Shown here in pieces: positions 1 through 64,000 of a stretch of DNA of 64,000 nt; within the stretch, counting starts at the first letter, position 1; every line of letters starts with the position of its first letter. Position numbers and translations under genes: made by a program. The DNA is from an uncultured Phycisphaerae bacterium (GTDB lineage: Bacteria > Planctomycetota > Phycisphaerae > UBA1845 > Fen-1342). The notes under the pieces were generated by a model. That model did no database searches and was not told the origin of the DNA. It saw only the letters and a list, made by a program, of their open reading frames with translations. The stretch spans positions 62,001 to 126,000 of the forward strand of contig CALGJV010000006.1 of the NCBI GenBank assembly GCA_937928595.1, written 5' to 3'.

Positions 1-582
1 GACAAGATCAAGGTGATCGAGAACCTGCTCGCGAAGGTCGACCACATCCTGATCGGCGGCGCGATGATGTTCACGTTCTGGGCGGCGCAGGGCCAGAGCG
101 TGGGCAAGAGCCTGTGTGAGCGCGACCAGCTCGACCTCGCCCGCTCGCTGCTCGAGAAGGGCCGCGGCAAGATCCACCTGCCGACCGACACGATCGCCGC
201 CGCCGAACTGAAGGCCGGTGTCGCGACCCAGGTCGTCGCGGGTGAAGTGCCGGCCGACCTGCTGGGCCTGGACATCGGGCCGCAGACGCTGGCCGAGTTC
301 GGCCGCGTGCTGGGCACCGCGCGGACGATCGTCTGGAACGGGCCGCTGGGCGCGTTCGAGGTCAAACCCTTCGACACCGGCACGGTGGCGGTCGCGAAGC
401 TGCTCGCCGAGGCGACGGCCCGCGGCGCGACCACGGTCATCGGCGGCGGCGACAGCGCGGCGGCGATCGAGCAGGCCGGGCTTGCCGAGAAAGTCTCGCA
501 CATCAGCACCGGCGGCGGCGCGAGCCTCGAGTTCCTCGAAGGCAAGTCGTTCGGCCCCATCGAGGTGCTGGACGACGCGTAG
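1..582 (+). CDS. pgk: Phosphoglycerate kinase, C-terminal half (5' end outside window)
   Basis: Glycolytic kinase that transfers phosphate between 1,3-bisphosphoglycerate and ADP in the cytoplasm. The frame is open from base 1, so the gene starts upstream; 193 residues of the usual roughly 390-400 are present. Visible family signatures are WNGPLGAFEV, which lines the nucleotide site, and the glycine-rich GGGDSAAAIEQAG loop near the end, followed by the typical STGGGASLEFLEGK tail. These are C-terminal nucleotide-binding-domain features. The gene converges on the RidA-like gene with only 18 bases between them and no visible terminator hairpin. Confidence 0.95.
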   Translation, partial: DKIKVIENLLAKVDHILIGGAMMFTFWAAQGQSVGKSLCERDQLDLARSLLEKGRGKIHLPTDTIAAAELKAGVATQVVAGEVPADLLGLDIGPQTLAEFGRVLGTARTIVWNGPLGAFEVKPFDTGTVAVAKLLAEATARGATTVIGGGDSAAAIEQAGLAEKVSHISTGGGASLEFLEGKSFGPIEVLDDA

Positions 583-600
583 CAGGGCCCCGGCCGCCGC

Positions 601-1074
601 TCAATCGCCGGCCACGGCGAAGGTGACATCGACCTCCACGGACGCGTTCAGCGGCAGCTCGGCCACGCCGACCGCGGCGCGCGCGTGCCGCCCCGCGTCG
701 CCGAAGATCTCCGCCAGCAGCTCGCTCGCGCCGTTGGCGACTTTGTGCTGGTCCGTGAAACCGGGGTTCGAGGCCACGTACACGACCAACTTCACGACGC
801 GGGCCAGCCGGTCGACGCCGCCGGCGGCCTCCGCCGCAGCCGCCACGGCGTTGAGCACGCATTGCCGCGCGGCCGCCTGGGCCTCCTCGAGGGTGCGGCC
901 GTCCGACCCGCCCACGCGGCCGGTCCACGCGAGCTCACCGTCGCGCAGCGGGATCTGGCCGCTGAGAAAAAGCAGGTCGCCGTGCCGCAGCGCGGGCACG
1001 TAGGCCCCCACGGGCTTCGCGACAGTTGGCAGCGTCAGGTGGAGCGAACGGAGTCGCTCGCTGGGTCGGGACAT
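601..1074 (-). CDS. RidA/YjgF-family protein
   Basis: 157-residue member of the RidA (YjgF/YER057c/UK114) family. Classical members deaminate reactive enamine/imine intermediates of PLP enzymes; many paralogues have no assigned substrate. The N-terminal pattern PVGAYVPALRHGDLLFLSGQIP and the C-terminal RAAVGVAELPLNASVEVD match the longer subgroup of the family. In that subgroup the protein begins, as here, with a short helix before PVGAYVP, which supports the start at 1074. The first 40 bases overlap the 3' end of scpA in another frame, so the two are probably transcribed and translationally coupled. Exact substrate unknown. Confidence 0.85.
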   Translation of the reverse strand: MSRPSERLRSLHLTLPTVAKPVGAYVPALRHGDLLFLSGQIPLRDGELAWTGRVGGSDGRTLEEAQAAARQCVLNAVAAAAEAAGGVDRLARVVKLVVYVASNPGFTDQHKVANGASELLAEIFGDAGRHARAAVGVAELPLNASVEVDVTFAVAGD

Positions 1075-2048
1075 GGCTTGGGCTCCGGGTTCCGGGTCAT
1101 GGGACCGGGTGGCGACGGCGAGTCGTCGACCAGGCCGGCCGCGAGGCGATCGAAGACGGACATCCCGCCGTCGGCGGGGCGGGCGGGACTCTCCGCGCCG
1201 GCGTGGTCAGGAATGGTTGCGAAGCCTGTGGAAGCGCCGCCGCTCGGGCCCTTGCCCAGCAGCGAGTCCAGGTCCGCGACCGACTCGGCCGGTGCGTCCG
1301 GCGCCTCGTCGATCGGCCGTTCGTCTTCCGGGACTTCTTCCAGCAAGAACAGGTAGATCGTGCCGAACGCCGCCTCCTGCTCGGCGCGGATGCGCTGCTT
1401 GCGAATCAGTTCAAGCAGCGCGAGGAACCGGCCGACGACGTGCAGGCGGTCCGGCGGGCCGTCGAAAAGGGCCTGGAAGGTCGCGGGCCCTTCGCGCTCG
1501 AGAATCGCGATGATCTCGGCGGCGTGCAGCTCGATGGGCGTGTCGTCGTAGCGGACCTGGTGCACGCCCGGGCCCCGGCCGATGCTGGCCATGACGCGGC
1601 CGAAGGCCTCGAGCAGATCCCACACCTCCGCTTCCTCGAGCTCGACGCCGCGCAGCTCCGGCGGAAGGTTGGCGGGGCGGCGGACGAAGCGACGGGCGCG
1701 CTCGTCGGCGGCGGCGCCGAGGGCGCGGGCGGCGTCCTTGAAGCGCTTGTACTCGAGCAGCTGGCGCACGAGGGGGGCGCGGGGGTCCTCGGGCTCGTCG
1801 CCGAGGGTAACCGGCGGCGCGGGCAGCAGCGCGCGGGACTTGAGCTCGATGAGCGTCGCGGCCAGGACCAGGAAGTCGCTGGCGGCGTCCGGGTCGAGAT
1901 GCTCGAGCAACCGCACCTGCGCGATGTACTGCTCGGTGATGTGCGCGATGGGAATGTCGTGGATATCGATTTCATCGCGGCGGATGAGGTAGAGCAGCAG
2001 GTCGAGCGGCCCGGTGAACACGTCGAGTTGTACGCGATAGTCGTCCAA
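1035..2048 (-). CDS. scpA: Segregation and condensation protein A
   Basis: Kleisin subunit of the bacterial SMC-ScpAB condensin, which compacts and segregates the chromosome. The N-terminus (YRVQLDVFTGPLDLLLYLI) is the characteristic ScpA opening and the helical core IAHITEQYIAQVRLLEHL follows. The protein is 337 residues, longer than the roughly 250 usual for the family; the excess is a Pro/Ala/Ser-rich tail after about residue 255. The start codon appears to be TTG at 2048, and I see no strong Shine-Dalgarno sequence. That start lies only 9 bases from the left inverted repeat of the GxxExxY cassette, so the cassette may have changed the native leader. No scpB is visible in the window. Confidence 0.9.
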   Translation of the reverse strand: MDDYRVQLDVFTGPLDLLLYLIRRDEIDIHDIPIAHITEQYIAQVRLLEHLDPDAASDFLVLAATLIELKSRALLPAPPVTLGDEPEDPRAPLVRQLLEYKRFKDAARALGAAADERARRFVRRPANLPPELRGVELEEAEVWDLLEAFGRVMASIGRGPGVHQVRYDDTPIELHAAEIIAILEREGPATFQALFDGPPDRLHVVGRFLALLELIRKQRIRAEQEAAFGTIYLFLLEEVPEDERPIDEAPDAPAESVADLDSLLGKGPSGGASTGFATIPDHAGAESPARPADGGMSVFDRLAAGLVDDSPSPPGPMTRNPEPKPCPDPASDSVRST

Positions 2049-2057
2049 GACCAGCCC

Positions 2058-2092
2058 ACCACGGAGACACAGAGGACGCCGAGGTCGCGGAG
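2058..2092 (+). repeat. Left inverted repeat of the GxxExxY cassette
   Basis: Purine-rich 35-nt arm starting ACCACGGAGACACAGAGG, lying between the scpA start codon (2048) and the stop codon end of the GxxExxY gene (2094). It pairs with the copy at 2497-2531 in opposite orientation, 25 of 35 positions identical by eye. Confidence 0.6.
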
Positions 2093-2093
2093 C

Positions 2094-2495
2094 TTAGCTC
2101 AATATGATCCGCCGGATGCCGTCCTTCAGCACGGTCACGTTGAAGTTGATGAGCAGCCCGAGCCGTTGCCCGGTGGCCCGCCGGTAGCTCAGCACCTGAG
2201 CGGTGTGTACGTCACCCAGTGCCTCAACGGCCTCGAGCTCGACAATGAGTTCGCCGCGCACGAGCAGGTCCATGCGGCCCGTTCCGATCGGATGGTCCTT
2301 ATACAAGAGCGCGACCATCGGCTGCCGGACGAACGGAACCTGGCGGAGTTCGAGCTCCACGCACAGCGCTGCCTCGTAGGCCGACTCGAGCAGACCCGGC
2401 CCAAGCACTCGGCGGACCTCGATCGCCGCTCCGATGACCTCACCGGTGAGGTCGTTCAGGTGAGGCGGAAGCTCGCGGACCGCATGACCCGACAT
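2094..2495 (-). CDS. GxxExxY family protein
   Basis: 133-residue protein with the family-defining motif GLLESAYE (GxxExxY) at about residues 34-41. It is followed by FVRQPMVALLYKDHPIG and RMDLLVRGELIVELEAVEAL, a pattern resembling a PD-(D/E)xK nuclease-like core (D...E.E), and ends LLINFNVTVLKDGIRRI as family members do. The biochemical role of the family is not established; small copies are scattered in many environmental bacterial genomes. The ATG at 2495 follows an AGAGGG-like ribosome site located inside the right inverted repeat. The gene has nothing obvious to do with its neighbours scpA and trpS. Confidence 0.85.
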   Translation of the reverse strand: MSGHAVRELPPHLNDLTGEVIGAAIEVRRVLGPGLLESAYEAALCVELELRQVPFVRQPMVALLYKDHPIGTGRMDLLVRGELIVELEAVEALGDVHTAQVLSYRRATGQRLGLLINFNVTVLKDGIRRIILS

Positions 2496-2496
2496 T

Positions 2497-2531
2497 CTCA
2501 GCGCCCTCTGCTCCCTCCGCGCCTCTGCGGT
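2497..2531 (-). repeat. Right inverted repeat of the GxxExxY cassette
   Basis: Minus-strand copy of the 35-nt purine-rich arm, starting ACCGCAGAGGCGCGGAGG. It ends one base before the GxxExxY start codon and lies 6 bases past the trpS stop codon side at 2537. Confidence 0.6.
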
Positions 2532-2536
2532 TCACC

Positions 2537-3511
2537 TCAAAGTGACGGCGCCGTCACGATCCCGCACGCGGCGCGGACGTCCGCCATCACCGCCTGCGCG
2601 ACCGCCCGGGCCTTCCGAGCGCCGGTCCGCAGTATATCCTCCACGTCGTCCGGCCGCGCCGCCCACCGCGCGCGGGCCTCGCGCCGCGGGCCGAAACGCT
2701 CCTCGTACAGTTCCGCCAGTCGCTTCTTCGCCTCGCCGTAGCCCATCCCGCCGGCGCGGTAGCGCTGCGCCCACGCGGCTGTTTCCTCCGGGGTCGCCAT
2801 CAATTTCAGGAGCGCGAACACGTTGCATGTTTCCGGGTTCTTCGGCTCCTCGACGGGCGTGCTGTCGGTCTTGATCGCCATGATCTTCTTGCGGACGGCC
2901 TTCGGGTCGCCGAACAGCTCGATGAAGTTGCCGTAGCTCTTGCTCATCTTCTGCCCGTCGATGCCCGGCACGACCGGCGTCTCGTTCAGCCGGGCCTCCG
3001 GCCGCGTGAAGACTTCGCGGTAGGTCTGGTTGAAGTAGCCCGCCATGTCCTGCGTAAACTCGATGTGCTGCACCTGGTCCTTGCCTACGGGCACGATGTT
3101 GCTGCGGTAGATCAGGATGTCCGCGGCCATGAGCAACGGGTAGCAGTACACGCCCATGTTGGGGACGATGCCCTTGGCGACGTGGTCCTTGTAGGTGGTG
3201 GCCCGGTCCATGAGGCCCTTGCCGGTGACGCAACCGAGAATCCAGCTCAGCTCCGTGACCTCCGGCACGTCGCTCTGGCGGAACAGACAGGCCCGCGCGG
3301 GATCGAGGCCCATCGCCAGGTAGTCCAGCGCCACATTGAGCGTGAGCTGGCGGAGGTAATCCGCATCCTTCACCGTCGTGAGCGAGTGGTAGTTGGCGAT
3401 GAAGTAAAACCCCTCGCACTCGTCCTGCAGCTCGATGTGCTGCTTCATGGCGGCGAAGTAGTTGCCGAGGTGGAGGTCACCGGTGGGCTTGATGCCCGAC
3501 AGGGAACGCAT
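2537..3511 (-). CDS. trpS: Tryptophanyl-tRNA synthetase
   Basis: Class I aminoacyl-tRNA synthetase charging tRNA-Trp in the cytoplasm. The opening MRSLSGIKPTGDLHLGNYF contains the HIGH-type signature (HLGN, residues 14-17), and KMSKS is at about residues 188-192 within GIDGQKMSKSYGN. Other family blocks are DVPEVTELSWILGCVTGKGLM and GKDQVQHIEFTQDMA. With the start at the ATG at 3511 the protein has 324 residues, the normal length for the compact bacterial enzyme; an upstream in-frame GTG at 3535 would add eight residues that do not fit the family. It lies upstream of the GxxExxY cassette and scpA on the same strand. Confidence 0.95.
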   Translation of the reverse strand: MRSLSGIKPTGDLHLGNYFAAMKQHIELQDECEGFYFIANYHSLTTVKDADYLRQLTLNVALDYLAMGLDPARACLFRQSDVPEVTELSWILGCVTGKGLMDRATTYKDHVAKGIVPNMGVYCYPLLMAADILIYRSNIVPVGKDQVQHIEFTQDMAGYFNQTYREVFTRPEARLNETPVVPGIDGQKMSKSYGNFIELFGDPKAVRKKIMAIKTDSTPVEEPKNPETCNVFALLKLMATPEETAAWAQRYRAGGMGYGEAKKRLAELYEERFGPRREARARWAARPDDVEDILRTGARKARAVAQAVMADVRAACGIVTAPSL

Positions 3512-3743
3512 GTCGCTCTCCGCTACGCGGACCACCGCCGCGCCGGAGCCGGCCCGGGGGCGGAAAACTCACAGTAGACCATCCCGTCGGCGGCGATACA
3601 AGCGCCCCCAAACCCGCCGCCGGACGCGGCCCACGCCGCCACGCCGCTGCGCGGCCGGCGCGGACCGACCGTGGCGGGGGCGCAGTGCGTCCGCCGGTGA
3701 GTCTCCGCGACACGAACGCCGAAGGATGCCCGATCGCCGGCGG

Positions 3744-4358
3744 CTAGCGCCGGGCGGCGATGAAGCGCTCGGTCACGGCGTCCCAGTTGATGACGTTCCA
3801 GAACGCGGCGATGTAGTCCGGGCGGCGGTTCTGGTACTTCAGGTAGTACGCGTGCTCCCACACGTCGAGCCCGAGGATCGGCGTGTGCCCCTGCATGAGC
3901 GGCGAATCCTGGTTGGCGGTCGAGCACACGTGCAACTTGCCGGTCGCATCGAGTCCCAGCCACGCCCAGCCGCTGCCGAACCGTGTCGTGGCGGCCTTGG
4001 TGAACTCGTCCTTGAACGCGTCGAACGCGCCCCAAACCTTCTTGATCTCGTCCGCCAGCGGGCCGCGCGGCTCGCCGCCCTTCTGCGGACCCATGACGGT
4101 CCAGAACAGGGCGTGGTTGGCGTGGCCGCCGCCGTGGTTGATGATCGTCTGGCGGATAGCCTCGGGCACGGCCTTGATGTTCCGCAGAAGCTGCTCGACG
4201 GACTGCCCGGCGAGATCCGGGTGGGCTTCGAGCGCCTTGTTCGCGTTCGTGATGTACGCCTGGTGGTGCTTGGTGTGATGAATCTCCATCGTCCGCGCGT
4301 CGATGTGCGGCTCGAGGGCGTCGTACGCGTAGGGCAGCGGGGGCAGTTCGTAGGGCAT
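3744..4358 (-). CDS. Superoxide dismutase, Fe/Mn type
   Basis: Converts superoxide to hydrogen peroxide and oxygen. The 204-residue protein shows all metal-binding signatures of the family: [12 protein letters not shown] (first ligand His27), the [11 protein letters not shown] block with the second His, and [19 protein letters not shown] with the Asp and His ligands. Family membership is certain, but sequence reading alone does not settle iron versus manganese. The ATG at 4358 is preceded by AAGGAG at a good distance. It appears to be a single-gene unit, with a plausible promoter about 90 bases upstream. Confidence 0.95.
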
Positions 4359-4446
4359 CCCTGGTCTCCTTGCGGTCGCGTGACTTCCAGTGGTTGGTCC
4401 GCACAAAGGGCCCGAACAAGGCCCGCAATCACTCGTTTCGTGCGTG

Positions 4447-4474
4447 ATGCTAGGCGCGTGTCGGGCCGGTTCAA
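4447..4474 (-). promoter_or_regulatory. Candidate sigma70-type promoter of the superoxide dismutase gene
   Basis: On the minus strand, TTGAAC (4474-4469), a 16-base spacer, then TAGCAT (4452-4447). The transcript would start near 4440, giving a leader of about 80 bases before the ATG at 4358. Read by eye, not tested. Confidence 0.4.
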
Positions 4475-4567
4475 GGCAACGGGGGAATCCCCTGCCCCCG
4501 GGGGCGGGCGGCCCCGCCCCCGCAGCGATTCCGCCCGCGCGGCACATTCCGGGCCGCGCCGCGGCGG

Positions 4568-5161
4568 TCAGTCACCCCCGCCGGTCCGCTGGCGGTAGAG
4601 CTCCGGTTCGACGACGGCGAGCATCGCCGCCTCGTTCAGGCCCCCGCCAAGAAAGCGGTTGATCGCTTCCACGCTCGGCCGCGGAGACTTGATGATCTCG
4701 TTGTAGTGGACGTACAGGAGGCGGAAATGGGGCTGGCGCGCCACCCAGGCGTCGAACTCCGCGAGCTGCTGCTCGAACAGCCCGAGCAATTTGTCGGGGC
4801 TCATGTCCCCGGTCTTGCGGCCCTTCCGCGTCAGCATCACGTCCTGCGACTTGATGACCTCCTGGAGGTTCCGCCGCATGAACACGACGTGGTACGTGTG
4901 CGTGGCCGGCAGGTCGTACAGCAGCCGATAGACCATCTTCACGACCTTGCCACGGGCTTGGGCCAGCCAGGACGGGTCCTGCCGGGTTTGCTTGACCGGC
5001 TCGAACTCGTAGTAGCCGCGCGGGTTGTCCTCGTCGGCCCGGCGGACGTTGTCGGTGAGCGCCGGGATGCCGCCGGCGTCGAGCATCCGCATCATCATCG
5101 ACGTTCCGGAACGCGGCAGCCCCGACACGATCGTGATCTGGTCGCTGGGTGTGGCTGGCAT
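4568..5161 (-). CDS. Sulfotransferase-family protein
   Basis: 197-residue protein with the PAPS-binding loop [15 protein letters not shown] at residues 14-28, the 5'-phosphosulfate signature of sulfotransferases. The middle [15 protein letters not shown] matches the 3'-phosphate binding segment (basic residue, then helix and Ser), and the late block [27 protein letters not shown] is also typical. The acceptor is unknown; in planctomycetes such genes are usually annotated only as sulfotransferase domain proteins. The ATG at 5161 is preferred over the GTG/ATG-like start at 5191 because the family begins just before the P-loop strand. It stands alone between the superoxide dismutase gene and a divergent HTH gene. 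Confidence 0.85.
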
Positions 5162-5371
5162 AAGCCGTGCAAGTCTCCGACGAGCCCCCATGGCTCTCGC
5201 ATCACGGCGCGCATTCTAGGACAACCCGGCACCGCCGCAAGGGCGGGCCCGCCGGCCGCGATTGACGCGGCCGCCGGTGCTTCGGAGAATGCGGGCTCCG
5301 CGGGGCCGGGCGGGGGCGCCGCCGCGGCACGTCCGGGTTCGGGCGGCGGTGATCCGCCAGCGAGGTGCCGA

Positions 5372-5851
5372 GTGAAGTCGTGGGATGTGCTGCGGGAAGC
5401 GTGCGAGCGCGTCGGCGTCAAGGCCGTCGCCGCCAGATTGAACGTGAGCGCGGCCCTCGTCTACAAGTGGTGCCAGGAGCCGCCCACCGAGGAAGACCCC
5501 GACGCGTCCGGCGCCCGCAATCCGCTCGACCGCAGCCGCGGGCTGTTCGACGCCACCGGCGACCCGGAGATCGTCAACTGGCTGTGCCGGGCCGCCGACG
5601 GGTTCTTCGTGCCGAACCCGCAGGTGCGAATCGGGGATACGGAGGAGCAGCTCCTCGGCACGACGCAGCGGGTGGTGGAGAACTTCGGCCGCCTGCTGTC
5701 CGACATCAGCCGCAGCATTGAGAACGACGGCGTGATCACGGAGCCGGAGGCGGAGACGATCCGGCGCTCGTGGGAAACGCTGAAGCGGCATGCGGAGTGC
5801 TTCGTGGTCGCGTGCGAGCGCGGCCTGTACCTCCGCGGCCGCCGGCGCTGA
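5372..5851 (+). CDS. Small HTH protein resembling phage CII-type regulators
   Basis: 159-residue soluble protein that starts at a GTG (5372). Its N-terminal 35 residues form a plausible helix-turn-helix, [20 protein letters not shown]. The middle block [24 protein letters not shown] and the C-terminal helices with [19 protein letters not shown] resemble the overall plan of the phage regulatory protein CII/CP76 family: HTH, then a D.TGD..I...LA...GG block, then a DGxITxxE segment. That assignment comes from pattern memory and is tentative. There are no phage genes nearby. The gene converges on selA with a 14-base gap. Confidence 0.6.
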
Positions 5852-5865
5852 CCCCGCGCCGCCGG

Positions 5866-7329
5866 TCAGCTCCGCGCCTCCTCCCAGGCCTCGGCCAACG
5901 CGGTCGGCAGCACCTCGATATCCGCGACCTCGAGCGTGCGGACATCCAGGACAAGCATGTCGTCCCGCAGGCGAGCGATGACCGGTACTTCTCGCTGTCG
6001 GAGCTCGGCGGCGAGCCGTTCCACGGAGACGTCGGGCACCCGCACCTGCACCAGCCAGGTCGCGAACGGAATTGTCGCCAGCGATCCCCCCCCGGCCTCG
6101 CTCACGCCCTCTGTCGCCCGGACCGTCGCCTCGGGCAGCGCGTCCCGCAGCCCGCGCGCGAGCCCATCCGCCAGGCGCGCCAACTCCGCCGCCGGCCGCG
6201 ACAGCAAACGCCAGCTCGGCACCCGCCGAGCGGCGACGGCCGGATCGCGATAGAGCCGCAGGGTCGCCTCCAGTGCGGCCAGCGTCAGCTTGTCGGGACG
6301 CAGCGCGCGGGTAAGCGGGTTGCGCCGCACGGCGGCCACGAGGTCCGCGCGACCGAGGATGACGCCCGCCTGCGGACCGCCCAGCAGCTTGTCGCCGCTG
6401 AACAGCGCCAGCCCGGCGCCGGCCGCAAGACTCTCCGTGGCGCACGGCTCGTCCCAGTGCCGTGGGCCGCGATTGCCGACGGGCGCCGCGGGTGGGCTCT
6501 CCGGCCACGGCAGGTCGCGGTGGAGCAGGCCGCTGCCGAGGTCATCGACGGCCAGCACGCCGTGCCGTTGCGCGAGCGCCGCGAGCGCACCGATGGGCGG
6601 CGCTGCGGCGAAGCCGACCACCCGGTAGTTGCTGGGGTGAACGTGCAGCAGGAGCGCGGTGCGATCGCTCAGGGCACGCTCGTAGTCCTCGATCCGGGTG
6701 CGGTTCGTCGTGCCGACCTCGACCAGCCGACACCGCGCCGCGGCCATGATGTCCGGCAGGCGGTACTGGCCGCCGATCTCGACGAGCTGGCCGCGCGACA
6801 CGAGTACGTCGCGGTCGGTCGCCAGCGTGTTGAGCACGAGGTACGTGGCCCCCGCGTTGTTGTTGACGACCAGCGCGTCTTCGGCGCCGGTGAGCTCGCG
6901 CAGCAGATCGCGGGCATGGTCGTAGCGGTCGCCGCGCTCCCCGGTGGCGAGGTCGAGCTCGAGGTTGCAGTACCCGGCCGCCGCCTCGCTGATCGCCGCG
7001 AGCGCTTCGTCGGCCAGCGGTGCGCGGCCCAGCCCCGTGTGCAGCACGATGCCGGTCGCGTTAATCACGCGCCGCAGGTGCGGGCGGCTGCGCTCCTGGA
7101 GGCACCGGCGAATGTCGAGGGCCAGCGCGGGAGGATCGCAAGCGACCGCTTCGCCGGCGAGGAGCCGGCGGCGGCGCTCCTCGAGCACGGCCCGCACGAC
7201 GGCGACGACCTCGGCGCGCGGGTAGTCGCCGGGCAAGCCGGCGACCGTCGGGTGGTTCAGCACATGGTCGACCGACGGGAGGCGTCGCAGGGCGTCGTGC
7301 GGAGCGGACGGGGGGCCGGACGTGTCCAT
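5866..7329 (-). CDS. selA: L-seryl-tRNA(Sec) selenium transferase (selenocysteine synthase)
   Basis: PLP enzyme that converts Ser-tRNA(Sec) to Sec-tRNA(Sec) using selenophosphate. The 487-residue protein has the family layout: an N-terminal domain beginning with LRRLPSVDHVLNHP, then the core INATGIVLHTGLGRAPL, NNNAGATYLVLNTLA and the PLP-lysine block SGDKLLGGPQAGVILG. The ATG at 7329 fits the family start; upstream in-frame sequence is Arg-rich junk. Its presence means the genome very likely makes selenoproteins. selB, selC and selD are not in the window, so they must lie elsewhere. This bears directly on the in-frame TGA gene at 61749. Confidence 0.95.
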   Translation of the reverse strand: MDTSGPPSAPHDALRRLPSVDHVLNHPTVAGLPGDYPRAEVVAVVRAVLEERRRRLLAGEAVACDPPALALDIRRCLQERSRPHLRRVINATGIVLHTGLGRAPLADEALAAISEAAAGYCNLELDLATGERGDRYDHARDLLRELTGAEDALVVNNNAGATYLVLNTLATDRDVLVSRGQLVEIGGQYRLPDIMAAARCRLVEVGTTNRTRIEDYERALSDRTALLLHVHPSNYRVVGFAAAPPIGALAALAQRHGVLAVDDLGSGLLHRDLPWPESPPAAPVGNRGPRHWDEPCATESLAAGAGLALFSGDKLLGGPQAGVILGRADLVAAVRRNPLTRALRPDKLTLAALEATLRLYRDPAVAARRVPSWRLLSRPAAELARLADGLARGLRDALPEATVRATEGVSEAGGGSLATIPFATWLVQVRVPDVSVERLAAELRQREVPVIARLRDDMLVLDVRTLEVADIEVLPTALAEAWEEARS

Positions 7330-7429
7330 GCGCGGGATGATAATCAGCGGCACGCTCCGCGCGTACACGCGGCCGGCGGGCCGGCGCGTCACCCCACGGC
7401 TTCCGGCCGTCCGGGCCCCGACCGGCCGG

Positions 7430-8341
7430 TCACATCCACAGCCACCGCAGCGGGTCCGCCCAGGACTCCGCCGCCAACAGCGCCGGCCACAGCGCCGGCC
7501 CCGCCACGATGTACGCGATGTTCGCACCGGTCACGAAGTCGTACGCGATCGAGCCCCGCGGTCGTCGCCAGAGCTGGAGACGCCCGCGCCAGCCCGGCAC
7601 GGGCCCGCGCGGCGGGGCCGGTCGGCCGGCGTCCAGCGCCGCCACCGCCGCGTACGCGTACGTCAGCCGCCGCCAGACCGTGAAGAAGCACCCCACCGCC
7701 ATCTGCCACAGCACGGCCGGCACGTGCCCGCAGGTGCAGCCGATCAGGATGGCCGCGCAGCGCTCGCCCCGCAGCCAGTAGCCCACGGAGCAGTCGGGAA
7801 TGATCTCCTCGGCCCGAGCCTTGATGTAGCTGATGAGCACGCCGTTGCACAGCGCGACCACGGCCAGCAGTTGATAGGTCACGCTGGGCGTCGGCAGCAG
7901 CGCGAAATGCAGGAAGCACCCCGTGTAGATCGCCATGTCGCTGAACCGGTCGACCGACGAGTCGAGCACGGCGCCGGCGCGCGTGCCCATCCGCCCCACG
8001 CGGGCCACCGCGCCGTCGAGCATGTCGCACGCGCCGGCGAGGAGCAGAAACAGCGCGGCCAGCGCCGGCCACCCGCTCGCCGGCCCGGGGCCGGTGCGGA
8101 AGTACCACACCTGGTGCGAAGCCCCCCGCATCAGGCAGTACGCTGCGCCGCAGGTCAGCACGAACCCGGCGATCGTAATGCGGTTCGGCGTGGCCCCGTA
8201 GCGAATCAGCCCGCGCGCCACACGGTCGCGGGCCCGGCCGATGGCGCGGCCGATCGACAGGCTGGCGCCGCCCGCCTCACCCGCTTCGCGCAGCGCCTGG
8301 AAGTCCTTCGCGACCGAGGGCGATGCGGAGTCGTGGTCCAT
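7430..8341 (-). CDS. CDP-alcohol phosphatidyltransferase family membrane protein
   Basis: 303-residue integral membrane enzyme of phospholipid head-group synthesis. It has a complete CDP-alcohol phosphotransferase motif, D-x2-DG-x2-AR-x8-G-x3-D-x3-D, visible as DMLDGAVARVGRMGTRAGAVLDSSVDRFSD in two adjoining stretches, with several hydrophobic segments after it. The N-terminal segment TPNRITIAGFVL is also typical of the family. Substrate could be glycerol phosphate, inositol phosphate or another alcohol; the sequence does not decide. The ATG at 8341 is preferred to one four codons upstream. It is followed by selA after 100 bases and preceded by a membrane-protein gene, 33 bases away. Confidence 0.85.
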   Translation of the reverse strand: MDHDSASPSVAKDFQALREAGEAGGASLSIGRAIGRARDRVARGLIRYGATPNRITIAGFVLTCGAAYCLMRGASHQVWYFRTGPGPASGWPALAALFLLLAGACDMLDGAVARVGRMGTRAGAVLDSSVDRFSDMAIYTGCFLHFALLPTPSVTYQLLAVVALCNGVLISYIKARAEEIIPDCSVGYWLRGERCAAILIGCTCGHVPAVLWQMAVGCFFTVWRRLTYAYAAVAALDAGRPAPPRGPVPGWRGRLQLWRRPRGSIAYDFVTGANIAYIVAGPALWPALLAAESWADPLRWLWM

Positions 8342-8374
8342 GGCGGCTCGCAACGGCGGAAAAGCGACGGGCGA

Positions 8375-10282
8375 CTACGGAGTCGTCCCGCTGTCCGACG
8401 AAGGCGCCGGCTCGGCCGGCGGTGCTGCGGCGCCACCCGCTGGGGCCGAGGTCGCCGGCGCCGCCGGCGGCAGCTCGTCCGCCGGTTCCTCGTAGTACAC
8501 CTCTTCGAAGTCGGTCGCGTCGACGTCGCGCCGCAGGAGGAAGTACATCTGCGTGCTGCCGCAGAAGAAGTAGCTGACGGCGAAGGCGCCGAGGAGCGCG
8601 ACGAGGAGGAACACCCACAGCGCGATGAGCACGCCGCCGACCCATTCGGTGCCGCTGACCGGCCCCGGGAGCACCTCGCCCCAGAATGGCGTCGCCCCAG
8701 TCGACGGCAGGATCGGCAGGTCCGCCCACGCCGGCATGGTCCACATGGCATCAAGCTTGCCCCGCCCGCTGAGTTCCGCCGCGCCGCCCCAGTTCATGCA
8801 CAGGCCGGTGAAGGTGTGCGCGAACTTGAGCGTCAGCGCCGCCAGCACGCGGGCCAGCACGAACGCGAGCGCCCCGTGTACCAGCAGGACGAAGCTGTAG
8901 AAGGCCACGTGCCAAATGCGGCTCGTGAGGTAGTTGTACGCCCGCGTCAGCGCGTCGAACGACTCCGACGCCTCCACCGCGATCGTCGGCCACATCAGGT
9001 GAAACCCCAGCACCGTCGCCAGGAACAGCAGCGCGAGCACCAGACCGCCCAGCAGCGCCAGGAAGTAGAGCGCCCCCGCGACCAACTGGCCCAGCCACGG
9101 AATCGCACCGATCAAGCCGCCCACGGCCAGCAGCAGCGCGCCCGCCACGAACAGCAGCACCGGCATCAGCGGTGCCAGCAGCAGCCCGCCGAACTTGTCC
9201 TTCGCGAAGCGCAGCGCTTCGCCGAGCCCGACCCGCTGGTCGCGCGCCGCGTGGAGCGCCGCACTGCGGCAGATCGCCCCGCCGAAGAGCGCGAAGACCG
9301 CGAAGTGGAACAGCCCGTACAGCGCCGCGAACCAAGGCCGGTGAATCACCGCCCACGCCACGCCGCGCAGCGCAGCCGCGATGCCGCCGGCCAGCGACGG
9401 CTCCGCCGAATCCACGCCGCCGCCGAATCCGAACCGTCCCGTGCAAACACCCTGGACCGCCGCGGCGAAGCAGCGGGCCTCGTAGTCGAGCAGGCTGATG
9501 AACGGGCCGCGTGGAGCCGTCGCGCGGTATTCCGCCAGTCGCGCGCGGGTCTCCAGCAGCCGCATGAGCTTCCGCCGCTCGGCCGCGGTCGTACCACGCT
9601 CGGTCTCGACCGGCCGGGCCGCCGCCGCGCCCTCCGACTTGGCCGGGGTCGGATCCTCGCTGAAGAGCTCGGTGAGGGCCTCGTTCCGCCGACTGACGAG
9701 ATCGGGGCCAGTGCGGCGCGCGTGCAGCGCCACTCGCAGCACGTCCGCCGCGGCATACAGCGCCGCGCGGCGCTCCGCCTTCTGCTCGGTACTGAGCTCC
9801 GCTTTCCCGAGCGCGTCAACGCGCTGCTTAACCCGCTCGCGAATCCAGCCCAGCGCCTCTCTTACTTCCTTCTCATGCTCCGCCGTCAGCAGGACGCGCT
9901 CCAGCGACCGGCCGCCGAGCAGCGCCTGCGCCTCGGCCGTCGTCTTCGCGCGATCCGCGGCAACGAGCGCCGCCGCCGCCAGCTTCTCCCGCGCGTCTTT
10001 GGCCGACGATTGCCACGCCCCGTAGTCAGCCTGCGTCCCCGCCGCGTATACCTCCAGCGCGCTGACCACCCGCCCCCCTGCGGCGCTGGCGCGCGGCACG
10101 CCGCTGTCCAGCGCCAGCCACGCCGCGTCGAAGATCCGGCCGCCCAGGTAGATCACGATCACGCACAGCAGTGCCAGCACGAGTCGGTTCGCGTTCAGGG
10201 CCAAGTCCAGCGTGCGAAACAGACGCACGAACGGAAAGGCCTCCGACCATGCGATGGACCGCAGCTCTGTCCCGTCGGCCAT
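8375..10282 (-). CDS. Large multi-pass membrane protein, unknown function
   Basis: 635 residues. The ATG at 10282 follows GAGGGAGA at a good distance. Near the N-terminus is one hydrophobic segment (LVLALLCVIVIYLGG), followed by a long soluble helical domain of about 250 residues, then at least six strongly hydrophobic segments in the second half, and a Pro/Ala-rich tail after the acidic stretch DFEEVYYEEP. I recognise no catalytic motif. Similar large proteins with a soluble insert and a C-terminal membrane block are common unannotated genes in planctomycetes (general knowledge). It sits just upstream of the CDP-alcohol phosphatidyltransferase gene, possibly in one operon. Confidence 0.75.
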   Translation of the reverse strand: MADGTELRSIAWSEAFPFVRLFRTLDLALNANRLVLALLCVIVIYLGGRIFDAAWLALDSGVPRASAAGGRVVSALEVYAAGTQADYGAWQSSAKDAREKLAAAALVAADRAKTTAEAQALLGGRSLERVLLTAEHEKEVREALGWIRERVKQRVDALGKAELSTEQKAERRAALYAAADVLRVALHARRTGPDLVSRRNEALTELFSEDPTPAKSEGAAAARPVETERGTTAAERRKLMRLLETRARLAEYRATAPRGPFISLLDYEARCFAAAVQGVCTGRFGFGGGVDSAEPSLAGGIAAALRGVAWAVIHRPWFAALYGLFHFAVFALFGGAICRSAALHAARDQRVGLGEALRFAKDKFGGLLLAPLMPVLLFVAGALLLAVGGLIGAIPWLGQLVAGALYFLALLGGLVLALLFLATVLGFHLMWPTIAVEASESFDALTRAYNYLTSRIWHVAFYSFVLLVHGALAFVLARVLAALTLKFAHTFTGLCMNWGGAAELSGRGKLDAMWTMPAWADLPILPSTGATPFWGEVLPGPVSGTEWVGGVLIALWVFLLVALLGAFAVSYFFCGSTQMYFLLRRDVDATDFEEVYYEEPADELPPAAPATSAPAGGAAAPPAEPAPSSDSGTTP

Positions 10283-10468
10283 GTCCGTCTCCCTCTGCGG
10301 TGCGGGCCGCACCGGCCGACCGAGTCCGCGCCCGGTGCGGCCGTGGCGGCCATTATAGGTAGCCGCACCCCCTCAACAAGCTCAACCGCGACGCCGGCCG
10401 CGCGAGCGGCGTCGGGCGCTCATCGCCGTCGCGACGTGACCGCACACCCGAGGGCGAATCCCGCCCGC

Positions 10469-12040
10469 TCAGCACTGCTCGACCCCGGAGACTCCCGCCG
10501 GCACGCTCCTTCTTTCCGCTCGCCACCGCAGACCCCACGCCGCCAATAACGCCACCGCCACAATCGCCAGGACCGCCAGCTGGCGGCTGTCCGGCACCCA
10601 CGCGAGGCTGTAGACGGCCGCCACCGGCAGGACCCCACCAACCCAAGCGCTCCGCGTGCCCGCAACCAGCCGCTCGTCGCGCCCGGCCGGTGTCCGTAGA
10701 GCCACGAGGAGCGCGACAAGCGCCAGCCAAACGCCCACGGGCAGCTCCACTCCACCCGCGCGCACCAGGTCCGCCACCGGCACGCCGGACGCCGTCAGCC
10801 CCAGCAACCCCGCCAGGCATCCGGCCGGAGAGTCGTACTCTCGGGCGTCCCGCAGCGACAGCAGCCCCAGGCCAAGCAGCGCCAGCGCCGCGAGCACGAC
10901 CAGCGGCCACGGCTCACCGACAGCGCCTCCGCTTGCCCAAAGTCCGGCCGACACGCCGGCGCCAGCCGCGAATACCGCCGAGAGGCGCCGCGCGCTCGGG
11001 ATCAGCCGCCCGGCCGTTGTCCACGAACGCCCCTCGTGCAACTGCTGCTGCCAAAACCGGGCAAGCCAGAGCATCCAAAGCGCCGCGAGCGCCACGCCCA
11101 GGGCCACGTTAGCGCTCCCGCCAGGCAGCCACCGCCCTGCTCCATACACGACCACGAGCCCGGTCAGCAGCAACCCGAACTCACCGACGACGACCGACGC
11201 CCGCCGATGCCCGGCGGTCAGCGTGCCGAGCGCCGCCGCGGCCAGCCCGAACGGTACGAGGCCGACGGGCCCGGCGAGCCCGGCCGCGAGCGCGCTGGCC
11301 CCGCTCAGGGCGACCACCATTGCTGCCGCGCGTCCATCCGCGGGGCGCTCCTGGGCGAGCCGCTCGGGTTCGGCCAGCCAGACCGCACACCGCGCGCGCC
11401 ATCGCTGCCAGACCGCCGTCAACGCCAGCAGGAAGGCGCCCAGGCCCCCGTAGAGCGCCAGGTCGGCCGCGGGCCGCGCCCACGCCGCCCGGGTCTCCTC
11501 CGTCAGTCCACACCCGACCGCAACCAGGAGCGCCCCGCCCGCGAGGTACGGCGTCCACGGGCGGCCCGCAGCATCCACGAAGAACGCCGGCACCGCGAGC
11601 ACCAGCGCCGTCACCACGGCCGCCGTTCCGCCGCGGCCGCCGTTCCGCTGTCCAAGCAGCACGACCGCCGCCGCGAGGCCGGCCACGACCGCGGCCTGCT
11701 CACCCAGTACGCGCCGTAGCGGCTGCGGCGACCGGCCGGGCGAGCCGCCCCGGACATCGCGCTCGACCCACCGCGCCGCGAAGAACCACAGGAACGCGAG
11801 GCCGGTGAGGGCGATGGCGAGCGGCCATTCCTGATCCGACGCGTCGATGTTCCGACCAAGGGCATGATTGGCGATCAGGAGACCGCTCAGGGCCGCCATG
11901 AACACGCCTTCCGGCACGCCCGCGGGCAGGCGACGGCGGAAAAACACGACGAGCAAAAGCGTAACCAATGTGGCCAACGATGCCCCGAGCATCTCGGCCG
12001 GGCCGATGAGCAGAGTGGACGTCGGCAGCAGCGGTGGCAC
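10469..12040 (-). CDS. Polytopic membrane protein, unknown function
   Basis: About 523 residues from a GTG at 12040, preceded by GAGGAT; an ATG at 11992 is the alternative. The frame stays open further upstream to 12430, but that part overlaps the thioredoxin gene on the other strand and reads as non-coding. Nearly the whole protein is hydrophobic, with roughly twelve to fourteen candidate membrane helices rich in Leu, Ala, Val and Gly separated by short Arg-rich loops. No transporter signature is recognisable. It diverges from the thioredoxin-fold gene. Confidence 0.65.
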   Translation of the reverse strand: MPPLLPTSTLLIGPAEMLGASLATLVTLLLVVFFRRRLPAGVPEGVFMAALSGLLIANHALGRNIDASDQEWPLAIALTGLAFLWFFAARWVERDVRGGSPGRSPQPLRRVLGEQAAVVAGLAAAVVLLGQRNGGRGGTAAVVTALVLAVPAFFVDAAGRPWTPYLAGGALLVAVGCGLTEETRAAWARPAADLALYGGLGAFLLALTAVWQRWRARCAVWLAEPERLAQERPADGRAAAMVVALSGASALAAGLAGPVGLVPFGLAAAALGTLTAGHRRASVVVGEFGLLLTGLVVVYGAGRWLPGGSANVALGVALAALWMLWLARFWQQQLHEGRSWTTAGRLIPSARRLSAVFAAGAGVSAGLWASGGAVGEPWPLVVLAALALLGLGLLSLRDAREYDSPAGCLAGLLGLTASGVPVADLVRAGGVELPVGVWLALVALLVALRTPAGRDERLVAGTRSAWVGGVLPVAAVYSLAWVPDSRQLAVLAIVAVALLAAWGLRWRAERRSVPAGVSGVEQC

Positions 12041-12312
12041 GCGATCCTCGTAGCCGGGAGCCGCGCGGGCAGCGCCGGCGGAGTGGCCTATCCTAGCAAC
12101 GCTTCCGCGGCAATCCCAGCCGGCGAGCGGGTCCCGCGCGAAGCCCGGGTCGGGGCCGTCGGCGACCGGGCCGGCCCGGTTGTCGAATCCTGTGGACAGA
12201 AGAACCCGCGGTGCCCCTGGGCGGGTCCCGGGTATACTGAGATGGCCGAGCGACCTTGGTGTGGCCGCCGGAATCGCAGAACAGGTCCACCGCACGAAGC
12301 AGGGAGTGCACG

Positions 12313-13236
12313 ATGATCGGGGCACACAGGCAGAGCGGCGTTCGGGCGAGTCTGCTGGCGTTGTGGGTGATGGTCGGGCTGACCGCGACGGCGACCGGCC
12401 AGACGGTTGCGCGGGGAAAAGTCTTTCCACCGTTCAAGGAGACCGATTTCCGCACGGGCAAGACCATCGACCTCGAAAGCTTCCGCGGCAAGGTCGTGCT
12501 GATCGACTTCTGGGCGACGTGGTGCGGCCCCTGCCGGGCCGAATTGCCGAACGTCAAGAAGAACTACGAGAAGTACCACAGTCAGGGCTTCGAGATCATC
12601 AGCATCTCGCTCGACTCCGACCTCCAGAAGTGCCGCGAGTACATCGAGAAGGAGAAACTCGACTGGTACCATATCGCCGATGGCAAAAAATGGGATGCGA
12701 AACTGGCAAAGAAGTACGGCATCGACGCGATTCCGCGGGCCGTGGTCATCGGCCGTGACGGCAAGGTCATCTCCGACAACGCGCGCGGCGGCGGCCTCGC
12801 GCAGGCCATCGAGGAAGGGCTGAAGCAGAAATTCGAGCCCGAGAAGGACGACGACATCGAGACCGCCGCCAAGGCGAAGCTGGCCGAGGCCGACAAGCTC
12901 CGTGCCGACGGCCGCTACGCCGAGGCACTGGCGATCTACGACGAGCTCGGCACGAAATACGCGGCCCGGCCGACCGGTGAGACCGCCAACGCCAGAGCGC
13001 GCGACATGCGGACCGACCCGAAGATCATGAAGCAGATCGCGGAGGAGCAGGCCGCGGCCGCGGACCGTGAAGCGGAGAAGAAGGGGGGCGAGTGGCTCCG
13101 GCTGGCCCGCGAGATGAAGAAGGCCAACAACCTCGCGATGGCCCGCAAGTACTACCAGCGCATCATCGACACGTATCCGAAGTCCAAGGTCGCGGAAACC
13201 GCCCGCACCGAGCTGGCGCAGCTCCCTCCCGATTGA
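12313..13236 (+). CDS. Exported thioredoxin-fold (TlpA/AhpC-TSA like) protein with helical C-terminal domain
   Basis: 307 residues. The ATG at 12313 follows AGGGAG. The N-terminus looks like a signal peptide (ASLLALWVMVGLTATATG), so the protein is probably exported. A TlpA-like redoxin domain follows with the active site WATWCGPC at about residues 66-73 and the cis-proline region IDAIPRAVVIGRDGKVI. After about residue 190 comes a charged helical region with TPR-like repeats (RYAEALAIYDEL, LAMARKYYQRIIDTYPKSKVAETA). The role is probably thiol reduction of exported proteins; the partner is unknown. A hairpin resembling a terminator follows 45 bases after the stop codon. Confidence 0.85.
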   Translation: MIGAHRQSGVRASLLALWVMVGLTATATGQTVARGKVFPPFKETDFRTGKTIDLESFRGKVVLIDFWATWCGPCRAELPNVKKNYEKYHSQGFEIISISLDSDLQKCREYIEKEKLDWYHIADGKKWDAKLAKKYGIDAIPRAVVIGRDGKVISDNARGGGLAQAIEEGLKQKFEPEKDDDIETAAKAKLAEADKLRADGRYAEALAIYDELGTKYAARPTGETANARARDMRTDPKIMKQIAEEQAAAADREAEKKGGEWLRLAREMKKANNLAMARKYYQRIIDTYPKSKVAETARTELAQLPPD

Positions 13237-13708
13237 ACGCAGGTCAACGGCCCCACCGCGCGCCCGTGCTGCCGGCCCGTGTCCCGCGGCGACTTCCCTC
13301 CGCGTGGTAGCCCCTCGCCGCGGGACGCCCGGCCGAACACACGACTGCGGTCTGGCGCGCGTACGAGACCGCCGGAAACTCCGTTCATTCTGCCTGAGCT
13401 GCGGAAGGCCACGCCCCGTCCCGCGACTCAGCGTACTGCATGGGACATGAGTCTCCCATCTTCTGCCCGGTCGGGCGCGCACCGCGCCAGGCCCCTCCGC
13501 ATCCGTAACTCTCTGTGCTCCAAGCCCTTCGGACACGTCGCGCGCGTCTGAATACCCCGCTGGCGCTCGTCGTCCATTGAACGGCGGCGAGAGACGCAAG
13601 GCTGATGCCGACGTTTCCGCAGCCGCCGGCTGGGTCGCGGATCGGCGCGGCACGCGCTCCAGCCTTCCGGCAACCGCCGGCCGACGGCAGTGCGGTGCCG
13701 CGACGACC
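13237..13708. other. Intergenic region with one strong hairpin
   Basis: 472 bases between the thioredoxin-fold gene and the sigma factor gene. Apart from the 12-bp-stem hairpin at 13281-13326 I see no gene, RNA or convincing promoter. The possible 90-codon reading frame at 13279-13551 is Arg/Pro-rich and looks like chance. Confidence 0.5.
13281..13326 (+). terminator. Hairpin terminator candidate after the thioredoxin-fold gene
   Basis: Perfect 12-bp inverted repeat: 13281-13292 (GTCCCGCGGCGA) pairs with 13315-13326, with a 22-base loop, starting 45 bases after the stop codon. It has no following T-run, so it may be a non-canonical terminator or an RNA-stabilising hairpin. Confidence 0.5.
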
Positions 13709-14329
13709 ATGCGGAAAGGCAGGCGCAAGGTGGAGCTCGGCAGTGCAGCACGGCGGCTCCCGCCCGGCGACGCGGAACTGGTACAGCGGGCGCGGACCGG
13801 TGAACACCGGGCCTTCAACGAGTTGATCGAGCGGTATCAGCGTCGCGCGGTGTGCGTGGCGTATCGGCTCGTCGGGAACGTACACGACGCGCTGGAGGTG
13901 AGCCAGGATGCGTTCGTACGGGCCTACCAGAACCTCCGCACGCTGGCCGATGGGGACCGCTTCGGACCCTGGCTGCTTCGGATCGTCACGAACCTCGCGC
14001 TCAACTTCCGTCGGGCGCGGCGGCCGCGGCTGAAGCGACAGCGCGAGTGGCCCGCTCCCGGCGTGGATGAAACGGACCCCGAGGGAACGCACGCCGGGCG
14101 CGGGGACCGTCCGTCGTCCGCGATGAACACGCTCGAGCTCGCCCAACGGATCGAGGCGGGGTTGGCCGAGCTGCCGGAGCAACAGCGGGCGGCGCTGGTC
14201 TTGTTCTCGATCGAGCAGATCCCCCAGAAAGAAGTCGCGCGGATGCTCGGATGCTCGGTTGAAGCGGTGAAATGGCATGTTTTTCAGGCCCGCCGCAAAC
14301 TGAAGATCCGGCTCAAAGACTACCTCTAG
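13709..14329 (+). CDS. RNA polymerase sigma factor, ECF-like (sigma70 family)
   Basis: About 206 residues from the ATG at 13709; a GTG at 13730 with a better-placed AGGCAGG is an equally good start. Region 2 is clear: FNELIERYQRRAVCVAYRLVG, then DALEVSQDAFVRAYQNL and FGPWLLRIVTNLALNFRR. After a variable Pro/Arg-rich linker comes region 4, LPEQQRAALVLFSIEQIPQKEVARML, with the HTH ending VKWHVFQARRKLK. It directs RNA polymerase to a subset of promoters. No anti-sigma factor gene adjoins it; the next gene is a PilZ protein. Regulon unknown. Confidence 0.85.
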   Translation: MRKGRRKVELGSAARRLPPGDAELVQRARTGEHRAFNELIERYQRRAVCVAYRLVGNVHDALEVSQDAFVRAYQNLRTLADGDRFGPWLLRIVTNLALNFRRARRPRLKRQREWPAPGVDETDPEGTHAGRGDRPSSAMNTLELAQRIEAGLAELPEQQRAALVLFSIEQIPQKEVARMLGCSVEAVKWHVFQARRKLKIRLKDYL

Positions 14330-14463
14330 CCGACCGTCGCGCTCCCGCGCGCGACATTCGACACCGCCGATTAACTCGGCCGCCGCGCTGCGTCGATAAC
14401 ACCAGCGGGGCGCCAAGCCGAGCGGGCGCCCCGCGCGTCGTGACCGCCCTTCGGAGGTGTTGC

Positions 14464-14829
14464 GTGGATCCGCGCTTCGTTCCCGCCGGTCCGGCCCTGG
14501 CCGCTCGCAGGACATCCTCGACCGAGCCCCGCTCACCCCGCAATGAGCGGCGGCGCCCTTACCGCGTCCCGTGCCGCGTCCGGCTCATCAACCCGACGAC
14601 CGGCGAGGTGCGAACCGTCGTCGGCGAAACCGTCAACCTGTCCGTCGGCGGCCTCGCCATGCACGTCAGCATCGACGCTCCCGTGGGCACATGGGTTGAG
14701 ACGCTGCTGCCGCACCCCAGCGGAAATCCGCGCTTCGTGTGCGGGCGCGTCGTCCGCGTCCGCCGCACGATGAGCACGTCGTTCGAACTCGGCGTCGAGA
14801 TCACGGGGGCCGACGACTGCCCGTTCTGA
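14464..14829 (+). CDS. PilZ domain protein
   Basis: 121 residues from a GTG at 14464 with a perfect GGAGG six bases upstream. It contains a PilZ-like core: basic N-terminal motif RRRPYRVPCRVRL, then TVNLSVGGLAMHV, which corresponds to the (D/N)xSxxG motif, then a beta-rich end with GRVVRVRRT and FELGVEITG. PilZ domains bind cyclic di-GMP through these two motifs, so the protein is probably a c-di-GMP receptor. It is the nearest plus-strand gene after the sigma factor, 134 bases away, and is followed by a strong terminator-like hairpin. Confidence 0.8.
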   Translation: MDPRFVPAGPALAARRTSSTEPRSPRNERRRPYRVPCRVRLINPTTGEVRTVVGETVNLSVGGLAMHVSIDAPVGTWVETLLPHPSGNPRFVCGRVVRVRRTMSTSFELGVEITGADDCPF

Positions 14830-14876
14830 CCAGCGGGTTCGACCCTCCCGCCACCAACCGGTGTCTCCCGAAAGCA

Positions 14877-14908
14877 ACGACGGCCGTCCCCCCGGAGACG
14901 GCCGTCGT
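14877..14908 (+). terminator. Hairpin terminator candidate after the PilZ gene
   Basis: Perfect 11-bp stem: ACGACGGCCGT (14877-14887) pairs with ACGGCCGTCGT (14898-14908), with a 10-base loop. It lies between the convergent PilZ gene and the small membrane protein gene and could serve both directions. A T-run is missing. Confidence 0.6.
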
Positions 14909-14969
14909 GAATAGATTCGCTCTCGGGCGTGCCGGCCGCCAACGGCGGGCGGCCGCGGAGATGCCGGTC

Positions 14970-15185
14970 CTACCGCTCGGGCACGAAACTGAACACCGTC
15001 AGGATGGCGCCCGCCGCCATCAGGACGACCAGGGCCGCCGCCAGCCAGAGCGCGCCGGCGTCACCCAGGAAGGACCACCGAAACAGCAGCGGAAACGCCG
15101 CCAAACCCAGCCCGCCCAGCCCACTCAGGCTCAAGCCGGCCAGCAGGGCCACCCGCCGCACGGTTCTTCGCTCCGTCGCCAACAT
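14970..15185 (-). CDS. Small two-helix membrane protein (71 residues)
   Basis: ATG at 15185 preceded by GGGAGA about five bases upstream. The 71-residue product has a basic N-terminus (MLATERRTVRRVA) and two hydrophobic segments, about residues 12-33 and 46-67, separated by FRWSFLGDAG. I do not recognise a family. The reading frame is open far upstream, but that part is antisense to the M3 peptidase gene. Support comes from start-site signals and composition only. Confidence 0.55.
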   Translation of the reverse strand: MLATERRTVRRVALLAGLSLSGLGGLGLAAFPLLFRWSFLGDAGALWLAAALVVLMAAGAILTVFSFVPER

Positions 15186-15395
15186 TGGTCTCCCAGCCGC
15201 ATTCGGCACGATCAGTTGAACGAACACGTGGCTCCTCATGACTTTGAAAGGTAACCGCGGATATTGACGGCCCGCTATTACAAGACCCGGCGCTTTCTGT
15301 AACGGTTGCGGGCGGGGACGCGAGCGGCTTGTCGGATGCGCCCGAATCCCGATAATGCCGACAAGCGAATGCCCGCAACCCCTGCGAGGTTTGAA

Positions 15396-17117
15396 ATGAA
15401 CGCATCCGTTCCCGCCGCCGCCGGCGGCGTCGAGTTTCCGCGCCAATACGTCGCGCCGGATGCCGATTTCGGCACCTGGGCGACGGCGGAACCGTACTAC
15501 CGCGAGCTCGTGGAACGGAAGGTTGACTCCCTGGCCGCGCTCGAACGCTGGCTGGCCGACGGGAGCGAACTCGAAGCCTGCTTCGACGAGGAGGGCACGC
15601 GGCGTTACACCGCCATGACGTGCCAGACCGACGACCCGGCGCGGCAGGAGCGCTACCTGTACTTCATCGAGCACGTGCAGCCCGCGGCCGAGCCTTGGCG
15701 CGACCGGCTGCGCCGCAAGCTGGTCGCGCTCGCCGAGGACATCGCGCTGCCGGCCCGTCGCTACGAGGTGCTGCTGCGAAGCGTGCGGAACGCGGTCGAG
15801 CTTTACCGCGAGGAGAACATCCCGCTGCTGGTCGAGGACAGCAAGCTGCGGACCGAGTATCAGGCGCTCACGGCCGCGATGACCTGCCAGTACGACGGGC
15901 GCGAGCAGACACTCCAGCAGATGGCGCGCTATCTCGAGGAGACCGACCGCCGGGTCCGCGAGGAAACGTGGCACCTCGCCGCCGACCGCTTCCTGAAGGA
16001 CGCGCCCGCGCTCGACGAACTGTACGTCAAGATGGTCGCACTGCGCCATCGCATCGCGCAGAACGCCGGCTGCCGCGATTTCCGCGAGTATTCATTCCGT
16101 GCGATGGAGCGCTTCGACTACACGCCCGCCGACTGCCTGGCCTTCCACGAGGCCATCGCCGACGTCTGCGTGCCGGCGGTGCTCCAGCTGGCCGCCGAAC
16201 GGAAACGGAAGCTGGGGCTGCCGACGCTGCGGCCCTGGGACATGGCGGTGGATCCGGACGGCGAGCCGCCCCTGCGCCCGTTTGAGACCGACGAGCAACT
16301 TGCCGCCGGGTGCAGCCGGATCTTCCACCAGGTTGGCCGCGAGTTCGGCCGGATCTTCGACACGCTGCGGGAGCGCGGGCAGCTCGACCTGGGCAGCCGC
16401 AAGGGCAAGGCTCCCGGCGGCTACCAGGTCAACTACGCCGAACAGCGCCTGCCGTTCATTTTCATGAACGCCGTCGGAACCGAGGCCGACGTCCGCACGC
16501 TGCTGCACGAAGGCGGGCACGCATTCCACAGCTGGGCGTGTCGGCAGGAGCCGCTGCTGGCGTACCGCAGCGCGCCGCTGGAGTTCGCCGAGGTGGCGTC
16601 GATGGGCATGGAGTGCCTGGCGCTGCCGTTCACGCACGAGTTCTTCGGCGCGGCACAGCCCCGCGCCACCCGGCATTTCTTCGAGAAGATCGTGGCGTTC
16701 TTCCCGTTCATGGCGATGATCGACGCGTTTCAGCACCACGTCTACACGCACGTGGACGCCGGATTGGAGAGCTGGAAAGACCACTGGCAGCAGCTCACGC
16801 GCCGCTTCGCCTCGGAGCTCGACCTGACCGGGCTCGAGCGCCACGACCGGCAGAGCTGGCAGAAGAAACTGCACATCTACGAGGTGCCGTTCTACTACGT
16901 CGAGTACGGCATCGCCCAGCTCGGCGCGCTCCAGGTCTGGCGCAACTCCCTCGCCGCCTACGAGGACGCCGTCGCGCAGTACCGCCACGCCCTCGCGCTC
17001 GGCGGCTCACGCCCGCTGCCGGAGCTCTTCCAGACCGCCGGTTGCCGGTTCGACTTCTCCCCCGCCACGCTCCGGCCGCTGATCGGCGCGGTGATGGAGA
17101 AGATCGACGGCCGCTAG
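15396..17117 (+). CDS. M3-family oligoendopeptidase (PepF/thimet type)
   Basis: Zinc metallopeptidase that cleaves short peptides in the cytoplasm. From the ATG at 15396 it has 573 residues, usual for PepF-like enzymes. The zinc signature HEGGHAFH is at residues 371-378 in TLLHEGGHAFHSW, and the third ligand Glu lies in APLEFAEVASMGMEC. Further family blocks are GKAPGGYQVNYAEQRLPFIFMN and the C-terminal FYYVEYGIAQLGALQVW. An ATG at 15369 is an alternative start. It is transcribed alone; the sugar transferase gene follows 55 bases downstream on the same strand. Confidence 0.92.
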   Translation: MNASVPAAAGGVEFPRQYVAPDADFGTWATAEPYYRELVERKVDSLAALERWLADGSELEACFDEEGTRRYTAMTCQTDDPARQERYLYFIEHVQPAAEPWRDRLRRKLVALAEDIALPARRYEVLLRSVRNAVELYREENIPLLVEDSKLRTEYQALTAAMTCQYDGREQTLQQMARYLEETDRRVREETWHLAADRFLKDAPALDELYVKMVALRHRIAQNAGCRDFREYSFRAMERFDYTPADCLAFHEAIADVCVPAVLQLAAERKRKLGLPTLRPWDMAVDPDGEPPLRPFETDEQLAAGCSRIFHQVGREFGRIFDTLRERGQLDLGSRKGKAPGGYQVNYAEQRLPFIFMNAVGTEADVRTLLHEGGHAFHSWACRQEPLLAYRSAPLEFAEVASMGMECLALPFTHEFFGAAQPRATRHFFEKIVAFFPFMAMIDAFQHHVYTHVDAGLESWKDHWQQLTRRFASELDLTGLERHDRQSWQKKLHIYEVPFYYVEYGIAQLGALQVWRNSLAAYEDAVAQYRHALALGGSRPLPELFQTAGCRFDFSPATLRPLIGAVMEKIDGR

Positions 17118-17172
17118 CGCCTCGCCGGCCGACCCTTTCGTGCCGCCCGGGATGGCGCGATAATCGCCGCGC

Positions 17173-18639
17173 ATGCTCAAGCAGCACAGCCAGTTCGCGC
17201 TTGCCCTGCTGGTCGCGGCCGACGCGCTCGCCGTGTCCGCGGCCTGGCTGGCGAGTTATTGGCTGCGCTTCGCCCTCCTGCCCGTGGACGAGGCGAAGGG
17301 CGTCCCGGGGCTCGGCGACCAGTTCCTGCCCATGCTGCCGCTGGTCGTGCTCGGGCACCTGCTGGTGTTCCAGCGGCTGCGGCTGTACCGGCCGCGGCGC
17401 AGCGACAGCCTGTGGCGCGAGCTGCGGGCCACGTTCAAGGCGTTCGTGGTCGCCGTGGTGGTGGTCGTGCTGATCGACTACGCCCTGCCCCAGACCAACA
17501 AGATTTCGCGCAAATTCATCGCCACCTACGCGGTGGTCGGCTCGGTCTGTTTCACGATCTTTCGACTCAGCGTGCGGGCGCTGCTCCGCGCCCTGCGGCG
17601 GCGCGGCTGGAACCGCCGGTACGCCGCCATCATCGGCAGCGGGCGGGCCGGGCAGCGCCTGCTGACCGCGCTGCGCCGCAACGGCTGGACCGGCATCCAC
17701 GTCGTCTACTTCGTCGACGACGTTGCGCCGGACACCGAGGCGACCGTGCGCGACGTGCCCGTGCTGGGGCCGCTGTCCGACCTGCGGAACATCGTCGAGC
17801 ACCACCCCGTCGACGCGCTCTTCGTCGCGCTGCCGCGCCGCGCCGCCCACCGCCTCGACGAGGTGCTCGCCGCCGTCGACCTCTCGACCGCCGACGTGCG
17901 CATCGTGCCGCCCGTCAACCCGGCCATCGCCCTCCGTCCGGAGGTCACCACGCTCGACGGCGTGCCGATCGTGTCCGTACGGCAGTCGCCGCTGTACGGC
18001 TCCAACGCGCTGCTGAAACGCGCCTTCGACCTGGTCGTCGGCGGGCTGTTCCTGCTCGTGGCGGCGCTGCCGATGGCCGTCATCGCGCTGCTGATCCGGC
18101 GCGATTCACCGGGCCCCGTGCTGTACCGCCAGCGCCGCATGGGACTGGACGGCCGCGAGTTCGACCTGCTCAAGTTCCGGACGATGCGGACCGACGCCGA
18201 GTCCAACGGACCCGTGTGGTCGCAGGTCGACGACCCCCGCCGCACGCGCATCGGGGCCTGGCTGCGGCGCACCAGCCTGGACGAACTGCCGAACCTGTTC
18301 AACGTCCTGCGCGGGGAGATGTCGCTCGTCGGACCGCGGCCGGAGCGCCCGGAGTTCATCGCGCAGTTCAAGCACCAGATTCCGCAGTACATGCTCCGGC
18401 ACAAGATGAAAGCGGGCATGACCGGCTATGCCCAGATCCGCGGGTGGCGCGGGGCGACCTCACTGCGGAAGCGCATTCAGCACGACGTGTACTACATCCG
18501 CAACTGGAGCCTCGCGCTCGACATCCGCATTCTGGTCCAGACCCTGCTCACCGTCTGGTTCAGCCGGCACGAGGAGAGCCTGCCCCCCGCAACGAAGAGC
18601 AAGGCGCCGAAACCCGGCGTCATCATCCCGCGCCCCTGA
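17173..18639 (+). CDS. Polyprenyl-phosphate sugar-1-phosphate transferase (exopolysaccharide initiating, WcaJ-like)
   Basis: Membrane enzyme that puts the first sugar phosphate on undecaprenyl phosphate for exopolysaccharide or O-antigen synthesis. It has 488 residues: N-terminal membrane helices, a CoA-binding/NAD-like domain beginning YAAIIGSGRAGQRLL, then the catalytic bacterial sugar-transferase domain starting LKRAFDLVVGGLFLLV. Family motifs are present: LYRQRRMGLDGREFDLLKFRTMR, SLDELPNLFNVLRGEMSLVGPRPE and the late DVYYIRNWSLALDIRIL. No other polysaccharide gene adjoins it. The ATG at 17173 lacks an obvious ribosome site. Confidence 0.92.
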   Translation: MLKQHSQFALALLVAADALAVSAAWLASYWLRFALLPVDEAKGVPGLGDQFLPMLPLVVLGHLLVFQRLRLYRPRRSDSLWRELRATFKAFVVAVVVVVLIDYALPQTNKISRKFIATYAVVGSVCFTIFRLSVRALLRALRRRGWNRRYAAIIGSGRAGQRLLTALRRNGWTGIHVVYFVDDVAPDTEATVRDVPVLGPLSDLRNIVEHHPVDALFVALPRRAAHRLDEVLAAVDLSTADVRIVPPVNPAIALRPEVTTLDGVPIVSVRQSPLYGSNALLKRAFDLVVGGLFLLVAALPMAVIALLIRRDSPGPVLYRQRRMGLDGREFDLLKFRTMRTDAESNGPVWSQVDDPRRTRIGAWLRRTSLDELPNLFNVLRGEMSLVGPRPERPEFIAQFKHQIPQYMLRHKMKAGMTGYAQIRGWRGATSLRKRIQHDVYYIRNWSLALDIRILVQTLLTVWFSRHEESLPPATKSKAPKPGVIIPRP

Positions 18640-18679
18640 GCGCCCCCTTCGTGCCTCCAGGCCTTCTGTCCCCGGCCCC

Positions 18680-19630
18680 TCACGCCGTCCGCAGCGTCCG
18701 CACGTGCTCCGGCACGCAGCGCGCCAGCACCTCCGGGTTGTACCCGCCCTCGAGAATGCTGACCACGCGGCCCTGCGCGTGCCGCTCCGCCAGCTCGCAG
18801 ACGAGTTCGGTCATCCACACAAAGATCTCGTCGCTGTACGCCAGGTTGCCGAGCGGATCATCGCGGTGGGCATCGAAGCCGGCGCTGAGGAGGATCATCT
18901 GCGGCGCGAACCGTCCCACCGCCGGGACGACGCGCGACTTGAACGCCTCGCGAACATCGTCGTCGCCCGCACCCGGGTCCAGCGGGATGTTCATCGTGTA
19001 CCCCTGACCCTTCCCGATGCCGGTCTCGGTCTCGAAGCCCGTGCCGGGGTACAGGTAGGCCGGATGCCCGTGCAGGCTGATCACCAGCACCCCCGGGTCG
19101 GCCAGAAACGTGTTCTGCGTGCCGTTGCAATGGTGCACGTCGAAATCCAGCACCAGCAGCCGATCTAGCTTGAACTCCGATTTCAGGACCATGGCCGCCA
19201 GTGCCACGTTGTTCAGCAGGCAGAAGCCCATCGAGCGGTCGGCCTCGGCGTGGTGCCCCGGCGGCCGGACCGCGCAAAAAGCGCGCCTCAGGTCCCCCCG
19301 GGCCACGCGCCGGGCGGCCTCCATGACCCCCCCCGCCGCCAGCCGCGCGATGTCATAGCTCTCCGGGCAGATCGCGCTGTCCGGCACATCGATGTATGGA
19401 TACCCCTGGCGACACGCCGCATCCAGCCGGGTCAAGTAATCGTGCGTGTGCACGGACTGCAACAGCGTGTCCGGCGGAACGGCCGCCGGGAGCGCGACGC
19501 ACTCCTCGAGCAGCCCGGTTGCCCCGAGCGCCTCCTCAATGACCTTCAGCCGGTTCGGGGACTCAGGATGTCCGGGACCGGTCGCGTGACGCCGAAACCG
19601 TTCGTCGAGCAGGATTCCGGTGGGGTGCAT
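18680..19630 (-). CDS. Histone-deacetylase-family amidohydrolase
   Basis: 316-residue zinc hydrolase of the HDAC/AcuC/polyamine-deacetylase superfamily. Diagnostic blocks are FCAVRPPGHHAEAD with the catalytic His pair, LLVLDFDVHHCNGTQ with the zinc Asp and His, ILLSAGFDAHRDDPLG with the second zinc Asp, and the C-terminal VSILEGGYNPEVLARC with the glycine-rich loop. Bacterial members deacetylate polyamines or acetyl-lysine on enzymes; the substrate here is unknown. The family starts near HPTGILLDERFRRH, which supports the ATG at 19630. A promoter-like sequence sits so close to this ATG that the mRNA may be leaderless. Confidence 0.92.
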   Translation of the reverse strand: MHPTGILLDERFRRHATGPGHPESPNRLKVIEEALGATGLLEECVALPAAVPPDTLLQSVHTHDYLTRLDAACRQGYPYIDVPDSAICPESYDIARLAAGGVMEAARRVARGDLRRAFCAVRPPGHHAEADRSMGFCLLNNVALAAMVLKSEFKLDRLLVLDFDVHHCNGTQNTFLADPGVLVISLHGHPAYLYPGTGFETETGIGKGQGYTMNIPLDPGAGDDDVREAFKSRVVPAVGRFAPQMILLSAGFDAHRDDPLGNLAYSDEIFVWMTELVCELAERHAQGRVVSILEGGYNPEVLARCVPEHVRTLRTA

Positions 19631-19636
19631 GCCGAT

Positions 19637-19665
19637 AGTGTAACGTGAGTCGCCGCCCGGGTCAG
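19637..19665 (-). promoter_or_regulatory. Promoter candidate for the HDAC-family gene, possibly leaderless
   Basis: Minus strand CTGACC (19665-19660), 17-base spacer, TACACT (19642-19637). The -10 element ends six bases before the ATG at 19630, so transcription would begin at or next to the start codon. Confidence 0.4.
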
Positions 19666-19791
19666 GCAACCCGGCGCGGGCATCTCCACGGCTTCAGCGC
19701 CGACCGCCCCGCGGTTGTCGCGAGAAGCGAGACTCTGCCAAACCCCGGCGGCCGGCGCGGACACCGGCCTGCCTGACTGGAGGACGAGCAC

Positions 19792-20376
19792 ATGCGTCTT
19801 GGGACACGGATCGCACTGGTGTTGACGTCGGCCGCGCTGCTGTGGGGCTGCGCCCGGCAGGACCAGAAGGTCACTTCGGATCAGCGGAATCAACCGCAGA
19901 CGGCGCAGCAGAAGCAGATTTACGCCCAGTTGGCGAGCGCCACCGCCGAACTGAGTGCGTCGCGCAAGGAGCTGGCGGCGAGCATCACTGAGATGGCCCG
20001 GACCCGCCAGGCCCTCGAAGGCAGCATCCGACGGCTGGCCCAGAATGACGTTCGCCGCGAGATGCTCGACAAGGCGCTGGCCGGCGCCAGGGCGGATCTC
20101 GCGGCCGGCCGCAAGACTGACGCGGAAGTAAAGGCCCAGCTCGCCGAGCACATCAAGCGTATGGCCCGCGCGACCGCACGCCAGGAGACGCTCGACAAGA
20201 CCATGCGGCAGAGCGTGGCCCGGGCCTCGCAGCCGCAGGCCAACCCGGCCCAGGTCCGCGCCCTCGCGCAGCGCGTCGCGTCGCTCCGTCAGCAGGTAAC
20301 GACGCTCATGACGGAGCTGGCCTCGAGCCAGACGACGGCCCGCGGCAATCAGCAACCGGCCCGCAAGGGCGTCTGA
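19792..20376 (+). CDS. Coiled-coil lipoprotein, unknown function
   Basis: 194 residues; ATG at 19792 follows GGAGGA. The N-terminus is a lipoprotein signal with LLWGC placing the lipidated Cys at residue 20. The rest is Ala/Gln/Arg/Lys-rich with heptad-like leucines and a recurring pattern (ASITEMARTRQALEGSIRR, EHIKRMARATARQETLDK), predicted to be a long helix or coiled coil. It may be a periplasmic structural lipoprotein; I recognise no family. A 10-bp hairpin starts directly after the stop codon. Confidence 0.75.
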   Translation: MRLGTRIALVLTSAALLWGCARQDQKVTSDQRNQPQTAQQKQIYAQLASATAELSASRKELAASITEMARTRQALEGSIRRLAQNDVRREMLDKALAGARADLAAGRKTDAEVKAQLAEHIKRMARATARQETLDKTMRQSVARASQPQANPAQVRALAQRVASLRQQVTTLMTELASSQTTARGNQQPARKGV

Positions 20377-20428
20377 GCGCCGGTGCAGCGACCTCGACTT
20401 CGCAGCCCCCGCCGCGGCGCACCGGCGC
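20377..20428 (+). terminator. Hairpin terminator candidate after the lipoprotein gene
   Basis: GCGCCGGTGC (20377-20386) pairs perfectly with GCACCGGCGC (20419-20428) around a 32-base loop, beginning at the first base after the stop codon. No T-run. Confidence 0.4.
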
Positions 20429-20649
20429 GCAGGGGGGCTGTGTGCTTCCTTGCCCGAAGGCGTCGCGGCGCGGGCCGGCGACGGCGACTGCCGCCGCACT
20501 CAGCCCCGCTCGCCGGGCGCGCCCGGCCGAACCGCACGCCATGGACCGGCCGCCGTGAATCGGACGATCCCCGCCGCGCGAGAAGTCAGCCTCTTGACCG
20601 CTCGGGGCCCCGCGCGCCATACTCCCTGACTGGCGGCTGCGACCGCGTT

Positions 20650-20723
20650 GGGCGTTTAGCTCAGTTGGCTAGAGCGCATCCTTCACACGGATGAGGTCAC
20701 AGGTTCGAGTCCTGTAACGCCCA
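20650..20723 (+). tRNA. tRNA-Val (anticodon CAC)
   Basis: Complete cloverleaf of 74 bases. The acceptor stem GGGCGTT pairs with AACGCCC, and the D arm is GCTCAGTTGGCTAGAGC. The anticodon stem CATCC/GGATG encloses the loop TTCACAC, giving anticodon CAC for codon GTG. The T arm ACAGG-TTCGAGT-CCTGT is normal. Discriminator base A at 20723. CCA is not encoded. Confidence 0.97.
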
Positions 20724-20972
20724 CTCGCCCATCGGTTCGTCTCGCCCTCCGCGGATCACCAGGCGCACTACTGACCAGGGATTCGGCGGCGGCGCGGCCG
20801 CCGGCAAGGTTCCGCGGCGCACGGTCCGGAGCCGAGTGCGCCTCGATCCCTGCCGGTACCGGTCACGGCGTGGCCCGCTCGGTGCGGCGTGAGGGCGACG
20901 CTTGCGTCGAACCCCAACCCTCGTCCATAATGCCGCCCGCTTGGGCGGAGTCGTTCACTTCGAGGAGACGCT

Positions 20973-21095
20973 ATGTTCACGTCCACGTTCAACTCGCTGT
21001 TCAACCCGGTGTACCTGATCGTCATGCTGCTGATCTTCGTACTCGGGCCGACACTCGGGTTCGACATCACCGGCCTGTTCCCGACGGTCAACTGA
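20973..21095 (+). CDS. 40-residue single-helix membrane peptide
   Basis: Short ORF with a very good ribosome site, GAGGAGA, seven bases before the ATG at 20973. The peptide begins MFTSTFNSLFNPVYLIVMLL and continues IFVLGPTLGFDITGLFPTVN, so it is one hydrophobic helix (about residues 12-27) with a Phe-rich N-terminus. Base composition is lower in GC than surrounding sequence. It is too short for routine gene calling. No family recognised. It lies 249 bases after tRNA-Val, in its own unit. Confidence 0.6.
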   Translation: MFTSTFNSLFNPVYLIVMLLIFVLGPTLGFDITGLFPTVN

Positions 21096-21612
21096 CGTCC
21101 GCAGCGGCGGCGTCACCTGACAACTGACGAGCCCCACCGGACTCCTTCAGCGCCGGCGCGAGGGACGGTTGCCGGCCAGCGTTGTGGGGGCCCCGTCCGC
21201 CCCCTAGCGAACCGCGCCGCCACCTTATGAACAGGCGGTCACCCTTGGTCCCTTGACAGCCGCCGGAAACGGCGTGTCGAGGCCGACGGAGATCGTTCCC
21301 GCGCAGCTTGCCGCCCGAGGCCGATGACGGCCACGGCGGGGGCAAGCCCACACAGCCCCGCGACCCCGCTGCCGATTCGCGCGTCAGGCGACAGGTTCCG
21401 GCACGCGCAACCTGAGCGTGATGTCGCCTAGCAATCCCGCCCGCCAGTGCAAGGATCAGGCGTGCGGCGGTGCAGCGAACGCGGCCGGACCACGCCGGGT
21501 CGCCGGCCCGCAGTGAACCCCCGTGAGCGTAAGACGAAGCGGGGCGCGCGGCAGGCCGCGCGGCAGCCAGACTGCATGATCCATCCGCCGCAAACGGTTC
21601 CGCTTCAAACGC
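21096..21612. other. Intergenic region, no gene recognised
   Basis: 517 bases between the 40-residue peptide gene and the VOC gene. It holds a short GC hairpin at 21545-21562 (CGCGCGG/CCGCGCG, four-base loop), which could end the minus-strand VOC transcript. Possible frames on both strands are Arg/Gly-rich and look non-coding. I see no tRNA or known structured RNA. Confidence 0.4.
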
Positions 21613-22074
21613 CTACGGCCTCCACGCCGCCGCGCGGCGCTCGCACTCTTCGGGCGAGACGTCCTCGATGCGCGTCGCCAAGCTCCATACGTGCCCCTGC
21701 ATGTCGAGCACCTTGGCGAAGCGGTCGCCCCAAAACATGTTCTGCGGGGGCATGAGCGCGGAGCAGCCGGCGTCCAGCGCCCGCTGAAACGCGCGGTCGA
21801 CGTCCGTCACGTACACGTGCAGCCCGCCGGTCACGTGCTGGGCCACGGGGGACTTCATGCCCTGCGCCGGCCACCCGCCGCCCAGCATGAAGATCGAGTC
21901 GCCGATCTTCAGCTCGGCGTGCATCACCGCCCCGCTCGGCATCCGGAGGCACAGGACCTCCTCGGCCCCGAAAGCGTGTTTGTAAAGCGTGATGGCTGCG
22001 TCGGCATCGCGGCCGACGAGCGACGGCGTAATCGTGTGGAATCCCGGCGGAATCGGCGGCAAGTTGCTGCCCAT
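21613..22074 (-). CDS. VOC-superfamily (glyoxalase/PhnB-like) protein
   Basis: 153 residues. The ATG at 22074 follows AAGGGAG. The sequence matches the PhnB-like branch of the vicinal oxygen chelate fold: ITPSLVGRDADAAITLYKHAFGAEEV, then MPSGAVMHAELKIGDSIFMLGG, VYVTDVDRAFQRALDAGC and WGDRFAKVLDMQGHVWSLAT. Members are often single beta-alpha-beta-beta-beta pairs that bind a metal, but function varies (fosfomycin or bleomycin resistance-like, unknown enzymes), and I cannot assign one. No functional neighbour. Confidence 0.85.
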   Translation of the reverse strand: MGSNLPPIPPGFHTITPSLVGRDADAAITLYKHAFGAEEVLCLRMPSGAVMHAELKIGDSIFMLGGGWPAQGMKSPVAQHVTGGLHVYVTDVDRAFQRALDAGCSALMPPQNMFWGDRFAKVLDMQGHVWSLATRIEDVSPEECERRAAAWRP

Positions 22075-22289
22075 GCGTTCTCCCTTCGGCCCTGGGCTCC
22101 GGCTCGCCCGGCGCAGTGTCGATACCTTACAGAAACCGAACTTGTGTGTCAAGCCCCCAAGAACGCTCGTTCCGGCTGCCGCCGGCCGCTTCCCCGCGCG
22201 TCCAGCCCCGCCGGGCACGCGCACCACCGGCGCGCGGCCGCGGAACCCCGCGTGCCGCGCAAGTCCACTCCGCGGCGCAGCGCGAAGCG

Positions 22290-22338
22290 GCACAAAATAG
22301 CCCGCCCTCTCTCACCGCCGCGGGCGGTGGGAGAGGGC
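22290..22338 (-). terminator. Rho-independent terminator of the PEP-CTERM gene at 22374
   Basis: 16-bp stem with one G.T wobble, arms 22304-22319 and 22323-22338, loop GCG. Read on the minus strand it is followed by GGGCTATTTTGTG, so it has a short T-run. It begins 36 bases after the stop codon of the minus-strand gene. Confidence 0.75.
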
Positions 22339-22373
22339 GAACGAACGGATCAAGCTTCGCGCTGGTGCAGGGT

Positions 22374-23171
22374 CTAGCGACGACGCAGCGCGAGCAGCGC
22401 GAGCCCCGCCAGCAGGATGCTAGCCGGCTCGGGCACCACGCGCACCAGGAAGTCATCGTGGTAGCCCTTCCCCAAACGCGCCGCCGAGGTGATATAGTCG
22501 CTTCCCAGGTTCACGTTCCACGAACCGACGCCGCTGCCGTTCGCGTTCGCCAACGACACGGCCGCGAACGCGGTCGACCAGAGCAGGTTCTCAGCGCTGT
22601 CGTAGACGGCCGCACCGCCGTCGGTCCCGTCGTACGAGAGCACCACCTTGACCCAGTTGCCCACCAGCTGCGGGTCCGTGTACAGCGGCGGTGCATTGTA
22701 GGTCGAGGACCAGTTCTTGCCCGCACGCACCGCGCCCGCGCCGCTGATCGTGATGCCCAGCACCGTGCTGCCCAGCGTCCCCGTCCCACTGTTTACCGCG
22801 TAGACACCGTAAAGGCGATCCGGACCGGTGGTCGCGTCCACGTACAGCCAGGACGAGATCTCGAGCGGCGTGGCCGGGGTGATCGCACCGGCCTGCCCGT
22901 CGAAGGCATGCCGCACGCTGTAAAAGCTGGTCCACGTAACGCTGTTGTTCCAGAACAGGCTCTGCGAGCCGGTACGCGCGAACGAGTCGACGATCGATTG
23001 CGAAGTCCCGCTGGTCGAACCCGCGGCCCAGCCGTCCTGCCCAATGATCGAACCCGTTGCGAACGGCGGGTTCTCAAAGCCCGCGCTGTAGATGACCTGA
23101 GCACTAGCGGAAGCCGCGAGCAAGCTCGCCACAGCGCCCACAAGAATACGACGCAAAGTCTTCTCCATCAT
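22374..23171 (-). CDS. PEP-CTERM sorting-domain secreted protein
   Basis: 265 residues. The start is ATG 23171 (a second ATG follows at once) after GAGGAGGAGA. An N-terminal signal peptide MMEKTLRRILVGAVASLLAASASA is followed by a beta-rich body resembling a lectin/laminin-G-like jelly roll (YSAGFENPPFATGSIIGQDGW, SWLYVDATTGPDRLYGVYAV). The C-terminus is a complete PEP-CTERM signal: VPEPASILLAGLALLALRRR, the proline-glutamate-proline, a hydrophobic helix and Arg cluster. The EpsH/XrtA-type exosortase would process it at the membrane. Substrate or ligand unknown. It has a strong promoter and terminator of its own. Confidence 0.9.
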   Translation of the reverse strand: MMEKTLRRILVGAVASLLAASASAQVIYSAGFENPPFATGSIIGQDGWAAGSTSGTSQSIVDSFARTGSQSLFWNNSVTWTSFYSVRHAFDGQAGAITPATPLEISSWLYVDATTGPDRLYGVYAVNSGTGTLGSTVLGITISGAGAVRAGKNWSSTYNAPPLYTDPQLVGNWVKVVLSYDGTDGGAAVYDSAENLLWSTAFAAVSLANANGSGVGSWNVNLGSDYITSAARLGKGYHDDFLVRVVPEPASILLAGLALLALRRR

Positions 23172-23284
23172 CTGGTCTCCTCCTCGGGGGACTGCCAAAC
23201 CCCTCCAAAGTCACATGTTGCGCGCTCGCCCGCGAGCCAACGTAGCTCGTGTGTCAAATAAGCCCGCAACTCCTCCGTTGCCGC

Positions 23285-23313
23285 ATATTACCGTGCGCGC
23301 CGCAAAATAACAA
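23285..23313 (-). promoter_or_regulatory. Strong sigma70-type promoter for the PEP-CTERM gene
   Basis: Minus strand TTGTTA (23313-23308), exactly 17 bases, TAATAT (23290-23285). It is embedded in an AT-rich pocket (about 23280-23350) that stands out from the surrounding high GC. Predicted start near 23278 gives a leader of about 107 bases. Confidence 0.65.
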
Positions 23314-23434
23314 CCTTTTTTGATGAAGCTAACCATCCGATAAAATTCCCACGACTGCGCTCGCAACGCCGTCCTACGTCACACAAGCCCGCCCTTTCGC
23401 CCCCTGCCGCGGCTCTGAGTGCCCCCTCGTGGGG

Positions 23435-24856
23435 CTATCTGTCCGAGCGAGCCCGCCTCTGGGCGTGTTCCCGCAGCTCGCGCAGCGGGTCATCGCCCAG
23501 CGGCGGCCAGTCGTCCGTCACATGCGAGAACACGTCGTACGCAACAGCGACGCGGCCGTCCCGTTCGTCACGCCAAATCTCGACGATCCGACCTTCCTGC
23601 GGCCAGTCGATGCATGAGCCGGTTTCGATCTCCAGGTAGTTTCCGCGGTCGGTCACTCGGTGCCGGTGCGTGTGGCCGGCCAGGTGCAGCACGACCGCCG
23701 GGGAGGACCGTAGCACCGAACGGAACTCGGACGGACCGACCTCCGAGCCGCTCTCCGTCCGTAGCGTGTCGCTTGGATGATGCGTGGCCACGACCGCGAG
23801 CTCGCCCGCCTGCTCGGCTGACCGCAGTTCCCCTCGGAGAAAGCCGAGCTGCGCGCGGGTCAACGCACCCTCAGACTGAATCGCGCCGGCGACTACGCCC
23901 CGGGCCCGCGTCGTGTCCAGCACGATCAGCCGCCCGCCCGGCACGAGCGTCGCGCTGTACCATGCCGTCTCCCCGCCCGGCGGCAAGCCGTGCCCCGGCG
24001 GACCGCTGCAAGTCGTGGCCAGCGCTGCGGCGAGATCCCCACGCGTGACGTACGCCCGGCCCACATCCGCGGGCACTGCCACCGGCCGACTGAGCAGCGG
24101 CGGTGGTCCGGGCCGCGCGGGCGAGACCACGCCGTGCGCCCGGTCTCCGGTCGGATCAAGCACGACCGGCAGCCACAGGCCCGGCCGTTGCGGCAGCGGC
24201 AGCGGTGCAACCCGGCGTCCGTCCGCGGCGGTCAGGATCGGGAAGACACCCAGTGCGTACACGTCGTGGTTCCCGACGGCCACATACCACGGAATGGACG
24301 GCAGCGGCCCATGGCGGCCCTGCTCGTAGAGGCCCTGCGGCGCGAAAGCGGCGAACGGATCCAGTGCCGCCGGCGGCCGCGCCGCGGGCGGACGATCGTC
24401 CGGTCCCGACAGCGGCTGCACCCTCTCGCCGTCCATCACAGCCACGAACCACGCAAGCTCGTTGGTCTGCGCGTTGTCAACGAGGTCGCCGGTGAGAATG
24501 AGCGCGTCGATCGTGCGGCCGGCCGCGTGCATGCGATTGACCGTGCGGACAAGTCCGTCGAGCACCTGAGCGGTGTACGCTTCCTGCGGCCTCCAGGCCG
24601 GCGGCACGAATGCGTCGGCCCCGGTGAAGCGGGCCGGCGAGGCGACGTCGAGGATGTGAACGTCCGTGACGTGGGCCAGCCGCGCGACCAATCGGAACTC
24701 CCCGCCGGGCGCCGGCGCGACGCGGGCATCGCGCGGGTCGGCTCCGGCCGGATGCGCACCTTGCACCAGCGCCGTGACATCGAAGCCGCAGCCCCACCCC
24801 AGCAACACAGAAGCACTCAGCACCAGCGTTGAGGTGCGTAGTAAGCCGACCCACAT
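23435..24856 (-). CDS. Exported metallophosphoesterase
   Basis: 473 residues from the ATG at 24856, preceded by GGGAGA. The N-terminus is a signal-like hydrophobic segment (TSTLVLSASVLLGWGC). All calcineurin-like phosphoesterase motifs are visible in order: HVTDVHILD (D-x-H), ILTGDLVDNAQ (GD-x2-D), YVAVGNHDVYALG (GNHD), VVATHHPSD and LHLAGHTHRHR (GH-x-H). The protein is therefore a two-metal phosphoesterase, probably outside the cytoplasm. Substrate unknown. It lies downstream of nuoN on the same strand but is separated by 177 bases and is unlikely to be part of the complex. Confidence 0.85.
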   Translation of the reverse strand: MWVGLLRTSTLVLSASVLLGWGCGFDVTALVQGAHPAGADPRDARVAPAPGGEFRLVARLAHVTDVHILDVASPARFTGADAFVPPAWRPQEAYTAQVLDGLVRTVNRMHAAGRTIDALILTGDLVDNAQTNELAWFVAVMDGERVQPLSGPDDRPPAARPPAALDPFAAFAPQGLYEQGRHGPLPSIPWYVAVGNHDVYALGVFPILTAADGRRVAPLPLPQRPGLWLPVVLDPTGDRAHGVVSPARPGPPPLLSRPVAVPADVGRAYVTRGDLAAALATTCSGPPGHGLPPGGETAWYSATLVPGGRLIVLDTTRARGVVAGAIQSEGALTRAQLGFLRGELRSAEQAGELAVVATHHPSDTLRTESGSEVGPSEFRSVLRSSPAVVLHLAGHTHRHRVTDRGNYLEIETGSCIDWPQEGRIVEIWRDERDGRVAVAYDVFSHVTDDWPPLGDDPLRELREHAQRRARSDR

Positions 24857-25033
24857 GCACGTCTCCCGGTCCCCGCGCCGCCGGGCGCAGCGCCACTGGG
24901 AGAAGGATAGACGCGTCCGCCCCCCGTGTCTGCCGCCGACCCAAACGCCGGGCGTGCGCACCGGCCTCTGCTCGACCAAAGGCGAGTCGCCGCGCGGGGT
25001 GTCCGCCGCACGGCAACGATTCGCCCCCGGTCG

Positions 25034-26704
25034 TCAGCCGGAGACTCCGGCGCCGGTCAGCGGCGACTCCGCGCGCGACGCGCTGTCGGCCGCCGGTGCC
25101 ACCATGGCCAGCTGACTCCGCTCCGCCGTCGTCGCCAGCCCGAACAGCCGTTCCGACAGGATCGTGGCCCGCTCCCCCAGCGGGTTGAACCACAGCGTAC
25201 CGAGCAACAGCACCACGATCGCACAGCCGGTCACCAGCGCCACGCCGCCCAGCGGCGCGGGCACGGCCGGCAGCGCGTCGTTCTCGACCAGGAACATCTG
25301 GCGGATGATGCGGACGTAGTAGTACAGGCTCAGCGCCGTGTTGATCACCGCGACGGCCACGAGAATCCACAACCACGGCTGGGCGACCGCGCCCTTGCCC
25401 AGCGCGACCAGCAGGTACCACTTGGCCGTGAACCCGCCCAGCGGCGGCAGCCCCACCAGCGAGAACAGGCACACCGCCATCGGGACGGCCAGCCACGGCG
25501 CCCGCCGCCCGAGAGCCGTGAAGGATGACAGGTGGTCACTGCCCGTCTGCCACACGACCAGCGCCGTGACGCCGAACGCGCCCAGGTTCATCACCACGTA
25601 CACCATCAGGTACGCGACGACGGCCGTGAAGCCGGGTCCCCCGCCGCCCGCGGTGGGCGACAGCGTAATCGCCGCCGCCATCATCATGTAGCCCGCGTGC
25701 GCGATCGACGAATAAGCGAGCGTACGCTTCACGCTTTCCTGGCGGAGTGCGGCGAGGTTGCCCACGGTGCAGGTCAGCGCCGCGACCACGCCCACGCCCC
25801 AGGCCAGCGGCGTGGCCACCTCCACGTGGAGCGGCGCCGGCCCCAGTACCGTCACGACCCGCAGCAGCAGGCCCAGCCCGGCCGCCTTGCTCGCGACGCT
25901 GAGCCACGTCGTGATCTCGACCGGCGCGCCCTCGAACACGTCGGGGCACCACAGGTGCATCGGCACCGCCGCGATCTTGAACAGGACGCCGGCCGCGAAC
26001 GCCGCCAACCCGATCCAGAACGCCGTGTCGGCCGTCCCCGGGTGCGCCGCCAGGTGCGTCGCGATGGCGCCCAGGTCGAGCGTCCCGAAGCGGCCGAACA
26101 GCAGCGAGATGCCGTAGACCATGATCGCGGCCGAGGCGGCGCCGAACGTGACGTACTTGAGAGCGGCCTCGGCGCCCATGCGCGAGCGCCGGTCGCTGGC
26201 GACCAGGGCATAGCTCGGCAGCGAGGCGGTCTCGATCGCCACGAGCAATACCACGAGGTTCAGCGAGCCGACCATCAGCAACATGCCCAGCGCGCTGGTG
26301 AGCAGCAGCACGAAGAACTCCGGGCCGCCGATCGCCCCGACACGTACCGGGCGCGTCACGCGCCACGCGGCCCCGGTCAGCCACAGCCAGATCACCAGCA
26401 CCAGAAACGCGAACAGCAGCAGCTTGAAGAACACGCTGAACCGGTCGGCCAGCAGCGCCGCCGCGTATCCGGGCGCGGCGAACGCGCCCTGCGGGCCGTC
26501 AGCCACGCGCGGCGCCAGGCCGCCGGTCGCCACCAGAGCCAGCACGGTGCCGGCCATGGCGATCAGCCCGGCCAGCAGCGGATTGCGGCCGGCCACGAGC
26601 GGAACGAGCAGCACGGCCGCGATCGTGCCCACCAGCACGAGCTCCGGGGCGAAGAGCCGGAGGTCGCCGAGGGGCGGCAGCCAGGCGTTGACGTCAGCGA
26701 GCAT
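25034..26704 (-). CDS. nuoN: NADH-quinone oxidoreductase subunit N
   Basis: Antiporter-like membrane subunit of complex I, about 14 transmembrane helices, 556 residues. The conserved charged positions are in recognisable blocks: LLVAIETASLPSYALVA with the Glu, and FKIAAVPMHLWCPDVFEGAPVEITTWL with the Lys and loop that mark the family. The start is ATG 26704; an in-frame GTG lies nine bases upstream. It is the last gene of the nuo operon, 40 bases after nuoM. The C-terminal tail after the last helix is Ala-rich and 40 residues long, longer than usual. Confidence 0.95.
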   Translation of the reverse strand: MLADVNAWLPPLGDLRLFAPELVLVGTIAAVLLVPLVAGRNPLLAGLIAMAGTVLALVATGGLAPRVADGPQGAFAAPGYAAALLADRFSVFFKLLLFAFLVLVIWLWLTGAAWRVTRPVRVGAIGGPEFFVLLLTSALGMLLMVGSLNLVVLLVAIETASLPSYALVASDRRSRMGAEAALKYVTFGAASAAIMVYGISLLFGRFGTLDLGAIATHLAAHPGTADTAFWIGLAAFAAGVLFKIAAVPMHLWCPDVFEGAPVEITTWLSVASKAAGLGLLLRVVTVLGPAPLHVEVATPLAWGVGVVAALTCTVGNLAALRQESVKRTLAYSSIAHAGYMMMAAAITLSPTAGGGGPGFTAVVAYLMVYVVMNLGAFGVTALVVWQTGSDHLSSFTALGRRAPWLAVPMAVCLFSLVGLPPLGGFTAKWYLLVALGKGAVAQPWLWILVAVAVINTALSLYYYVRIIRQMFLVENDALPAVPAPLGGVALVTGCAIVVLLLGTLWFNPLGERATILSERLFGLATTAERSQLAMVAPAADSASRAESPLTGAGVSG

Positions 26705-26744
26705 CGTAAGCACGTCCGCGCAGTCCTCGCGTTGGTCCCGGGCG

Positions 26745-28367
26745 TCAGCGCCCCAGCAGCGCCCCGGCCACGGTCAGTGCCGTGGTCCCGGCCGCCGGGA
26801 ACAGGTTCGTGATCTGGTGAAGCGTACCGTTCATGAAGTTGAACAGCGTCTGCTGGGGCAGGATGCCCAGCGCGATCGCCAGCGCCGCGAACGGGGCCAG
26901 CACCGCGATCTCGCGGGCCGTAGCCTCCGGGAAGCTTTTGTATTCCTCGCGGGCCTTGCCGAGGTACACGCGCTGGATCATCCACAGGATGTAGCCGGCG
27001 GTCAGAACCACGCCGGTCGCGGCCAGGATCGCCATCGGCTGGGCCCAGGACCACTGCTCCGCGGAGAACGTGGCGATCAGCACCCAGAACTCGCCGATGA
27101 ACCCGCACAATCCGGGCAGGCCCAGCGAGGCGAAGAAGCCGAGCGTCGCCAGCGACCCGTAGACCGGCATCGTCAGCCACAGGCCGCCGAAGCGGTTGAT
27201 CTCGCGGTGGTGGGCCCGGTCGTAGATGACGCCGACCAGGAAGAAGCACATCGGTGAGGAGATGCCGTGGGCGATGACCTGGAACATCGCGCCCTGGAAT
27301 CCGGCGGGCGTCATGATCGCCAGCCCCAGCAGCACGTAACCCATGTGGCTGATCGAGCTGTACGCGACGAGCCGTTTGAAGTCGGTCTGCGCCATCGCGC
27401 ACAAGGCGCCGTAGATGATGTTGATCACGCCGAGCAGCGCCAGCCCCCACGCCGCCCAGGTCCCCGCGTCCGGCAGGATCGGGTAGCTGATGCGGAGCAG
27501 GCCGTACGCGCCCATCTTCAGCAGGATGCCCGCCAGGATCATCGAGATCGGCGTCGGCGCCTCGACGTGCGCGTCCGGCAACCACGTGTGGAACGGGAAG
27601 ACCGGCACCTTGATCGCGAACCCGATGTACAGCAGCACGAACATCACCGGGCCGAACTTCAGACCCAGGAACAGCGCCGACCCGAACGCCGCCTGAATCG
27701 CCGGGTCGGTCGCGAGCCTGATCAGGTCGAACGTCTGATGACCGGCGGGCGCGTAGAAGTAGAACGCCAGCAGCGCGACCAGCATCAGCACGCTGCCCGC
27801 CAGCGTGTAGATGAAGAACTTGATGGCCGCGTACTCCTTCCGCGGGCCGCCCCACACGCCGATCAGGAAGTACATCGGCAGGAGCATCACTTCCCAGAAA
27901 ATGTAGAACAGGAAGAAGTCGAGCGCGCAGAACACGCCCAGCATGCCCGTCTCGAGCAGCAGGAACAGGCAGAAGTAGCCGCGGATGCCCCGGCTGACCT
28001 TCCAGTGCTCGAAGTTCCAGCTCGCCAGCGCCGCGAGGAATGTGACCAGCGTCGTCAGGATGACCAGCGGGAACGACAGGCCGTCGACGCCGACGAAGTA
28101 CTCGATCGGGGCGCCGGAGAGCTGAATCCACGTCACCTTCGTGACTTCGTACAGCTTCTGCCCGTAGCCGCTGCCGAACACGTCCCGCGTCGCGTCCCAC
28201 CACGCGAAGTGCTGGAACAGTCCCAGCGACAGCACGAACGTCGCGCCGGTCGTGATCACGCCGATCAGCTTGACCGCCCGCGCGCCCGGGACGATCAGGC
28301 ACAGCACGGCCCCGATCGTCGGCAGGAAGATCAGCCAGTTCAACAGGTTGCCAGGTTCCACGTCCAT
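26745..28367 (-). CDS. nuoM: NADH-quinone oxidoreductase subunit M
   Basis: Antiporter-like, proton-translocating subunit with about 14 helices, 540 residues. Key blocks are LFYIFWEVMLLPMYFLIGVWGG (conserved Glu), IKVPVFPFHTWLPDAHVEAPTPISM (conserved Lys and loop), and HGISSPMCFFLVG. The ATG at 28367 follows GAGGAC. It is followed by nuoN and preceded by nuoL, all on the minus strand. The C-terminal hydrophobic end LAIALGILPQQTLFNFMNG is typical. Confidence 0.96.
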   Translation of the reverse strand: MDVEPGNLLNWLIFLPTIGAVLCLIVPGARAVKLIGVITTGATFVLSLGLFQHFAWWDATRDVFGSGYGQKLYEVTKVTWIQLSGAPIEYFVGVDGLSFPLVILTTLVTFLAALASWNFEHWKVSRGIRGYFCLFLLLETGMLGVFCALDFFLFYIFWEVMLLPMYFLIGVWGGPRKEYAAIKFFIYTLAGSVLMLVALLAFYFYAPAGHQTFDLIRLATDPAIQAAFGSALFLGLKFGPVMFVLLYIGFAIKVPVFPFHTWLPDAHVEAPTPISMILAGILLKMGAYGLLRISYPILPDAGTWAAWGLALLGVINIIYGALCAMAQTDFKRLVAYSSISHMGYVLLGLAIMTPAGFQGAMFQVIAHGISSPMCFFLVGVIYDRAHHREINRFGGLWLTMPVYGSLATLGFFASLGLPGLCGFIGEFWVLIATFSAEQWSWAQPMAILAATGVVLTAGYILWMIQRVYLGKAREEYKSFPEATAREIAVLAPFAALAIALGILPQQTLFNFMNGTLHQITNLFPAAGTTALTVAGALLGR

Positions 28368-28458
28368 CGTCCTCGCTGGAGCCGGCGTCCGGTTCCCGAC
28401 CCGCGGCGACCGGCCCACATCCGCGCCGGCCGCGGTCTCCGCCGCGCCCCGATCTTGC

Positions 28459-30834
28459 TCACTTCACCCGGCCAAAGGCCGCCCACAGCACCACCACCGC
28501 GACACTGCCCGCGGCGAACAGGATGTAGTTCCGCACGCGCCCGACCTGCGGCCGGCGCACCAGCCCGCCCAGCGCGTACGTCACCCGGCCGACCCCGTTC
28601 ACCAGTCCGTCCACCAGGCCCTGGTCCAGGATCACGCCGCTGAACCACGACGCCACCCGGGTCAGAAGCCCCGACAGGTTCACAAGCCCGTCCACAACGT
28701 ACTTGTCGAACCCGTACGACACCGCCCGCAACGCAGCCACACCGCCCACCAGCACCACGCCGTACAGCTCGTCGAAGTAGAACTTGTGCTCGAGCAGCGT
28801 GTGCAGCGGCCGCAGTGCCGCGGCGAGCTTGGTCGCCAGCGCCAGCCCGCGGCCGTAAATCGCGATCGCCAGCACGAAGCCGATGACGAACGCGAACCCG
28901 ACCGCTGGCACGAGGGCCCGGTGGGCCGCGTGATCGATCGGAACGCCGTGGGCGTGTTCGGCGGTGGCCGCCTCGCCGTCGTAGAGCATGGTGAGGAACG
29001 GCGCGGTCGACATCTGCACCGCGCCCTCGGCCACGAGCGGACGGAACAGGAAGTAGCTCGAGACGAACGTGCCGATCGCCAGCACGACGAGCGGCAGGTA
29101 CATCAGCGGACTTTCGTGGGCGTGGTCGTATACGTGATGATCACGCGGCCGGCCCATGAACGTGAGCCACCAGGCCCGCATCATGTAGAACGGCGTGACG
29201 TACGCCATGATCACGGGCACGACGAAGAGCGCGATCCACAGCCAGCGCGGTCCGGGCGCGCGGGCGTGCCCGGCCTGTGCGGCTCCCGGATGCGTCTCCT
29301 CCCGCGGTGTGGCATCGGCCACTGGCCGGTGGTGTGCGGCGCCGCCCGACTCGGACGCGTGCTCGCCCGGGGGCTGGGCCCAACTCGCCGGTATGAACTG
29401 GTCAATGTCGGCCACGGAGACTTCCGGAGCGGTCGGACCCTTTCCCATTCTCCACAGGCCGTTGGCCTGTGCCACACTGCCGTGCGACTGCGCCGCCCCG
29501 TGATCCTCGCGCCCGTACGCCCGGTGCCAGGCCACCGCGAGGATCTCGTCCTTGCTGAAGTAGCCGCCCAGGCCGATGTGCGCCGCGGGGATGCCCGCGC
29601 CGGCGATCGCCAGCACGCCCACGAGGAAGGTGGCACACGTGACCGGCATCTTGCGCCACAGGCCGCCCATCTTCCGCATGTCCTGCTCGTGGTGGCAGCC
29701 CTCGATGACCTGCCCCGAGCCGAGGAACATGAGCGCCTTGAAGAAGGCGTGCGTCAGCAGGTGGAACAGGGCCGCGATCCACGCCCCCACGCCCATGCCC
29801 AGCATCATGTAGCCGAGCTGGCTGATCGTGCTGTACGCCAGGACCTTCTTGATGTCCGTCTGGACGATCGCGACCAGCGCCGCCAGCGTCAGCGTGATGC
29901 ACCCGATTACCGCCACGAAGAGCTGCGCTTCCGGCGTCAGCAGCACGAAGATGCGGGCCGTCAGGTACACGCCGGCCGCGACCATCGTGGCCGCGTGGAT
30001 CAGGGCGCTGACCGGCGTCGGACCCTCCATCGCGTCGGGCAACCACACGTGCAGCGGGAACTGGGCCGACTTGCCGATCGCGCCGCAGAACAGCAGCATC
30101 CCCATCCACGTCGCCGGGCTCAGCCCCAGCAGCCCGGCGGCGGGATCGAACAGCGGGCTGCCCGCCGCCCAGGCGTCGCGGAACTTCGCCGCCGCCCCGG
30201 CCAGCGAAAGGTCGTGCAGATGGACGAACACCAACCCCAGCCCGATGATGAACCCGAGGTCGCCCACGCGGTTGGTGATGAACGCCTTCATCGCCGCCGT
30301 GCTGGCGCTCTTCTTGTGGAAGTAGTAGCCGATCAGCAGGTACGAGCACAGCCCCACCAGCTCCCACGAGATGAACAACAGCAGCAGGCTGTCGGCGATC
30401 ACCAGCAGCAGCATGCTGAAGTCGAACAGGCACAAGTACGTGAAGAAGCGGTGGTACTTGCTGACGTGATCGATCTCGTCGCTGTGCCCCGCCATGTACC
30501 CGACGCTGAACACGAAAATGCACGTCGAGATCAGCGTCACCATGAAGAACATGATGATCGTCAGGCTGTCGAGGTTGACGCCCACGGTCAGTACCGTGTC
30601 GCCCAGCCGCGCCCACTCGTACGGGCCCGTCCGCGCCGCCAGCCGCCCCGCCGCATCCAGGTGCGTCCAGTCCCACAGCGCCTTGGCCGACAGGCCGCAG
30701 CTCGCGGCGATGGCCAGCACCGCCACCCAGCCGGCCGCCGGCTTGCCCAGGCGGCCGCCCAGGAACGCGAGCAGCACGAAGCCCGCCAGCGGGATCAGCA
30801 CGCCCGTGACCAGGTATGTTTCGATCGGTGACAT
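28459..30834 (-). CDS. nuoL: NADH-quinone oxidoreductase subunit L
   Basis: Largest antiporter-like subunit, 791 residues, ATG at 30834. Signature blocks are LFISWELVGLCSYLLIGYY, GKSAQFPLHVWLPDAMEGPTPVSALIHAATMV, and the long C-terminal helix region. It is about 130-180 residues longer than the common NuoL of 610-660: a hydrophilic Pro/His/Ala-rich insert spans about residues 455-540 (with AQPPGEHASESGGAAHHRP), between membrane helices, and a second loop lies near residue 570-620 (His-rich DHHVYDHAHESP). The inserts keep frame and are not frameshifts. Likely proton-pumping arm of the membrane domain. Confidence 0.95.
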   Translation of the reverse strand: MSPIETYLVTGVLIPLAGFVLLAFLGGRLGKPAAGWVAVLAIAASCGLSAKALWDWTHLDAAGRLAARTGPYEWARLGDTVLTVGVNLDSLTIIMFFMVTLISTCIFVFSVGYMAGHSDEIDHVSKYHRFFTYLCLFDFSMLLLVIADSLLLLFISWELVGLCSYLLIGYYFHKKSASTAAMKAFITNRVGDLGFIIGLGLVFVHLHDLSLAGAAAKFRDAWAAGSPLFDPAAGLLGLSPATWMGMLLFCGAIGKSAQFPLHVWLPDAMEGPTPVSALIHAATMVAAGVYLTARIFVLLTPEAQLFVAVIGCITLTLAALVAIVQTDIKKVLAYSTISQLGYMMLGMGVGAWIAALFHLLTHAFFKALMFLGSGQVIEGCHHEQDMRKMGGLWRKMPVTCATFLVGVLAIAGAGIPAAHIGLGGYFSKDEILAVAWHRAYGREDHGAAQSHGSVAQANGLWRMGKGPTAPEVSVADIDQFIPASWAQPPGEHASESGGAAHHRPVADATPREETHPGAAQAGHARAPGPRWLWIALFVVPVIMAYVTPFYMMRAWWLTFMGRPRDHHVYDHAHESPLMYLPLVVLAIGTFVSSYFLFRPLVAEGAVQMSTAPFLTMLYDGEAATAEHAHGVPIDHAAHRALVPAVGFAFVIGFVLAIAIYGRGLALATKLAAALRPLHTLLEHKFYFDELYGVVLVGGVAALRAVSYGFDKYVVDGLVNLSGLLTRVASWFSGVILDQGLVDGLVNGVGRVTYALGGLVRRPQVGRVRNYILFAAGSVAVVVLWAAFGRVK

Positions 30835-30876
30835 GCGTCTCTCAGCAGCCTCAGGCCGCGCCGCCCCGCGGCGGCG

Positions 30877-31188
30877 TCAGCCTTTCAACGTGTCGCCGCG
30901 GTCCGCGTCGATCGTCGCCAGCACGCGGTAGTAGTTCACGAAGATCGCGATCGCGATGGCCGCCTCGGCCGCCGCCAGCACGATCACGAACAGCGTCGCC
31001 ACCTGCCCGTCGAGCCCGCCGGCCCCGTACCGGGCGAACGCCACGAGGTTCAGCGCCGCGGCGTTCAGCACCAGTTCGGCCCCGATCAGGATCCCGACGG
31101 CGTTCCGTTTGGTCGTCATCACGTACAGGCCGCAGCACAGCAGCGCCGCCGCCAGTACGAGGTAATGGGTCAGGCCAATCGTCAGCAT
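30877..31188 (-). CDS. nuoK: NADH-quinone oxidoreductase subunit K
   Basis: 103-residue, three-helix membrane subunit (normal length about 100). Typical blocks are LCCGLYVMTTKRNAVGILIGAELVLNAAALNLVAF with the conserved Glu in GAELVLNA, and LFVIVLAAAEAAIAIAIFVNYYR with the second Glu. ATG at 31188. Located between nuoJ and nuoL. Confidence 0.97.
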   Translation of the reverse strand: MLTIGLTHYLVLAAALLCCGLYVMTTKRNAVGILIGAELVLNAAALNLVAFARYGAGGLDGQVATLFVIVLAAAEAAIAIAIFVNYYRVLATIDADRGDTLKG

Positions 31189-31296
31189 GAGATCACCCGT
31201 CGCCCGCGACGAGGCGTGCGGTCCCCCCGCGACGGCCGGCGTCGCGCCGCCGAGCGAAACGCCTCTCGGACCGCATCCGGCCTTGCGCGCACCTCG

Positions 31297-31917
31297 CTAC
31301 TCCTCCGGTCCGGCTCCGTCGCCCGCGGTCGGCAGCGCCGGCTGCGCCAGGTAGGCCGCGCCGATCATCACCGCCAGCAGCAGCACGCTGGCCAGCTCGA
31401 ACGGGACGAGATACACCGACAGCAAGGAACCGCCCAGCGCCGCCACCGTCCCCTCGGCGGCGCCGCCCGCCGGAGCCGCCGGCCAGTCCGTCCGCAGCAG
31501 CACCGCCACCAGCCCGACCAGCAGCGCGCCGCAGACGACCAGCGCGGCCAGCACCTCGACCGGGCGCGGCCGCAGCTTCACGCCGTAGGCCCGGCTGGTC
31601 AGCATGACGCCGAACACGATCACGATGAGCGTGCCGCCGGCGTAGACGATGAGCTGGATGACGCCGAGGAAAGTCGCGGACATCAGAAAGTACAGCAGCG
31701 CCACGCCACCCAGCGTGCCCAGCAGGCACATCGCCATCCGCACGATGTTCGTCGCGATCGCGCACCCCAGGGCCGACCCGACCGTCACCGCCGCCACGAG
31801 GTAAAACGCCACGGCCTTGCCGGGGTCGGCCGCCGGCGCGGCCGCGCCATCCGCCGCCAGGGCCGAGGCGGCCAGGAGCGCGGGAAGCGGCAGCCGATAG
31901 AGCCATCCGCGTGTCAT
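31297..31917 (-). CDS. nuoJ: NADH-quinone oxidoreductase subunit J
   Basis: 206-residue membrane subunit. After an extra hydrophobic leader (LYRLPLPALLAASALAADG, possibly a signal-like helix not usual in NuoJ), the family core begins with AVAFYLVAAVTVGSALGCAIATNIVRMAMCLLG and includes FLGVIQLIVYAGGTLIVIVFGVML, where the conserved Tyr and glycines of the pi-bulge helix lie. The end FELASVLLLAVMIGAAYLA is typical. ATG at 31917. Follows nuoH by 46 bases. Confidence 0.93.
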   Translation of the reverse strand: MTRGWLYRLPLPALLAASALAADGAAAPAADPGKAVAFYLVAAVTVGSALGCAIATNIVRMAMCLLGTLGGVALLYFLMSATFLGVIQLIVYAGGTLIVIVFGVMLTSRAYGVKLRPRPVEVLAALVVCGALLVGLVAVLLRTDWPAAPAGGAAEGTVAALGGSLLSVYLVPFELASVLLLAVMIGAAYLAQPALPTAGDGAGPEE

Positions 31918-31963
31918 AGACCTCTCTGCGCCGGCCCGCCGGCCGGTCCCGAAGCCGCCGGGC

Positions 31964-33625
31964 TCAACCGCCCGGCAGCGGATCCACAGCCATCGTTCCA
32001 ACCAGGCGACGCCGGTTCAGATATCCGTAGAGGACAATCGCCGCCATGGCGACCACGGTCAGCCCGCCGATCGCCGTTAGGATCAGGTTCACCGCGACCG
32101 CCAGCCACGCCCCCGGCCGCACGAGCCACAGCCAGAGCGTGTTGCCCAGCAGCGCCACCATCGTCAGCGGCAGCAGCACCTGCACGCAGGCGTACATCAC
32201 CTGGTCGAGGCGGATGCGGGGCAACGTCCAGCGCAGCCAGAGCTGCACGAAGAAGAAGAAGAAACCCTTGAGCACGAACCAGATCGGCCCGCTGTACAGC
32301 ACGCCGTGAACGGCCCGCTGCCACAGCGGCCCGTCGGCCCACGCAGCGCCCCAGCTGGCCGGCAGCGGCGAGTACCACGCGCCGAAGAACAGCACGCTGG
32401 CCAGGGCCGCGACGGCGAACATCTCGGCATACTCGGCGAAGAAGAACAGCGCCCAGCGGAACCCGCTGTATTCGGTCAGGTAGCCGGCGACCAGCTCGCT
32501 TTCGGCCTCGGGCAGGTCGAATGGAGCTCGCTTGCAGCTGGCGAGGGTCGCCACGAAGAAGACGATCGCCGCGATGAACGTGAACGGATTCGCGAACGCC
32601 AGCCAGGTGTGGAAGCCGCCCGACTGCGCCTCGCCGATGGCCGTCAGCCGCAGCGTCCCGAGCGTCATGATCGGGACCAGCAGCGCGAAGCCCAGCGGAA
32701 TCTCGTAAGAGATCATCTGGCAGGCCTCGCGCATCGCGCCGAGCATGCTCCACTTGTTGTTCGACGCCCAGCCTGCCAGCAGCACGCCCAGCACCCCCAC
32801 GCCCAGCATCGCGAAGATGAAGATCAGCCCGACCTCAAGGTCCCGCGCGACCCACGCCGCGCTGAACGGCAGCGCGATGAACAGGCACATCGCCGGAATG
32901 AACGCCACGTACGGCGCCAGCCGGAACAGTGCCCGGTCCGCCCCGGCGATGAAGATGTCTTCCTTCTGGAGGAGCTTCAGCCCGTCGGCCAGCGACTGCG
33001 CCCAGCCGTGCCAGCCGCCCACGCGCATCGGCCCCAGTCGGCTCTGCATGCGCCCGGCCACCTTGCGCTCCCACCAGATCCCGAACATCGCGACGAGCGA
33101 CACGAACCCGACCACCCCCACCACCGCGAGCACGTCGCGCGTGAGCTGAAACTGGAGCGGCCAAAGCGCCAGCGCCGCCAGGTACGCCGGGCCGCGCGCA
33201 GCCGCCGCGTTGCCGGTCAGTGCCGCTTCGAACTGCGCCACGCTGACGGCCGCGCCCGGGTGATCCGCCTTGATGCCGTCGACCCGCTCGTAGAGCAGCG
33301 CCGGGATCCACGCGAGGACCACAATCCCCACGACCCCGCCCAGAAAGATCGGCAGCGCCAGCGTCAGCAGCACCCGCCCCACCAGCGCCGCGAAACGGAT
33401 GACAAAGGCCGCCAGCAGGCAACACGCGCCCGTCAGCCCCGCCAGCACCACGCCCCCGACCGCCGCCGCGTACCCCACCCCCTGGGCCACCCCGGCCACG
33501 AACCCGAAGCCCACCGCCGCCGCCAGCAGCGCCACGCCCGCGATGACGAAGCCCCGCAGTGCCAGGGCCTTGTGGGCCGCGGTGAAACGAGGTCGCAGGG
33601 CATCCTCTGCACTGAACTTGTTCAT
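31964..33625 (-). CDS. nuoH: NADH-quinone oxidoreductase subunit H with long N-terminal membrane extension
   Basis: 553 residues against the usual 320-430. The quinone-site core begins near residue 170, GIWWERKVAGRMQSRLGPMRVG, then WAQSLADGLKLLQKEDI, CKRAPFDLPEAESELVAGYLTEYSG and ALFFFAEYAEMF. All charged residues of the quinone channel appear present. The first about 150 residues hold three or four additional membrane helices (ALRGFVIAGVALLAAAVGFGFV, VGGVVLAGLTGACCLLAAFV, LLTLALPIFLGGVVGIVVL) and a soluble loop. ATG at 33625. The extension is in frame and shares composition with the rest, so it is a real fusion or lineage-specific addition. Confidence 0.93.
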   Translation of the reverse strand: MNKFSAEDALRPRFTAAHKALALRGFVIAGVALLAAAVGFGFVAGVAQGVGYAAAVGGVVLAGLTGACCLLAAFVIRFAALVGRVLLTLALPIFLGGVVGIVVLAWIPALLYERVDGIKADHPGAAVSVAQFEAALTGNAAAARGPAYLAALALWPLQFQLTRDVLAVVGVVGFVSLVAMFGIWWERKVAGRMQSRLGPMRVGGWHGWAQSLADGLKLLQKEDIFIAGADRALFRLAPYVAFIPAMCLFIALPFSAAWVARDLEVGLIFIFAMLGVGVLGVLLAGWASNNKWSMLGAMREACQMISYEIPLGFALLVPIMTLGTLRLTAIGEAQSGGFHTWLAFANPFTFIAAIVFFVATLASCKRAPFDLPEAESELVAGYLTEYSGFRWALFFFAEYAEMFAVAALASVLFFGAWYSPLPASWGAAWADGPLWQRAVHGVLYSGPIWFVLKGFFFFFVQLWLRWTLPRIRLDQVMYACVQVLLPLTMVALLGNTLWLWLVRPGAWLAVAVNLILTAIGGLTVVAMAAIVLYGYLNRRRLVGTMAVDPLPGG

Positions 33626-33712
33626 CGAACGGTCCACAAAACACTCGGCGCCGCGCCGCTCGTCTCACACTCCCGCCCCCGCCGCACCGCGCCGGCCGCG
33701 CCGCCGGCAGCG

Positions 33713-34915
33713 CTACCGATCGACTTCACCCATGACGACGTCGATGCTGCCGATGATCGCCGCGATGTCCGCGATGAGCACGTTCCGGCAAACGTGCGAG
33801 GCGATCGACAGGTTGCAGAACGACGGCCCGCGGATCTTCACCCGCCGCGGAACGGCTTTGCCGTCGCCGACCACGAGATAACCCACCTGCCCGCGGCCGC
33901 CCTCGACCTCGAGGTATGTTTCCTTGGCCGGCAGCTTGAGGACCCGCGGCACCTTCGCCCGGAAGTCGCCGGACGGAAGCTGCTGGAGGCACTGCCGCAG
34001 GATCCGCACCGACTGCTGCATCTCGAGAATGCGGACGTAGTAACGGTTCCAACTGTCGCCGACGACCGCCTCGCGCGGCGCGCCGCCGACCCCGCCCGGC
34101 AGCCCCACCGGAATATCGAACTCGAACCGGTCGTAGATGTCGTAGGGCACGCACTTGCGCAGGTCCCACTTCACGCCGCTGCCCCGCAGGCACGGCCCCG
34201 TCAGGCCCCACGCGATCGCGTCCGCCGCGGAAATCACCCCGACCCCGGCCGTCCGCTTCACGAAGATCTGGTTGAAGCTCAGCAGGTTGTTGTACTCGGC
34301 GATCTTCGGCTCGAAGTAATCGAGGAACTGCGCGAGTCGCTCGGGGAACCCCTCCGGCAGGTCCTGCGTCGCGCCGCCGATGCTGAGATAGCTGTACGTC
34401 AGGCGCGCCCCGCAAACCTGCTCGAACAGGTCGAGAATGTACTCCCGCTCGCGGAAGGCATACACGAACGGCGTGAACGCCCCCATGTCGAGCCCGTATG
34501 CGCCGAACGACACCAGGTGCGACGCGATCCGGTTCAGCTCCGACATGATCACGCGGATGTACCGCCCCCGCTCGGGCACTTCCATGCCCAGGAGCTTTTC
34601 CACGGCCAGGCTGTAGCCGTGGTTGTTGATCATCGCCGCCAGGTAGTCCAGTCGGTCCGTGATCGGGATGAACTGCACCGGCGTGACGTTCTCGCCGATC
34701 TTTTCCGCGCAGCGGTGCAGGTACCCGATGTGCGGCGTGCACTCCAGCACCAGCTCGCCGTCGATCCGCAGCATCAGCCGCAGCACGCCGTGCGTGCTCG
34801 GATGCTGCGGCCCCATGTTGACGAGCATCTCCTCGGTGCGCAGGCCGCCGCCCGCGCGATCGCGGTCAACCTCCACGAGGACGTCCGGCCGGCCCTGGAG
34901 CAGCTTGTCTTCCAT
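33713..34915 (-). CDS. nuoD: NADH-quinone oxidoreductase subunit D (49 kDa)
   Basis: Quinone-binding subunit at the peripheral-membrane interface, 400 residues. Opening MEDKLLQGRPDVLVEV is followed by the strong block LVNMGPQHPSTHGVLRLML, then HRCAEKIGENVTPVQFIPITDRLDY and the C-terminal GYLVVGDGKAVPRRVKIRGPSFCNLS with IADIAAIIGSIDVVMGEVDR. ATG at 34915. It is separate from nuoC, not fused as in E. coli. Confidence 0.97.
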   Translation of the reverse strand: MEDKLLQGRPDVLVEVDRDRAGGGLRTEEMLVNMGPQHPSTHGVLRLMLRIDGELVLECTPHIGYLHRCAEKIGENVTPVQFIPITDRLDYLAAMINNHGYSLAVEKLLGMEVPERGRYIRVIMSELNRIASHLVSFGAYGLDMGAFTPFVYAFREREYILDLFEQVCGARLTYSYLSIGGATQDLPEGFPERLAQFLDYFEPKIAEYNNLLSFNQIFVKRTAGVGVISAADAIAWGLTGPCLRGSGVKWDLRKCVPYDIYDRFEFDIPVGLPGGVGGAPREAVVGDSWNRYYVRILEMQQSVRILRQCLQQLPSGDFRAKVPRVLKLPAKETYLEVEGGRGQVGYLVVGDGKAVPRRVKIRGPSFCNLSIASHVCRNVLIADIAAIIGSIDVVMGEVDR

Positions 34916-34941
34916 ACCCTGTCGGTTCCGCTCTGCGCCGC

Positions 34942-35487
34942 TCACCCGCTTGCCCCGCAACCGCCCTCGCCCTCCGCCGCCGCGGCCGCCGAGGGGATGC
35001 CCTGGTACTCCTTCGGGAACTCGTAGTCCTTCCGCAGCGGGTGCCCCACCCAGTCATCCGGGCACAGGATCCGCCGCAGGTCCGGGTGCCCGTCGAAGCC
35101 CACCCCCAGCAGGTCGTACGCCTCGCGCTCGTGCCACTCCGCGGCCCGCCACACGTCCCAGACCGACGGCACGCTGCCGCCGTCGCGCGCGACCCGTATG
35201 CGCACCGCCAGCTCACCGCCGTTTGACCAGAGCCCATCCGCCGCGGTGGGCGCCCGCATCGCGATCAGGTCGTACACGAGCTCGATCTGCGGCTCCGGGT
35301 GCAAGTCCAGCCCGCTGATGCAGCGGAGCATGTTGAAACTCAAGCGCGGCTCCTCCCGCAGAAACCGGGCCACCGCCGGCCACGCCTCCGGCGTCACGCG
35401 GACACCGGGGTGAATCTCGACCGGCGCGGCTTCAACGGCCGTGCCGAACCGGGCGATCAGCAGTTCCGCGACTTCCTGAGCGGTCAC
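34942..35487 (-). CDS. nuoC: NADH-quinone oxidoreductase subunit C (30 kDa)
   Basis: 181 residues, GTG start at 35487. The family core is visible as [24 protein letters not shown], then [48 protein letters not shown] in consecutive stretches, including the signature [21 protein letters not shown] and the PLRKDYE ending. Between nuoB and nuoD with about 25-base gaps on each side. Confidence 0.97.
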
Positions 35488-35512
35488 ACGCGTCCTCGTC
35501 CGAGTTCCACAA

Positions 35513-36010
35513 CTACGCCGGCTGTGCCGGGCGTGCGATCGTCCCCTGGCGAATCTTGTCCTGGAGCCGCATCAGCCCCTCGAGCAACGCCTCCGGCCGC
35601 GGCGGGCAGCCGGGAACGTACACGTCCACCGGCACGATCAGGTCGACGCCCTTCACGACGTGGTAGCCGTACTTGAAGTACGGGCCGCCGCCGATCGTGC
35701 AGGCGCCCATCGCGATCACGTATTTGGGTTCGGGCATCTGGTTGTACAGGCGGCGGATACGCGAGGTCATCTTGTACGTGACCGTGCCCGCGACGATCAT
35801 CAGGTCCGATTGACGCGGCGTCGCCCGGAACGCCCCGGCGCCGAACCGGTCGATGTCGAATCGGGCCGCCCCGGTCGCCATCATCTCGATGGCGCAGCAC
35901 GCCAGCCCGAACGTCATCGGCCAGAGGCTGTTGGACTTCGCCCAGTTGAGCGCCCAGTCGAGCGACGTGATCACCAGGTTCTCCTCGAAGCGATTCTGTA
36001 TCCAGCCCAT
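35513..36010 (-). CDS. nuoB: NADH-quinone oxidoreductase subunit B
   Basis: 165-residue subunit that carries the N2 iron-sulfur cluster next to the quinone site. The cluster cysteines are visible in order: [12 protein letters not shown] (two adjacent Cys), [10 protein letters not shown] (third), [13 protein letters not shown] (fourth). ATG at 36010. Located between nuoA and nuoC. Confidence 0.97.
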
Positions 36011-36054
36011 GCACCACTTCCTGTTGTGTCGCTCGCCTGCGAAGCTCGTCCGTC

Positions 36055-36558
36055 TTAGCGCGCCGCACCGGGCGCGGGCGCCTGCCGCGTCGCCCCAACC
36101 TTGTCTTCGTCCAGCCGACCCCCGACGACGCGGACCCAATCGAGGTAGCCGAACCGCCAGAGGTAAATGAAGCCGACCACGATCACCGCGAAGAAGAACA
36201 GCATGTCCCACAGCGCCGCGCCCCGGATCTGTTGCAACGCCTCCCACGCGGCCCCGGGCGCCGTACCCCCGCCGAAGACCACGGCCCACGGATAAAAGAG
36301 CGCAATTTCGACGTCAAACACGAGGAAAACCAGCGCCACCACGTAGAACCGGAGGTCGAACTGCACCCACCCCGGCCCGACCGGCTGCTCCCCGCACTCG
36401 TACGCCGCATCCTTGTCCGGATGCCGCACCCGCGGCCGCACCAGCTGCCCGAACACCAGCACGCCGAAGGCCATCAGGAACGCGGCGCCGGCGAACACGG
36501 CGAGCACTTGCAGCAGGCTCGTGCCGCCCTCGGCCAGGATGCACGCAGGTCCGGGCAT
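36055..36558 (-). CDS. nuoA: NADH-quinone oxidoreductase subunit A
   Basis: 167-residue three-helix membrane subunit. The diagnostic loop [24 protein letters not shown] and the following [17 protein letters not shown] are complete. The N-terminal part has one helix ([19 protein letters not shown]), and a C-terminal charged tail of about 25 residues extends past the usual end. ATG at 36558. The 138-base gap to nuoI upstream is the largest inside the operon and could hold a second promoter. Confidence 0.96.
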
Positions 36559-36696
36559 CACCGGGGTTTCCTCAGAACCGTGCACCAGGGACCGCGAACG
36601 CCCGCGCCGGACGCTCGCGCCAGAATGTGCCCGCGGATGATAAGGCCGTACGCCGCGGCAAGCAATCCATTCGGGCCGGCACGCCGTCGCGCTCCG

Positions 36697-37404
36697 CTAC
36701 GACGCCGTCTTCGGCGGTTCCGGCTCCGCGGGTGGGGCCGCCGGCGGCGAAATCGGCGGCGTTGCAGCCGCCGCGGGCGCGCTCGCGGGGGGCGGCGCGG
36801 CGGCCGGAGGAGGCTTCGGAACCGGCTGCTCGGTCAGCGCCTTCCGCATCTCCTCGGTCCACGCCGCGGCCTTCTCGCGGTTCTCTTCCCGCTGCTTCCG
36901 GACCCACTCCGGCGTTCGCTGCTTCTGCATCCACAGCGGTTCGGGTGTCCGCAGCCCCTTGGCCGCCAGTTCCGTGAACTCGACGATCGCGCTCTTGCGG
37001 TCGTACCCCGAAAGATCGTGCACCATCCCCATCTTGATGCACTCCGTCGGGCACGGATCGGTGCACAGCGCGCAGAACATGCATTTCGAGTAGTCGATCG
37101 CCCAACGCTTGATCGCCCCGCCGCGCGAGATGCCGGTCGCCTTGTCCACCTTCCGCGGCCCCGACGTCTCGATGTAGATGCAGTCCACCGGGCACGCCCG
37201 CGCGCAGGCCCCGCACGCGCTGCACCGCTCGATCTCGTACCAGTGGAACCCGCGGAACCGCGGCTGCACGGTCGGCGGCCGGTCCGGATACTGCACGGTC
37301 ACGGTCCGGGCGAACGCGTACTTCAGCGTGATCCGCATGCCGATCAGAATCGTCTTCAGGCTTTGGTAGATGTTGCGAAGTTGTGCCCTGGGCACGAGTT
37401 GCAC
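36697..37404 (-). CDS. nuoI: NADH-quinone oxidoreductase subunit I, two [4Fe-4S] ferredoxin
   Basis: Peripheral-arm subunit with two ferredoxin motifs, CSACGACARACPVDC and CMFCALCTDPCPTEC, at about residues 61-75 and 109-123. The opening LKTILIGMRITLKYAFA and RFRGFHWYEIERC are typical of NuoI. The GTG at 37404 overlaps its ribosome site GAGAGG, so the GTG at 37395 may be the true start. The C-terminal 70 residues are a Pro/Ala-rich tail not found in usual NuoI. It is placed first in the operon, ahead of nuoA, whereas nuoI normally lies between nuoH and nuoJ. Confidence 0.94.
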   Translation of the reverse strand: MQLVPRAQLRNIYQSLKTILIGMRITLKYAFARTVTVQYPDRPPTVQPRFRGFHWYEIERCSACGACARACPVDCIYIETSGPRKVDKATGISRGGAIKRWAIDYSKCMFCALCTDPCPTECIKMGMVHDLSGYDRKSAIVEFTELAAKGLRTPEPLWMQKQRTPEWVRKQREENREKAAAWTEEMRKALTEQPVPKPPPAAAPPPASAPAAAATPPISPPAAPPAEPEPPKTAS

Positions 37405-37535
37405 CTCTCGGCTCGGCCGCGTGGCCGGCGCTCGCCGGACGACCCCGCGGCGGGTCGCTCGCGACGACCAATATACGGGCCCGGCCGTCGCCTGGCCACC
37501 CCTGTCATCGACAAGTCCGCGTTTTCCAGTTGGCG

Positions 37536-37564
37536 TTGCCTCACCGCGGCCGGATCGGTACGCT
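37536..37564 (+). promoter_or_regulatory. Promoter candidate for the dockerin-like gene at 37650
   Basis: TTGCCT (37536-37541), 17-base spacer, TACGCT (37559-37564). The start would be near 37571, giving an 80-base leader. For the divergent nuo operon I see only a weak TATATT on the minus strand at 37475-37470 without a good -35 element. Confidence 0.4.
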
Positions 37565-37649
37565 CAAAGTGGGGCGCCGCTGCTCGGATCGTGAGGCCGC
37601 CGGGCGTTTGCGCAAGGGGCCCGCCGAGCCGGTACCGGAGAGAGCTCTC

Positions 37650-38375
37650 ATGCCGAAATCCAAGCACTGCTGCGCCGCTGCGATCGTGACCCTCGTCGCG
37701 CTCGCCTTCTCGACGCACATCGCCCGTGCCGCCGAGACCTGGCCGTTCGACCTCAGCACGACCGGAAACGACGCGTATTGGACCTCGGCGACTGCCGTTG
37801 ACCCGACGGCCGATGCCTTCGAGATACAGTGGGAGATCGCGCTGGTCGAGGTGACCGTGCGGTACCTGTTTTTCGACTACACGCTCGACGTGACGAACCA
37901 GATCCCGCCGGAGCAGCGCGTCGGAGCGCAGTTCGTCTACGGGCCGCCGCCCGTTGAGGCGTTCAACAGCGACATCGTGTACCCTGATCCGCCGCAGCCA
38001 CCAGCCGTCAGGGCCCATGTGGCAATCGGCCTCCTGGCCGACGGGCATGGGTACGTGTACGTGACCAACGTGTTCCTGGGGACGACGCAGGTCGAGATTC
38101 CGCCGTTCGGCCTGGTGACCGTCACGATCCGGCGCGTGCGGGTCGCCGGGACCGTGTGGGCGGCGGCGATCGACTTGACGCCGGGTGACCTGAACTGCGA
38201 TGGGGCCGTGAACTTCGACGACATCGACCCGTTCGTGCTGGCGCTGACCGGCCAGGCGGCCTACGAGACCGCGTTCCCCAATTGCCGCTGGCACCACGGG
38301 GACATCAACCGCGACGGAGCCGTGAACTTCGACGACATCGACCCCTTCGTGGCGCTTCTGTCGGGCGGAGCCTGA
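37650..38375 (+). CDS. Secreted protein with C-terminal dockerin-like repeats
   Basis: 241 residues. The ATG at 37650 follows GGAGAGA. Signal peptide: CCAAAIVTLVALAFSTHIARAA. The middle is beta-rich and unrecognised. The C-terminus has two dockerin type I-like calcium loops, GDLNCDGAVNFDDIDPFVLAL and GDINRDGAVNFDDIDPFVALL (both fit GDxNxDGxVxFDDIDPF), separated by TGQAAYETAFPNC. In Clostridium dockerins bind cohesins; in planctomycetes such domains may serve as anchors, but no cohesin is recognised in this window. Similar loops occur in the genes at 50945 and 61749. Confidence 0.85.
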   Translation: MPKSKHCCAAAIVTLVALAFSTHIARAAETWPFDLSTTGNDAYWTSATAVDPTADAFEIQWEIALVEVTVRYLFFDYTLDVTNQIPPEQRVGAQFVYGPPPVEAFNSDIVYPDPPQPPAVRAHVAIGLLADGHGYVYVTNVFLGTTQVEIPPFGLVTVTIRRVRVAGTVWAAAIDLTPGDLNCDGAVNFDDIDPFVLALTGQAAYETAFPNCRWHHGDINRDGAVNFDDIDPFVALLSGGA

Positions 38376-38394
38376 GCGCCGCGGCGAAGGCACG

Positions 38395-39288
38395 TCACAG
38401 GTCGGCGAAGATCGCCTCGGTCTCGGCCACGCGTTCCGGGAGGACCTGGAGCAGTTCCTCGACCACCGGTGCGGTCAACCCCACCAGGGCCAGATCCTCG
38501 GCCGTCACGACCTGCGTGTGTGCTGTCAGCCAGTAGCCGTACTGCGCCTGGCAGCAGAGCGTGTCGGCAATCTTGACGAACACCGCCGCCTTGCGGTGCT
38601 CCGGCTGGAGCGTGTCGGGGTCGTGGTGGTAGGCGATCGCGTGCCGCAGGAGCGGCGGGAACTTCCAGCGTGCCGCCAGGGCCGCGCCGAACTGCTGGTG
38701 GTCGGCACCCAGGGCGGCGGTTTCCGCGGCGACGTACGACTGGGCCGTGGTCAGGCACTGCTCCGCGATCGTCCGCATCTGGGGCGCCAGGAGTTGGTGT
38801 ACGACGATCAGGCCCAGATCATGCACGAGACCGGCGACGAAAGCCTCCTCGATGGGCACGACCTTCGTCCGCGTGGCCAGCAGCCGCGCGCAGGCCGCGA
38901 CCGCGACGCTGTGCCGCCACAAGTCCCGGGCGTCGAAACGATCGCACACGGCTCCCGACTTGACGAATCCCGACAGCGATGCGGCCAGCGCGAGGTTCTT
39001 TACGGCGCTGAGGCCCAGCATCAGGATCGCGCGCTCGAGGCTCGCCACCTGCGCCGGCAGGCCGTAGAAAGCGGAGTTGACGACCTTGAGCAGCTTGGTC
39101 GCCAGGGCCGGATCGTGGCGGACGGCGTCGTGTACGTCGCGCGCGGTCGAGTTCGGGTTCTCGACCGTCTGCACGATCCGAGTGGTGACTTCCGGAAGCG
39201 AGCCGATCTCGCTGACCCGTCCCAGGAGCTTCTGGAGTTCGGGCGGCAGGGTCTTGTTCGCCGCCGGGACCGGTGCAACCGCCGCCAT
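38395..39288 (-). CDS. HDOD domain protein (first of two tandem paralogues)
   Basis: 297 residues. An HDOD domain fills about residues 15-210: GRVSEIGSLPEVTTRIVQTVENPNSTARDVHDAVRHDPALATKLLKVVNSAFYGL, then ILMLGLSAVKNLALAASL in three consecutive stretches, and the partial HD-like FVAGLVHDLGLIVVHQLLAP. HDOD proteins are signalling proteins related to HD-GYP but usually without phosphodiesterase activity. Its closest relative in the window is the adjacent gene at 39329, with which it shares NSAFYG, ARDLWRHSVAVA and DAIGL-type blocks. The duplicates lie head to tail. Confidence 0.88.
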   Translation of the reverse strand: MAAVAPVPAANKTLPPELQKLLGRVSEIGSLPEVTTRIVQTVENPNSTARDVHDAVRHDPALATKLLKVVNSAFYGLPAQVASLERAILMLGLSAVKNLALAASLSGFVKSGAVCDRFDARDLWRHSVAVAACARLLATRTKVVPIEEAFVAGLVHDLGLIVVHQLLAPQMRTIAEQCLTTAQSYVAAETAALGADHQQFGAALAARWKFPPLLRHAIAYHHDPDTLQPEHRKAAVFVKIADTLCCQAQYGYWLTAHTQVVTAEDLALVGLTAPVVEELLQVLPERVAETEAIFADL

Positions 39289-39328
39289 GTCTCGTCCTCT
39301 CCGCGCCGTCGCAGCACCGTCGGGCGCG

Positions 39329-40231
39329 TCACTCCGAAAAGACCTGCTCCGCTTCTTCCACGAGCCGCGCCATCTCGGCGACGAGCGCTTCCATCTGGCC
39401 GGCCGTCAGCCCGATGGCATCGAGATCCGCGGGGCTGAGGTCCACACCGCCCGCGCTCAGCCAGAAGCCGTACCGCGCCCGGCACGACTCGACGTCCGCG
39501 GCGTAGATCACGCGGGTCACGGCGGCGTGCTCCGTCGGCGCCCGCTCCGGACGGTGGTGATGCGCGATGGCCGAACGCAACAACGGCGGGAAGCGCCACC
39601 GCGTCGCCAGTTCGGCGCCGATGAGCGCGTGCGAAATCCCCACCAGCTCCTGCTCCAGCGCGGCGAACTGCGTCGGGTGGTTCATGGCCTGGTCAACCAG
39701 GCTGCGAGTCTTGTGCGGAAAGAGTTGCCGCAGCGCGATCATGCCCAGGTCGTGGACGAGTCCAGCCACAAACGCTTCATCGGTGGAAGCGCGTCGGCTC
39801 CGAGCCGCGATCAACCGTGCCGCAACCGCTACCGAGATCGAATGACGCCAGAGATCCCGCGCCGCGAAGTGCTCCGAAATCGCCTCCGCCCGGAACAACC
39901 GCGACAGCGACGCCGCCAGCGCGATGTTCTTCACCGCGCTGATGCCCAGCATGACGATCGCCCGCTCGAGGCTCGCGATCTGCGACGGGACGCCATAGAA
40001 CGCCGAGTTCACAACCTTCAGTACTTTGGCCGCCAGCGCCGGGTCCGACTTGATGATCTGGTGCATGTCGCGCGCGGTCGCACACGGGTCCTCCACCACT
40101 TCGAGGATGCGCGTCGTCACTTCCGGCAGAGACGCGACCTCCGCCAGGCGCGACAAGGCGTCCAACACACGCTGCGCCGATGCCCGCGTTTTGTCCGTCT
40201 CTGCCGCTGCCACGCCGCCGCCTTTCGCCAT
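39329..40231 (-). CDS. HDOD domain protein (second tandem paralogue)
   Basis: 300 residues. The ATG at 40231 has GGAGG close upstream, and the frame extended to 40321 is not needed. The domain pattern is the same as its neighbour: ASLPEVTTRILEVVEDPCATARDMHQIIKSDPALAAKVLKVVNSAFYG in stretches, then MLGISAVKNIALAASLSRLF, FVAGLVHDLGMIALRQLFP and IGLTAGQMEALVAEM. This suggests a local duplication. The shared C-terminal segment CRARYGFWLSAGGVDLSPADLDAIGL parallels the first copy's CCQAQYGYWLTAHTQVVTAEDLALVGL. Cytoplasmic regulator, ligand unknown. Confidence 0.88.
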   Translation of the reverse strand: MAKGGGVAAAETDKTRASAQRVLDALSRLAEVASLPEVTTRILEVVEDPCATARDMHQIIKSDPALAAKVLKVVNSAFYGVPSQIASLERAIVMLGISAVKNIALAASLSRLFRAEAISEHFAARDLWRHSISVAVAARLIAARSRRASTDEAFVAGLVHDLGMIALRQLFPHKTRSLVDQAMNHPTQFAALEQELVGISHALIGAELATRWRFPPLLRSAIAHHHRPERAPTEHAAVTRVIYAADVESCRARYGFWLSAGGVDLSPADLDAIGLTAGQMEALVAEMARLVEEAEQVFSE

Positions 40232-40558
40232 CGCCTCCAGCCCTTCTTCCGCCCCGACGGCCCGCCAGCCCCGCCGTCCGCCGACGGAGCCGTCCCGCGG
40301 CCCGCGCAGTCGCAGGCCCACGCTACCTGACCTCCCTTACATCGGTCACAGTCCCCTCGGGCTTCGTTTCAACTTCCCCCCTCCCGCCCTCCGCTACGTC
40401 CGAGTATGCGACCTGCGCCGCCGCTTGCTTGCCGCCCGCCGACCCCTCACACTACACTGGCCCAGCCAGTCGGGCCGCCGAGCCGCGGCCGCCGCGGCCG
40501 TAGCGCCGCAGACGGCGTCCGGCCCGTCGCCCGGTTCGCGACGAAGGCGGTGGCCCGC
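40232..40558. other. Divergent intergenic region between HDOD and HD-domain genes
   Basis: 327 bases. It holds a weak plus-strand promoter, TTGCCG (40429-40434), 18-base spacer, TACACT (40453-40458), for the HD-domain gene. I see no minus-strand promoter I would trust, no gene and no structured RNA. Confidence 0.3.
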
Positions 40559-41266
40559 ATGCAAGCGGAACGCATCATCCCGCTCGCCCGCCAGTTGCTG
40601 GCGATCCCCTTGGACGATGTCCGTTCAGACTTGTGGCTGTGGGAGCACAGCGAACGGGTCATGCACCTGACACAGTGGGTCGCCGCGTTACCGGACGTGG
40701 GAGCCGGTCGCGCCGACCTCGCCGCCCTCGCCGCCGCCGCCCTGTTCCACGACGCCGGCTGGGCGGCCGAGTTCCGCCAGGGCAAGTGGCAGCCCTGGCA
40801 GCTGTTGACCCGCCCGACCAACGACCTCCAGCGCGAGCTTGGCGCGGCCATGCTGCTCGACGAGGCCGGGCACCTGCTGCCCGCGCCGACCGCCCGCCTG
40901 GCGGCCACGGCCATCCGCCAGTGCAACGACCGCCGGACCGACCTGCTTGAGGCCCGCATCCTCGCGGAATCCGAGGCCCTCGACGAGTTCGGCGTCACCT
41001 ATGTGCTCCGGCAGTTCCGCCAGTACCAGGCCGAGGGTCGCCCGCTGGAACAACTGGTCAGCAGCTGGCAGCGGCAGCAAGAATACCGCTACTGGGAGGT
41101 CCGCCTCGCGGACAGCTTCCACCATGCGTCGACGCGACAACTCGCCGCGCAGCGGCTCGCGAGTGTCGGTGCGTTTCTCGAAGCCCTGCGGACGACGCGG
41201 CTCGGCGACGATGTGCGGGAGCGGCTGCAACCGCAGCACCTCGGGGCCGCTCCGGAGAACCGGTGA
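40559..41266 (+). CDS. HD-domain phosphohydrolase-like protein
   Basis: 235 residues from the ATG at 40559. The first metal His is in WEHSERVMHLTQWV (His30), and the His-Asp pair is in LFHDAGWAAEF (His64, Asp65). The C-terminal Asp-type position is not clear, so catalytic competence is uncertain. HD proteins hydrolyse nucleotide phosphates and related esters. The stop codon (41264-41266) is one base before the ATG of the phosphoribosyltransferase gene, so they are translationally coupled; the link with purine salvage is suggestive. Confidence 0.7.
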   Translation: MQAERIIPLARQLLAIPLDDVRSDLWLWEHSERVMHLTQWVAALPDVGAGRADLAALAAAALFHDAGWAAEFRQGKWQPWQLLTRPTNDLQRELGAAMLLDEAGHLLPAPTARLAATAIRQCNDRRTDLLEARILAESEALDEFGVTYVLRQFRQYQAEGRPLEQLVSSWQRQQEYRYWEVRLADSFHHASTRQLAAQRLASVGAFLEALRTTRLGDDVRERLQPQHLGAAPENR

Positions 41267-41267
41267 C

Positions 41268-41849
41268 ATGCGTACCCGTCCACCCCCGGGCCAGAGTCCC
41301 GAGCCCCTCGAGGCCGACATCGCCCGCATCCTGCTGCACCGCGACCAGATTGACCGCCGCGTCCGCGCCCTGGCCGCGGACATCGCCGCAGTCTACTCCC
41401 GCGACGACATCGGCCTGACGCTCGTGCCGATCCTCTCCGGCGCAATCATCTTTCTCGCCGACCTGATCCGCTGCCTCCCGTTGCGAATGAAGATCGCCCT
41501 CGTACAGATCTCCACGTACCCCGGGGCCCGCACGACCCCCGGCGACCCGCAGACCGTGCTCGCGCTCTCGGGTGACGTCGGCGGCCGCCACGTGCTGCTC
41601 GTTGACGACATTCTCGACAGCGGCCGCACCCTCCGCCGCGTGCAGGCCCTGATCCGCGAGCGCCGCCCGCGCAGCCTGCGCACCGCGGTGCTGCTCCGCA
41701 AGCCGGCGCGCGCGCCGGCGGACGTGCCGGTGGAATTCGTCGGTTTCGACGTCGAAGATCAGTTCGTGGTCGGCTACGGACTTGACTATAATGACCTGTA
41801 CCGGAACTACCCGCATGTCGGCGTGCTGCATCCGGAGCTGATGCCGTGA
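41268..41849 (+). CDS. hpt: Hypoxanthine/guanine phosphoribosyltransferase
   Basis: Purine salvage enzyme joining PRPP with hypoxanthine or guanine. 193 residues, ATG at 41268. The phosphoribosyl core is clear: VPILSGAIIFLADLIRCLPL, the PRPP loop HVLLVDDILDSGRTLRRV, and EFVGFDVEDQFVVGYGLDYNDLYRNYPHVGVLHPE near the end, with the typical base-binding region. The overlap with the next gene (GTGA at 41846-41849) shows a tight operon of HD protein, Hpt and PH-domain protein. Confidence 0.92.
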   Translation: MRTRPPPGQSPEPLEADIARILLHRDQIDRRVRALAADIAAVYSRDDIGLTLVPILSGAIIFLADLIRCLPLRMKIALVQISTYPGARTTPGDPQTVLALSGDVGGRHVLLVDDILDSGRTLRRVQALIRERRPRSLRTAVLLRKPARAPADVPVEFVGFDVEDQFVVGYGLDYNDLYRNYPHVGVLHPELMP

Positions 41850-42439
41850 CCGAGACCGACCCGGTGCCGCGGTTGAAGAGCCTCACGTCGGAGGCCACGC
41901 CGGCCGCCCCGGCGGCGGACGCGGCGCCGGTGGCCGCGCCGACCGCCGCCCGCCTGGCCCTCGACGGCGACGAGCTGATCCAGTTTTCCGTCAAGCCCTC
42001 GCTCTGGTTCATCGGGTTCGTCGCGGCCCGCTGGCTGGCCGCGCTCGCCCTGCTCGGCGTCGCGCTCACCATCGCGATCCGGGGCGCGTGGTCGTGGGAG
42101 TCGGCCCTCGTGCTGCAACTCCTCATCACCGTGGCCGCGGTCCGCCTGGCGGTCGGGACGCTGCAATGGGCCAGCCGCGTGTACGTGCTGACGAACCGCC
42201 GCGTCATGTGCTTCCGGGGGGTTCTGAGCGTGGAGGTGGCCGAGTGCCCGCTCGGGCGCATCGGCGCCGTGGACCGCTTCGCGACCGGCGCGCAGCGGCG
42301 CCTGCGCCTCGGCACGCTGCGGATCGCCCCGTCGGATCCGCGAGCCCGCCCCATCGTCTGGGAGCATGTGGCCTACCCCGATGATCTTTATGAGCGCCTG
42401 ATGCGGGCTATCCGCCGCGGGCAGAACGGCGAGGCCTGA
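41846..42439 (+). CDS. PH-domain (bPH2/DUF304) membrane protein
   Basis: 197 residues, GTG start overlapping the hpt stop codon by four bases. A disordered Ala/Pro-rich N-terminus is followed by two membrane helices (FIGFVAARWLAALALLGVAL, ALVLQLLITVAAVRLAVG) and the C-terminal bacterial PH-like core: SRVYVLTNRRVMCFRGVLSVEVAECPLGRI, then LRIAPSDPRARPIVWEHV. Function of the family is not well defined; it may bind membrane lipids. Confidence 0.75.
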   Translation: MTETDPVPRLKSLTSEATPAAPAADAAPVAAPTAARLALDGDELIQFSVKPSLWFIGFVAARWLAALALLGVALTIAIRGAWSWESALVLQLLITVAAVRLAVGTLQWASRVYVLTNRRVMCFRGVLSVEVAECPLGRIGAVDRFATGAQRRLRLGTLRIAPSDPRARPIVWEHVAYPDDLYERLMRAIRRGQNGEA

Positions 42440-42448
42440 AGCCGCGCG

Positions 42449-43609
42449 TCAGCCGTGCGCCGCGACCAGCCGCCCGTAAAGCGACTCCAACTGGTCCACC
42501 ATCCGCCGCCCGTCGAACCGCTCGAGGCACAGCGCCCGTCCCGCCGCGCCCAGCGCCGCCCGATGCGCCGGATCGGCGGCGAGCGCGCACAACGCATCCG
42601 CGAAGGGTTCCAGCGCGTTCAGCGGGATGAGCCGCCCCGTGCGCCCGTCCTGCACCACCTCCGGCGTGCCGTCGATGTCGAAGGCCACGGCCGGCACCTG
42701 CATGAGCAGAGCCTGGACCACCGCGCGGGGCAGCCCCTCCCACTGCGACGTGTGCGCCAGGATATCGCAGCCCGCCAGCAGCCGCGGCACCTCAGCCGGC
42801 GGCACAAGCCCGGTGAGCGCGGTCCGCTCCCGCAAACCGCGGCGCACCAGCTCCGCCTCGTACTCCCCCCGCTGCGCGCCGTCCCCGATCCACACGAAGC
42901 GCAACCGCGGCTCGCGCGCGGCCGCCGCCGACATGATCGGCAGCAGTTGCTCGTAGCCCTTGCGGCGAAACAGCCGCGCCACCGTGCCCACCACCACGGC
43001 GTCGTCCGGCACGCCCCACGCCGCGCGCACCGCCGCCCGGTCGTACCGGCCCGGGGTGAGCGGCGCCAGGTCCATGCCCGAATACACGACGTGCATCCGC
43101 TCTCGCCGGCCGATGCCGTGGGTCAGGCTCTGCCGCAGCATCGCCTCGGCCACTCCGACCAGTGCGTGCGTCCACCGCGCCGCGCGTCGTTCCAACGCGG
43201 CGTAGGCCCACCGCACGAGCCGCGGCTGTGTCCGGTTGAAGCTCATGCCGTGGATCGTGTGGACGATCACCGGTCCGCGCAAGCGGCGCGCCGCGTAGCG
43301 GCCGACGATCCCGGCCTTACTGCTGTGCGTGTGAATCACGTCCGGCCGCAGCCGCGCGAACTCCATCCGCAACAGGCGCACGGCCCGCGTGTCCATCCAC
43401 GGGTTGACCGCGCGGATGAGTTCCGGAATCTCGATGTACTCGTAGCCCCCCTGCCGGGCCCGCTCGACCAGCGAGCCTTCCGGGCCGCGCGTCGGCCCGC
43501 TGATGAGCGTGACACGGTGGCCGCGGGCGTGCAGGCCCTCGCAGGTGAGCAGCGTGTTTTCCTGCGCGCCGCCCACGATCAGCCGTGTGATGACGTGGCA
43601 GATGTGCAT
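42449..43609 (-). CDS. Glycosyltransferase family 4, GT-B
   Basis: 386 residues, ATG 43609. It begins with the donor-side N-terminal fold MHICHVITRLIVGGAQENTLL, has the middle Rossmann block IVHTIHGMSFNR, then VVGTVARLFRRKGYEQLLPIM and the C-terminal sugar-nucleotide site GCDILAHTSQWEGLPRAVVQALLM with the EGLPRA motif. These are typical of glycosyltransferases that build cell-surface glycans. Substrates are not inferable. Convergent with the PH-domain gene. Confidence 0.9.
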   Translation of the reverse strand: MHICHVITRLIVGGAQENTLLTCEGLHARGHRVTLISGPTRGPEGSLVERARQGGYEYIEIPELIRAVNPWMDTRAVRLLRMEFARLRPDVIHTHSSKAGIVGRYAARRLRGPVIVHTIHGMSFNRTQPRLVRWAYAALERRAARWTHALVGVAEAMLRQSLTHGIGRRERMHVVYSGMDLAPLTPGRYDRAAVRAAWGVPDDAVVVGTVARLFRRKGYEQLLPIMSAAAAREPRLRFVWIGDGAQRGEYEAELVRRGLRERTALTGLVPPAEVPRLLAGCDILAHTSQWEGLPRAVVQALLMQVPAVAFDIDGTPEVVQDGRTGRLIPLNALEPFADALCALAADPAHRAALGAAGRALCLERFDGRRMVDQLESLYGRLVAAHG

Positions 43610-43667
43610 GCCGCCATTGTCCGGACGAACGCGCGGCAGTCCAGCGCCGCGGTTCCGCAACGGGCGG

Positions 43668-44621
43668 CTACGTGCTCCGGCCGCGATCGGGCGCGGCGGC
43701 TGTGCTCTCCGCGGCGGCCGCGCGCCTCGCCGCATCCGTCGTCAGCAGCGCAGTCGTGATCTGCTCCGCCACCTGGTTCATGCCCTGCGGGCTGTACGGA
43801 ACCATCATGATCGTCGAACGGCTGTGCGCGCCGACCGCCGTGACGGTGTCGTAATGCTGCGTGAGGAGCACCATCTTGGTCGCTTCCTCCGGCGAAATGC
43901 CCGCCTCGGCACAGGCTGCCACCGACTCCTTGAGGCCGTTCGCGATCGCCAGCCGCTGGCGGGCGATGCCGACGCCCTGGAGCTCCTTGGCCCGGGCCTC
44001 GGCCTCGGCCTCGGCGATCACGCGAATCTTCCGGGCCTCGGCCTCGTTCTTGGCGGCCTCCTTCAGCCGCGCGCTGGCATTGACCTTGTTCATGGCCGCC
44101 TTGACCGTCGGGTCCGGCTGGATGTCGTTCACGAGGGATTGCAGGATGTAGTAGCCGAACTGCTGCATCGTGTCCTGCAAGCGCTCCTTCACCGCCAGCG
44201 CGATCCGGTCCTTCTCCGAGAACACGTGATCCACCGGCATGTCCGGCACCAGCGCCCGCACCGTGTCGAACACGTACGAGCTGATCTGCTGCTGCGGGTT
44301 CGTCAGCTTGTAGAACGCCAGCTTCACGGCGTTTTCCTGCTCGGGCACGTAGAACTGCACCGCGATCAGCAGGTCGACGAACACGTCGTCTTTCGTCTTC
44401 GACTCGACCTTGATCTCCAGCTCCCGCACCCGGTGCGTGATCGTTCCCGCCTTGCGGTCGATCAGCGGGATGATCAGGTTCAGCCCTGGATTGCAGATCT
44501 TGTGGAATCGCCCGAACCGCTCCACCACCACCCGCGACTGCTGCTGCACCGTGAACACGCCGTTCGCGATGATGATCAGCAGGATGAACCCGAACACGCC
44601 CAGAATAATCAGCGGAACCAT
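43668..44621 (-). CDS. SPFH/band-7 stomatin-like protein
   Basis: 317 residues. One N-terminal membrane helix (IILGVFGFILLIIIANGVF) is followed by a complete SPFH domain: VVVERFGRFHKICNPGLNLIIPLIDR, KVESKTKDDVFVDLLIAVQFYV, and a coiled-coil tail AAKNEAEARKIRVIAEAEAEARAKE with Ala/Glu repeats. Such proteins organise membrane microdomains and control membrane proteases. No nfeD-type partner gene adjoins it; the zinc-ribbon gene is 46 bases upstream. Confidence 0.9.
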   Translation of the reverse strand: MVPLIILGVFGFILLIIIANGVFTVQQQSRVVVERFGRFHKICNPGLNLIIPLIDRKAGTITHRVRELEIKVESKTKDDVFVDLLIAVQFYVPEQENAVKLAFYKLTNPQQQISSYVFDTVRALVPDMPVDHVFSEKDRIALAVKERLQDTMQQFGYYILQSLVNDIQPDPTVKAAMNKVNASARLKEAAKNEAEARKIRVIAEAEAEARAKELQGVGIARQRLAIANGLKESVAACAEAGISPEEATKMVLLTQHYDTVTAVGAHSRSTIMMVPYSPQGMNQVAEQITTALLTTDAARRAAAAESTAAAPDRGRST

Positions 44622-44667
44622 GGGGACACTCCTGTGCGGCCGGCCCGGGCTGCCCGCCCGCCCGCCG

Positions 44668-45126
44668 TTACTCTTCCGCGTCGCCGTACGCCGCGCTCAC
44701 AAGCGCCAGTGACAGCGCACGCACCGGTTCACCCACCTCCCACGACGCAATCCCCATGCGCGCGGTCGACCCGCGCGGCAGTTCCGCGATCTCCCGCTCG
44801 ACGGACAGCGCGACCGCCCCCGCCGCGTTCCGCCCCGTCACGCGCAGCGCAACCGCCGCGAGCGAGTAGCCCCCGTTGAATACCCGCAGCTCGAAACCCT
44901 CGGTGCCCAGCATGGGCGCCGCGCCGCCCGGCCCCGTCCAGGCGTAGTGCAGTCCGCGCGCACCTTCGACCGGCTGGAACCCGGCCGGCGGCGCGAGCGA
45001 GTACGGGTGCGGCGCGTGTCCGGGGGTCGCGTCCTGCCCCGCCACGGGGAGCGCCAGCCCGCAGCGGCGGCAGTACCGCGCCACTTCCGGGTTCCGGGAC
45101 CCGCAGCGTACACAGTCTGTCGGCAT
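44668..45126 (-). CDS. Zinc-ribbon protein, unknown function
   Basis: 152 residues, ATG at 45126. The N-terminus has two CxxC knuckles, CVRC (residues 5-8) and CRRC (19-22), a zinc-ribbon of the double-zinc-ribbon type. The rest is a beta-rich domain with NGGYSLAAVALRVTGRNA and REIAELPRGSTARMGIASWEVG, resembling FxLYD-like or Ig-like modules. Function unknown. The frame extends upstream without coding character. Confidence 0.6.
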   Translation of the reverse strand: MPTDCVRCGSRNPEVARYCRRCGLALPVAGQDATPGHAPHPYSLAPPAGFQPVEGARGLHYAWTGPGGAAPMLGTEGFELRVFNGGYSLAAVALRVTGRNAAGAVALSVEREIAELPRGSTARMGIASWEVGEPVRALSLALVSAAYGDAEE

Positions 45127-45280
45127 CGCCGCGCCGCTCCCGCCGGGCCGGTCCCGTCGTCCCGCGCGACCACACTTCCACCCGGCGCGCGCAGTGTAGC
45201 ATCGGCCCCGGCGCCCGACGACTACAGAACCCGCCCGTGTTTGGAATCGCCGCCGCCCCGCGTGCGCGCCGCAGCCGCCT

Positions 45281-45898
45281 TCACCGCGCCAGCAGCTCCG
45301 CCAGCTTCCGCCGGCTTTCCGCCTCGATCCGCTCGTGCAGGCTCTGCCCGTGGCTGTCCATCGTGACCACGCACGGCAGATCCGCCACACGGATCTCCCA
45401 GAACGCCTCCGGCACGCCGAAGTCGAGCTTGTGAACAGCCACGACCTCCCGGACGCTCTCCGCGATCAGCGTCGCCGCCCCGCCGATCGCGTGCAGGTAC
45501 ACCGCCCCGAGCTTGCGGCACGCTTCCAGCGTCCGCGGTCCCATGCCGCCCTTGCCGATGATCGCCCGCACGCCGAAATGCTCCATGACGGCCGCCTCGT
45601 ACGGCTCCTCGCGGATGCTGGTCGTCGGACCGGCCGCGACGAACTCGTACTTCCCGTCCGGCCGCTGGCGCACGACCGGCCCGCAGTGGTAGATGACACC
45701 GCCCGCGAGGCCCTTCCTGAGCGTCTCGTACACCGCCCGCTCGCTCGCGGGGCACGACCCGGCGATGAACGTCTCCTTCATGTACTTGTGCGCGGCGTCG
45801 CGCCCGGTGAAGACCAGGCCCGACAGCAGGACCGAGTCGCCGATGCGCAGCGCCCGGACACTCTTCTCGTCGATCGGAACCGTCAACCGAACCGCCAT
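45281..45898 (-). CDS. Class I fumarate hydratase, beta (C-terminal) subunit
   Basis: Beta half of the two-subunit, [4Fe-4S] hydro-lyase of the fumarase/tartrate dehydratase family, 205 residues. Signature blocks are LRIGDSVLLSGLVFTGRDAAHKYM, VIYHCGPVVRQ, and GKGGMGPRTLEACRKLGAVYLHAIGGAA. The start is ATG 45898. The alpha subunit is immediately upstream, 76 bases away. The alternative substrate L-tartrate cannot be excluded from sequence alone. Confidence 0.88.
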   Translation of the reverse strand: MAVRLTVPIDEKSVRALRIGDSVLLSGLVFTGRDAAHKYMKETFIAGSCPASERAVYETLRKGLAGGVIYHCGPVVRQRPDGKYEFVAAGPTTSIREEPYEAAVMEHFGVRAIIGKGGMGPRTLEACRKLGAVYLHAIGGAATLIAESVREVVAVHKLDFGVPEAFWEIRVADLPCVVTMDSHGQSLHERIEAESRRKLAELLAR

Positions 45899-45974
45899 CT
45901 CACGCACTCCCGCACCGGGCGCCGCGACGCCCGGATGGTCCGCCCGAATACGCGCCGCACCCGGCCGCGCGCCG

Positions 45975-46853
45975 TCAACGCGGGGCCAGCACGGCGACGC
46001 TGCCGTCCTTGATCGTCATCACCTTGCGCCGGTCGGCCCAGCACATGTACGCGATCGACACGAAGAACGACGCCGGCAGCCGATGCAGCTCGCCGATCTT
46101 CACGCCGAGCACGGTCGTGCGGCCGCCAAACCCCATGGGCCCGACGCCGAGCTCGTTGATCTCGCGGTGCAGCTGCTTTTCCAGCGCGTCCAGCGCGGCG
46201 TTCGGATTCGTGTCGCCCAGCGGGCGGAAGAGCTGCTCCTTAGCCTTGACCATGCTCGTGACGCGGTCGCCGCCCACGCCGACACCGAGAATCCCCGGGG
46301 CACAGCCGAACCCCTGCGCCCGGCACGCCGCGTCGAGCACGGCCTTGCGCACGCCCTGCAAGTCGCGGCTCGCCTCGAACTCGGCCGACGGAATGCTGTA
46401 CTGGCAGCCGCAGTTCTCCGACCCGCCGCCCTTGAGCATCAGGCCGATCTGCACATAGTCGTGGCCCCATTCCTCGCAGTGCACGGTCGGGAAATCGATG
46501 CCCGTGTTGTCCCCGGAGTTCTTGCCGGACAGCGCCGCCACGGCGTTCGGCCGCAGGTACGCCCGCTCGGTCGCGACACGCACCGCCGCACGGATCTGCT
46601 TCAGCAGCTCGCGCTGCGACCAGCCGACCGGGTACCACACGTGGAAGATCGGCGTGCCGGTGTCCTGGCAGATCGGCCGGCCGGCCTCCCGCGAGAGGCG
46701 GACGTTCTCGAGAATCGTCTCGAGCGCGCCGCGGGCGGCGGAGCCCTCGGCCTCGGCGCGGCACGCGGCCGCGAGCGCATGCTCCACGTCCGGCGACAGG
46801 TCGGTAGAGGCGGACTTGATCAACTCGACGACGTGCGGCGTGATGTCGTGCAT
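45975..46853 (-). CDS. Class I fumarate hydratase, alpha (N-terminal) subunit
   Basis: 292 residues; ATG at 46853. Iron-sulfur ligands lie in the blocks GRPICQDTGTPIFHVWYPVG, GGGSENCGCQYSIPS and GFGCAPGILGVGVGGD, and the substrate loop KNSGDNTGIDFPTVHCEEW is present. Together with the beta subunit it forms the oxygen-sensitive fumarase that interconverts fumarate and malate in the citric acid cycle. Both subunits are on the minus strand and the Lon-like gene diverges from them. Confidence 0.9.
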   Translation of the reverse strand: MHDITPHVVELIKSASTDLSPDVEHALAAACRAEAEGSAARGALETILENVRLSREAGRPICQDTGTPIFHVWYPVGWSQRELLKQIRAAVRVATERAYLRPNAVAALSGKNSGDNTGIDFPTVHCEEWGHDYVQIGLMLKGGGSENCGCQYSIPSAEFEASRDLQGVRKAVLDAACRAQGFGCAPGILGVGVGGDRVTSMVKAKEQLFRPLGDTNPNAALDALEKQLHREINELGVGPMGFGGRTTVLGVKIGELHRLPASFFVSIAYMCWADRRKVMTIKDGSVAVLAPR

Positions 46854-47028
46854 AACGGCCTCGGAGACAGGGCTTCGCGGCGTCGCCGGGCGGGACGGCC
46901 GCTTGCCGCTGGAGATTATCCGGCGACGCGTCGTGGACGGCAATGCACGGCGGCTCGGTTTACCTCCGCCCGCGGATGTGCGACACTGGCTTTCGGACGA
47001 CACGGCACGCCCCACCCAGGAGGCTCGC

Positions 47029-49437
47029 GTGGACGCACCTCGCACGGCCCCATCGACCGCACCGCCCGCTCCCCTGCCGCCCGCCGCGCTGCGCTGGCGC
47101 TGCGACCCGACCCGCTTCGCGTTCGAGACGACCACCGATGTCGAGCCGGCCCGGACGGTGGTCGGGCAGGACGCCGCGTTCGAGGCCCTGCGCTTCGGGC
47201 TCCAGACCAACGCCCCCGGCCAGAACGTCTACGTCCGCGGCCTGGTCGGCACCGGCCGGACCACGCTGGTGCGGCGCCTGCTCGAGGAAACACGGCTGAG
47301 CTGCGCGCTCATCAAGGACTGCTGCTACGTGCACAACTTCGGCGAGCCGGACCGTCCCCGACTGATCACGTTGCCGCCGGGCCGGGGGGCCGAGTTCCGC
47401 AAGCGGGTGGACCGGCTGATCGACTTCATCCGCGAGAACCTCAGCGGCGCTCTGGCCGCCCAGCCGCTCCAGGACCGCCGCGCCACGCTCGAGCAGGCGG
47501 CCGAGCAGGAGCTCCAGACGATCGTCCGGCCGTTCGAGGAGGCGCTCGAGGCGGCCGGCTTGGCCCTGGTCCGCATCCCGGCCGGCCCGGTCGTGCAGAC
47601 GAGCATCTATCCCGTGCACGACGGCAAGCCGGTGCCGCCGGACGAGTACGACGCGTTGCACGCGCAGGGCCGGATCGACGACGCCACCTACGCCGCCGTC
47701 CGCGCCCGGCACGCCGAGTTCGAGCAGCAGCTCGCCGGCATCGGCGAGCGCGTCGGCGGCATCCGCCGCACACTCGAGCGCGACGTGCAGAACCTGCTGG
47801 CCGGCGCCGCCCGCTGGATCCTGGGCGACTACATCCGCGGCATCACGGACGATTTCCCCGATGCCAGCGTCCGCGCGTTTCTGGGCGAGCTCGCCGACGA
47901 CGTCATCGAGCACCGCCTGTCGTCGCTGGACAAGACCGAGGAGTTCATCGATCTGTACCGCGTGAACGTCGTGCTGGATCAGAAGCCCGACGGCTGCCCG
48001 GTCGTGGTCGACCCCAACCCGACCGCCCGCAGCCTGCTCGGCACGATCGACTACGACGCCCGGCCCGGCGAGGACGGCCGGGCCGCGCACCTGGGCATCC
48101 GCGCCGGGTCCCTGCTGCGAGCCGACGGCGGCTATCTGATCCTCGAGGCCCGGGACGTGCTCACGGAGCCCGGCGCCTGGCGGGCCCTCGTTCGCACGCT
48201 GCGGTCCGGGCAGCTCGAGATCTCGTCGCCCGACCTGCTGTTCCCGTTCGCCGGCCCGTCGCTCCGACCGGAGGAGATCCCGCTCAACGTCAAGGTCGTG
48301 CTGCTCGGCGACGCCGACCTGTACTACGCGCTGGACGCCGCCGACCCCGACTTTCCGTACCTGTTCAAGGTGCTGGCCGACTTCGATGCCTACCTGCCCC
48401 GCACGCCGGCCGCGCTCGACAACTACGCCGCGATCCTGGCGCGCATCGTGCGCGAAGAGCAGCTCCCGCCGTTCGACCGCCACGCGGTCGCGGCCTGGTG
48501 TGAGCACGGCGCCCGCATCGCCGCCCGCCGCGACCGCCTGACCGCCCGCTTCGGCCGCCTGGCGGATGTCGCCCGCGAGGCTGCGTTCGTCGCGGTCCAG
48601 GCCGGTCGGCAGCGGGTCAGCGCCGAAGACGTGCGGGCGGCCGTACGGCGGACGAAGGAACGCGCCAGCCTGCCGTCGCGACGGTTCCGCGAGATGGTCG
48701 CCGACGGCACGCTGCGCATCGACACGCGCGGCGCGGTGGTCGGGCAGGTCAACGGGCTGGCGGTGCTTCAGGCCGGCCCGCTCACGTACGGCTTCCCCAG
48801 CCGCATCACCGCGACGATCGGGCCTGGCACCGCCGGCGTCATCAACATCGAGCGCGAGGCCGAACTCAGCGGCTCCATTCACACGAAGGCGTTCTTCATC
48901 CTCGGCGGCCTGCTGCGGCACCTGCTGCGCACCGACCACCCGCTCGCCTTCTCCGCCTCGGTCGCGTTCGAGCAGAGCTACGGCGAGATCGACGGCGACT
49001 CGGCTTCCGGCGCCGAGGCCTGCTGCCTGCTCAGCGCGCTGACCGACATCCCCCTGCGGCAAGACCTCGCCATGACCGGCGCCATCGACCAGCACGGACA
49101 CGTCCAGGCCGTCGGCGCGGTCAATGAGAAAATCGAGGGTTTCTTCGACGTCTGCCGCGACCTGGGCCTCACCGGTACGCAGGGCGTCATCATCCCGCAG
49201 GCCAACGCCGGCGACCTCATGCTGCGCGAAGACGTCGTCGCCGCCTGCGCCGCCGGGCAGTTCCACGTCTACGCAATGAGCTGGGTCCACGAAGCGCTGA
49301 CCTTGCTCACCGGCGTGCCCGCGGGCGAGCGCAACGCCCGTGGAGCCTACCCGGCCGGCTCGGTGCTGGCCCAGGCGGTCGAGAAAGCCCGCCTGTACTG
49401 GCTCAAAGCCGCCCGCGCCGCCGCCGACCCCGACTGA
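47029..49437 (+). CDS. Lon-like ATP-dependent protease (AAA_32/LonB type) with divergent Walker motifs
   Basis: 802 residues, GTG start at 47029 with perfect AGGAGG upstream. The N-terminal AAA-like domain includes the P-loop GLVGTGRTTLV, in which the usual Lys is Arg77, and the Walker B-like ADGGYLILEARDVL. The middle is a helical region with long EL/EQ repeats, and the C-terminal Lon protease domain has the catalytic dyad Ser658 (GDSASGAEA) and Lys701 (AVNEKIEGFF), as in Lon. It should be a soluble peptidase. The family is related to E. coli YcbZ. No Lon substrate-binding N-domain is recognised. Confidence 0.85.
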   Translation: MDAPRTAPSTAPPAPLPPAALRWRCDPTRFAFETTTDVEPARTVVGQDAAFEALRFGLQTNAPGQNVYVRGLVGTGRTTLVRRLLEETRLSCALIKDCCYVHNFGEPDRPRLITLPPGRGAEFRKRVDRLIDFIRENLSGALAAQPLQDRRATLEQAAEQELQTIVRPFEEALEAAGLALVRIPAGPVVQTSIYPVHDGKPVPPDEYDALHAQGRIDDATYAAVRARHAEFEQQLAGIGERVGGIRRTLERDVQNLLAGAARWILGDYIRGITDDFPDASVRAFLGELADDVIEHRLSSLDKTEEFIDLYRVNVVLDQKPDGCPVVVDPNPTARSLLGTIDYDARPGEDGRAAHLGIRAGSLLRADGGYLILEARDVLTEPGAWRALVRTLRSGQLEISSPDLLFPFAGPSLRPEEIPLNVKVVLLGDADLYYALDAADPDFPYLFKVLADFDAYLPRTPAALDNYAAILARIVREEQLPPFDRHAVAAWCEHGARIAARRDRLTARFGRLADVAREAAFVAVQAGRQRVSAEDVRAAVRRTKERASLPSRRFREMVADGTLRIDTRGAVVGQVNGLAVLQAGPLTYGFPSRITATIGPGTAGVINIEREAELSGSIHTKAFFILGGLLRHLLRTDHPLAFSASVAFEQSYGEIDGDSASGAEACCLLSALTDIPLRQDLAMTGAIDQHGHVQAVGAVNEKIEGFFDVCRDLGLTGTQGVIIPQANAGDLMLREDVVAACAAGQFHVYAMSWVHEALTLLTGVPAGERNARGAYPAGSVLAQAVEKARLYWLKAARAAADPD

Positions 49438-49445
49438 GCGGGCAC

Positions 49446-50732
49446 CTACGACACCGCCGCAGCGATCCAGCCGCCCCCGAGCACCACCCCATCCCCATCG
49501 TAAAACACCGCGGCCTGCCCCGGCGTGACGGCCGACTGCGGCGCGTCGAACCGCACGACCACCCGGCCGTCGTCCGCCCGCTGGAGTGCGGCGGCGGCGG
49601 GTACGTGCATGTGGCGGATTTTGACGTCGGCCCGCAGCGGCGCGCCCACGGCCGGCGGGTCCGTGTGCCAGTTTACGTCCTCCGCGACCAGCCCCAGGGC
49701 CGCCAGGGCCGTGCGCGGCCCGAGCGTTACCGTGTTCGTCAGCACATCCAGCCGCGTCACGTAGAGCGGCTCGCCCGCCGCTACGCCCAGCCCCCGCCGC
49801 TGGCCGATCGTGAACCCCGCGATGCCGTCGTGCCGCCCGAGCACGCGCCCGTCCGCGGCGCGGATTTCGCCCGGTCGCAGCGTGTCGGGCCGCCGGGCGC
49901 GGACCACGGCCGTGTAGTCGTCGTCGGGTACGAAGCAGATTTCCTGGCTGTCGGGCTTGGCGTGGACGCGCAGGCCCAGCTCGGCCGCGAGCCGCCGCAC
50001 GGCAGCCTTGTCCGCCAGGTCGCCGATCGGAAACAGGCAGCGGCCGAGGTCCGCGCGGCAGATGCCGAAAAGCACGTAGGACTGATCCTTGGCGGCGTAC
50101 GCGGCGCGGGCCAAGCGCGGCTGACCGGCGCGCGTGACGATGCGGGCGTAGTGGCCGGTCGCGACGTACGGGGCGTCGAGCGCGTCGGCGTAGCGGAGCA
50201 GCTTGCCGAACTTCAGGTGGATGTTGCACTGCACGCAGGGGTTGGGCGTGCGGGCGCGGGCGTATTCGTCGGCGAAGTACGCGATGATGCGGTCGAAGTC
50301 GGCCTCGAAGTTGAGCGCGTAGAACGGGATGCCCAGCCGCCCGGCTACGGCCCGGGCGTCGAGCGCGTCATCCGAGGAGCAGCAGCCGTGCTTGAGCCGC
50401 CGGGACGGGACGGGGGCGTCGGTCGGCGCTGGGCCCGGTCGTTCGTCGTCAGCGGCGAGGCGGGTGCCCGATGCCGCGTCGCGGGCGGCCGCGGCCGCGT
50501 CGGCCGTTGCACAACCGCCAGCCGTCGCGTCGTCGGCCGGTGCGGACGCCCGCACCGCGGCAGGGTCGGTGCCTCCGCCAGCGGGAACCGGGGGGGCCCC
50601 CGCGGCGGGGTGTGCGCCAACGCGCATGAACACCCCGATGCACTCGTAGCCCTGCTCCTTGAGCAGCGCGGCGGCGACGGACGAGTCCACCCCGCCGGAC
50701 ATAGCCACGATGACCTTGCCGTGCCGTGACAT
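49446..50732 (-). CDS. mnmA: tRNA-specific 2-thiouridylase
   Basis: Introduces 2-thiouridine at position 34 of tRNAs for Lys, Glu and Gln. 428 residues (normal about 360-370). The PP-loop VAMSGGVDSSVAA is at residues 9-21, the first catalytic Cys is in NPCVQCN, and the second in SQEICFVPD. An in-frame insert of roughly 70 Ala/Pro/Asp-rich residues sits at about residues 42-112, between the PP-loop strand and the block HGCCSSDDALDARAVAGRLG. The insert is very GC-rich like the rest and not a frameshift. ATG at 50732. Confidence 0.93.
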   Translation of the reverse strand: MSRHGKVIVAMSGGVDSSVAAALLKEQGYECIGVFMRVGAHPAAGAPPVPAGGGTDPAAVRASAPADDATAGGCATADAAAAARDAASGTRLAADDERPGPAPTDAPVPSRRLKHGCCSSDDALDARAVAGRLGIPFYALNFEADFDRIIAYFADEYARARTPNPCVQCNIHLKFGKLLRYADALDAPYVATGHYARIVTRAGQPRLARAAYAAKDQSYVLFGICRADLGRCLFPIGDLADKAAVRRLAAELGLRVHAKPDSQEICFVPDDDYTAVVRARRPDTLRPGEIRAADGRVLGRHDGIAGFTIGQRRGLGVAAGEPLYVTRLDVLTNTVTLGPRTALAALGLVAEDVNWHTDPPAVGAPLRADVKIRHMHVPAAAALQRADDGRVVVRFDAPQSAVTPGQAAVFYDGDGVVLGGGWIAAAVS

Positions 50733-50855
50733 GCCCGGATTGTAGAGCGCGCAACCCGGCGGACGAGACGCCGACGCTCCCCGGCGAGCGGTCGCGCCGC
50801 CCATCGTTCCTTTCCCGCTCCGCGGACCGCCGTCGCCGCGACCGGCCCCCCAACA

Positions 50856-50895
50856 CCGCGGGCCCCGCGCTTCGTGCGAAGCCCGGGGCCCGCGG
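50856..50895 (-). terminator. Terminator hairpin candidate after the C25 protease gene
   Basis: 19-bp stem with one mismatch, arms 50856-50874 and 50877-50895, two-base loop. It lies 49 bases after the minus-strand stop codon at 50945. No T-run. Confidence 0.55.
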
Positions 50896-50944
50896 GATGT
50901 CGGCACCGCGACGGCGGGGCCGCGGCGTCAGACGTTTCCGGTTC

Positions 50945-53900
50945 TCAACTGCCGATCAGCCCGACGAACGCGTCGATGTCGTCGAAGTCCACCGCGCCGT
51001 CGCCGTTGCAGTCCGCGTTGAGCCAGGCGCAGTCGGGAAACTGGGCCTCGTAGGCCGCCTGCCCGCTCAGGGCCACCACGAACGGGTCGATGTCGGCGAA
51101 CGTCACCGCGCCGTCGCAGTCCAGGTCGCCCGGGCGCAGCGTGATCGGCACGATGCCCCAGATCTCGATGTCATCGATGTTCCAGCCCGGGTATGTGATC
51201 GAGCTGTCGGTCGGGCCCATCGACCAGCGGACGTACACGGTCGGCCGGTTGTCGGCCACCGCCGCGATGTTGAACGTCTGGAGCGTCCACTGTGTGTCGG
51301 CGATCGCGGCGCCCGTGTGCGTCCAGAGCGGCGTCCACGACGTCCCGTTGTTCGAGATCTCGACGGTCGCGTGGTCGTAGCTGGCCGACTCGATGCCCAG
51401 CCACCGCCAGAACCGCAGTTGCGTGCTCGTGAGCTGCGAGCAGTCGATCGCCGTGGTCGTCAGGTACATGGCCGTCGTCATGTTGTTCGGGTAGTCGCCG
51501 GCCAGGTTGTACCCGTAGACCTTGGTGCCGGTATAACCGGATGTCGGGTCCAGGTTGTGCGTGCCGCCGCCGGTCGGCGTGCCCCACGCCCACTGACCCT
51601 GCCCCGCCCAGCCGGGGTTCGTGTCCAGGTTGAACACGTGCACCGGCTGCGGCCCGCCGATCGTGATCGTGATCGTGCCGATCGCCGAGTCACCGCCCTC
51701 CGGCGGCGTGCCGCCGTCGTTGGCCTTGTACTGGAACGCGTCGGTGCCCTGGTAGTACGCGGCCGGCGCGTAGCGGACGACGTTGCCGTTCGCGGCCAGC
51801 GTGTACGGCACCGCCGCGATCGGGCCCGCGTTCGGGTCCGACAGAGTGCCGTGGGCGGGCAGGCTCGTGACGATGTACGTCAGCGGACCGCCCGGCAGCC
51901 CGTCATCGCTGGCCGGCAGCACGATGTTCACCGGCGTGTTCACTGCCGTCTGCACGGCGCCGCCGCTGACGCTCGGCGGCCGGGGCCCGCAGCTGCCCAG
52001 TGCCGACAGGTCGCTGGGGAAGTAATCGGGGCTGACGCCCGTGCCGCGCGACAGACCGGCCAGGCCGTCCGTCGCCGCGATCGCCAGGTAGCTGATGGTG
52101 ATCTGACCGTCGTAGAACAGTTCGATCTGGAAGGTGTTCGAGTTGTTCGCGTTGTACTCGGTCACGTTGAGCCACGTGATCACGACGCGGTCGGCGAGCT
52201 CCTTCTTCGTGCACGTGCCGGGGCTCGTGATGTTCAGGTCGTCGAACAGCGCCGACACGCGCGGCTTGTTGAAGTGGTTCGCCAGCGACTCGGAGTACGC
52301 CGTGTCGTAGCTGCCGAACGTGATGTAGCCGTTCGTGCCGACGTAGAACGACGTATACGTCGTGCCATACAGCGCGACACTGTGTCCGCTCGCGAGCGTC
52401 ACCAGCGCGTAGCCGTCATCCGTCGTCGCGCTGCCCGACGAGCTGACGAACGACAGCGGCGTGCCGCCGGCGGGGTCCGTCGGGAGCTGCGTGATCGGCT
52501 CGGCGCAGCCGTGGTAGAAGTCCACGGAGCCGTCCGGCACGAACTTGAGGCTCAGGTAATCCAGGTCGTTGTCGTTGGTGAACAGCTGCGTGTAGAAGTC
52601 GGGGACGACGGGCGTCGCGAACGTGTAGCAGTTGCCGCCGTTGTTGTCGAGCGTCGCGTTACCGGCCTGGTCGATGGCCTCGACCGTGAAGTAGTACGTC
52701 GTGTTGGTCTGGAGACCGCTCAGGTCCACGACCGGCGTCAGGCTGAAGCCGCCGGACGCGGTGCCGGTCAGCGCATCGCAGCTCGTGCCGTAGCGAATCA
52801 CGCCGCGCGCCAGCTCACTGGCCGCGAACGTGATCTGCGCGGTCCGCGGCTGCACGTCCGTCACCTGCACACTGCTGATGGCCGGGCCGGTGCAGTCGAT
52901 GTCCGCCGACGTGTGGACCTCGGCGGGGCTGCCGCCGCCGTGGTCGGCGTCCTGGTAGATGACGGTCAGCTTGTCGCCCTCGGCGACCGGCAGCGCGCCG
53001 GCGGCGCCGCTGGCGCTGACCGTCACGGTACCCTGGAACAGGGCCGAGTTCGGGTTCGTTTCCGTCAGCGTCAGGAACCGCCCGACCGGGTCCGTGTTCG
53101 ACGACACGTGCACCTGAAGCGTGTCGACCCCGTTCGGATTCAGGTTCGGACCGCAGTCCAGCACGCGGATCGTGGCCGTGGCCTCGCACGCGTACTTCGG
53201 GTTGTCGAGCTGGATCTGGCCGGCCTCCGAGCAGTTCCCCGGGAAGCTGAGCGCGGGGTCGCCCATGATGTTGTACATCTCGAAGTAGCGCCGCGTGTTG
53301 GTGACGTTGCCGAAGTGCGCCAGATAGCGCATCTTCGTCTCGTTCAGCACCGGCCCGACCTCCGCCACGACGGCGTCGTTGTCGTCGTAGATCGCGTCGA
53401 ACAGCTTCTTCTGGAAGATGTCATCCTCGGTCCAATAGCTGTTGACCGACGAGCCGACCGCGACCGCCGCGCCCTTGTTCGCGACGCGCACCCAGGTCTC
53501 CATGAAGCACTCGTCGATGGAGTAGTGCCCGGTCACGCACGCGAAGCTCCAGACCACCGGATACAGGTTGACGTTCGTCAGCCCGTTCACGTCGCTCTGG
53601 GAGAACGGGGGACCGTCGGCCCACGACGTGTCGCTCCCGTGCCCGCTGTACACCGCCCAGAACCGGCCGCCGTTGAAGTTGTCGCGGACCTGCTGGGTCG
53701 TGGCGCCGTACGTGTGGCAGTAGAGCTTCACGTAAGCGATTTCGTTCGGGATCATGTAGTTCTGAATGCACCAATTGTGCGTGCCCTCGCTGACCGTGTA
53801 ATTGTCCTCCGAGGCCATCCACATCGAGCGCTTGACGTAGTTCGGATCCGCCCAGACGCCACCCTCGTAGTACAGCGTCTTGTCGATCATCGCCTGGAGC

Positions 53901-54985
53901 TGGGCCGCCGTCCGCGCCGGAAAACGCCCGATCGCGATGTCGGGGTACCAGTCCGCCGCGCCGTCCATGCACACGTAGGTCAGGTCCGTGTCCGGCGAGC
54001 CGCTGCCTCCGCCCACCCAGTGCGGAATCAGGTTCGTGTCCCCCACCAGCAGGATGTGATCCGGCGCGGTCGCCGGCACGGCGTACAGGCTCTGGATATA
54101 CGTCTTGAGCGCCGTGTTGGTCGTGCCCGCCGGCACCGTGTACGTCGTCACCGTGTAGCCCTGCGCCTGCTTGGCCGCCGCAAACGCCGCGATGTTGCCC
54201 GCGAACGCGTCCGCCACGCAGATCAGGTAGTTGCCCGTGCCGCGCGCGGCCGGCAGCAGCTCGGGGTTCAGCACCACCCGCTGAAGACCGGGCAGCGGCG
54301 AGTACGCCGTGCCGATCCGCCCCCCGCCGAAACGCACGCTCGCCCGCAGCTGCGGGTAAACCGTCACGGTCTCATGCGCCGGGTCGTACGCGACCGGCCG
54401 CACTTCGAGCAGCCACAGTTCCTGCCCACGGACGATACCGAGCGGCTGAACGGTCGCGCCGGCCGGGGCCGAGGGCTGCTCGTAAGCCGCCTTGTTGAAT
54501 TGGAAAGCCGCGTTCTCGCGCGCGCCGGGCACCTTCTCGATCGGAGGCTGCACCGGCAGGAGCCACAGGCTCTGGCCGAGCGTCGTCGAGTCGATCGTCA
54601 CCGCCGGTCCGAGCGCCGCCGCCACAGTCACCTTGGCGCCGGCCGGCACGACGAAGAGCCGCCGCACCACGGGCAGCCCGGGCTCGCCGACCTCCCCGCT
54701 GATCGACGCCAGCGGCCAGGCCAGCTCGGTGAAGAACCCGTGCTTGTTCTCGACCGTCCGCAGGGTCAGGCCGGTCAACCGGGCGCTCACATCAAGCCCG
54801 GCGATCGACGAGGCGTCCACGGTCAGCACCGGCTCGGCCACCGGCGCCACGGCCGCGTCGTCCACCAGGGTCGCCCCGGCGGCGTCAACTGTCAGCCAGC
54901 GCTCGGCTTGCGCGGGCACTACCAGCGCCACCAGGACCGTCAGCACGACGGTGGCGACGCACCAACCAGCTCTCGGCTTCGTCAT
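50945..54985 (-). CDS. Secreted gingipain-type (C25) cysteine protease with FnIII/Ig-like modules and dockerin
   Basis: 1346 residues. The ATG at 54985 follows AGGAGG nine bases away; a GTG at 54991 is possible. The signal peptide CVATVVLTVLVALVVPAQA precedes a propeptide-like region of about 200 residues. The C25 catalytic domain starts NYLICVADAFAGNIAAF with the key His in AVYSGHGSDTSW and catalytic Cys in VVWSFACVTGHYS. FnIII-like repeats follow (YFTVEAIDQAGNATLD), then Ig/MAM-like domains, and a C-terminal dockerin pair GDLDCDGAVTFADIDPFVVAL and DCNGDGAVDFDDIDAFVGL. It is a surface or extracellular endopeptidase. Confidence 0.9.
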   Translation of the reverse strand: MTKPRAGWCVATVVLTVLVALVVPAQAERWLTVDAAGATLVDDAAVAPVAEPVLTVDASSIAGLDVSARLTGLTLRTVENKHGFFTELAWPLASISGEVGEPGLPVVRRLFVVPAGAKVTVAAALGPAVTIDSTTLGQSLWLLPVQPPIEKVPGARENAAFQFNKAAYEQPSAPAGATVQPLGIVRGQELWLLEVRPVAYDPAHETVTVYPQLRASVRFGGGRIGTAYSPLPGLQRVVLNPELLPAARGTGNYLICVADAFAGNIAAFAAAKQAQGYTVTTYTVPAGTTNTALKTYIQSLYAVPATAPDHILLVGDTNLIPHWVGGGSGSPDTDLTYVCMDGAADWYPDIAIGRFPARTAAQLQAMIDKTLYYEGGVWADPNYVKRSMWMASEDNYTVSEGTHNWCIQNYMIPNEIAYVKLYCHTYGATTQQVRDNFNGGRFWAVYSGHGSDTSWADGPPFSQSDVNGLTNVNLYPVVWSFACVTGHYSIDECFMETWVRVANKGAAVAVGSSVNSYWTEDDIFQKKLFDAIYDDNDAVVAEVGPVLNETKMRYLAHFGNVTNTRRYFEMYNIMGDPALSFPGNCSEAGQIQLDNPKYACEATATIRVLDCGPNLNPNGVDTLQVHVSSNTDPVGRFLTLTETNPNSALFQGTVTVSASGAAGALPVAEGDKLTVIYQDADHGGGSPAEVHTSADIDCTGPAISSVQVTDVQPRTAQITFAASELARGVIRYGTSCDALTGTASGGFSLTPVVDLSGLQTNTTYYFTVEAIDQAGNATLDNNGGNCYTFATPVVPDFYTQLFTNDNDLDYLSLKFVPDGSVDFYHGCAEPITQLPTDPAGGTPLSFVSSSGSATTDDGYALVTLASGHSVALYGTTYTSFYVGTNGYITFGSYDTAYSESLANHFNKPRVSALFDDLNITSPGTCTKKELADRVVITWLNVTEYNANNSNTFQIELFYDGQITISYLAIAATDGLAGLSRGTGVSPDYFPSDLSALGSCGPRPPSVSGGAVQTAVNTPVNIVLPASDDGLPGGPLTYIVTSLPAHGTLSDPNAGPIAAVPYTLAANGNVVRYAPAAYYQGTDAFQYKANDGGTPPEGGDSAIGTITITIGGPQPVHVFNLDTNPGWAGQGQWAWGTPTGGGTHNLDPTSGYTGTKVYGYNLAGDYPNNMTTAMYLTTTAIDCSQLTSTQLRFWRWLGIESASYDHATVEISNNGTSWTPLWTHTGAAIADTQWTLQTFNIAAVADNRPTVYVRWSMGPTDSSITYPGWNIDDIEIWGIVPITLRPGDLDCDGAVTFADIDPFVVALSGQAAYEAQFPDCAWLNADCNGDGAVDFDDIDAFVGLIGS

Positions 54986-55304
54986 GGACACAGTCCTCCT
55001 GTACGTCGAAAAACCCCGACGTGTTCCGCGACCCGTTCAGGTTCCGGAGGCGCCGCCATACTCGACTTGTTGGCACACAAATCTGGTGTGACCTCGAGCC
55101 GCACTTTGCAGCAACCTCTCCGGGCGGTGGCAACTCACCGCCGGCCCAGCGCTCCGCCCCGCTGCACACACCACAGCACACGTGCGTCCGCTATCATACC
55201 CCATAAACGCATCGGTTGGGCAAGTGGTCGCCGCGGCGCCCGCGGCCGGCGACCGGGCCCGTGCCGGATACTCACCCAGGCCCCGCACCCTCCGGAGCAT
55301 CGGC
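54986..55304. other. Divergent intergenic region, C25 protease/inositol-monophosphatase genes
   Basis: 319 bases. It contains a small inverted repeat CACAC/GTGTG (55074-55078, 55086-55090) but no promoter I would trust for either gene. No gene or structured RNA seen. Confidence 0.3.
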
Positions 55305-56081
55305 ATGGACAGAGAGAGGCTCGCGGAATACCTCGACTTCGCGGTCGCCGCCGCCCAGGCCGCCGGCCGCCTGACGCTCGACCATTTCAGATCTGGAACG
55401 ACCGCCGAATACAAGGCCGACCAAACGCCGGTCACCATCGCCGACCGCGCCGCGGAACAGCTTCTCCGCGAGCGCATCAAGGCGACTTATCCGGACCATG
55501 GCATCGTCGGCGAGGAATACGGCGAGACCGCCGGCCGGGCGCCCGCCCGCTGGATCCTGGACCCGATCGACGGCACGGTCTCGTTCGTCAGCGGCGTGCC
55601 GCTCTACGCCGTGCTGGTCGCGCTCGAGTGGGAAGGTCGCGTGGTCGTGGGCGTGATCCACCTCCCCGCGCTCGACGAGACCGTCTGTGCGGCCGTCGGG
55701 TTGGGCTGCCGGTGGAACGGCCGGCCCGCCCGGACCTCCGACGTGCGTGAGCTGGGGCAGGCCCGCGTGCTCGTCACCGACCCGAAGCTCGTCTACCGGC
55801 ACGGGCGCGGCCCAGGCTACGAGCGCCTGCGCGACGCGTGCCGCGCGGTGCGCGGCTGGTCGGACGCATACGGTTACGCGTTGCTGGCGACGGGCCGGGC
55901 CGAGGTCGTGCTCGACCCCGTGATGGCGTTGTGGGACACGGCGGCGCTCGTCCCGGTCGTGACCGAGGCGGGCGGCACGCTCACGGACTGGGCGGGGCGC
56001 ACCACGCACACGGCCCCGGACGTGGTCGCGACCAACGGCCCGCTGTTCGATGCGGTCATGGCGGCACTGCGAGCACAGTGA
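55305..56081 (+). CDS. Inositol-monophosphatase-family phosphatase (possibly histidinol-phosphatase)
   Basis: 258 residues, ATG 55305. Mg-dependent lithium-sensitive phosphatase family: EEYGETAGRAPARWILDPIDGTVSFVSG includes the metal site DPIDGT, and WDTAALVPVVTEAGGTLTDWAG is the second signature. Members dephosphorylate inositol phosphate, fructose bisphosphate or histidinol phosphate (HisN type); similarity pattern in the middle (TPVTIADRAAEQLLRERI) favours HisN-like, but no his gene is near. Confidence 0.85.
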   Translation: MDRERLAEYLDFAVAAAQAAGRLTLDHFRSGTTAEYKADQTPVTIADRAAEQLLRERIKATYPDHGIVGEEYGETAGRAPARWILDPIDGTVSFVSGVPLYAVLVALEWEGRVVVGVIHLPALDETVCAAVGLGCRWNGRPARTSDVRELGQARVLVTDPKLVYRHGRGPGYERLRDACRAVRGWSDAYGYALLATGRAEVVLDPVMALWDTAALVPVVTEAGGTLTDWAGRTTHTAPDVVATNGPLFDAVMAALRAQ

Positions 56082-56088
56082 CGCGCGC

Positions 56089-56976
56089 TCACGCCCCGTG
56101 CGGCTCGACGTGGACGAGCACGTCCTGCACGCGGGGCATCCGCGCGCGAATCGCGTCCTTCACGGCGTGCGCGACGCCGTGCGCGTCGCGGACGGTCATG
56201 TGCGGGTCCACTTCGACGTGCATGTCGATCAGGTAGCGCAAGCCGCTCTTGCGCGCCAGCACCTTCTCGACGGCCGCGACGCCGGGCACCGTTGTCGCCA
56301 CGCGGCGGGCGGCTTCGGTCACCTCGGCCGGGTGCGCATCCATCAACTCCCCGAGCGGTTGGCGGCTGAGCAGGTACGCGTTGAAGATGATCGCCCCCGC
56401 CGCCACCAGCGCCGCCCACTCGTCCGCGTGCGCGTAGCGCTCGCCGCCGATCAGCGCGATGCTGATGCCGACCGCGGCCGCCGCCGACGTGAGCGCGTCG
56501 CTGCGATGATGCCACGCGTCGGCGCGCACGGCGCCGCTGCCCGTGGTGGCCGCCACGCCGTGCACGAACCGGAACATCAGCTCCTTGACCAGCACGACGG
56601 CCACCAGCACGACCAAAGTGAACGGCGCGGGCACCGGCTGCGGCTCCCGAAGCCCGTGCAACGCGCCGATCGCGATGCCGATGCCGGCGCCGAGCAGCAT
56701 CAGAGCCACGATCATCCCGGCCAGGGACTCCGCCCGGCCGTGGCCGTAGGGATGCCCCTCGTCGGCCGGACGGGCCGCGATGCGCAGCCCGCGCCAGACC
56801 ACGAACGACCCGAAGATGTCAAGCGACGACTCGATCGCGTCGGCGACCAGCGCGTAGGAGTGGCCCAGGATCCCGGCCGTCAGTTTGCCCGCCACGAAGA
56901 GGCAGTTGACCAGCAACCCGATGAGCGAAGCCCGGGTGCCCTGCGCGAGCGCGTGCTGCTCGGTTCCGGCCGTCAT
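56089..56976 (-). CDS. Cation diffusion facilitator family metal transporter
   Basis: 295 residues, six membrane helices, ATG 56976. The two metal sites are recognisable: LVADAIESSLDIFGSF and the second ADAWHHRSDALTSAAA, with the conserved loop DEGHPYGHGRAESLAGM. The C-terminal cytoplasmic domain RVATTVPGVAAVEKVLARKSG contains the usual ferredoxin-like fold with HVEVDPHMTVRDAH. It exports Zn, Co, Fe or Mn; the first site reads ADAIESxxD, whose His is replaced by Glu, so specificity cannot be assigned. Confidence 0.9.
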   Translation of the reverse strand: MTAGTEQHALAQGTRASLIGLLVNCLFVAGKLTAGILGHSYALVADAIESSLDIFGSFVVWRGLRIAARPADEGHPYGHGRAESLAGMIVALMLLGAGIGIAIGALHGLREPQPVPAPFTLVVLVAVVLVKELMFRFVHGVAATTGSGAVRADAWHHRSDALTSAAAAVGISIALIGGERYAHADEWAALVAAGAIIFNAYLLSRQPLGELMDAHPAEVTEAARRVATTVPGVAAVEKVLARKSGLRYLIDMHVEVDPHMTVRDAHGVAHAVKDAIRARMPRVQDVLVHVEPHGA

Positions 56977-56987
56977 CCGCCGTCGCC

Positions 56988-57016
56988 TTGTTCGAGCCCG
57001 GCCGCCGGACTACACT
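56988..57016 (+). promoter_or_regulatory. Sigma70-type promoter of metK
   Basis: TTGTTC (56988-56993), 17-base spacer, TACACT (57011-57016). The predicted start near 57023 gives a 57-base leader, too short for a SAM riboswitch. Confidence 0.55.
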
Positions 57017-57079
57017 CCGCTGTCCCCGGCGGCACGGGCCACCCGCCACGCCGGAACACAGTAGAAGAAGGAGTCCGCC

Positions 57080-58240
<1,161 letters not shown>

Positions 58241-58265
58241 CGCGGAACGCGAGGATGAATCCAGG

Positions 58266-59379
58266 ATGGCGTTCGAGGATCCCGCCGGCACACTGCACGA
58301 CCTGACGACCCGGATCCACGCGATCCGGGACTCCCTTTGACCTGCCCGCGAAAAACGCGCGGCTCCGCGAGCTGACCGCGCAGATGGAGCGGCCCGGCTT
58401 CTGGGACGTGCCGGAGCAAGCCCGCCAGGTGGTGGCGGAGCTCAAGGCCCTGCGAGCCCGGGTCGAGCCGGTCGAGGATCTGCTCCGACGCAGCGAGGAC
58501 GCGGTTGTGTTGCTCGAGCTGGCCGCGGAGCAGAACGACGCCGCGGCCCGGACCGAAGTCGACCGCGAACTCGAGCGGCTCGTGCAGAAGACCGACCAGG
58601 TCGAACTGCTGACGCTGCTGTCGGGCGAGCACGACGCGAAGAACTGCTTCTTCAGCATCCAGGCCGGCGCCGGCGGCGTCGATTCGTGCGATTTCGCCGA
58701 GATGCTGCTGCGCATGTACGCGATGTATTTCGAGCGCGCGGGCTTCCGCGCCACCGAGGTGGATCGCCGCGACGGCGACGAGGCCGGCATTCAGTCGGTG
58801 ACGCTGCGCGTCGAAGGCCCTTACGCGTACGGCTATCTCTCGTGCGAAGTCGGCGTCCACCGCCTCGTCCGGATCAGCCCGTTCAACGCGCAGGGCAAGC
58901 GGCAAACGTCCTTCGTCGGCGTGGACTGCGTGCCGGAGGTCGAGGAAACGGAAATCCAACTCGCCGAGAGCGATCTCGAGATCGAATACTTCCGCCGCGC
59001 CTCCGGGGCCGGCGGGCAAAACGTCAACAAGGTCGCGACCGCCGTCCGCATCCGCCACAAGCCGACCGGCCTCGTCGTCGAGTGCGTCAACGAGCGCAGC
59101 CAGACCCAGAACAAGCGTACGGCGCTGGCGATGCTCCAATCACGCCTCGAGCAGATGGAACAGGCCAAGCAGGACGCCGAGCTCGCCAAGCTCTACAGCG
59201 AAAAGGGCGACATCGCCTGGGGCAACCAGATCCGCAGCTACGTCCTGCACGGCTCCACCATCCACGTGAAGGACCACCGCACGAACCTCGCGATCGGCGA
59301 CACGCAGCGCGTGCTCAACGGCGACATTCAGCCGTTCATCGACGCGCGGCTGCGGCAGCGCCTCAAGGTCGGCAAGTAG
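58266..59379 (+). CDS. prfB: Peptide chain release factor 2, programmed +1 frameshift
   Basis: Recognises UGA and UAA and releases the finished peptide. Codons 1-24 (58266-58337) end in CTT followed by in-frame TGA (58338-58340); translation resumes +1 at GAC (58339), giving a 370-residue product. The downstream frame has the SPF tripeptide (RISPFNAQ) and the GGQ loop (SGAGGQNVNKVATAV). The frameshift autoregulates synthesis when RF2 is scarce. The usual strong upstream Shine-Dalgarno-like AGGGGG is replaced by the weaker CCGGGA. The ATG at 58266 has a weak AGGA upstream. Confidence 0.96.
58335..58341 (+). other. RF2 programmed +1 frameshift site CTT TGA C
   Basis: Bases 58335-58341 read CTTTGAC: P-site codon CTT (Leu) slips to TTT over the in-frame TGA, and reading continues with GAC. 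The site and the flanking residues (IRDSL then DLPAKNARL) match the established bacterial RF2 mechanism. Confidence 0.92.
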
Positions 59380-59740
59380 CGGCCGGTGTGCGGGCCGCGA
59401 CGGACAGCGCTGTGCGCATGGTGACCGAACCGACCGCCTGACCGTCCCTCCCGAAGCGTCTGGCAATCTGGAGCGGCGTGTGCTTCGGCGCGGCGGCCAT
59501 ACCCAGCCTGGCTGGGGCGTGGCTGTCCGGCGACAACCCGCCCGGGACGCTTGCCGGCCTGACCTTGTCCGTCGTGCTGCTCACCGTGCGGACGGGCACG
59601 GTGTCATTTCAACGCCTCTGGCGAAACCCGTACGCACGGCGTGCCGTCTGCTCGCGCGCCGGGCGCGTGGTGGAACCGCCGCGGCTCATGGGCCTAGAAT
59701 AGGGGGAGAGAGCGACCAATTCGTCGTGGGAGAACTGCAC
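59380..59740. other. Intergenic region before the PEP-CTERM gene
   Basis: 361 bases after prfB. It contains a small hairpin GCGGCC/GGCCGC overlapping the prfB stop (59379-59398) and a possible -10 TAGAAT at 59695-59700 without a good -35 element. A possible 74-codon frame at 59478-59702 is not convincing. Confidence 0.35.
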
Positions 59741-60568
59741 ATGCGTCATGGGCTCGGCCGACTGGTCCTGCTCTGCCTGCTCGTCGAGGCCGCCGCGGCG
59801 GCTCACACCAACAACATCTTGTTGACGGGTTATTGGCCGCCGACAAACAACATGATCCGCCGGTTCAGCACGAACCCGGTCCAGAACCCGCAGGGCTGGA
59901 TCGGCGAGAACTGGGAAGGCCGCGGCTACAACATCTACTCGTTTTTCCCCGAGGTCCAGGTCGGGCAACAGGGCTCCGGCGACTTCGAGGTCGATTATCA
60001 GGACACGTCCAGCGACTGGTGGCGCATCACGGCCGAGATTCAGCCCGTGGCCATCATCACGTTCAGCTGGACGTCTGGAACGCAGTGGCATCAATACCGC
60101 GACTGGGAGATTGAGGCCCGTAATCGCAACCGCGACAACTGGACGGACGATTACTCCGATCCCCGCCAGCCGGACCAGGTGCCGCCCGACCCGAGCCTGC
60201 CGGCCAACGCGACGCGCTCGTCGACCCTGCCGATGCAGCGAATCGTGGACGCGATGCTGGTCGCGCCCGTCATGCCGTGGCCCTACATCGACAACAGCGA
60301 AGCCTGCGGCGGGACGTTCCTGTCCGAGTACATCGGGTACCACGGCCTGTGGTACCAGTCGCTGCACGCGGACCCGGACGACCCGGCGTGGTGTGTGGCC
60401 GCTGGGCACATCCACGTGAGCGGGCAGCTCTCGTCGACGCGGGCCTGGAACGGCACACAGTTGACGCTGCGGGTCCTGACTGACTACCTCAACGAGGTCG
60501 TGCCCGAACCATCGGCCGGCCTGTTGATACTCACCAGCGGCCTTCTGCTGCGGCGGCGTTTCGCCTGA
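59741..60568 (+). CDS. PEP-CTERM secreted protein with pyroglutamyl-peptidase-like domain
   Basis: 275 residues, ATG 59741. A signal peptide (RLVLLCLLVEAAAA) precedes a domain that looks like peptidase family C15: NNILLTGYWPPTNN at the start (compare ILITGFxPFGG), ITFSWTSGTQWHQ then WEIEARNRNRDNW (compare LExxAxN), and NSEACGGTFLSEYIGYHGLWYQ aligned with the catalytic block SxxAGxYLCNxxxY, followed by AAGHIHVSG (compare GFIHVP). The catalytic Cys position reads Ser. The C-terminus VPEPSAGLLILTSGLLLRRR is a PEP-CTERM signal. Activity is uncertain. The C15 assignment is inference from these blocks. Confidence 0.7.
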   Translation: MRHGLGRLVLLCLLVEAAAAAHTNNILLTGYWPPTNNMIRRFSTNPVQNPQGWIGENWEGRGYNIYSFFPEVQVGQQGSGDFEVDYQDTSSDWWRITAEIQPVAIITFSWTSGTQWHQYRDWEIEARNRNRDNWTDDYSDPRQPDQVPPDPSLPANATRSSTLPMQRIVDAMLVAPVMPWPYIDNSEACGGTFLSEYIGYHGLWYQSLHADPDDPAWCVAAGHIHVSGQLSSTRAWNGTQLTLRVLTDYLNEVVPEPSAGLLILTSGLLLRRRFA

Positions 60569-60757
60569 CCCCGCCGCACAACCACGCCGATTGCTCCCCG
60601 GTCCCCCGTCGGGCCTCCGACCTGGCCGCTCCAGCGACCGGCTGACGGCCCGTGGTTCGGCGGTTACCATCTCGGCCGGCCCGCGGGAGATCGTGACCGT
60701 GCGGCTCGAGCTCGCCGCGCTGGTCCCGCCTTCCGCAGCGAACGGGGCCCGCCCCCG

Positions 60758-60794
60758 CACGGTGCGGCGTACGCAGACGCCGCCCTGATCCAGG
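60758..60794 (+). repeat. 37-nt direct repeat, copy 1
   Basis: Identical to 60824-60860 by eye. It contains an inverted repeat GCGGCGT/ACGCCGC around a six-base loop and ends CTGATCCAGG. The copies are 66 bases apart start to start. Confidence 0.8.
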
Positions 60795-60823
60795 TTTCTC
60801 GAGCGTGCGCACAAGACTATTGT

Positions 60824-60860
60824 CACGGTGCGGCGTACGCAGACGCCGCCCTGATCCAGG
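60824..60860 (+). repeat. 37-nt direct repeat, copy 2, joins the ThuA ribosome site
   Basis: Second identical copy. Its last bases with the next two form AGGAG, seven bases before the GTG start of the ThuA-like gene, so the repeat supplies part of the ribosome binding site. The internal 7-bp hairpin lies upstream of the site. Confidence 0.8.
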
Positions 60861-60869
60861 AGTACCGCC

Positions 60870-61616
60870 GTGAGTGAGAAACCGATCCGCGTACTGGTCT
60901 GGGACGAGAACCCGGGGCACGCACCCAAGGAAGTGTATCCGCACGGCATCCGCGGCGCGGTCGCGGAGGGGCTGGCCGAGTTCGGCCGCGACGGCGTGCA
61001 AGTGCGGACCGCCCACCTCGACGATCCGGAGCAGGGGCTGGCCGCGGAAACGCTCGCCGAGACGGACGTGCTCGTCTGGTGGGCGCATGTCCGCCACCAC
61101 CTCGTGGATGACGCCGTCATCGCCCGCGTCGTCGAGCGTGTCCACAAGCACGGCCTCGGATTCGTCGCGTTGCACTCGGCGCATTACTCCAAGGCGCTCA
61201 AACGAATCCTGAACTGCACCGGGCACCTCAAGGGCGGCTGGCGCGAGGACGACCAGCCGGAGGAAATCCGGGTCTGCGCCCCGCGGCACCCGATTGCCCT
61301 CGGCGTGCGGGATTTCACGCTCCCGCGCGAGGAGATGTACGGCGGCCCCTTCGACGTGCCGCCGCCGGCCGTCGTCGTACTCCAGTCGTTTTTCCCCGCC
61401 GGCGGCGAGTACTTCCCCTCGGGCCTTTGCTGGACCGTCGGCGACGGCATCGACCCCGCATTCGAGTCCGGCCCCGGCCGCGGCATCGGCCAGGGCGAGG
61501 GTCTCGGCCGTGTCTTCTATTTCCGCCCCGGCCACGAAACGGCCCCTACCTACCACAACCCGGACGTGCGGCGGGTTCTCTACAACGCCGTCCGCTGGGC
61601 GGCGAAACGGACGTAG
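60870..61616 (+). CDS. ThuA-like (trehalose utilisation) domain protein
   Basis: 248 residues, GTG start at 60870 with AGGAG seven bases upstream. The class I glutamine-amidotransferase-like fold of ThuA is seen as RVLVWDENPGHAPKEVYPHGI, ETDVLVWWAHVRHHLVDD, LGFVALHSAHYSKALKRIL, HPIALGVRDFTLPREEMYGGPF, and the C-terminal GRVFYFRPGHETAPTYHNPDVRRVLYNAVRW. ThuA proteins are linked to trehalose and sugar metabolism; many planctomycete copies are of unknown role. The leader is unusual (37-nt repeats). Confidence 0.88.
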   Translation: MSEKPIRVLVWDENPGHAPKEVYPHGIRGAVAEGLAEFGRDGVQVRTAHLDDPEQGLAAETLAETDVLVWWAHVRHHLVDDAVIARVVERVHKHGLGFVALHSAHYSKALKRILNCTGHLKGGWREDDQPEEIRVCAPRHPIALGVRDFTLPREEMYGGPFDVPPPAVVVLQSFFPAGGEYFPSGLCWTVGDGIDPAFESGPGRGIGQGEGLGRVFYFRPGHETAPTYHNPDVRRVLYNAVRWAAKRT

Positions 61617-61671
61617 CGGAGCCTCCCGACCGCGCCCTGAGCCGCAGCGCCCGCGGCATGGCAAATCGCGC

Positions 61672-61699
61672 TTGTGTTGGCCGGCCGCCGGCGGCTAAG
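61672..61699 (+). promoter_or_regulatory. Promoter candidate for the in-frame-TGA gene
   Basis: TTGTGT (61672-61677), 16-base spacer, TAAGCT (61694-61699); predicted start near 61706. Weak-to-moderate match. Confidence 0.3.
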
Positions 61700-61748
61700 C
61701 TGAACTGGTGCATTCTTGAAACAGCCGGCCCCCGGAGGATGCGGCCGT

Positions 61749-62555
61749 ATGCGAGCAGCAATGATGGCGACGCTGGCGGCACTGGCGACCCTGCCGGTGG
61801 CCGCGCGGGCAACGCAGAGCTTCGGGTTCTTCTTCGCGTTCGGCGCCTGCGGCTGAGGGACGCAGCAGGTCGGCGCCTGGTCAGGCGCCACGGACGGATA
61901 CGACCCGGAGTTCGACTTCCTGCTCACGAGCTGGGGCGGGCTCGGCTATGCCAGCGTCTATCACGTGAAGTCGGCCGAAGGCGACTGGGTCGGCCCCACG
62001 GGCTTCTATCGCACCGACATGCGCGGGTTGCCGGCCCCCGACGGAGCGATCACGATCGCGCCCATACACGTATGGGCCGATCCGATTTACTCCGAGGATG
62101 TCATGTCGTTCGCGCTCGCGCCGAACACGATCCACGTGCCCCCGGCCAACCGGCGGTACCGCCTGACGTTGATCTACGTGCCTACCGAGGTCGTGGGCGC
62201 GCCGCCAGTCGGGACCCACTGGTCGCTTTCGCCGACGAAGGAGTTCAAGGTCGACTTGCCGGTCTTCCGCACGGAGGACGGCACCCAGGGCTACCAGTTC
62301 GCGCTCAGCGTTTCGGCGGAGGTGCCACCGTGTGACGGGCAACTCCGCGGCGATGCCAACTGCGACGGGTTCGTGACGATCGATGATGTCGATCTGTTCG
62401 TCGCCGCGCTGGGCGGCGAGGAGGCCTGGCGGATCGCGATCGGCGGCCCCGTGGCGTGCCGGTACCTGTGCGTGAACGATCCGAACGGCGACGGTACGGT
62501 CGACTTCAACGATATCGAGGCATTCCTGGCGTGCCTGGCCAACGCGGGCTCCTGA
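61749..62555 (+). CDS. Candidate secreted selenoprotein: dockerin-like protein with in-frame TGA at codon 36
   Basis: One frame runs from ATG 61749 to the stop at 62555 with a single internal TGA at 61854-61856. Before it lie a signal peptide (RAAMMATLAALATLPVAARA) and FGFFFAFGACG; after it GTQQVGAWSGATDGYDPEF continues without a break. The 268-residue product ends with dockerin-like loops, GDANCDGFVTIDDVDLFVAAL and DPNGDGTVDFNDIEAFLACL, which are clearly part of a real secreted protein like those at 37650 and 50945. Reading TGA as Sec gives the motif ACGU. A hairpin follows the TGA. If it is not Sec, the gene is a pseudogene or the TGA is a TGG error. GGAGG is 12 bases upstream of the ATG. 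Confidence 0.55.
61854..61856 (+). other. In-frame TGA, putative selenocysteine codon 36
   Basis: TGA in the frame of 61749-62555, context GGC-TGA-GGG. The same frame carries signal peptide before and coding sequence after. Trp (TGG) is the simplest non-Sec alternative. Confidence 0.45.
61872..61889 (+). promoter_or_regulatory. SECIS-like hairpin downstream of the in-frame TGA
   Basis: Perfect inverted repeat GGCGCCTG (61872-61879) and CAGGCGCC (61882-61889), best drawn as a seven-pair stem with the tetraloop GGTC (61879-61882). The apical loop is 22 bases after the TGA, and G is in its first two positions, as the general bacterial SECIS model asks. The bulged U of fdhF is absent. A lower GTC/GAC pairing (61869-61871 with 61893-61895) is possible with a three-base bulge. 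Confidence 0.45.
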
Positions 62556-62591
62556 GCCGCCCTCGAGTAAGACCGGATGAGCACGCCTGCG

Positions 62592-63542
62592 CTACGCCGC
62601 CGCCGGCTGTCCGCCCGGCCACAGCAGTCCGTGCAGCCAGCGCCGCAGCTCGGCGTCGTCGCCCGCGACCTTCCGGAACAGCTCGATGGACGCCTGCACC
62701 GCGCCCCGGCCGATCTTCGCGGCCGCCGCGTTCGTCTCGGCCTTCGCCAGCGTCATGGCACCCCAGACGATCGGCAAGCCGCAGAAAGAGCGTAGCTCGC
62801 GGGCCGCGGACGGCAGCGCCAGCACGAAGTCGATGCCCTTCTGGAGGCTGTGCCGCGCTTCCTGGAGTACCGCGCGGTAGATCTCCGCGTGCGCCACGGC
62901 ACCGCCCTCGGCCAGCGGCAGGTAGCGACGGCCGGTCTCGGCGTCCCGCAGAGCGTCTTTGAGGATGTTGACCAGTTGCAGGCCCGTGCCGAGCTCCACC
63001 GCCACGTCGCGCAGCCGCAGCAGCGACGGCAGGTGCAGGAAGTGGGCCATCATCGCGCACAGCATCTCGCCCACGACCCCCGCGACGTAGTAGCAGTACT
63101 CGCGCAGCTCGGCCGCGTCGCGAATCGCCGGATACGGCTGGCCGCGCTCCGCGCTGCGGGCCGTCAGCCGGGCCACGCCGGCGCTCATGACCCCCGCGCA
63201 CCGCGCAACGGGGTCGCGGTACGCCGCCGGCAGGGCCCGCACGCGCGCCAGCACTTCGGGCACGACCGCCATCAGGGCCCGCTCGGCGTCCGTGTCGCCG
63301 ATCGGCTCGCTCAGACTCGGGTCGGCGGCTCCCTCGTCGGCCGCCAGAGCCCCCTCCAGAAGCCGCAGCCGGCGGAGGCGCTCGTCCGTCGCGAGCTCGG
63401 TCGCGTCCTCGAGCGTGTCCACCACCCGCATCAGCAGGTAGGCGACCCCCACGGCGTCGTCCAGCGGACGCGGCAGCATGGGCACGAGGATCGCGTAGGT
63501 CCGCGATACGCCGTGCAGGTGCTGCGCCACGAAGGCGTCCAT
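62592..63542 (-). CDS. Squalene/phytoene synthase family protein
   Basis: 316 residues from the ATG at 63542, preceded by GAGGGA; a GTG at 63581 would extend it 13 residues and overlap dxs. Both prenyl-diphosphate-binding Asp-rich motifs are present: LMRVVDTLEDAT (first) and LQLVNILKDALRDAETGRRYLP (second), plus SRTYAILVPMLPRPLDDAVGVAYL at the start. It condenses two farnesyl (or geranylgeranyl) diphosphates. Which product (presqualene, squalene, phytoene or hopanoid precursor) cannot be read. It directly follows dxs, which makes the upstream isoprenoid units. Confidence 0.88.
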   Translation of the reverse strand: MDAFVAQHLHGVSRTYAILVPMLPRPLDDAVGVAYLLMRVVDTLEDATELATDERLRRLRLLEGALAADEGAADPSLSEPIGDTDAERALMAVVPEVLARVRALPAAYRDPVARCAGVMSAGVARLTARSAERGQPYPAIRDAAELREYCYYVAGVVGEMLCAMMAHFLHLPSLLRLRDVAVELGTGLQLVNILKDALRDAETGRRYLPLAEGGAVAHAEIYRAVLQEARHSLQKGIDFVLALPSAARELRSFCGLPIVWGAMTLAKAETNAAAAKIGRGAVQASIELFRKVAGDDAELRRWLHGLLWPGGQPAAA

Positions 63543-63561
63543 GCGGGCGTCCCTCAAGAAC

Positions 63562-64000
63562 TCAAGCCGGGCCGTCCTCACGGCTCACCGGCGCGCCCGC
63601 CGCCCGGCTGGGGCCGCTGACGCGGGCGGCCTGCACCGCCCGGCGGACGGTCGCGGCGATACCGACGGCGTCGATACCGGCCTCCGCCAACTGCCCGCCG
63701 CGCGAGCCGTGCTTGTAGAACTTCTCGACCGCCAGGCCGAGGCGGATGATGCCGTCGGTCGGCAATCCGAGGCGGTTGGCGGTTTCGAGCACGACGCTAC
63801 CGAAGCCGCCCGCCAGCGAGTGGTCCTCGACGGTGATGACCGGCGTGCCGCGGGTGATCGCCGTCGTCACCATGTCCTCGTCGATCGGCTTGGCGAACCG
63901 GGCGTTGACGACGCCGATGTCGAAGCCCTCGGTCGCCAGCCGGTTCGCAGCCTCCAGGGCCGTGATCGCGGGCGTGCCGTACGCGAGGATCGTGGCATCG
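63562..64000 (-). CDS. dxs: 1-Deoxy-D-xylulose-5-phosphate synthase, C-terminal part (5' end outside window)
   Basis: Thiamine enzyme of the MEP isoprenoid pathway (pyruvate plus glyceraldehyde 3-phosphate). The minus frame stays open to base 64000, leaving 145 residues of the end of the protein. Transketolase C-domain blocks are visible: ATILAYGTPAITALEAANRL, VVNARFAKPIDEDMV, VITVEDHSLAGGFGSVVLE and LGLAVEKFYKHGSRGGQLAEAG, typical of DXS. The Ala/Arg-rich tail after RRAVQAAR is extra. The squalene-synthase-family gene begins right after it, so they are probably one operon. Confidence 0.93.
   Translation of the reverse strand, partial: DATILAYGTPAITALEAANRLATEGFDIGVVNARFAKPIDEDMVTTAITRGTPVITVEDHSLAGGFGSVVLETANRLGLPTDGIIRLGLAVEKFYKHGSRGGQLAEAGIDAVGIAATVRRAVQAARVSGPSRAAGAPVSREDGPA

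Follow-up and report, generated by a model that had tools for sequence, protein, structure and literature searches.

What does the TGA in the middle of the open reading frame at 61749-62555 (plus strand) stand for? The 64,000-nucleotide stretch of DNA analysed here, which we refer to as the window, contains a frame that is interrupted by this one in-frame TGA, at codon 36 (61854-61856), and that ends on a terminal TGA at 62553-62555. The original prediction of a single in-frame TGA followed by an open frame could be read directly from the sequence. Its description of the site as ACG-TGA-G was right about the TGA, but ACG are the amino-acid letters of the preceding residues (A-C-G) and not a codon. 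With the TGA read as selenocysteine (Sec), the gene encodes 268 aa, as supported by its translation and by homologues that match on both sides of the TGA. We are highly confident in the explanation as a whole, namely that this is a selenoprotein of an undescribed family, with UGA as Sec, exported and most likely active in redox chemistry.

The layout of the gene is as follows. A probable Shine-Dalgarno sequence, GGAGG (61734-61738), lies about 10 nt before the ATG at 61749. The first 63 nucleotides (61749-61811) encode, judging by the sequence, an N-terminal signal peptide (MRAAMMATLAALATLPVAARA) that would direct export of the product; the homologues begin with signal-like segments as well. 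A conserved Sec domain at 61812-62330 was delimited by alignment A1 and an AlphaFold2 model, and a dockerin-like or EF-hand-like module at 62331-62552 forms the C-terminus. Near the start of the Sec domain, TGC GGC TGA (61848-61856) spells a putative redox motif, Cys-Gly-Sec (C-G-U).

Downstream of the TGA, the hairpin at 61872-61889 (GGCGCCT-GGTC-AGGCGCC) forms a perfect 7-bp stem with the apical loop GGUC (61879-61882) 22 nt after the TGA, in agreement with the coordinates and the spacing predicted for it. Bacterial SECIS elements have a loop of 3-9 nt, a stem of 4-16 bp and a G in the first two loop positions, lie 16-37 nt after the UGA and have a minimum free energy of at most -7.5 (PMC13188914). 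The hairpin in the window agrees with all of these constraints (loop 4, stem 7, GG, 22 nt, -12.6 kcal/mol). The local fold at the site was no more stable than shuffled sequences (z -0.45). Neither strand of the window contains another perfect stem of 7 bp that encloses GGTC. Nevertheless, a laxer scan, which applied the published constraints for bacterial SECIS elements and demanded at least 7 pairs, found some hairpin of this type after 39 of the 633 plus-strand TGAs in the window. An Rfam scan of the window at gathering thresholds detected no SECIS and one tRNA-Val, and a permissive Rfam scan of 61820-61930 gave chance matches only. In a single sequence, the hairpin together with the TGA is weak evidence by itself, suggestive only; it becomes significant because it is conserved in relatives.

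These relatives came from a search of 114 genomes of the same order with the Sec domain (residues 22-194) as query, which returned 15 convincing homologues (E 1e-45 to 5e-17, identity 32-49%) and thereby a family of 16 sequences. At the aligned codon, twelve of the 15 (identity 37-49%) have TGA, each as its one in-frame TGA, and three have TGC or TGT for Cys (L024, L028, L031); none has TGG. Homologues with Cys or Sec at codon 36 and not Trp are what the original prediction had named as support. A Cys one or two residues before the site is invariant, in the form C-x-U/C in 14 sequences and C-U in two (L019, L023), so that all 16 carry a Cys before the site and Cys or Sec at it. Conservation extends upstream and downstream of the TGA, with dN < dS on either side. 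In a tree from which the Sec and hairpin columns were left out, and whose branch support is modest, the Cys forms are scattered and three separate Sec/Cys changes are needed. Profile searches extended to the class (397 genomes) and the phylum (392 genomes) brought up no member beyond the order, so that within the reach of those samples the family is narrow. Viral contigs yielded no relatives. One further candidate from a scan of genome contigs, L043, was discarded as a chance match with no open frame.

The hairpin is present in all 13 TGA forms (the window gene and the twelve homologues) and its GGTC loop is invariant, as had been expected of homologues. The distance from TGA to loop is 22 nt in twelve of them; in L029, with two additional codons, it is 28 nt. 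Double compensatory changes were observed at four of the seven stem pairs, with compensated stems such as AGCGTCT-GGTC-AGACGCT (L022), GGCGTCA-GGTC-TGACGCC (L023) and GGCGTTC-GGTC-GAACGCC (L029). Paired cells amounted to 95.6%, compared to 31-55% in a control with the partner slid, and none of 500 shuffles reached the covariation score. The SECIS constraints on spacing and loop were satisfied in 13 of 13 TGA forms and that on energy in 11; the hairpins of L020 and L025 have one mismatch and are, taken alone, weaker than -7.5 kcal/mol.

Codon usage in the loop points in the same direction. In 11 of the 13 TGA forms the loop encodes its Ser by TCA, while TCA makes up only 7 of 185 Ser codons elsewhere (4 of 107 in the window genes, 3 of 78 in other parts of the domain); the binomial probability of 2e-14 ignores relatedness and is indicative only. 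The remaining two forms use TCT and TCG, precisely the codons that maintain pairing with AGG and CGG. When a covariance model of the hairpin (R1) was run over the 114 genomes, the E-values of the 13 TGA forms ranged from 3e-12 to 4e-9, and that of the next best hit was 0.011. The high scores follow from the model having been built from these 13; what it does tell is that no other sequence comes near them and that the Cys homologues fail: L024 obtained 10.5 bits, L031 8 bits and L028 nothing at the site, whereas three TGA forms scored in that run reached 48-58 bits. Furthermore, the W/R-S residues at the loop are replaced by V-P, H-P and R-T in the Cys forms, indicating that the nucleotides and not the residues are held. 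Comparison of the sequences shows UGA retained where the hairpin is retained and swapped for Cys where the hairpin was lost. The SECIS assignment is thus backed by the fold, the covariation and the covariance-model search.

SelB carries Sec-tRNA to a UGA that is followed by such a hairpin, and the machinery for this is encoded in the genome from which the window stems (G000). The gene for selenocysteine synthase, selA, was found in the window as predicted (5866-7527, minus strand; 415 bits with Pfam SelA, 510 bits with TIGR00474). The genes sought elsewhere in the genome were all present: selB on contig 14 (318 bits), selC, the tRNA-SeC with anticodon tca, on contig 17 and selD (L075) on contig 22 (130752-131675). 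This selD itself has a TGA at the usual Sec position (CAG-U-AGK), an independent support for Sec decoding in the same genome. The RNA downstream of the selD TGA contained no obvious GGUC hairpin, and SelB of this genome may therefore accept different loops. In the window, ARAGORN called a tRNA at 33483-33578 (minus strand) with an undetermined two-base anticodon; it has no Rfam support and is probably a false call.

SelA was detected in 14 of the 16 genomes that harbor the family, and the other two, which are incomplete, have tRNA-Sec and SelB. A tRNA-Sec was not found among the best 150 candidates per genome in the draft assemblies G430, G432, G443, G445 and G399, nor in a search near selA or selB where the model had none, and the best candidates inspected with ARAGORN in the tRNA-Sec-negative genomes were tRNA-Ser, -Leu or -Arg. 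All five have SelA and four have SelB. Assembly gaps, limits of the search or a divergent tRNA-Sec may account for this gap; given the restriction to 150 candidates and the draft state of the assemblies, it is no refutation. Altogether, homologues with TGA or Cys, a conserved hairpin and a complete pathway uphold the selenoprotein reading of the original prediction.

Among the other explanations for the TGA, the one that survives best, and which we still regard as very improbable, is that the stop is read through or that TGA has been reassigned to a standard amino acid, for instance Trp or Cys, without involvement of selenium and with the hairpin promoting readthrough. A hairpin after a stop codon can indeed favor readthrough, and four genomes with a TGA form lack a detected tRNA-Sec (G430, G432, G443 and G445; SelA in all, SelB in three). 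This explanation, however, is at odds with TGA terminating other genes, and this very gene, and with the presence of RF2. Against it also stand the Cys found in its place in homologues, the Cys forms being without the hairpin, the match to bacterial SECIS constraints and the SelA, SelB, SelD and tRNA-Sec encoded in the genome.

We give practically no credence to the idea that the TGA stands in place of TGG (Trp), either through an error of sequencing or through a recent nonsense mutation, in a gene for a normal exported protein or in a pseudogene. TGG is only one base away from TGA, and the 39 of 633 illustrate that TGAs with a GC-rich hairpin close by are no rarity in the window, but the twelve homologues with TGA at the same codon come from separate genomes and the rest have Cys, never Trp. 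The TGA being present in thirteen genomes excludes a sequencing error in practice, and the domain contains no second stop. That the TGA is a true stop, separating a short peptide from a 196-aa frame starting with the existing GTG at 61965, as standard gene callers would annotate it, is hardly credible, since this start would forfeit the signal peptide and about 36 codons after the TGA, including the conserved GxWSxATDxxD, while conservation of the domain extends to either side of the TGA, its predicted fold draws strands from both sides and the Cys homologues are single unbroken frames.

Returning to the selenoprotein, the Sec domain was modeled by AlphaFold2 as an all-beta sandwich of 11 strands without any helix (pLDDT 89, pTM 0.87). 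Structural matches, with a Foldseek E of 0.057 at best and a VIA Z of at most 4.9, were mainly of cupin or jelly-roll types and not interpretable. A sequence search of the PDB gave nothing credible. The 16 Sec domains had no match in NCBIfam at E<=1 and none above cut-off in Pfam. The prokaryotic selenoprotein families or subfamilies on record number about 119, and most of those characterized have a thioredoxin-like fold (PMC13188914); no entry in that 2026 inventory (Table 1 of the same paper) fits the Sec domain. The protein family and its Sec domain appear to be new, while the decoding mechanism is known. PMC13188914 cites a later groundwater MAG survey that reports unvalidated candidates (Deng et al. 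2026, Cell Rep), and the family may already be among these.

The C-terminus differs between members. A dockerin-like tail was recognized by eye and by sub-threshold matches in the window protein, L019, L022, L024, L028 and L030. With the dockerin models tested (PF00404 and NF041540), the window protein scored 18.7 bits against dockerin_GC (cut-off 29), and L019 and L029 scored 21.2 and 20.3 bits against Dockerin_1 (cut-off 22.9). In the window protein, the module (residues ~195-265) is further delimited by self-matches in the genome and a sub-threshold EF-hand match. Such a dockerin-like C-terminal module occurs in about 70 places of G000. The PEP-CTERM model (TIGR02595, cut-off 16) was matched by L018 (16.8 bits), L025 (16.1 bits) and L027 (16.8 bits); L017, L020, L021 and L023, and more loosely L031, have a PEP-CTERM-like tail by eye only. 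The members from G430 and G445, genomes of a single genus, continue beyond the Sec domain with a dockerin-like stretch and, after it, a multihaem cytochrome c. This fusion extends over 1423-3318 in L029, with nine CXXCH; in the G445 assembly a frame change breaks it in two (L086, 3819-5700). The label of a secreted dockerin-type protein holds for the C-terminus of the window protein only; the Sec domain is a module in its own right, joined in other members to PEP-CTERM-like tails or a multihaem cytochrome.

The neighborhoods of the family members revealed no conserved partner. A ThuA-family gene (60870-61613) lies directly upstream of the window gene, and a homologue of it adjoins the member in G404 (L083), the sole near neighbor that is shared. 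Just upstream of the ThuA-like gene, a perfect 37-nt direct repeat (60758-60794 and 60824-60860) was observed, the copies being 66 nt apart.

Our proposal for the function is as follows. UGA at codon 36 would be decoded as Sec by SelB and tRNA-Sec, guided by the hairpin at 61872-61889, a step for which the comparative evidence speaks. The exported product would expose, outside the cytoplasm, a beta-sandwich bearing Cys-Gly-Sec near its N-terminus. This motif would most likely constitute a redox center of the selenenylsulfide/dithiol type that may reduce a peroxide, a disulfide or a metal, or hand on electrons. The C-terminal modules, dockerin-like here and PEP-CTERM-like in others, would attach the protein outside the membrane. 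The redox role is suggested by the motif and the fusion, and extracytoplasmic electron transfer is our best guess because the domain precedes a multihaem cytochrome c in two relatives. To the broader idea that these order-restricted, exported beta-sandwich selenoproteins with interchangeable C-termini form an extracytoplasmic electron-transfer or reductase unit able to feed multihaem cytochromes, we would give even chances. The family adds an all-beta, exported and module-anchored type from a little-studied order to the selenoprotein catalog. It is probably mis-annotated in its genomes, since gene calling would truncate the gene or start it downstream. Its Sec forms, Cys forms and cytochrome fusions provide direct handles on the role of selenium at the cell surface.

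The combination of a signal peptide with such a C-terminal module is shared with PEP-CTERM or dockerin-anchored surface proteins; a keyword search of one literature collection returned no paper linking these to selenocysteine. With the SECIS-SelB system of E. coli fdhF and fdnG, the locus has in common an in-frame UGA, a hairpin within the coding region soon after it, GG at the start of the loop and the presence of SelA, SelB, SelC and SelD. The E. coli fdhF SECIS loop is GGUC as well, but its stem has a bulged U, which the 7-bp stem here, with its loop 22 nt after the UGA, does not have. The protein, moreover, has no relationship to formate dehydrogenase. Multihaem cytochrome selenoproteins (ExtKL, NF040886; octahaem, TIGR04315) are likewise exported redox proteins with Sec, and two members here are fused to a cytochrome; most, however, have no haem module, and the cytochrome part matches NF040886 at an E-value of 0.09 only. 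The UshA-like PCGU selenoprotein (NF041198; COG0737, CxU, PMC2398784) also has the Cys-Gly-Sec motif, and its C-terminal profile (401-510) matches the cytochrome part of L029 with 121 bits, under the cut-off of 275 bits. Neither the Sec domain nor the window protein matches NF041198, and the part in common is thus the cytochrome and not the Sec domain. Together with the cytochrome fusions, this likeness to the UshA-like PCGU C-terminus suggests electron transfer outside the cytoplasm. Finally, thioredoxin-fold selenoproteins have CxxU or UxxC motifs, whereas the family described here has CxU or CU in a domain predicted to be all-beta.
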